Shown: positions 1-22,458 of the stretch, in pieces | How positions within the stretch are numbered: position 1 is the stretch's first letter | How the letters are laid out: each line of letters starts with the position of its first letter | Notes under the pieces: generated by a model | Seen by the model: the letters and a program-made list of their open reading frames with translations, nothing else | What the model was told of the DNA's origin: nothing | The model's database searches: none | Program-made: the position numbers and the translations under genes | Origin: a virus | DNA: 22,458 nt | Virus record (IMG/VR): IMGVR_UViG_3300042860_001281 | Span: 1 to 22,458 of that record | Reading direction: 5' to 3' (one strand)

Positions 1-41
1 GGGCCGTGTCCTGAACCCATCACCAAGAAAGTAGGCCCCCC

Positions 42-464
42 TTGAAGCTCTCCGAATACCGTGCCGCCCATCCTCTCGCGTCCGCCGTCCATTCCCAACT
101 AGGCCGTCCGCCCGTCTCCGAATTGCTCGACACTCTCCGGGACGTTTCCGAGCATGGCGCGGACTCCGGATTCCCCGGATTCACCTACTACACCGATACC
201 GTCTCTTTCGCCAAGCGGCACCGTGCGACCATCCTTGAATCCCTCCGGGAGTTTGCTTCCGACATGGGCGAGCGGGATCCGGTAGCCCTGGTCATGGGGT
301 TCCGCTGCGTGAAGCAAGCCGACGTTTCCCCTGAAGCCGTCTCGGTAGCTCTTTACGGGGACCGGATTCCCCCAGGCGTTTCCGCTAATGACGTGGATGC
401 CGTCCTGAACGGTATCGCTTGGTACGCCCTGGAATCGGTCGCACACATTGTCTCGGATCGTTGA
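42..464 (+). CDS. Hypothetical early-region protein (TTG start)
   Basis: This 140-residue ORF matches no family I recognise. An in-frame TGA at 12-14 excludes an upstream start, and the only usable start is TTG at 42. It lies 6 nt after the purine-rich block CAAGAAAGTAGG (24-35), which recurs before the gene at 1281. The composition looks like a soluble globular protein, with no signal peptide, membrane segment or clear motif. The hexamer ATTCCC falls in this gene in three different reading frames (91, 170, 366), so that repeat is not a protein feature. Codon use matches the other small genes here. The ORF is probably real; its function is unknown. Confidence 0.6.
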   Translation: MKLSEYRAAHPLASAVHSQLGRPPVSELLDTLRDVSEHGADSGFPGFTYYTDTVSFAKRHRATILESLREFASDMGERDPVALVMGFRCVKQADVSPEAVSVALYGDRIPPGVSANDVDAVLNGIAWYALESVAHIVSDR

Positions 465-487
465 TATCCTCACCAACGGAACACCCA

Positions 488-736
488 ATGATTCCCTTCC
501 CGTCCCTGACAATCTCCGCCAGGATCGCCCGAATCGTCGCAATGGTTGACCGAGGCGAATGGAAGCATTCCCGGATTCCCGCCTACCGGATCCTTTCGGA
601 ATGCGAACGCCTGACCGAGGGCCGCGCCGTTTCCCTCCTGACTGACTCCGAGCGTCAATGGCTCACCGGGGTCATCGTTTGGATATCCGAGACGCTTGAG
701 GATGCCGCAAGGGGGGAAGGGGTTTACCTGGAGTGA
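488..736 (+). CDS. Hypothetical protein, 82 aa
   Basis: ATG at 488 gives an 82-residue protein. The frame is open further upstream, but that would overlap the previous gene, and the stretch from 488 reads as the natural N-terminus (MIPFPSLTISARIARIV). The second half is rich in Glu, Arg and Leu and probably helical (residues about 30-80). No known domain is recognised. It is followed by a 107-nt non-coding gap holding the first structured element. Its function is unknown; early T7-like phage genes in this position are often small host-takeover proteins, but nothing here shows that. Confidence 0.6.
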   Translation: MIPFPSLTISARIARIVAMVDRGEWKHSRIPAYRILSECERLTEGRAVSLLTDSERQWLTGVIVWISETLEDAARGEGVYLE

Positions 737-740
737 TTCC

Positions 741-812
741 CCGCCGCCCGAAACCGGCATGTAGTGCCGCCGGTCGATCCGGAGCGTAATTCCGGATCCT
801 GATGATGGGCAG
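741..812 (+). promoter_or_regulatory. Structured two-hairpin leader element, copy 1
   Basis: The conserved opening CCGCCGCCCGAAAC (741-754) leads into hairpin P1 (ACCGGC 753-758 with GCCGGT 769-774). One unpaired C (775) follows, then hairpin P2 (GATCCGGA 776-783 with TCCGGATC 791-798) around the loop GCGTAAT, then the conserved tail CTGATGATGGGCAG (799-812). It lies in the gap before the gene at 844, whose GTG follows a purine-rich stretch (826-837). The second copy at 1166-1252 keeps loop, spacer and tail but changes both stems in a compensatory way, which points to an RNA structure. The function is not shown. Antitermination, attenuation or translational control are candidates. Confidence 0.7.
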
Positions 813-843
813 TTATTCCCAGCTTGAAGGAAGGTAGAGCCAA

Positions 844-1161
844 GTGAGAACCGTAACCGCCTACACATGCTCCTCCGCGTATGAGATTCCCGAGGAGTGC
901 GTTCGGGATATCTGCCGTCCTGGCCGGAACGATGGAGCGGTCGCGTCCTGGGCCATCCGGATCGACTGGGATTCCCTTGCGGATCCCGCGACCATCCGCG
1001 CCGAGCTGGATGAGGTTGGCGCATGGTCCGAGGATGACCTGCTGGACGATGACGAGAACCGATGCCGGTTCGTTTGGGTACTGGCCTGGAACGTCCACGA
1101 TGAGCAGCGGGGGGACGATGCCATCATCGTCCGACACCTTCCCCGGGATGGCCTGACCTGA
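844..1161 (+). CDS. Hypothetical acidic protein, 105 aa
   Basis: GTG at 844 is preceded by GGAAGGTAGAG, a plausible ribosome binding site. The product is strongly acidic: by my count 23 Asp/Glu against 11 Arg, with no Lys. There is an acidic patch around residues 57-67 (SEDDLLDDDE) and four Cys residues in the first half and middle. No family is recognised. Small acidic early proteins of T7-like phages can be DNA mimics that block restriction enzymes, as T7 Ocr is, but that is only an analogy. The gene lies between the two copies of the structured element, so both it and the next gene have such a leader. Confidence 0.6.
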   Translation: MRTVTAYTCSSAYEIPEECVRDICRPGRNDGAVASWAIRIDWDSLADPATIRAELDEVGAWSEDDLLDDDENRCRFVWVLAWNVHDEQRGDDAIIVRHLPRDGLT

Positions 1162-1165
1162 CCTA

Positions 1166-1252
1166 CCGCCGCCCGAAACGGTCCCGAGGATTCCCCAGCG
1201 GATCCCGGGGCCGTCCGGCGGGAGCGTCATTCCCGCCGCTGATGATGGGCAG
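1166..1252 (+). promoter_or_regulatory. Structured two-hairpin leader element, copy 2
   Basis: This copy has the same opening CCGCCGCCCGAAAC (1166-1179). P1 pairs ACGGTCCC (1178-1185) with GGGGCCGT (1207-1214), with one G-U pair, and can extend through GGAT 1188-1191 with ATCC 1202-1205. One unpaired C (1215) separates it from P2, CGGCGGGA (1216-1223) with TCCCGCCG (1231-1238), which closes the loop GCGTCAT. The tail CTGATGATGGGCAG (1239-1252) is identical to copy 1. Stem sequences differ completely from copy 1 while pairing is kept. It leads into CAAGAAAGTAGG (1262-1273) and the ATG at 1281. Confidence 0.7.
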
Positions 1253-1280
1253 ATTCCCCAGCAAGAAAGTAGGAGACACT

Positions 1281-1487
1281 ATGAAGGCGATTATCTACGT
1301 CGAGGTGGACAACCTAGACAAGCTGGAGCGCGTTTGGGATTCCCTCCAGGCATCCGTGGAGTCCCGCGAGGTCTCGGGGTTCTTCACGCTGACCGTCAAT
1401 GGAATGGCTTGTCTCCAGGGTCACCACCGGCGGGACCTGGAGAAGCTGGCGGAAGTGCTTGAGGTTGCGGAAGGGGGTGCCAAGTGA
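1281..1487 (+). CDS. Hypothetical protein, 68 aa
   Basis: ATG at 1281 sits 7 nt after GTAGGAG, a good ribosome binding site; an in-frame upstream start at 1242 would run through the structured element and is rejected. The 68 residues begin with a beta-strand-like MKAIIYVEV and end with a charged helix (RRDLEKLAEVLEVAEGGAK). No family is recognised. Its last codons overlap the next GTG start by 4 nt (GTGA, 1484-1487), so translation is probably coupled. The junction sequence is repeated exactly at the end of the next gene. Confidence 0.65.
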   Translation: MKAIIYVEVDNLDKLERVWDSLQASVESREVSGFFTLTVNGMACLQGHHRRDLEKLAEVLEVAEGGAK

Positions 1488-1690
1488 CTAACCGAGAACG
1501 CGCCGAACGTGCCCAGGTTGCCCTGGTCCGCTACAAGGAACCCGATGCCTTTCCCCCGGACGTTGAGGAGGCCCTGACCGACTTCATCACCGATGCCATG
1601 CATCTGCTGGGCAGGGATGCGGTCCGTGATTCCCTCCGGATGGCCGAGATTCACCACCAGGCCGAGCTTGAGGAAGGGGGTGCCAAGTGA
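1484..1690 (+). CDS. Hypothetical protein, 68 aa
   Basis: The gene starts at GTG 1484 within the GTGA overlap with the upstream gene. It encodes 68 residues, mainly helical and charged, ending EEGGAK, close to the EGGAK ending of the previous protein. That shared ending comes from the duplicated nucleotide junction GGAAGGGGGTGCCAAGTGA, which supplies the ribosome binding site, the start of the next gene and the stop of this one. No known domain is recognised. The function is unknown; the gene belongs to the three-gene coupled cluster 1281-1920. Confidence 0.6.
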   Translation: MTNRERAERAQVALVRYKEPDAFPPDVEEALTDFITDAMHLLGRDAVRDSLRMAEIHHQAELEEGGAK

Positions 1691-1920
1691 AGCTCGTCTC
1701 CTCAGATTCCCGTGGGCTTGCCATCCACGTCACCGGGGCGGAACTGGATTCCCTCCTCTATCTCCTGGGGGAGGGGTGCGAACATCTCTACGCCATCTCG
1801 GGAGACGAGTTGGTTGACTCGGATACCCGGAGGAATGCGCGTACGATGATGCTCCGTGGGGAGCGCATGAGTGCGTCACTTGCGGAGATTCGGGATGACG
1901 CAAGGGCTTCCCTCCGATGA
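1687..1920 (+). CDS. Hypothetical protein, 77 aa
   Basis: GTG at 1687 overlaps the preceding stop (GTGA) and follows the same repeated ribosome binding sequence as the previous junction. The 77-residue protein has a central helix (GAELDSLLYLLGEGCEHLYA) and a basic, Arg-rich C-terminal half. No family is recognised. It is the last gene of the coupled trio. A 40-nt gap separates it from a 32-codon membrane-peptide ORF. Confidence 0.6.
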   Translation: MKLVSSDSRGLAIHVTGAELDSLLYLLGEGCEHLYAISGDELVDSDTRRNARTMMLRGERMSASLAEIRDDARASLR

Positions 1921-1960
1921 GCAATTCCACTCACCGTCCTGAGTAACCTGGACCCACCCA

Positions 1961-2059
1961 ATGGGCACCCTCATCGCCGTCTATTCCCTCCCGGTTGTCC
2001 TGCTGATCCTCTTTGCCATCCTCGGATGGATCCTGGATCCTCCCGACACTCGCCCCTAG
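1961..2059 (+). CDS. Small single-pass membrane peptide, 32 aa
   Basis: An ATG-TAG reading frame encodes 32 residues with a continuous hydrophobic segment (IAVYSLPVVLLILFAILGWI, residues 5-24) followed by a polar tail, DPPDTRP. It looks like a type I or III single-pass membrane peptide. There is no strong ribosome binding site. The evidence is the clean hydrophobic span, the position in an otherwise empty gap, and a hairpin directly after the stop (ACCCGC 2061-2066 with GCGGGT 2074-2079). It could be an inhibitor of a host membrane process or a small holin-like peptide; neither can be shown. A non-functional chance ORF is possible. Confidence 0.4.
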   Translation: MGTLIAVYSLPVVLLILFAILGWILDPPDTRP

Positions 2060-2091
2060 CACCCGCAATTCCCGCGGGTACCATTCTCTTA

Positions 2092-2179
2092 CCTACTTTC
2101 TGCCCCCTCCCAGGATTACGCCCTGGCGAGGGGGTATGTCTTTCCTGGGCTGGGTGGATTCCCGTCAGCGTTTCGGGGG
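2092..2179 (-). promoter_or_regulatory. Possible diverged, inverted copy of the two-hairpin element
   Basis: Read on the minus strand, this stretch has the landmarks of the two plus-strand elements in the same order. These are CCCCCGAAAC (2170-2179), a small stem (GCT/AGC plus GGG/CCC, 2149-2169), a strong hairpin with loop GCGTAAT (loop at 2115-2121), then GGGGGCAG and AGAAAGTAGG (2092-2107). The stem lengths and linker differ from copies 1 and 2. No convincing minus-strand gene follows, so this may instead be a plus-strand terminator whose loop happens to complement that of copy 1. Confidence 0.35.
2103..2134 (+). terminator. Strong hairpin, probable transcription terminator
   Basis: CCCCCTC (2103-2109) pairs with GAGGGGG (2128-2134), and CCAGG (2110-2114) with CCTGG (2122-2126), with one bulged C and a 7-nt loop ATTACGC. 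This is a 12-bp GC-rich stem. On the plus strand it is followed by TATGTCTTTCC, only a weak T-tract. It separates the first gene cluster from the gene at 2257 and is followed by a sigma70-like promoter, which fits an operon boundary. The same DNA can also be read as the inverted structured element. Confidence 0.5.
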
Positions 2180-2218
2180 TGCCGTAGGTGAATTGAGGGA
2201 AAGTTCCTGATTCCCCTC

Positions 2219-2247
2219 TTGACTTGATGTCTCTAGGTGGTGACAAT
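2219..2247 (+). promoter_or_regulatory. Candidate sigma70-type promoter
   Basis: TTGACT (2219-2224) and GACAAT (2242-2247) are separated by exactly 17 nt, a good match in spacing and sequence to a bacterial -35/-10 promoter. Transcription would start near 2253-2254, just before ATG 2257. It lies directly downstream of the terminator-like hairpin. T7-like phages transcribe early genes with host RNA polymerase, so a host promoter upstream of the lysogeny and RNA polymerase genes is expected. Confidence 0.5.
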
Positions 2248-2256
2248 TCCCCGCGC

Positions 2257-2442
2257 ATGACCGTGTACGAGACGAGAGCGGTGCTGTACCGGCGGATCGC
2301 CGAGCTTGAACGCCTGGTGGATTCCCTCCGGGAGGCCCTCAATTCCCCCAAGGAGCGCAAGGATGCGGATGCAGGATCTTCAGGTGGATGTGGCGGTGGA
2401 GTACCTCAGGGCGAGGGCGAGGGCGGAAGCGGGAGCCCTTGA
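2257..2442 (+). CDS. Hypothetical small coiled-coil protein, 61 aa
   Basis: ATG at 2257 was chosen over ATG 2227 because a sigma70-like promoter at 2219-2247 would place the transcript start after 2227. Residues about 5-36 form a charged heptad-like helix (RIAELERLVDSLREALNSPK). The last 26 residues are low-complexity Gly/Ser-rich and lie wholly inside the overlap with the next gene, so they may have arisen by loss of an earlier stop. The protein could be an N-terminal part of the next ORF separated by a frameshift, since both are helical and rich in Leu, Arg and Glu. Function unknown. Confidence 0.4.
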   Translation: MTVYETRAVLYRRIAELERLVDSLREALNSPKERKDADAGSSGGCGGGVPQGEGEGGSGSP

Positions 2443-2593
2443 CGTCCATCCGGACTCCATCATGCTGAACAAGGCGGCTGACCTCCTGGTCTCCCAGAAG
2501 GAAGCTCTTGCTTCCCTGCGTGAGCTGAAGGAAAGGATCGTTTCCCTCCAGCGCCAGGTTGCCGAGTACGAGTGCAGGGAGATCCAGGGATGA
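2363..2593 (+). CDS. Hypothetical helical protein, 76 aa
   Basis: ATG 2363 has an AAGGAG ribosome binding site (2350-2355) 7 nt upstream, better than the further in-frame start at 2306. The product is almost entirely helical with a predicted coiled coil in residues 45-72 (SLRELKERIVSLQRQVAEYE). It overlaps the upstream ORF by 80 nt and the downstream gene by 4 nt (ATGA, 2590-2593). No domain is recognised. The codon pattern in this frame, with high C/G in third positions, supports it over the competing frame between 2363 and 2442. Confidence 0.6.
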   Translation: MRMQDLQVDVAVEYLRARARAEAGALDVHPDSIMLNKAADLLVSQKEALASLRELKERIVSLQRQVAEYECREIQG

Positions 2594-2928
2594 TCCGGCG
2601 TCGTGTTGCACGGCTGACCCGGGATTATGGGTTGGACCCTGAAACCCAGAATCTCGAGGATGGCACCCGGAAATGGCCTACCGTTCGGTCTTTGTACGGG
2701 TACAATTCCCTCGAACGTCGCCTCGAGCGCCGGGTCATCCGGGGCTTGCTTGCGAACCCGTATTCCCGGGAGTTCCGTTTGGTGGGCCTGGACCAGTCCT
2801 TGGGGTCCGGATGGCGGGAGCAGCTTGATCGAAAGAGGCTTCGGGCCGTGCAGTACCTCGTCTGCGAGTCATGCGTGGGGGTGTCCCTGCGGCTCATGGG
2901 CGACACAATGATCGTGAGGGTCGCATGA
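2590..2928 (+). CDS. Hypothetical basic protein, 112 aa
   Basis: ATG 2590 overlaps the upstream stop (ATGA), supporting it over the longer in-frame extension from 2572. The 112-residue protein is Arg-rich throughout (for example RRRVARLTR near the N-terminus and LERRLERRVIRGLL in the middle) and ends with a probable beta segment (SLRLMGDTMIVRVA). The basic composition suggests nucleic-acid binding, which is inference only. The final ATGA at 2925-2928 couples it to the next reading frame. Confidence 0.6.
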   Translation: MIRRRVARLTRDYGLDPETQNLEDGTRKWPTVRSLYGYNSLERRLERRVIRGLLANPYSREFRLVGLDQSLGSGWREQLDRKRLRAVQYLVCESCVGVSLRLMGDTMIVRVA

Positions 2929-3350
2929 GGATTCTTGTCTCTTCCCTTCGGTTCCGCTGGGTGCATCTCGACCTCGAGACTCTTCCCGGACCGCAACTGT
3001 ACCTCAACGTCTTCCGTAAGTGGGACTTCTTCATGGACTTGCGGATGTCTCGTCGGTATGATCGTTCCCATGAGCAACGCCAAGAAGCTGCTGGGGGTGA
3101 TCCGCGTCCTTCGCTCGGTGGATCCGGAGATGCCGCTCCTGTATGCGGGGATCTTCATGGAGGTGGGTGTGAGGAGTCCGCATCCCTACATGCTGAACGA
3201 GGTCCCGGAGACCTTCGGGGTGAGCAGGGCGACCGCCAGCCGTGCCCATGCCTACCTGTCGAGCTACCTGGTGAACACGGGGCTCACCAAGAGGCCGGGG
3301 CTTGGCCTGATCCGCAGCGAGGCAAGTCCCGAGAACCGGCGGTGTCTTGA
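2925..3350 (+). CDS. Uncertain ORF with large overlap into the MarR-like gene
   Basis: ATG 2925 overlaps the preceding stop (ATGA), a strong start signal. The first 45 residues look like a real protein (MRILVSSLRFRWVHLDLETL, then a WDFFMDLRMSRRYD block). Past about residue 46 the frame runs through the MarR-like gene for nearly 300 nt and becomes Gly/Glu/Pro-rich, typical of an out-of-frame shadow. The genuine product may therefore be a short peptide that lost its stop, or one part of an overlapping pair. Function unknown. Confidence 0.35.
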   Translation: MRILVSSLRFRWVHLDLETLPGPQLYLNVFRKWDFFMDLRMSRRYDRSHEQRQEAAGGDPRPSLGGSGDAAPVCGDLHGGGCEESASLHAERGPGDLRGEQGDRQPCPCLPVELPGEHGAHQEAGAWPDPQRGKSREPAVS

Positions 3351-3417
3351 GCTGACCCTGACTGCCAAGGGGAAGGCCGTGTACGAGCAGGTGATGAACG
3401 CACTCGAAAGGAAGTAG
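3070..3417 (+). CDS. MarR-like winged-helix regulator
   Basis: The 115-residue product reads as a compact MarR-type winged helix. Helical segment MPLLYAGIFMEVG (residues 20-32) is followed by the recognition helix region FGVSRATASRAHAYLSSYL (about 48-66). The wing follows (LGLIRSEASPENRRCLELT, with the PENRR turn typical of MarR proteins) and then a final helix LTAKGKAVYEQVMNALERK. MarR proteins bind DNA as dimers. ATG 3058 is an alternative start adding four residues; neither has a strong ribosome binding site. Its place 560 nt upstream of the integrase suggests a role in the lysis-lysogeny choice, by inference. The protein lacks the N-terminal dimerisation extension of full-length MarR proteins, as phage versions often do. 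Confidence 0.75.
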   Translation: MSNAKKLLGVIRVLRSVDPEMPLLYAGIFMEVGVRSPHPYMLNEVPETFGVSRATASRAHAYLSSYLVNTGLTKRPGLGLIRSEASPENRRCLELTLTAKGKAVYEQVMNALERK

Positions 3418-3426
3418 AGGAACGAC

Positions 3427-3972
3427 ATGAAGTGGATCGTGATGGCATGGCAGAGCTGTGATCGGCAGAAGATGGACATTCCAATTCCGGGCCTGACCAA
3501 GTACCTCCAGGACAGGTGGCCGTCATCCGCGCCGTTGGAGCGCAGGGACAGGTTCATGGCTGAGGTCGAGAAGGCCCTCGGTTGTGAGGAACCGTTTGAG
3601 ATCGGGGACGACTGCATCAAGACGACGTTTCTGGATATCTATTCCCACACCGCGGTCTTCCCGGAGAGCAAGGCCCCGGTACTGGAGTACAACGACCGCG
3701 ACGAGGACATGCCGTGGGTGTGGAAAGGCGACTCTTCCGAAAAGGACTGGAAGTATGGGGGGACGGTCTTCGAGGTGCAGGAGTGCTCCAACCTCGACGA
3801 GGCCCGCCGGGCTGCCAAGTCTCTTGACAAGCGGTGCGAGAAGGACGCTTCGGACAAGACGGACATTGAGGCCGAGGATGCCCTCAAGCGCCTTGAGCAG
3901 CATTGGGGCAACCTGATGGACAAGGTCCCCGGCCTTCCGGTTCCACGCGAGTTCCCCGAGAAGGTGGCCTGA
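3427..3972 (+). CDS. Hypothetical protein, 181 aa
   Basis: ATG 3427 follows AGAGGA (spacing 7). The product is acidic and rich in charged residues, with several Trp residues (DEDMPWVWKG near residue 95) and a long charged helix at about 130-165. No signal peptide, membrane segment or known motif is seen. The stop at 3970-3972 is followed 2 nt later by the integrase ATG, so the two are probably one transcript. It occupies the position where an excisionase or immunity protein might sit, but it is too long and has no helix-turn-helix that I can see. Function unknown. Confidence 0.65.
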   Translation: MKWIVMAWQSCDRQKMDIPIPGLTKYLQDRWPSSAPLERRDRFMAEVEKALGCEEPFEIGDDCIKTTFLDIYSHTAVFPESKAPVLEYNDRDEDMPWVWKGDSSEKDWKYGGTVFEVQECSNLDEARRAAKSLDKRCEKDASDKTDIEAEDALKRLEQHWGNLMDKVPGLPVPREFPEKVA

Positions 3973-3974
3973 CC

Positions 3975-5033
3975 ATGCCGGTGACCAAGCGAAACAACTC
4001 ATGGCAGGCGTCGGTGATGCACGGCGGCAAGCGTGTGCGCTACTCCTTCAGGACCGAGCAGGAGGCCCGGGTGTGGGAGAAGGAGGCGGAGCTTGCGGTG
4101 GTGAAGGGGATCTCCCCGCCGCCCAGGGAGATGGTCGAGACTCCCTCGGGGAAGGTCTTGAGGCCCCTGATCGAGCTCTACCGCCTGACCCACCAGACCC
4201 GGTGGGCGTCGTGCTGGAGCGATGCGATGACCGAGCTCGGGCTGCGGGTCACCAAGGAGCTCGGTGAGGACACCGACGTCTCCACCATCGACTTCGGGAG
4301 GATCGCGTCCTGGATCGGTGACCTCCGCAAGGAGGGCCTGACGCAGGCGACGATCAACCGCAGGCTGTCCGCGCTTTCCACCATGCTCACGGTGGCGAGG
4401 CGGATGGGATGGATCTCGGAGAAGCCCCAGATCCCTCTCTCGAAGGAGGCCCGCACGGAGCGGCGCTACCTCACCTTCGAGGAGGAGCGGATGATCCTGT
4501 CTCAGCTCGAGGGCCGGCGCGAGTGGGGACTGGTGGTGGTGGCTGCGGACACGGGGCTCCGCATCGGGGAGCTGGTCTCCCTGAAGTGGCGCTCGGTGAG
4601 GCCCGAGAGCGTGACGGTGGAGAAGTCAAAGAACGGGAGTGCCCGGACGGTCCCGCTGACCAAGCGTTCCCGCGAGGTCATCATGGGGATTCCCCGGGAT
4701 GGCGATGGCCCGTTCTGCGGGATGAACCCCCATGAGGCCAGCCGGCGGTTCAAGGCTGCTGCCGTGGCGGCGGGGATCCTGGACAAGGGTGTCGTCTTCC
4801 ATTCCCTGCGGCACACCTGCGCCTCGAGGCTGGTGCAGGCGGGGGTGGACCTGATGCGGGTGAAGACCTGGATGGGGCACAAGGCGGTGGCGACGACCTT
4901 GATCTATGCCCACCTCGCTCCGCAGTCGCTATCGGACGTTGTGTCACGGTTGGATGAGTGCATCGGAGAGAAAATCTCCTGCGAAATCGGTGACACAATC
5001 TGTGGCAGAATTGGCACACTTTCGGCGGGGTGA
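3975..5033 (+). CDS. int: Tyrosine recombinase (phage integrase)
   Basis: This 352-residue enzyme carries out site-specific integration and excision at attP/attB. The N-terminal part (residues 7-45, SWQASVMHGGKRVRYSF) resembles the arm-binding domain, and residues about 65-160 fit the SAM-like core-binding domain. The catalytic domain has the expected set: R196 in DTGLRIGEL, K219 in SKNGSARTVPL, H276 and R279 in HSLRHT, H302 in MGHK, and nucleophile Y311 in TTLIYAHL. All are present, so the enzyme should be active. Its 3' end contains candidate arm sites and is followed by the tRNA-Leu attachment core, the usual int-attP arrangement. The int-RNA polymerase order matches integrase-carrying marine T7-like phages. 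Confidence 0.96.
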   Translation: MPVTKRNNSWQASVMHGGKRVRYSFRTEQEARVWEKEAELAVVKGISPPPREMVETPSGKVLRPLIELYRLTHQTRWASCWSDAMTELGLRVTKELGEDTDVSTIDFGRIASWIGDLRKEGLTQATINRRLSALSTMLTVARRMGWISEKPQIPLSKEARTERRYLTFEEERMILSQLEGRREWGLVVVAADTGLRIGELVSLKWRSVRPESVTVEKSKNGSARTVPLTKRSREVIMGIPRDGDGPFCGMNPHEASRRFKAAAVAAGILDKGVVFHSLRHTCASRLVQAGVDLMRVKTWMGHKAVATTLIYAHLAPQSLSDVVSRLDECIGEKISCEIGDTICGRIGTLSAG

Positions 5034-5242
5034 TTGATAATACCCCTCACAAATCAGCCGGCGTGGCGAAATAGGCAGACGCAGCGGATTCAAAAGTCGG
5101 TGCGTAGCGTGTAACGGAAGCAAGACAGTTGCAGCGGAATGTGTGCTGGGAGGGCTCCGATGCGGAAATTGGCACACCCTGCCACTTCCGATTCAGAGAC
5201 ATAGGCGGATTCGGAACATCAATGTGACACGGGTTGTGCCAA
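4939..5242. other. attP region with candidate integrase arm-type sites
   Basis: A short motif of the form TTGTGYCAM recurs around the attachment core. TTGTGTCA is at 4939-4946 and its inverse TGACACAA at 4991-4998. AATTGGCACAC occurs as two identical copies at 5009-5019 and 5167-5177, and the inverse form TTGTGCCAA is at 5234-5242. Three sites lie left and two right of the core. Repeated short sites on both sides of a core are typical of integrase arm binding. The first three fall in the last codons of the integrase gene or touch its end. Confidence 0.55.
5057..5095 (+). other. attP: attP core: 5' half of a tRNA-Leu(CAA) gene
   Basis: These 39 nt match the 5' half of a bacterial tRNA-Leu. 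They comprise the acceptor strand GCCGGCG, the dinucleotide TG, a D arm GCG/CGC with an AAATAGGCAGA loop, A26, the anticodon-stem strand GCGGA and the loop TTCAAAA with anticodon CAA. The match stops at the loop: the next bases, GTCGG, do not pair with the stem, and no 3' half follows. This is the pattern of a phage attachment core taken from a host tRNA gene, with crossover in the anticodon loop. It is not a working tRNA on its own. Confidence 0.8.
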
Positions 5243-5276
5243 ACACGGCCAGGGAAGGCCGGGAACGGAACCAGGG

Positions 5277-7682
5277 ATGGGAAAGATCAGCCAGCGTGAG
5301 CTTGACCTCGAGTCCTACGAGCGGGGCCGCAAGCGGTACTACCGCAACGTCCGAAGGGCGATGGACAAGGGGGTGGAGAGCGAGAGCAACTGGGGGGCTC
5401 GGATGGTCGAGAGCGCCATCCTGCCGTTCTCGGACCGCCTCAAGACCGTCATGGAGACCGACACCGGGGTAGGGGCGGTGCTCCTCAAGAGCCTCGGGCT
5501 GGCCCCTGAGGTCATGGCGATGATCGCCTTCCAGAGCCTCCTCGACGGGTGCTCCAAGAACAAGACCTTCACCCGGGGCTGCATCGAGGCGGCCAAGGCG
5601 GTGCAGGCGGAGGCCATCGCCAAGCTCCTCCGCAAGGAGAGTCCCGAGAAGTTCGAGACCTACAACATGTGGATCCACCTCCGGGGGACCCAGCGCAAGT
5701 CCAAGGACATCAAGCGGATCGCCTCCTACACCCACCCGGAGATCGTCGAGAAGTTCGCCTGGACCGACGAGGAGTCCCTCAAGGCCGGCTACGTCCTCGC
5801 CATGACCGCCTGCGAGGCCACGGGCCTCCTCGAGCGGGTGACCTACAAGCGGTCCGCACGGCACACCGTCGCCGCCCTGGCGATGACCAAGGAGGCATGG
5901 GCCTACGCCCACAAGGCGATGCGCCACGCAGAGACCCTGCGCCCCGTCAAGCTGCCGATGGTCGTGCCTCCCCGCAAGTGGGTCAACCCCGACGACGGCG
6001 GCTACGAGCAGGGCCTCGGTGACTCCCTTGTCCGTGGTTCCTCCAAGGTCGCCAAGGCAAGCCACACGAAGGAGGCGATGCCCCTTGTCTATGACGCCAT
6101 CAACGTCATCCAGCACACCCCCTTCCGGGTGAACCAAGGGGTCCTCGCGGCTGCCCTTGCGCTCATGGAGAGCCGTTCGCCCATCGGTGACCTCGACGTC
6201 CATGAGGAGACGCCGATGCCTGAGCGACCGCCCGAGGCTGACCTGAAGACCCGCAACCTCGACCAGTTCCTCACCCTGCGGCGCTACTACATGGACTGCA
6301 CCCGGATTGCCGAGAACAACCGGAGGATCTCCTCGCGCCGCCTCGGGGTGATCCAGACCATCAACCTCGCCGTGAAGTTCGCCTCGGAGAAGGACCTGCG
6401 GTTCTTCCACGCGGCTGCCCTCGACTTCCGTGGGAGGTTCTACTGCCAGGCCACGGGCCTCTCCCACCAGGGCAACGACCTCCAGCGGGGCCTCATCGAG
6501 TTCGGCCTCGGGCACCCCGTGCCGCCCAAGAGCGAGGCCATGCAGGCGTGGCTCCGTCACGGTGCCGCCGTGCTCGGCAGGAAGGGCACCCTCGAGGAAC
6601 GTGCCGGCGTCATGCACTCCATGATCCGCTCCGGGGAGATCGACGCCATCGCCAAGGACCCGCTCTCCACGGTTCACCTCTGGGGCAAGGCCGACGAGCC
6701 CTTCTCCTACCTGGCGTGGTGCCTCGACATGCCCTTGGTCCGCGCCGGCAAGCCATCGCACCTGATGGTCGCCGTGGACGGCAGCTGCAACGGACTCCAG
6801 GTCCTCAGCCTCCTCCTGAAGGACGAGGTCGGTGCCGCCGCGGTCAACGTCATTCCCTCCGACCGCCCGAGCGACATCTACCAGATGGTCGCTGACCGGA
6901 CGATGGTTCGCATCCGGGATGCCGCAAGGCTCGGGGAGAACTTCGCCCGTGAGTGGGAGGCCCTCGGGGTCAGCCGCTCGATGGTGAAGCGCCCGGTCAT
7001 GTGCCTGCCGTACTCGATCAGCCAGCGGTCGGCCATGCTCTACCTGAAGGAGGCGTACCTCGAGAACCACCGGGACGGCCCGTGGATGGACCCGAGCAAG
7101 CCCTGCGGGTTCCTCATCCGCAAGGTGTGGCCGAGCATCGGGGAGATCGTGGTGAAGGGCACCCAGTTCCTCGACTGGGCACGGAAGGCAGGGCAGGTCA
7201 TCGTCAATGCCGGCATCCACCCCATGTGGGTAACCCCGGACGGCTTCACGGTGCAGCAGTCCTACTACTCCTACGAGCCCTCGAAGGTGAAGACCACCCT
7301 CGGGAAGCAAGCGCACATTTGGCAGATCCGAAACCAGACCGCCAAGATCGACCGCAGGAAGCACGTCAACGGCATCGTTCCGAACCTCGTCCACAGCCTT
7401 GACGCGACGGCTGCACGGATGACGGCGAGACGACTGGTCGCGGCCAAGATCCCGGACATGGCGTTCGTCCACGACTCCTACCTCGTCCACGCCGCGTTCC
7501 AGCCGGTGCTTGCCCATGAGCTGCGCGAGGCGTGGATCGACACGTTCGAGGGTGACCCCCTCAAGGACTGGATGCGGCAGATTGAGGCGCAGCTCCCGAA
7601 GGGGTTCACGCTCCCGGAGCCCCCGGGCTACGGCAACCTCGACATCACGCAGCTGCGGAACTCAAAGTATTTCTTTGCTTGA
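5277..7682 (+). CDS. T7-like single-subunit RNA polymerase
   Basis: The 801-residue protein is a little shorter than the 883-residue T7 enzyme and transcribes the phage middle and late genes. The N-terminus QRELDLESYERGRKRYYRN aligns with the T7 segment of the same type. Polymerase motifs are complete: catalytic D501 in VAVDGSCNGLQ, K571 and Y579 in VKRPVMCLPYS (T7 K631 and Y639), and D733 in FVHDSYLVH. DFRGRFYCQ near residue 382 matches the T7 DxRGR block. The C-terminus KYFFA resembles the functional FAFA end of T7. ATG 5277 is the first in-frame start and has a weak ribosome binding site. It lies directly after attP, so integration would place it at one prophage end. Confidence 0.97.
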   Translation: MGKISQRELDLESYERGRKRYYRNVRRAMDKGVESESNWGARMVESAILPFSDRLKTVMETDTGVGAVLLKSLGLAPEVMAMIAFQSLLDGCSKNKTFTRGCIEAAKAVQAEAIAKLLRKESPEKFETYNMWIHLRGTQRKSKDIKRIASYTHPEIVEKFAWTDEESLKAGYVLAMTACEATGLLERVTYKRSARHTVAALAMTKEAWAYAHKAMRHAETLRPVKLPMVVPPRKWVNPDDGGYEQGLGDSLVRGSSKVAKASHTKEAMPLVYDAINVIQHTPFRVNQGVLAAALALMESRSPIGDLDVHEETPMPERPPEADLKTRNLDQFLTLRRYYMDCTRIAENNRRISSRRLGVIQTINLAVKFASEKDLRFFHAAALDFRGRFYCQATGLSHQGNDLQRGLIEFGLGHPVPPKSEAMQAWLRHGAAVLGRKGTLEERAGVMHSMIRSGEIDAIAKDPLSTVHLWGKADEPFSYLAWCLDMPLVRAGKPSHLMVAVDGSCNGLQVLSLLLKDEVGAAAVNVIPSDRPSDIYQMVADRTMVRIRDAARLGENFAREWEALGVSRSMVKRPVMCLPYSISQRSAMLYLKEAYLENHRDGPWMDPSKPCGFLIRKVWPSIGEIVVKGTQFLDWARKAGQVIVNAGIHPMWVTPDGFTVQQSYYSYEPSKVKTTLGKQAHIWQIRNQTAKIDRRKHVNGIVPNLVHSLDATAARMTARRLVAAKIPDMAFVHDSYLVHAAFQPVLAHELREAWIDTFEGDPLKDWMRQIEAQLPKGFTLPEPPGYGNLDITQLRNSKYFFA

Positions 7683-7696
7683 CCCAATGTCACGGA

Positions 7697-7724
7697 TTGC
7701 GGACACTCAATCAAGCGGTACAAT
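7697..7724 (+). promoter_or_regulatory. Candidate promoter upstream of the SSB gene
   Basis: The 78-nt gap between the RNA polymerase and SSB genes contains TTGCGG (7697-7702), 16 nt and TACAAT (7719-7724), a good -10 with a weak -35. An alternative pair is TTGACC (7679-7684), 17 nt, GACACT (7702-7707). Either could be a host-type promoter; a phage RNA polymerase promoter could also lie here. The gap ends with AAGGAAGGAAGGAA, a strong ribosome binding region before ATG 7761. Confidence 0.3.
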
Positions 7725-7760
7725 GGGAAGCATCCCCCAACCAAGGAAGGAAGGAACAGC

Positions 7761-8396
7761 ATGAAGAGAGCATTTCAGCAGGTCACGACCCCCGCAGGCA
7801 TCCTCCAGTACCCGGCGCTCATCGAGCCCGACACCCGGTTCGACGCCTCCGGGGTCTTCAAGACCAACATCGTGATCCCCGCCGGCGAGGGAGCCGACGA
7901 CCTCGAGGAAACCCTGACGAACGCCCGGACCGCGTGGCTTGCCTCATGCGCCAAGGAGTCCGGCGGCAAGAAGGTCAAGGTCAACGAGGCGCTCCCCTGC
8001 TCCCGGGACGACGAGAACAACCTGGTCGTCAAGGCGAAGCTCCCGTTCCAGGTGAACACCAAGAGCGGCAAGAGCTGGCAGCAGAAGCCCGCGCTGTTCG
8101 ACGCCAAGGGCCAGAAGGTTGACACGACCAACCTCCGGATCGGCAGCGGCACCCGTGCCCGCCTCGCGCTTGAGATCAGCACCTACAACCAGCCGGCGAC
8201 CGGGGCCGGGATCAGCCTCCGCCTCCGCGGGGTGCAGCTCATCGAGGTCGTGGAGCCCAAGGGCAGCAGCGCCGGCGACTTCGGGTTCGGTTCCGAGGAA
8301 GGGTTCGTCTCGGAGACCTTCGACAACTTCGAGGATGACCCCAAGCCGGTCAAGGCCGCTGCGGGTGGCAAGAAGGTCAAGGCCCAGGACTTCTGA
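7761..8396 (+). CDS. Single-stranded DNA-binding protein (gp2.5-like)
   Basis: The 211-residue protein (T7 gp2.5 has 232) coats single-stranded DNA and coordinates polymerase and helicase at the fork. The N-terminal part (VTTPAGILQYPALIEPDTRF then FKTNIVIP) matches the OB-fold start of this family, in which a lid and beta barrel follow. The C-terminus carries an acidic stretch (ETFDNFEDDP) and ends in a terminal Phe (AQDF), the residue used in T7 gp2.5 for contacts with the polymerase. A basic segment, GGKKVK, between the acidic stretch and the end is less usual. The gene follows the RNA polymerase, as in related phages, and is joined to the next gene by a one-base overlap. Confidence 0.88.
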   Translation: MKRAFQQVTTPAGILQYPALIEPDTRFDASGVFKTNIVIPAGEGADDLEETLTNARTAWLASCAKESGGKKVKVNEALPCSRDDENNLVVKAKLPFQVNTKSGKSWQQKPALFDAKGQKVDTTNLRIGSGTRARLALEISTYNQPATGAGISLRLRGVQLIEVVEPKGSSAGDFGFGSEEGFVSETFDNFEDDPKPVKAAAGGKKVKAQDF

Positions 8397-9205
8397 TGGA
8401 TCCCTTCCGAATCCCGCAGCCTGCCATCGTCAGCTTCAGCGGTGGCAGGACGAGCGGATACATGCTCCGTAGGGTCATCGACGCCTACGGCGGATCTCTT
8501 CCGCCAGAGGTGGAGGTCGTCTTCTGCAACACGGGCCGGGAACATCCAGCGACGTACGAGTTCATCGAAGCGGTGTCGAGGAACTGGGGCTGCCCTGTGC
8601 GGTGGGTTGAGTGGACACCTGAGCGTCCGTTCGTGCGTGAGGTGTCTCCCCAGTCCGCCGACAGGGAAGGGAAGGTGTTTGCTGGGTTGATCGGGAAGAA
8701 GCGGTATCTACCGAACCCGATCACCCGGTTCTGCACCAGCGAGATGAAGGTCCTGGCAGTTCGTCGGTTTTCGAAGCACACCCTCGGATGGGATGCCTGG
8801 ACGACTGCGGTTGGCATCCGTGCGGATGAGCCTCGGCGTGTCGCCAAGATCAAGGATCACGGCGACGAGGTCAAGGTCTGTCCTTTAGCCCGCGCCGGGG
8901 TCACCGCGTCGGAGGTCAACGAGTTCTGGAAGGCATCTGACTTCGACCTCGGGTTCCCTCCTGGCGACAACTCTGCCGGCAACTGCTTCGGGTGTTTCCT
9001 CAAGAGCCGAAAGACGCTTGAGCGCCTGATCGCTGAGGATCCGGAACGCATGAAGTGGTGGGTTGGGATGGAGGACTTGGTCGGTGCTCGGTTCAGGAAG
9101 GACATCCCCACCTACAAGCAGATGCTCCAGCAGGTCTCGATCCAAGGAGTCCTGTTCGACGGGCCAGACACGGAGGGCATCGCTTGCGGTGCTTGTACTG
9201 ACTAA
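8396..9205 (+). CDS. PAPS reductase-like N-type ATP pyrophosphatase family protein
   Basis: The 269-residue protein has the N-type ATP pyrophosphatase loop SFSGGRTSGYML (residues about 14-25). It also has a CNTGREHPATYEF segment and CTSEMKV (about 116-122), the signature order of the phosphoadenosine phosphosulfate reductase superfamily. A cluster of Cys residues near the C-terminus (NCFGCF and ACGAC) could bind metal or an iron-sulfur cluster. Family members act on sulfate activation, tRNA or DNA thiolation, or nucleotide modification; which applies here is unknown. It is inserted between two replication genes and overlaps both by one base (TGATG, TAATG), so it is co-translated with them. 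Phage copies are common but uncharacterised. Confidence 0.85.
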   Translation: MDPFRIPQPAIVSFSGGRTSGYMLRRVIDAYGGSLPPEVEVVFCNTGREHPATYEFIEAVSRNWGCPVRWVEWTPERPFVREVSPQSADREGKVFAGLIGKKRYLPNPITRFCTSEMKVLAVRRFSKHTLGWDAWTTAVGIRADEPRRVAKIKDHGDEVKVCPLARAGVTASEVNEFWKASDFDLGFPPGDNSAGNCFGCFLKSRKTLERLIAEDPERMKWWVGMEDLVGARFRKDIPTYKQMLQQVSIQGVLFDGPDTEGIACGACTD

Positions 9206-9588
9206 TGCCCAACAACCGGGAGCGTGGGAAGCGCGGGGAGCGGGATGCCCGGGATGCGATACGCAAGTGCTGGGGAATCCAGTCTGCGTACCGGGCAGCC
9301 CAATCCTCCGGTTCCCTCTCGGCTGACCTCGGAGGCACCGGAGACATCCATTGCGAGGTGAAGCTCAGGAAGTCCATCGCGGTCTACGACTTCATCGAGC
9401 AGGCAATCCGCGACTGCAAGAACAAGGTTCCCGTCGTGCTGATGCGCCGGGACAGGAGCGACTGGCTCCTGATGATGAGACTCGAGGACACACAAAGGTT
9501 CATCCATGCACTACAGCAACTCCTACAAGACCGTCCTGAACCCGCAGCTCGTCCCAGCCGACCCGGAGAAGCCGACGTTCTCGGTTGA
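9205..9588 (+). CDS. PDDEXK nuclease, Holliday junction resolvase-like
   Basis: The 127-residue protein has the shape of a small PDDEXK-fold nuclease: GKRGERDARDAIRK (catalytic Glu in the first helix), then DLGGTGDIHCEVKL with Asp and the E-x-K pair, then a helix and a VVLMRRD strand. This pattern matches archaeal Hjc-like and phage resolvase proteins. It may fill the role of T7 gp3 endonuclease I, resolving branched DNA and breaking down host DNA, although gp3 is a different subfamily. The last 28 residues are Pro/Arg-rich and overlap the next gene by 83 nt, so the functional domain ends earlier. Confidence 0.75.
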   Translation: MPNNRERGKRGERDARDAIRKCWGIQSAYRAAQSSGSLSADLGGTGDIHCEVKLRKSIAVYDFIEQAIRDCKNKVPVVLMRRDRSDWLLMMRLEDTQRFIHALQQLLQDRPEPAARPSRPGEADVLG

Positions 9589-9766
9589 CGGGGACTCCCT
9601 GGTCATCACCTCGGGTGACATCCGGATGACCCTGACGAACAGCGAAGCCTGCTCCCTGAGCACCTTCATCGAGCGTCACCTCGGGAAGTCCTGGTTCAAC
9701 TCGTTCCTCAGCAAGACCGAGGCTCCGACTCCCAAGTCAACCCGCTGCTACGCGGTGGAGGCATGA
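9506..9766 (+). CDS. Hypothetical protein, 86 aa
   Basis: ATG 9506 lies inside the 3' end of the nuclease gene. The 86-residue product begins MHYSNSYKTVLNPQL and has an alternating strand pattern in the middle (FSVDGDSLVITSGDIRMTL), then a helix and a polar tail. No family is recognised. Its stop TGA (9764-9766) is directly followed by the GTG of the next gene. The long overlap with the nuclease is unusual for this genome, but this frame has the better amino acid composition past 9510. Confidence 0.6.
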   Translation: MHYSNSYKTVLNPQLVPADPEKPTFSVDGDSLVITSGDIRMTLTNSEACSLSTFIERHLGKSWFNSFLSKTEAPTPKSTRCYAVEA

Positions 9767-10021
9767 GTGAAGGTCAAGTACGACGGGCAAGGAACGCTCG
9801 TCACCGTCTCCTTCTACATGCGTGAGGAAGACCACCCCTGGGATGCCGGGGTGACGATCCGCAGGACCCGGGCAGGGAAGCCTGGGGTCGGATCGAAGGT
9901 GGACGAGAAGTGGCTTCCGGTCCGCAGGTCGGACGCGATTGACCTCTTGCCCCTCATGGGGCAGAACGTCAACGCCGTCTGGTCCCACGGCGAGGCAACC
10001 GCAGTCGTCTTCACCGCATGA
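9767..10021 (+). CDS. Hypothetical protein, 84 aa
   Basis: GTG 9767 begins directly after the previous TGA, and the stop overlaps the primase ATG (ATGA, 10018-10021). The 84-residue protein looks beta-rich (TLVTVSFYMREE near the start, TAVVFTA at the end) with several Trp residues and no recognised domain. Its tight packing between replication genes suggests co-expression with the primase-helicase. Confidence 0.6.
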   Translation: MKVKYDGQGTLVTVSFYMREEDHPWDAGVTIRRTRAGKPGVGSKVDEKWLPVRRSDAIDLLPLMGQNVNAVWSHGEATAVVFTA

Positions 10022-11631
10022 CGGAGTCGTCTCGCTTCATCCGCCATGAGCCTTGCCCGAGCTGTGGATCGAGGAACAACCTCGCCCGCTACTCGGACGG
10101 CCATGCCTACTGCTTCGGGTGCCAGCACCATGAGCGGGGCGAGGGTGTTGAACCGCAGCAGCAGAGAGTAGGAAGGATCCCAGGGATGATCGAAGTGGAA
10201 TACGCAGCCCTCGAGAAGCGTGGGCTGACCGAGGAGACCTGCCGGCTCTGGAACTACGGCATCGGGGAGCACCACGGGAACCCCGTGCAGGTCGCGCTCT
10301 ACCGGGATGCCTCTGGAGAGGTCGTGGCGCAGAAGCTCCGCACCGCGGACAAGCAGTTCAGGATCCTCGGGGATGCCTCGCGGATGGTCCTGTTCGGCCA
10401 GCACCGATTCTCGGGGCAGGGCCGGATGGTCGTGGTGACCGAGGGCGAGATCGACGCCATGAGCCTGAGCCAGGTGCAGGAGCACAAGTGGCCCGTGGTC
10501 AGCGTCCCCAACGGTGCCCAGTCGGCACCCAAGGCCATCGCCAAGAGCCTCGACTGGCTCGAAGGATTTGACCGCGTGGTCTTCGCGTTCGACATGGACG
10601 AGCCTGGGCAGAAGGCGGCGAAGGAGTGCGCCAAGGTCCTCAGCCCCGGCAAGGCGTTCATCGCGCATCTGCCGGCCAAGGATGCCAACGACTGCATCCG
10701 AAGCGGCAAGGCGAAGGAGCTGGTGAACGCCACCTGGATCGCCCCCGCGTACCGCCCGGACGGCATCGTGGCGGCACAGGACATCTGGGAGCGCATCGAG
10801 TCCTTCGACGCATCCCCGGGAATCGCCTACCCCTGGGCACCCCTGACCGAGATGCTCCACGGGATCCGCCCGGGTGAGCTCGTCACGGTCACCGCAGGGA
10901 CCGGGGTGGGCAAGAGCCAGTTCTGCCGTGAGCTGGCCTACCACCTCATCAAGAGCGGAACCCCGGTCGGCTACATCGCCCTCGAGGAATCCGTGGCCCG
11001 CACCGCCATCGGCCTGATGAGCCTCGAGGCCAACCGCCGGCTCCACCTCGGGGCCAACAAGGAAGAGCTCAAGGACTCCTTCGACCGGGTCTTCGGGGAG
11101 AACAAGGTCTACCTCTACGACCACTTCGGGTCCACCGAGGGGCAGAACCTCCTCGACCGCATCCGCTACATGGGAAAGGGCCTCGGCTGCAAGGCCGTGT
11201 TCCTCGACCACATCTCCATCGCCGTGAGCGGTCTCAACGACGGGCAGGGGGACGAGCGACGGATGCTCGATGCCTTGGTGACGAAGCTCCGCACCCTGGT
11301 CGAGGAGACCCAGATCACCCTGTTCATGGTCTGCCACCTGAAGCGCGTAGACGGAAGGAGCCATGAGGAGGGAGGCGAGGTAAGCCTGAGCCACCTCCGG
11401 TCGAGCCAAGGCATCGCGCAGCTCTCCGATGCGGTGATCGCGCTCGAGCGGAACCAGCAGGGCGAGAACAAGAACCAGACGAGGGTTCGCGTCCTGAAGT
11501 GCCGCTACACGGGAGAGACGGGTTCCTGCCTTGCGCTGGAGTACGACAAGGAGACGGGCCGCATGGCCGAGTGCCCGATGTTCGATCCGGCGGAAGACCC
11601 GAAAGAAATAGACGGCAATATTCCTTTCTGA
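10018..11631 (+). CDS. Primase-helicase (T7 gp4-like)
   Basis: The 537-residue bifunctional protein makes RNA primers and unwinds DNA at the fork (T7 gp4 has 566). The N-terminal zinc-binding domain uses C13, C16, C32 and C35 (CPSC, then CFGC). The TOPRIM domain has E142 in VTEGEIDAM and D192/D194 in FDMDEPG. The RecA-like helicase domain has Walker A TAGTGVGKSQ with K299, Walker B VFLDH with D397, and a later MVCHLKR segment. All catalytic residues are present. It starts at ATG 10018, overlapping the previous stop, and is followed by a 68-nt gap that may hold a promoter. Confidence 0.96.
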   Translation: MTESSRFIRHEPCPSCGSRNNLARYSDGHAYCFGCQHHERGEGVEPQQQRVGRIPGMIEVEYAALEKRGLTEETCRLWNYGIGEHHGNPVQVALYRDASGEVVAQKLRTADKQFRILGDASRMVLFGQHRFSGQGRMVVVTEGEIDAMSLSQVQEHKWPVVSVPNGAQSAPKAIAKSLDWLEGFDRVVFAFDMDEPGQKAAKECAKVLSPGKAFIAHLPAKDANDCIRSGKAKELVNATWIAPAYRPDGIVAAQDIWERIESFDASPGIAYPWAPLTEMLHGIRPGELVTVTAGTGVGKSQFCRELAYHLIKSGTPVGYIALEESVARTAIGLMSLEANRRLHLGANKEELKDSFDRVFGENKVYLYDHFGSTEGQNLLDRIRYMGKGLGCKAVFLDHISIAVSGLNDGQGDERRMLDALVTKLRTLVEETQITLFMVCHLKRVDGRSHEEGGEVSLSHLRSSQGIAQLSDAVIALERNQQGENKNQTRVRVLKCRYTGETGSCLALEYDKETGRMAECPMFDPAEDPKEIDGNIPF

Positions 11632-11634
11632 CCC

Positions 11635-11662
11635 TTGGATCGCCAAGGATCGTCAATACATT
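11635..11662 (+). promoter_or_regulatory. Weak promoter-like sequence after the primase-helicase gene
   Basis: TTGGAT (11635-11640), 16 nt, TACATT (11657-11662) resembles a bacterial promoter weakly. Just downstream, CTGACATAAGACGGTTG (11667-11683) has partial similarity to AGAGACATAGGCGGATT upstream of the RNA polymerase gene (5197-5213). That could be a phage promoter core, but two loosely matching sites are thin evidence. The gap has no hairpin. Confidence 0.2.
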
Positions 11663-11699
11663 GTCTCTGACATAAGACGGTTGTTTGAAAGGATCAAGG

Positions 11700-11957
11700 A
11701 TGATCGCTGACGGCCCCATGTTTCTGGATGGATGCGACGACGCCGTGGTGGGCTGGGCGGTCCGTTGCGGCCAGCCGGCAATCGTCGTCTACGACCACGC
11801 CAAGCTCGTCGAGAAGTTCATGGACGACGGCATGACCGAGGAGGAGGCCCATGAGTGGGTCTCGTTCAACATCGAGGGAGCCTGGGTCGGCAAGGGGACG
11901 CCGGCGGTCATGTACCGGGGAGATGCGGACGAGGCGCGGGAGGCGCTTGGGGAATGA
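11700..11957 (+). CDS. Conserved small phage protein of unknown function, 85 aa
   Basis: ATG 11700 follows AAGGATCAAGG. The 85-residue protein carries the string VVYDHAKLVEKFMDDGMTEE and then EEAHEWVSFNIEGAWVGKG, a pattern I recognise from many phage hypothetical proteins (GMTxEEAxE followed by FNxxGAWVGxGTP). No biochemical role is known to me. The preceding residues (DDAVVGWAVRCGQPAIVVYD) look like two beta strands. Its stop overlaps the polymerase ATG (ATGA, 11954-11957), so it is co-translated with the polymerase. Confidence 0.75.
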   Translation: MIADGPMFLDGCDDAVVGWAVRCGQPAIVVYDHAKLVEKFMDDGMTEEEAHEWVSFNIEGAWVGKGTPAVMYRGDADEAREALGE

Positions 11958-13711
11958 ACCCCGTCATCTTCGACATCGAGACTGACGCCCTCGACGGATA
12001 CACCCGCATCCACTCCATCGTGGTCCGCGATGCGGTGACCTCAAACATCCTCGCATCGACCTACGAGGCCATCGGGCATGGGGAGTCCCTGCGGATCATG
12101 AAGGCTGCCCCGGCCATCGTCGGGCACAACGTCATCAACTTCGACCTCCCCGCCATGCGGAAGGTGCTGGGCTTCGAGACCCAGGCGAAGGTCGTGGACA
12201 CCCTTGTCCTCTCCCGCCTCTGCTACCCGGACATCCGCAACGACGACTTCAAGCGCACCGAGTTCCCCAAGGATCTCATCGGGAGCCACTCGCTGAAGGC
12301 ATGGGGCTACCGCCTCGGGCTGCACAAGGACGTCTTCGGGGAGACCGCGGACTGGTCCAGGTGGTCCGAGGAGATGCAGGAGTATTGCGAACAGGACACC
12401 GAGGTCACCCGCAAGCTCTGGCACCACCTGGTTCAGCAGGGAATCTCCGACCGTGCCTGGGAACTCGAGCACCAGGTCTCGTCCATCTGCCGTGACATCG
12501 AGGTCGCCGGGTGGACCTTCGACATCGAGGGTGCCGAGCGGCTCACCGCGCAACTGCTGACGAAGCGGCTGGAGCTGAAGGAGAGCCTTGTGAAGGTCTT
12601 CCCTCCGAAGAAGGAGGTCCTGAAGACCAAGACCAAGACGATCCAGTTCAACCCCGGGAGCCGCCTCGACATCGCCCGCGGCCTGAACGAGCTCTACGGG
12701 TGGAAGCCGGTGCTGGTGACTCCCTCGGGACAGCCGCGGATCGACGAGGAGATCCTCTCGGAGCTGAAGTACCCGGAGGCGCAGATGCTCACGGAGTACC
12801 TCCTGGTGGTGAAGCGCCTCGGGCAGGTTGCCGAGGGCGAGGAGGCATGGATCAAGCTGACCAAGGGCGGGAAGATCCACGGAAGGATCAACCCGGGCGG
12901 GACGGTGACTGGACGGGCTTCCCATGCCCGCCCCAACATGGCGCAGGTGCCTGCGGGGCGGAGCCCCTACGGCAAGGAGTGCCGTGGACTGTTCCTGCCG
13001 AGGAAGGGGTGGAGGCTGGTGGGAGCAGACGCATCGGGGCTTGAGCTCCGCTGCCTCTCCCACTACCTCCACTCCTACGACGACGGTGCCTACGGCAAGG
13101 CCGTGGTGAGCGGCGACATCCATTGGGAGAACGCCATCGCCTTCGGTCTGGTCCCTGCCGGCACCAAGAGGGACAAGCACGACTCCGGTCATGAGGACCG
13201 CCGCAACCAGAGCAAGACTCTGATCTACGCGATGATCTACGGGGCAGGTGACCTGAAGCTCGGCTCGGTGGTCGGTGGGTCGGCCAAGGACGGCAAGCGC
13301 CTCCGTGCGTCCTTCGAGAAGAAGGTGGCCGCCTACAAGATGCTCAAGGATGCGGTGGTCTCGGCCTCCCAGCGGGGATACCTGCTCGGCCTCGACGGTC
13401 GCCGCCTCCCCGTCCGTTCGCAGCACTCCGCCCTGAACACCCTGCTCCAGTCTGCGGGAGCGGTGGTGATGAAGGCGGCGCTCGTCAGGTTCGTCCAGGA
13501 AATGTCTCTGGACGGGCTCGGGTGGGGAAAGGACTACGCAGTCATCGGGTGGATCCATGACGAGTTCCAGATCGAGTGCCGGCCTGAGCTGGCAGAGCGT
13601 GTTGGACACGGTGCGGTCTCAGCAATCTCCGGTGCTGGGACAGAGCTCGGGTTCAGGTGTCCCCTCGACGGCGAGTTCCGTGCCGGGTCTTCATGGGCCG
13701 AGACTCATTGA
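11954..13711 (+). CDS. DNA polymerase, family A (T7 gp5-like)
   Basis: The 585-residue replicative polymerase has a 3'-5' exonuclease domain at the N-terminus (D7 and E9 in FDIETD; then GHNVINFDLPA and YCEQDTEVT). The polymerase domain has motif A D359 (GADASGLELR), motif B with R417, K421 and Y425 (QSKTLIYAMIYGAG), and motif C H535-D536 (IHDEFQ). The C-terminus SSWAETH matches the NWAICH end of T7 gp5, so the protein is complete at 585 residues (T7 has 704). Y425 corresponds to T7 Y526 and E. coli F762. ATG 11954 overlaps the upstream stop. The 3' end is overlapped by a homing endonuclease gene. Confidence 0.96.
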   Translation: MNPVIFDIETDALDGYTRIHSIVVRDAVTSNILASTYEAIGHGESLRIMKAAPAIVGHNVINFDLPAMRKVLGFETQAKVVDTLVLSRLCYPDIRNDDFKRTEFPKDLIGSHSLKAWGYRLGLHKDVFGETADWSRWSEEMQEYCEQDTEVTRKLWHHLVQQGISDRAWELEHQVSSICRDIEVAGWTFDIEGAERLTAQLLTKRLELKESLVKVFPPKKEVLKTKTKTIQFNPGSRLDIARGLNELYGWKPVLVTPSGQPRIDEEILSELKYPEAQMLTEYLLVVKRLGQVAEGEEAWIKLTKGGKIHGRINPGGTVTGRASHARPNMAQVPAGRSPYGKECRGLFLPRKGWRLVGADASGLELRCLSHYLHSYDDGAYGKAVVSGDIHWENAIAFGLVPAGTKRDKHDSGHEDRRNQSKTLIYAMIYGAGDLKLGSVVGGSAKDGKRLRASFEKKVAAYKMLKDAVVSASQRGYLLGLDGRRLPVRSQHSALNTLLQSAGAVVMKAALVRFVQEMSLDGLGWGKDYAVIGWIHDEFQIECRPELAERVGHGAVSAISGAGTELGFRCPLDGEFRAGSSWAETH

Positions 13712-14090
13712 GAGGCCCCTGTGGATCGCCTACCTCGCCGGCTACCTCGATGGGGAAGGGTGCTTCACCGTGTGGCACGGGACAACCCCGGCCATCTCGG
13801 TCTCCAACACGTTCCCCTACGTCCTCGAGGCGCTCCGCAGGGAGTGGGGCGGCAAGATCAACAGGAAGTCATGCCGGGGGAACCAGCGCAGCGCGTGGGA
13901 GTGGAGGGTTTCCGGGGACAGGGCGGTGGACGTCGCCCGCATGGTCTCTCCCTACCTCGTCGAGAAGCGGCTCCAGGCGGAACTGATGACCCAGGCAAGG
14001 ACATGGCCAAAGGGTTCACGGCAGAGGCAGGAGATCGTCTCCCGCCTCAAGGCACTCAAGCGGATCGACTACGGAAAGGCTCATGGATGA
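13680..14090 (+). CDS. LAGLIDADG-type homing endonuclease, free-standing
   Basis: A 136-residue ORF carries one LAGLIDADG motif, WIAYLAGYLDGEGCF (about residues 15-29, with acidic D24 and E26). It continues with the expected strands and helices (ISVSNTFPYVLEALRREWGG), then a C-terminal EKRLQAELM and IVSRLKALKR region. Single-motif proteins work as homodimers that cut a specific DNA site and promote gene transfer by homing. The start is uncertain: GTG 13680, overlapping the polymerase end by 32 nt, is the first usable codon before the motif, and it has only a weak ribosome binding site. There is no intron in the polymerase gene. The stop overlaps the next ATG (ATGA, 14087-14090). Confidence 0.85.
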   Translation: MPGLHGPRLIERPLWIAYLAGYLDGEGCFTVWHGTTPAISVSNTFPYVLEALRREWGGKINRKSCRGNQRSAWEWRVSGDRAVDVARMVSPYLVEKRLQAELMTQARTWPKGSRQRQEIVSRLKALKRIDYGKAHG

Positions 14091-14320
14091 CACCCGACCT
14101 CACCCTCGTATCGACCACGGAGCTGGTTGACGAGATCAGCCGGCGCGTGGACGCCTTCGTCTTCATCGCGTACCAGGACCGGAGCAAGAAGTCCTACGCG
14201 CTCATCACGGAGTTCAAGGGCAGCGCCCTGGAGGTCATCGGCCTCTCCGAGATGCTCAAGGACCGGGTGAAGAAGGTGGTCACCTCCAACGACGAGACCG
14301 CCGAGGAGGACGAGTCGTGA
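14087..14320 (+). CDS. Conserved small phage protein, 77 aa
   Basis: ATG 14087 overlaps the endonuclease stop and its own stop overlaps the exonuclease GTG (GTGA, 14317-14320). The 77-residue protein reads TTELVDEISRRVDAFVFIAY, then a strand-turn-strand and ALEVIGLSEMLKDRVKK, then an acidic tail. This arrangement (helix, beta strands, a short helix of the form xxGLxExLK) is familiar from small proteins beside the polymerase in many phages, but I know no function. The acidic C-terminus NDETAEEDES could contact a DNA-binding partner; that is speculation. Confidence 0.7.
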   Translation: MTPDLTLVSTTELVDEISRRVDAFVFIAYQDRSKKSYALITEFKGSALEVIGLSEMLKDRVKKVVTSNDETAEEDES

Positions 14321-15114
14321 AGACCCACATCGTCATCGACGGTGACATCCTGTGCTACACGGCATCGGCATCTGTCGAGAAGGCAATCGACTGGGGTGGC
14401 GACTTCTGGACCCTGCACTCCGACCTTGCCGAGGCCAAGAGCCGGGTTGACATCGACATCGTGGAGTTCGTCGAGCGCCTCAACGGCACCTCGTACACCG
14501 TCTGCTTTAGCCACCGGGACAACTTCAGGAAGTCCATCTACCCCGAGTACAAGGCCAACCGCAAGGACGTCCGCAAGCCCGTGTGCTTCGCGGCCCTGCG
14601 CGAGTACATCCGTGAGTGCTGGCCCTGCGCCACCTGGCCCAACCTCGAGGCCGACGACGTCATGGGGATCATGGCCTCTGACCCCACGAAGAACGTGGTG
14701 ATTGTCTCCGGGGACAAGGACATGAAGACGATCCCGGGGAAGTGGTTCAACCCAAGCAACCCGGACGCAGGGGTCCTCGAGGTCAGCCGCGAGGAGGCCG
14801 ACAGGAACCACCTCATCCAGACGCTCACGGGTGACCGCGTGGACGGCTACCCGGGGTGTCCCGGGATCGGCCCTGCCCGTGCAGAGAAGATCGTTGACGG
14901 TGGATGGTCCGCCGTCGTGGATGCCTACGTCAAGGCCGGCCTCAACGAGTCCGTGGCCTTGGTGCAGGCGAGGATGGCGTACATCCTTCGCAAGGGTGAC
15001 TACGTCAGGAAGTCAGGCCGGGTCAAGCTGTGGACCCCCAACAGGAAGGGAAGCAATGTCGAAGCGAAGCAAGCCGGAACGGGTGGGCTACTCCAAGGAC
15101 AGCAAGCGGCCTGA
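14317..15114 (+). CDS. 5'-3' exonuclease (T7 gp6-like, FEN family)
   Basis: The 265-residue nuclease removes RNA primers and degrades DNA from 5' ends. FEN-superfamily metal ligands are all present: D8 and D10 (IDGDIL), E111, D113 and D114 (LEADDV), D133 and D135 (SGDKD), and D173 and D176 (TGDRVDG). The helix-hairpin-helix GCPGIGPARAEKI follows (from about residue 180), as does the basic YKANRK segment in the helical arch. The length is close to T7 gp6 (300). GTG 14317 overlaps the preceding stop. Its last 59 nt overlap a small basic ORF. Confidence 0.93.
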   Translation: MKTHIVIDGDILCYTASASVEKAIDWGGDFWTLHSDLAEAKSRVDIDIVEFVERLNGTSYTVCFSHRDNFRKSIYPEYKANRKDVRKPVCFAALREYIRECWPCATWPNLEADDVMGIMASDPTKNVVIVSGDKDMKTIPGKWFNPSNPDAGVLEVSREEADRNHLIQTLTGDRVDGYPGCPGIGPARAEKIVDGGWSAVVDAYVKAGLNESVALVQARMAYILRKGDYVRKSGRVKLWTPNRKGSNVEAKQAGTGGLLQGQQAA

Positions 15115-15157
15115 GATCAAGGCCCCTCGCCGCAACAGGAAGAAGGGATCCAAGTGA
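15056..15157 (+). CDS. Small highly basic protein, 33 aa, overlapping the exonuclease
   Basis: ATG 15056 has a strong ribosome binding site, AGGAAGGGAAG, directly upstream. The 33 residues are about half Lys or Arg (for example RPEIKAPRRNRKKGSK at the end). The first 59 nt lie inside the exonuclease gene in another frame, and the stop overlaps the next gene's GTG (GTGA, 15154-15157). This chain of signals supports a real gene. The basic composition suggests nucleic-acid or virion binding, without further evidence. Confidence 0.55.
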   Translation: MSKRSKPERVGYSKDSKRPEIKAPRRNRKKGSK

Positions 15158-15471
15158 ACAGCGACCTCCTCTGCGACTCCTGGGTGACGTTCAACCCCAG
15201 CTCGTCGGTCACCTTCATCACCATCCCGGGGCAGTACCTCGGTGACGATGGGCACCCCAGCCCGCGCTTCAGCGTCCGTATGAAGGTCGAGGCCAACATC
15301 GGGGATCCCACGGTCTCCATGTACTTCCATGCGTTCGACCTGGACAACTCCAGGGAACTCGACCCGTTCCTGCACGTCGAGGTTCCCTTCGAGATGCTCG
15401 AGCGGATGACCGAGCTGTTCTCCCGGGTGGTCCCGAAGACCGAGATGGTCGGGGAGTCGGATCTCGCATGA
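15154..15471 (+). CDS. Hypothetical protein, 105 aa
   Basis: The GTG start at 15154 overlaps the previous stop and is preceded by AAGGGATCCAA. The 105-residue protein appears beta-rich in its first two thirds (SVTFITIPGQYLG, FSVRMKVEANIG) and helical at the end (FEMLERMTELFSRVV). No family is recognised. ATGA at 15468-15471 couples it to the next gene. It sits where T7-like phages keep small accessory replication or nucleotide genes. Confidence 0.6.
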   Translation: MNSDLLCDSWVTFNPSSSVTFITIPGQYLGDDGHPSPRFSVRMKVEANIGDPTVSMYFHAFDLDNSRELDPFLHVEVPFEMLERMTELFSRVVPKTEMVGESDLA

Positions 15472-15968
15472 ACTCCGAACGCCGGGACTCCTTGGGGTAC
15501 GAGTGCAGCTGCCACGTCTTCACCGATCCCAAGGAGTCCCTCTGCCGGTTCTGCCTTCCCCGCCGAGAGGAGTGGGAGGACGAGAAGGCGAGGGAGCAGG
15601 CCGAGATCGACCTCGAGGCGGATGCACAGGAGCCGAGGTACGAGTTCGTCTACGAGCCCCCGAGGACACCCAAGGGTGACGTGGACTACCGAAAGGAGGT
15701 CGAGTGGTGGAAGGGTGATCGGGCCAAGAGGGACATCCTCACCTACTACCCGCTCGACTCCCTGATCCTCATCGACAACCTACTGGCTGCCATAGACAAG
15801 GTCAGGGAGGAACGGGACGACGCGCTGCGTCAGGTGGAGCGGCTGTGGGAGGACTGCACACGGTTGATGAACGAACGTAACGAAGCCATGAAGGAACGGG
15901 ACAAGGCCAGGAGCGAAGCGGCGATGGAACGACTCGCACGACTTGACGAGGAGCTAGGGCTTCAATGA
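15468..15968 (+). CDS. Hypothetical coiled-coil protein with N-terminal Cys cluster, 166 aa
   Basis: ATG 15468 overlaps the previous stop. Residues about 13-29 contain CSC and then CRFC, four Cys that could bind zinc. The C-terminal 60 residues form a long charged coiled coil (REERDDALRQVERLWEDC onward, to ERLARLDEELGLQ). The middle is Pro-rich and acidic. I recognise no family; zinc-plus-coiled-coil proteins can be adaptor or packaging proteins, but that is a guess. ATGA at 15965-15968 couples it to the next gene. Confidence 0.6.
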   Translation: MNSERRDSLGYECSCHVFTDPKESLCRFCLPRREEWEDEKAREQAEIDLEADAQEPRYEFVYEPPRTPKGDVDYRKEVEWWKGDRAKRDILTYYPLDSLILIDNLLAAIDKVREERDDALRQVERLWEDCTRLMNERNEAMKERDKARSEAAMERLARLDEELGLQ

Positions 15969-16369
15969 CAGAGCACAAGCTTGACGACATGACGATCCGT
16001 GGAAGCGATGCCCGGCAGACCTGGGACACCGGAAGCGTCCGGGACAGCCGGGAAGGGAAGGGTCGTTTCGACCTTCTCCCTTGGGAGGTCGTTTGGGCTG
16101 ACGCCAGGTACATCGAACTGGGATCAAAGCGGTACGGAGACCGGAATTGGGAGAAGGGGCAACCCCTGTCCCGCTACCTCGATTCGGCCTGCCGCCACCT
16201 TGCCAAGTACATGATGGGCCACCGGGACGAGCCTCATCTCCTCGCCTGCCGGTGGAACCTCGCGGCCTACCTCTGGACACTCGACCGGATCAAGGAGGGG
16301 TCTCTGCCGCGGTCCTTGGACGACCTCGGGGAGGTCAAACAGGCACCTATGGACAGCAATGCAGCCTGA
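15965..16369 (+). CDS. dATP/dGTP diphosphohydrolase N-terminal domain-like protein
   Basis: The 134-residue protein has the pattern EGKGRFDLLPWEVVW, IELGSKRYGDRNWEKG, SRYLDSACRHLAKYM, then HLLACRWNLAAYLW. This is the layout of the domain Pfam names dGTP_diPhyd_N (formerly DUF5664): a mainly helical domain with conserved Asp/His that turns dATP or dGTP into the monophosphate. In some phages the fuller enzyme MazZ supplies nucleotides for a 2-aminoadenine genome. No PurZ-like gene is present in this window, so pool balancing or host nucleotide recycling is the safer inference. It ends 11 nt inside the next gene. Confidence 0.8.
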   Translation: MTEHKLDDMTIRGSDARQTWDTGSVRDSREGKGRFDLLPWEVVWADARYIELGSKRYGDRNWEKGQPLSRYLDSACRHLAKYMMGHRDEPHLLACRWNLAAYLWTLDRIKEGSLPRSLDDLGEVKQAPMDSNAA

Positions 16370-16556
16370 CGACGACATCCCGTTGATCCCGCCAGCCCTG
16401 GTGGGAGCCCTGAAGAGGCGATTCCCGGTCCCCGTTCCTCGACTTGAGGACGGGGATCGTCACATCTGGCACCGCCTCGGGGCCTGGAGCGTCGTCCAGT
16501 ACCTCGAACGAATCGTCAAAGAACAGCAGGAGAAACCCAATCGTGTGCAGCCCTAG
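16359..16556 (+). CDS. Hypothetical protein, 65 aa
   Basis: ATG 16359 lies inside the previous gene's end. The 65 residues include a Pro-rich start (DDDIPLIPPALVGALKRRFP) and a helical end (GAWSVVQYLERIVKEQQEK). No family is recognised. It overlaps the next gene by 14 nt, forming the hinge between replication and structural modules. Its small size and position before the gp7.3-like gene suggest a virion accessory or morphogenesis role, without direct evidence. Confidence 0.55.
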   Translation: MQPDDDIPLIPPALVGALKRRFPVPVPRLEDGDRHIWHRLGAWSVVQYLERIVKEQQEKPNRVQP

Positions 16557-16737
16557 CATCCCGGCCCCGCCGCCCCCGGCACCTCCCCCGCCGGCTCCCG
16601 TGAAGATGGCCGAAGCGGCTTCGGCTCCCCTCTCGGCCCGCCAGAAGCGGCGTTCCGGTCAGTACGGCCTGAACCTCCTGACCATCCCGATGGGCTCGAT
16701 GCAGTCGGGTGCCCAGATCCCCGGGTCCGGATCCTGA
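16543..16737 (+). CDS. Small proline-rich protein upstream of the portal (gp7.3-like)
   Basis: GTG 16543 gives 64 residues beginning MCSPSIPAPPPP, then a Pro/Ala run and a basic RQKRRSG, ending YGLNLLTIPMGSMQSG. Short Cys-Pro-rich proteins with a LLT-type C-terminal motif lie directly before the portal in many T7-like phages. In T7 the gene in this place is 7.3, a tail-associated protein needed for adsorption. The match is by pattern and position, not sequence identity. The stop is immediately followed by the portal ATG. Confidence 0.65.
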   Translation: MCSPSIPAPPPPAPPPPAPVKMAEAASAPLSARQKRRSGQYGLNLLTIPMGSMQSGAQIPGSGS

Positions 16738-18285
16738 ATGTATCCAGCCAAGCAGCTCTGGAACCGCCTTGACGGCGGGCGGACGTCCTACGTTGACCGT
16801 GCCCGACGCTGCGCGGAACTGACGCTTCCGTTCACCTACCCCCCGGACGGGGCTGGTCCGGTGACGGCCCTCCCGACCCCCTACAACAGCCTCGGGGCCC
16901 GTGGGGTGAACAACCTCGCGGCCAAGCTGCTGCTGTCGCTCTTGCCTCCCAACACCCCGTTCTTCCGGTTCACCCTCAACCGGGAGACGGTTCGGCAGGC
17001 CCAGGCGACCCAGCTCCTCAACGAGCTCGACTACGCCTTCTCCGAGATGGAGAAGGAGATGATGGACGAGATCGAGGGGATGCGGCTGCGTCCGGTGCTG
17101 TACGAGGCCATGCGCCACCTCCTGATCTCGGGGAACGGGCTGCTGGAGCTGACCCCCAAGGGGAAGTGGAAGTTCCGTGGCCTCGAGTCCTTCGTGGTCG
17201 AGCGGGACTCCTCGGACAACCTCCTGACCCTGGTGACCAAGGAATGCGTCTCCACCGACGCCCTCCCGCAGGACCTCAAGGATGCCGTCTACATGGAGCA
17301 TGGGGACGGGGAGCGGGAAGTGGACGTCTTCACGGTCGTCCAGCGGGGCGAGTCTGGCGGCTTCGACTCATGGCAGGAGGTCTGCGGCAAGGAAGTGGAA
17401 GGCTCCCGCACCTCCTACAAGGAGGAGGACCTCCCCTACATCATCCTCCGCTGGAACCGGGTGAGCGGCGAGGACTACGGGCGCGGCCTGGTCGAGGAGT
17501 ACCTCGGTGACCTGATGAGCCTCGAGAGCCTCACCCGCAGCATCGTCGAGGCAAGCCTCGCGGCCAGCCGGATGCTGTTCCTGGTGAACCCCAACGGGCT
17601 GACCTCGGCACGGACCCTCCAGGATGCCCCCAACGGTGCCATCCGCGACGGCGTTGCCGAGGACGTCTCGGTGCTCCAGGTCGAGAAGTACCAAGACTTC
17701 CGGGTTGCCCTCGAGACCATGAACGGGATCAAGGAGCGCATCGGCTTCGCGTTCCTCCTGAACACCTCGGTCCAGCGCCCGGGTGAGCGGGTGACGGCCA
17801 CGGAGATCCGGGCGATGATCTCGGAACTCGAGGCCAGCCTCGGGGGAGTCTTCGCCACCCTGAGCGAGGAACTGAGCCTCCCGCTGGTGAACCTGGTGCT
17901 GACCTCGATGCTCAAGCGGAAGAAGCTCCGCAAGCTCCCCAAGGGGATCGTGCGCCCGATCATCGTGACGGGCCTCGACGCCCTCGGTCGTGGGCAGGAC
18001 CTCCAGAAGCTCGACTTCTTCCTCGCCGGCATCCGGGACAGCCTCGGCCCGCAGGCCATCGCCCAGTACCTCGACGTGCAGGGCTACCTCACTCGCCGTG
18101 CGTCGAGCCTCGGGCTGGACCTCAACGGGCTGGTGAAGAGCCAGGAGCAGCTCCAGGCGGAGCAGCAGCAGATGCAGCAGATGGCAATGATGGAGAAGCT
18201 CGGGCCGTCCGTCGTTCAGGGCGGTGCCAAGCTGATGTCACAGGGAATGGACCAACAGGGACAAGGAGCAATGGTGAATGCCTGA
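16738..18285 (+). CDS. Portal (head-tail connector) protein, T7 gp8-like
   Basis: The 515-residue protein (T7 gp8 has 536) forms the dodecameric ring through which DNA enters the capsid. The N-terminus WNRLDGGRTSYVDRARRCAE and the segment PYNSLGARGVNNLAAKLLLSL match the family. The block LRWNRVSGEDYGRGLVEEYL and the later VTATEIRAMISELEASLGG helix are the most typical parts. The C-terminal 45 residues are Gln/Met-rich (QQMQQMAMM), as usual for this protein. It overlaps the scaffold ATG by 8 nt. Confidence 0.94.
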   Translation: MYPAKQLWNRLDGGRTSYVDRARRCAELTLPFTYPPDGAGPVTALPTPYNSLGARGVNNLAAKLLLSLLPPNTPFFRFTLNRETVRQAQATQLLNELDYAFSEMEKEMMDEIEGMRLRPVLYEAMRHLLISGNGLLELTPKGKWKFRGLESFVVERDSSDNLLTLVTKECVSTDALPQDLKDAVYMEHGDGEREVDVFTVVQRGESGGFDSWQEVCGKEVEGSRTSYKEEDLPYIILRWNRVSGEDYGRGLVEEYLGDLMSLESLTRSIVEASLAASRMLFLVNPNGLTSARTLQDAPNGAIRDGVAEDVSVLQVEKYQDFRVALETMNGIKERIGFAFLLNTSVQRPGERVTATEIRAMISELEASLGGVFATLSEELSLPLVNLVLTSMLKRKKLRKLPKGIVRPIIVTGLDALGRGQDLQKLDFFLAGIRDSLGPQAIAQYLDVQGYLTRRASSLGLDLNGLVKSQEQLQAEQQQMQQMAMMEKLGPSVVQGGAKLMSQGMDQQGQGAMVNA

Positions 18286-19081
18286 ATCGACGCCTTCGTT
18301 CGCAACGGATCAATCAGTCGGCCCCAATGACGCGGCGTATCTCGCCCGCGCAGAGGCGGCAGAGAAGCAAGCGGCTTCGGCCAACGAGCCCGCGGGGGAC
18401 TTCGGAAACGCAACCTCTCCTTCCGAGGAACAGGATGCCCCGGAGTCTCCCGCCCCGCTTGCCGGCAAGTTCAAGGATGCCAAGGAACTCGAGAAGGCGT
18501 ACCTCGAGCTCCAGAAGAAGCTCGGCGGCGAGAAGCCTTCCGAGGAGCAGGCGTCCAAGGCCAAGGAGGATGCCTCCAAGGTCGTCGGCCCCGAGGCCCT
18601 CGACAACTACGTCCAGGAGTACCGCAAGGACGGCCAGCTCTCCGAGACGTCCTACAAGGCGCTTCAGGACATGGGCTTCGGCAAGGCCGTGGTCGATGCC
18701 TACATCGAGGGCCAGCGGGCGGTTGCCGAGAAGCAGGCCGAGACCGTCTACGAGAAGGTCGGCGGACGCGAGGGCTTCACCAAGGTCCTTGAGTGGGCTA
18801 CCACGGCACTCCCCGCCGAAGAGCAGGAAGCGTTCAACGGCCTCATGGCCTCGGGTGACCTCAAGACCGCCACGTTCGCCGTGAAGAACCTCGCGGCCCG
18901 GTACGAGGCGGAGAACCGGAACCCCTCGCGCATCGAGGGCAAGCCCACGGGTGCCCAGGTCGGGTTCCGCTCCAAGGCTGAGATGGTGGCCGCCATGAGT
19001 GACCCCAAGTACAAGACCGACGCTGCATTCCGGCAGGACGTGGCCCGGAAGATGGCGATGAGCCAGTTCATCAACGGCTGA
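18278..19081 (+). CDS. Capsid assembly scaffold protein, T7 gp9-like
   Basis: The 267-residue acidic protein fits phage scaffolds: an Ala/Glu/Pro-rich disordered N-terminus, then GKFKDAKELEKAYLELQKKLG (residues about 63-83), a long helical middle, and a basic C-terminal helix (AFRQDVARKMAMSQFING) that would bind capsid protein. Scaffold proteins guide procapsid assembly and then leave. It follows the portal and precedes the membrane genes and capsid, in T7 order. The stop overlaps the next ATG by one base. Confidence 0.9.
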   Translation: MPESTPSFATDQSVGPNDAAYLARAEAAEKQAASANEPAGDFGNATSPSEEQDAPESPAPLAGKFKDAKELEKAYLELQKKLGGEKPSEEQASKAKEDASKVVGPEALDNYVQEYRKDGQLSETSYKALQDMGFGKAVVDAYIEGQRAVAEKQAETVYEKVGGREGFTKVLEWATTALPAEEQEAFNGLMASGDLKTATFAVKNLAARYEAENRNPSRIEGKPTGAQVGFRSKAEMVAAMSDPKYKTDAAFRQDVARKMAMSQFING

Positions 19082-19560
19082 TGCGCCCCGTCATCCTCGC
19101 GGTCCTCCTGCTGGCCGGGTGCAACCCGGTGCAGCGGATCGCGGTCAACACCAACGCCATCCGTGAGGAGGCTCAGGCGCTCTCCGTCCACGGTGCCGAG
19201 GTCGGTGACCCGGTGGTGGTCAAGGGTGCCTCGAGGATCGACGAGCTGGCCGCAGGGATCCACAAGGAACTCCCCAACGTCCAGAACAAGCCCTCGGACC
19301 TGATGGACCTCCTCAAGTGGGGAGCCATCGCAGCGGTGCTGGTGGCCGTGGTGGTGATCCTGGCCCAGACCGGGATCGGTTCCGGGATCAAGGCGGTCAT
19401 CGGGTGGATCCCGAGGAAGACCAAGGCTGACGCGACCCTGGCCGCGTCGGTCATGTCTGAACAGAAGCCAGAGACCATCCGTGAGTGGGTGGCGGCCAAG
19501 AGGGCCTCCGATCCACTCTGGGAAAAAGCCTTCCAACAGGCTCAGAAGGAGATGAAGTGA
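19081..19560 (+). CDS. Lipoprotein with internal membrane segment, 159 aa
   Basis: The N-terminus MRPVILAVLLLAGC is a lipoprotein signal with cleavage before C14. A second hydrophobic segment of about 20 residues (WGAIAAVLVAVVVILAQTGI, about 80-99) is followed by a basic loop and a 60-residue charged tail. This would anchor the mature N-terminus by lipid and span a membrane once. That resembles a unimolecular spanin (outer-membrane lipoprotein plus inner-membrane segment), although known ones end soon after the membrane segment. A structural or superinfection role is also possible. The position between scaffold and capsid is unlike the usual lysis cassette. It overlaps its neighbours by one base each. 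Confidence 0.75.
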   Translation: MRPVILAVLLLAGCNPVQRIAVNTNAIREEAQALSVHGAEVGDPVVVKGASRIDELAAGIHKELPNVQNKPSDLMDLLKWGAIAAVLVAVVVILAQTGIGSGIKAVIGWIPRKTKADATLAASVMSEQKPETIREWVAAKRASDPLWEKAFQQAQKEMK

Positions 19561-19652
19561 TGCTGAACGACATCGTGCTTGCCGCCGGGATCCTGTTCGC
19601 AGGGGCCGTGATCGGCTACTGGCTGTGCAAGAGCAAGAAACTGAACTTCTGA
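19560..19652 (+). CDS. Small single-pass membrane peptide, 30 aa
   Basis: ATG 19560 overlaps the lipoprotein stop (GTGATG). The 30 residues are MLND, then a hydrophobic span (IVLAAGILFAGAVIGYWL), then a basic end, CKSKKLNF. It is a clean one-segment membrane peptide with a positive C-terminal tail, so the tail should stay in the cytoplasm. Its tight coupling to the lipoprotein suggests that the two act together at the envelope, possibly in lysis; this is inferred from position only. Confidence 0.6.
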   Translation: MLNDIVLAAGILFAGAVIGYWLCKSKKLNF

Positions 19653-19955
19653 GAAGGACAGTTTCGGCAGCAAAGTGGAAGTTTAGGTTCCACTTCATGT
19701 TGCTTTCGGCTGCTGACAGTTAGCAGTTTGGCTAACGAACGGCAAACAGAGACAACCAAGGCCGCCTCCGGGGAAACCCGGGGTCGGTGATTCAACGCTT
19801 CCTCCATGTTCCGGCAGGACATGGTGGATGAGGTCCGGGGACTGACCACCCGCATCCGCTGAGGCCCCCTGCGGGGGACACCCTCGCGTCGATGCCGGCG
19901 GTCACACGGGCTGACCCGTACTGCCAACGCATTCACGACACAAGGAGCCATCACA
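19653..19955 (+). promoter_or_regulatory. 303-nt structured leader of the capsid gene
   Basis: There is no gene in this stretch. It contains a series of hairpins. The first (19667-19703) is an 8-bp stem AAGTGGAA/TTCCACTT extended to 14 bp with a 2-nt bulge. The second is GTTAGC/GCTAAC (19719-19736), and the third is the GAAA-loop hairpin at 19766-19783. The fourth is CCCCC/GGGGG with loop TGC (19865-19877), and the fifth is ACGGG/CCCGT with loop CTGA (19906-19919). It ends with AAGGAG 10 nt before the capsid ATG. T7 has a strong late promoter and RNA processing sites before its capsid gene; the same functions are plausible here, but no promoter consensus is evident. Confidence 0.55.
19754..19793 (+). 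repeat. Capsid-flanking repeat, upstream copy
   Basis: AACCAA, two bases, CCGCCT, then CCGGGGAAACCCGGG and GGTGATTC. A closely related sequence lies just after the capsid gene (21053-21094). The centre folds as a 7-bp stem closed by a GAAA tetraloop (stem 19766-19772 with 19777-19783). It is a shared element flanking the capsid gene on both sides. Confidence 0.65.
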
Positions 19956-21035
19956 ATGGCTAATGATTTTGACTTCACAGGGAGCCGGTCTGGCTCAAAC
20001 AACGGAGCCACCGACAAGCGCGAGCTGTTCCTCAAGGTGTTCAGCGGCGAGGTCCTCTCCAACTACGAGACCAAGCTCGTTCTGACTCCCCTCGTCCGCA
20101 GCCGCACCATCGCGGCAGGCAAGTCCGCCACGTTCCCGATCTACGGCAAGGCGACCGCCAAGTGGCACACGCCCGGCCAGAACATCCTCGAGGCCGCCTC
20201 GGGCTACCTGAGCGACTTCAAGTTCGGTGAGCGGGTCATCAACCTCGACAACATGCTCACGGCCAACACCATGATCCATGACGTCGATGAGCTGATGAAC
20301 CATTGGGACGTCCGTGGTCCCATCGCCACCGAGCTCGGCTACTCGCTGGCCCGTGCGATGGACGGTATGGCGATGCGTACCATGATTGCCGCAAGTCGGG
20401 CCACGAACCCGATCTCGAACACCTCCGGCAACGGCACCGCCCTCGCCGGCGAGACGATCACCACCGGCACCGCCGGCTCGGTGAGCGGAACGGCAATCGT
20501 GGACAAGCTGTTCGAGGCACAGGCGAAGCTCGACAACAAGGATGTCCCGGAGCAGGGTCGCTTCTGCATCCTGCGTCCCGAGCAGTACAACGACCTGCTC
20601 GGCGCTGCCGGCACGTCCACCTACGCCTTCCGGTTCTCCTCGGACTTCGGTTCGGGTGTGGGCGACGTCGCCAAGGGCACAGCTGCTCCGATGGAGATCG
20701 CCGGGTTCAAGGTGCTCAAGAGCAACCTGTTCCCCCGCGATGCAGGCAGCGAATCTTCGGACGCCCTCTGGGCGGCTGGCGGCGGGTCTCAGGCCAACAT
20801 CGCCAACGACGTGTTCGGCGCTGACGGCGTGGGCTACGGCCTCGGCGCGGCCAACATCGACTACTGGGGTGTCTGCGGACACGCCGACGCCATCGGCGTC
20901 CTCAAGAAGCTCGATGTCTCGACCGAGATGGAGCGCAAGATCGAGTACCAGGGCACCCTGGTCGTCTCGAAGCTCATGGCCGGCTTCGGCGTCCTCCGTC
21001 CGGAGTGCGCCATCGGGTTCAAGTGGACCGCCTGA
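19956..21035 (+). CDS. Major capsid protein, T7 gp10-like
   Basis: The 359-residue protein (T7 gp10A has 345) builds the icosahedral shell with the HK97 fold. It has a strong ribosome binding site, AAGGAG, before ATG 19956. The N-terminus FTGSRSGSNNGATDKRELFL matches the capsid start in T7-like phages. LVLTPLVRSRTIAAGKSATF continues into the E-loop region, and the C-terminal LVVSKLMAGFGVLRPECAIG closes the fold in the typical way. The gene is flanked by related hairpin repeats and followed by terminator-like hairpins, as expected for the most highly expressed gene. Confidence 0.95.
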   Translation: MANDFDFTGSRSGSNNGATDKRELFLKVFSGEVLSNYETKLVLTPLVRSRTIAAGKSATFPIYGKATAKWHTPGQNILEAASGYLSDFKFGERVINLDNMLTANTMIHDVDELMNHWDVRGPIATELGYSLARAMDGMAMRTMIAASRATNPISNTSGNGTALAGETITTGTAGSVSGTAIVDKLFEAQAKLDNKDVPEQGRFCILRPEQYNDLLGAAGTSTYAFRFSSDFGSGVGDVAKGTAAPMEIAGFKVLKSNLFPRDAGSESSDALWAAGGGSQANIANDVFGADGVGYGLGAANIDYWGVCGHADAIGVLKKLDVSTEMERKIEYQGTLVVSKLMAGFGVLRPECAIGFKWTA

Positions 21036-21052
21036 TAGCGGCCTGACTACCT

Positions 21053-21094
21053 AACCAATACCGCCTGTCCGGGGAAACCCGGGCAGGTGGATTC
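21053..21094 (+). repeat. Capsid-flanking repeat, downstream copy
   Basis: AACCAA, two bases, CCGCCTGT, then CCGGGGAAACCCGGG and GGTGGATTC. It matches the upstream copy (19754-19793) with small insertions, and it contains the first post-capsid hairpin. That hairpin keeps the GAAA loop but has a longer stem, with added outer pairs. Confidence 0.65.
21064..21087 (+). terminator. Hairpin after the capsid gene (GAAA loop)
   Basis: CCTGTCCGGG (21064-21073) pairs with CCCGGGCAGG (21078-21087), with one G-U pair, around the tetraloop GAAA. It lies 28 nt after the capsid stop. T7 has its main late terminator directly after the capsid gene, so the position fits. There is no T-tract, so partial termination or mRNA end protection is possible. 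Confidence 0.6.
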
Positions 21095-21111
21095 CTCCTT
21101 CCCTCCTCCCG

Positions 21112-21140
21112 GCCTCCCGGGGGTTCGTCCCCCGGGGGGC
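21112..21140 (+). terminator. Second hairpin after the capsid gene (TTCGT loop)
   Basis: A 12-bp GC-rich stem (21112-21123 with 21129-21140, one T-G pair) closes a TTCGT loop. It is the strongest hairpin by eye in the window and stands 24 nt after the first one. The short sequence TATCTAGGAACACC before ATG 21155 follows. Together the two hairpins probably limit read-through from the capsid gene to the tail genes. Confidence 0.65.
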
Positions 21141-21154
21141 TATCTAGGAACACC

Positions 21155-21721
21155 ATGATCGAAACCTCACGGCTCCAGGCGGTCAACACGATGCTCACCT
21201 GCATCGGGGAATCGCCCGTGTCCAACCTCACGGATGCGGCGACCGCAGACGTCGCCATCGCCCAGCTCATCCTCGACGAGGTCTGCCGTGACCTGATGAC
21301 CCGGTCGTGGTCTTGGAACACCCTCAAGAAGCAGTCGCTCCAGCCAGACGTCACCAACAAGATCGCCGTGCCTGCCACATGGGTCCGCGTGGATCACCCG
21401 ACCAAGGACCTTGCCCGCAAGGGTGGCTGGCTCTACGACCGCGAGAACGAGACCGACACCTTCACGGAGACCGTCACGGAGCTCGAGGCCGTGGTCCTCC
21501 TCGACTGGGACGAGATGCCCGAGGCTGCCCGGAGGTACTGCATGATCCGTGCAGGCAGGACCCTGGCTGCCCGCATGGTCACCAGCGAGAAGGCCGTTGC
21601 GTTCACGGAGCGGGACGAGATGCAGTCGTGGATGACCCTCCGTGAGTTCGAGGCAGAGCAGGCCGATTACAACATCTTCAACAACCAGGACGTGGCCTAC
21701 AACCTCCGCCGATTCGCCTGA
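21155..21721 (+). CDS. Tail tubular protein A, T7 gp11-like
   Basis: The 188-residue protein (T7 gp11 has 196) forms the ring joining the portal to the nozzle of the short tail. The N-terminus SRLQAVNTMLTCIGESPVSN and the C-terminal EADYNIFN-like block EQADYNIFNNQD are family hallmarks. The central RYCMIRAGRTLAARMV helix also fits. It starts at ATG 21155 with an AGGA ribosome binding site. The stop overlaps the next ATG by one base. Confidence 0.93.
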   Translation: MIETSRLQAVNTMLTCIGESPVSNLTDAATADVAIAQLILDEVCRDLMTRSWSWNTLKKQSLQPDVTNKIAVPATWVRVDHPTKDLARKGGWLYDRENETDTFTETVTELEAVVLLDWDEMPEAARRYCMIRAGRTLAARMVTSEKAVAFTERDEMQSWMTLREFEAEQADYNIFNNQDVAYNLRRFA

Positions 21722-22458
21722 TGCTCGTCTCCATCCCGGTATCGAACCTCATCCAGGGGGTCTCCCAGCAGCCCCCGCAGATGCGGCTCCCCTCGCAGCT
21801 CCAGGAGCAGGTCAACGGCTACCCCTCGCTGACCGATGGGCTGACCAAGAGGCCCCCGACGAACCATGTCGCCCAGCTTGCGGCCAACGCAGACACCCAG
21901 TTCGTCCACTTCATCAACCGGGACTCGGTGGAGCGGTACGTCGTCCGGATGACCAGCAACACCCTGAAGGTGTTCACCCTCGACGGGGTGGAGAAGAACG
22001 TCTACACGGACCTCACGGGGACCACGGCGTTCACGGTGCCAACCTACCTGAGCACCCCTGCGGACATCCGTGCCATCACGGTGGCCGACTTCACCTTCCT
22101 GGTGAACCGGAACACCGCGGTAGCCATGTCCACGGGGAGTGGGACGACCTCGGATGCCATCACCCAGGAAGCCCTCATCACGGTCATTCAGGTCGGCTAC
22201 CAGACCGACTACTCCGTGGTCATCAAGGAGGGCAGCGACACCTTCACCTACACGCATACGTCCCCGGCATCCAACGCCAACCCGAACAAGCTCAGCACCG
22301 AGACGGTCGCCGCCGACCTCGTCACGAAGATCAACGTCAATACGAGCACCAGTCCGGGCCACGGGGTCACGGCCACACGATACGGCTCGGTGATCCACCT
22401 GAGCCAGGCGGTGACCAACCCGGCAAGCACCTTCACCGTCAAGGTCGCTGACTCTGTA
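21721..22458 (+). CDS. Tail tubular protein B, T7 gp12-like (partial, runs off the end)
   Basis: The frame starts at ATG 21721 and stays open to the end of the window for 246 codons; the full T7 gp12 has 794 residues. The start MLVSIPVSNLIQGVSQQPPQ matches the gp12 hallmark NLIQGVSQQPPxxR, followed by EQVNGYPSLTDGLTKRPPT. This protein forms the nozzle of the tail. Only the N-terminal third is visible. Confidence 0.93.
   Translation, partial: MLVSIPVSNLIQGVSQQPPQMRLPSQLQEQVNGYPSLTDGLTKRPPTNHVAQLAANADTQFVHFINRDSVERYVVRMTSNTLKVFTLDGVEKNVYTDLTGTTAFTVPTYLSTPADIRAITVADFTFLVNRNTAVAMSTGSGTTSDAITQEALITVIQVGYQTDYSVVIKEGSDTFTYTHTSPASNANPNKLSTETVAADLVTKINVNTSTSPGHGVTATRYGSVIHLSQAVTNPASTFTVKVADSV

Follow-up and report, generated by a model that had tools for sequence, protein, structure and literature searches.

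The early mRNA of phage T7 is cut between cistrons by RNase III, which leaves hairpins at the mRNA ends. Unlike hammerhead ribozymes, the RNase III sites depend on a host enzyme, and they share neither sequence nor structure with the ribozymes; they are at most similar in their working to the elements described here and are not relatives of them. Type II hammerheads (Rfam RF02276, Hammerhead_II), a known class of self-cutting RNA, are closer. In Perreault et al. 2011 (PMC3088659), they are presented with a permuted topology and a full core, in sense orientation between phage genes and in serial copies, and mRNA processing by phage hammerhead arrays is already proposed. The same text reports in vitro cleavage for three arrays; the array from A. 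tumefaciens, located beside ardA, marR and an integrase gene, also cut in E. coli. As depicted in Figures 3, S2 and S3 of that article, the A. tumefaciens triple array resembles the locus studied here in that small genes preceding an integrase gene have hammerheads on either side, and differs from it in the genes between the ribozymes. With its ardA, marR and integrase context it is similar to the lysogeny module found in temperate T7-like phages (PMC10134795; phage Pasto): MarR and integrase genes have been described in the early region of RNA polymerase-bearing T7-like phages (PMC10134795), and the gene order in Pasto is ArdA, HTH protein, integrase, RNA polymerase. It may be that the tested A. 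tumefaciens array, too, comes from a T7-like phage of this type. Our search of the open literature, which does not prove absence, found no paper joining hammerheads with T7-like phages or Autographiviridae. The hammerhead class itself is already known and the copies reported here are new members of it; their recurrence in integrase-carrying T7-like phages appears to be previously undescribed.

Two type II hammerheads in the early region of a T7-like phage

The DNA analyzed (IMG/VR record IMGVR_UViG_3300042860_001281, 22,458 nucleotides, in the following termed the window) is part of the genome of a T7-like phage; the plus strand carries the genes, in an order resembling that of T7. Besides an integrase and a T7-type RNA polymerase, the window encodes SSB, primase-helicase, DNA polymerase, exonuclease, head-tail adaptor, scaffold and capsid proteins. 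The best RNA polymerase match among named phages was approximately 31% identical, and no named phage is close. A phosphoadenosine phosphosulfate reductase-like gene (8396-9205) lies amid the replication genes; it is present in some close relatives and missing from others.

A first-pass annotation made from the sequence alone had reported two copies, at 741-812 and 1166-1252 on the plus strand, of an undescribed element composed of a leader CCGCCGCCCGAAAC, a hairpin P1, one unpaired C, an 8-bp hairpin P2 with the loop GCGT(A/C)AT, and a tail CTGATGATGGGCAG. Both copies were re-found at exactly these coordinates and with this layout. The landmarks GAAAC...GTC...CTGATGA gave the architecture away: the leader GCCC pairs with the tail GGGC to form stem II, giving a three-way junction and not two separate hairpins. 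P1 corresponds to stem III, P2 to stem I, and the unpaired C to C17, the cleavage-site nucleotide. As judged from the sequence, both elements are type II hammerhead ribozymes of family RF02276. The features of the locus are as follows.

488-736, plus strand: small gene without PHROG match, conserved in relatives; its stop lies 4 nt 5' of copy 1
741-821, plus strand: hammerhead copy 1 with leader and tail (Rfam match 746-818)
746-749, plus strand: copy 1, stem II 5' strand GCCC, partner 807-810 (folding, alignment)
750-752, plus strand: copy 1, core G12 A13 A14 (invariant in the clade alignment)
753-774, plus strand: copy 1, stem III hairpin, A15.1 to U16.1
775, plus strand: copy 1, C17, with predicted cleavage 3' of this base
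776-798, plus strand: copy 1, stem I hairpin of 8 bp with loop GCGTAAT at 784-790 (covariation)
799-805, plus strand: copy 1, core CUGAUGA, C3 to A9
807-810, plus strand: copy 1, stem II 3' strand GGGC, preceded by the extra U 806
806-821, plus strand: copy 1, tail; UGGG (806-809) is able to pair with CCCA (818-821) in place of stem II
844-1161, plus strand: small gene (105 aa) separating copies 1 and 2; matches phrog_14450, a family of unknown function, weakly
1166-1260, plus strand: hammerhead copy 2 with leader and tail (Rfam match 1171-1258)
1171-1174, plus strand: copy 2, stem II 5' strand GCCC, partner 1247-1250
1178-1214, plus strand: copy 2, stem III hairpin
1215, plus strand: copy 2, C17, with predicted cleavage 3' of this base
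1216-1238, plus strand: copy 2, stem I hairpin of 8 bp with loop GCGTCAT
1239-1245, plus strand: copy 2, core CUGAUGA
1246-1260, plus strand: copy 2, tail with GGGC (1247-1250, stem II 3' strand); UGGG (1246-1249) may pair with CCCA (1257-1260)
1281-1487, plus strand: small gene (68 aa) 3' of copy 2
3903-5033, plus strand: tyrosine integrase (context)
5277-7682, plus strand: T7-type RNA polymerase (context)

In hammerhead numbering, each copy has the order GCCC-GAA-[stem III hairpin, A15.1...U16.1]-C17-[stem I, 8 bp]-CUGAUGA-U-GGGC. The catalytic core (C3 U4 G5 A6 N7 G8 A9, G12 A13 A14, H17) is complete in both window copies, and an extra U separates A9 from stem II. When each copy was folded as RNA, all three stems were recovered, with predicted free energies for the two copies of -9.1 and -25.2 kcal/mol for stem III and -12.3 and -15.5 kcal/mol for stem I. 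Loops close stems I and III while stem II is open, as expected for the type II topology.

An Rfam search of the window at gathering thresholds gave no match, nor did the type III hammerhead model match the window. When the threshold was lowered on an 800-base stretch, Hammerhead_II was revealed as the top match with 32.0 bits (E = 1.7e-4) and 31.3 bits (E = 2.7e-4), below the gathering cut-off of 37; the next-best Rfam matches on that stretch had E values of 4.7 or worse. Homologous copies in two relatives scored above the cut-off (38.7 and 37.9 bits), so the element cannot be called undescribed. The Rfam cut-off passes over many phage copies that look genuine. A strict type II descriptor matched twice in the window versus once in 400 sequences of equal length simulated with a Markov model; the pair of elements is not a chance product. 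The window copies differ from RF02276 not only in their scores, but also in having no clear pseudoknot between loop I and the 3' tail, in the extra U after A9, in a tail hairpin specific to the clade of the window, and in their carrier, a T7-like phage that encodes an RNA polymerase itself.

Covariation and invariant core

The stems were evaluated in an alignment of 24 distinct copies, all from the phage clade of the window. The fraction of paired cells was 99.0% (83.4% in shuffles), 70 cells were changed on both sides (22.1 in shuffles), and the covariation score was 0.405 (0.117 in shuffles); for each of these values, 0 of 500 shuffles was as high, with the proviso that the aligned rows share kinship and the pair counts are not independent events. 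When the partner was slid by 1-3 columns as a control, at most 43.5% of the cells were paired. Stems I and III covary, and the A15.1-U16.1 pair was kept in 24/24 copies. In agreement with the earlier claim of selection on RNA structure, changes in the stems were compensated by their partners. Stem II (GCCC/GGGC) and the leader contact described below are invariant in the clade apart from one G-U, and the pair counts are silent on both; in other phages, stem II varies with pairing retained (GGTC/GACC, TTCC/GGAA, ACGC/GCGT). N7 is the only hammerhead core position that tolerates any base, and in the 24 copies all core bases were invariant except N7, which was T, C, A or G. Sequence, structure and covariation together establish the ribozyme identity.

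The invariant positions also bear on the earlier analogy with the HK022 put RNAs, and on the corresponding reading in which the elements would act on the host RNA polymerase as antiterminators. The comparison takes up the single base that separates two stem-loops; it leaves CUGANGA, GAA, the A-U pair closing P1, the single C and GCCC/GGGC unexplained, all of which are the hammerhead core, and this core accounts for every invariant position. We therefore give a put-like function next to no credence. What stood of the first-pass annotation is the selection on RNA structure and the placement before small early genes: it had spotted a conserved structure correctly and missed the ribozyme class.

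Gene context

Gene calls agreed that the elements precede small early genes. In the clade, copies begin 0-15 nt past the upstream stop codon, always on the sense strand, and wherever a downstream gene was called its start codon lies 26-34 nt beyond stem II. The copies are thus preceded by a stop codon and followed by a Shine-Dalgarno site, and they lie upstream of the integrase and T7-type RNA polymerase genes.

The gene content of the slot between copies 1 and 2 differs among close relatives, and the flanking genes are kept. This pattern would be expected if the elements were passive marks or remnants of early-gene cassette exchange, conserved as recombining ends, and if their cleavage mattered little. 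Were DNA homology the only thing under selection, the catalytic bases would not stay invariant while the stems change and keep their pairing, and we regard such an origin of the conservation as highly improbable.

The hexamer ATTCCC occurred 26 times in the first 3.6 kb of the window (sites within 91-2767), on the plus strand only, versus approximately 2.7 expected; its reverse complement was found 0 times in the same 3.6 kb, and ATTCCC itself 5 times in the remaining 19 kb. The sites fall in each of the three frames as well as in intergenic stretches, and the zone reaches about -37 in the near-identical contig L037. ATTCCC is present in sense orientation in every version of the accessory slot (window 820-1160; L005, L001, L011, L016 and L024). 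Compared with L043, in blocks of 85-88% identity, it was intact at 10/12 sites versus 729/1161 hexamers overall. It was also the top hexamer in L024, L009, L156 and L021, and not in L040/L041. ATTCCC is possibly an oriented binding site for a protein or RNA.

Distribution in relatives and other phages

A scan of viral sequences with a pattern built on the window copies gave 33 contigs, 31 of which were judged sound: 25 passed the script, and in the other 6 stem III is interrupted by an internal loop (a relaxed descriptor confirmed three; the remaining three, near-identical in sequence, were judged by eye). A clade-specific pattern found 17 contigs. The element thus has further copies; these keep to a single orientation and a single part of the genome, unlike a mobile repeat. 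None of the outcomes that the first-pass annotation had named as refuting it was encountered. The same exact pattern gave 40 matches in 84,980 cellular species genomes, 0 of them with hammerhead stems; thus, no integrated relative or host was found.

Close IMG/VR relatives (RNA polymerase 71-100% identical) contained 2-4 copies each where the early region was covered; some contigs end early. A relative of 44 kb has four copies within 2.5 kb (26.8-29.2 kb), followed by the integrase at 30.6 kb and the RNA polymerase at 32.1 kb; the rest of the record gave no match, except for an extra pattern match at 14.8 kb that had no Rfam support. T7-like phages of another, distantly related lineage, likewise with an integrase, repeat this layout. 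Six such contigs (G018, G019, G026, G027, G030 and G033), with RNA polymerases 25-28% identical where compared, carry 1-2 hammerheads upstream of the integrase and then the RNA polymerase on the same strand (G030 read as circular). Among 24 integrase-less contigs picked by RNA polymerase alone, there were 0 hammerheads. Among four integrase-bearing contigs picked by RNA polymerase, G052 had two sound copies and none was detected in the other three. These counts, to which some fragmentary contigs contribute, suggest but do not prove that the hammerheads are tied to integrase-carrying T7-like phages. In two named temperate T7-like phages, Pasto and HTVC019P, the regions scanned for type II hammerheads contained none. 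A candidate between two early genes of HTVC019P (L171, 990-1025; CTGACGA-GGAC...GTCC-GAAAC) was rejected as a partial core with unrecognizable stems I and III.

Hammerheads were also present in unrelated phages. A phage contig of 76 kb has ten hammerhead matches (L022, 8264-10755; G028, 73000-75507 and 1717-4501), one before each small gene in the part examined.

Copy number bears on the reading that the ribozymes free the intervening RNA for ligation into a circle, so that the gene at 844-1161 would be present as a stable circular RNA or mRNA. In the window, one gene is indeed flanked by two direct copies, and the ends of a hammerhead cut, a 2',3'-cyclic phosphate and a 5'-OH, are chemically suited to ligation into a circle. 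Against this, copy numbers are 2-4 in the clade and 1-10 elsewhere, with single-copy contigs included, and Perreault et al. (PMC3088659) sought circular or spliced products of phage arrays without success. A circular product is thus very unlikely in our judgment.

Loop I contacts and tail hairpin

A pseudoknot between loop I and the 3' tail is common in type II hammerheads, though not universal. In the clade of the window it was mostly ≤3 bp or none, and in several other phages 5-6 bp. In the 76-kb phage, loop I GGTGGT can pair with the tail GCCATC. Loop I of the clade copies has another potential partner: in 24/24 copies its GCG is complementary to a CGC in the leader, and both are nearly invariant. 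As read from the sequence, this is possibly a loop I/5'-leader contact, a 5' counterpart of the published 3' pseudoknot. Either the extra U after A9 or the weak loop I/tail pseudoknot could lower activity.

In all 24 clade copies, UGGG in the tail can alternatively pair with CCCA (-1.2 to -4.2, mean -3.5 kcal/mol). The GGG...CCC tail pattern was present in 23/24 clade copies versus 0/19 other phage copies. Stem II is the main link between the products of cleavage; the competing tail hairpin could therefore drive their release or, alternatively, serve as an off switch.

An off switch would be part of a regulated system in which the tail hairpin and a ribosome terminating on the leader decide cleavage, and cutting reports translation. 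The competition between UGGG/CCCA and stem II, conserved in this clade alone among the copies compared, speaks for it, as do the nearby stop codons, at which a terminating ribosome should cover the 5' strand of stem II, given the size of the ribosome footprint. However, the tail hairpin is weak, and stem II was retained in the minimum free energy fold of both full uncut window copies; the tight spacing may merely mirror a compact genome, and the hairpin could equally aid product release. We consider such a switch unlikely. Likewise unlikely is a broader reading in which temperate T7-like phages have a control layer of self-cleaving RNA to themselves, made up of hammerheads between early genes whose folding competes with the tail hairpin and with the ribosome terminating on the upstream gene.

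Proposed role in early mRNA processing

It is likely that the ribozymes cut the early polycistronic mRNA between cistrons and leave a hairpin on both new ends. Sense orientation, intercistronic site and early location fit a processing of the early transcript into hairpin-ended mRNAs. The integrase-carrying T7-like phage would transcribe its early genes as one polycistronic RNA, and each ribozyme would fold on emerging and then cut itself after C17, at 775 and 1215. Owing to the type II topology, the upstream mRNA would receive the stem III hairpin and a 2',3'-cyclic phosphate at its 3' end, and the downstream mRNA the stem I hairpin and a 5'-OH at its 5' end, 66-69 nt ahead of the start codon. 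Hairpins flush with both ends would slow exonucleases and 5'-end-dependent decay. The early cistrons would thereby be separated and stabilized without a host enzyme, an outcome that T7 achieves via RNase III sites. As many T7-like phages have no such ribozymes, the processing role is not essential to the lifestyle.

If the control layer considered above were true, translation-dependent cutting of the early mRNA would help to balance integrase and lysogeny genes against the phage RNA polymerase. The T7-like group with its two lineages offers a clean setting for testing the role of hammerheads in bacteria and phages; T7 with its RNase III sites provides a ready comparison for cut versus uncut early mRNA.
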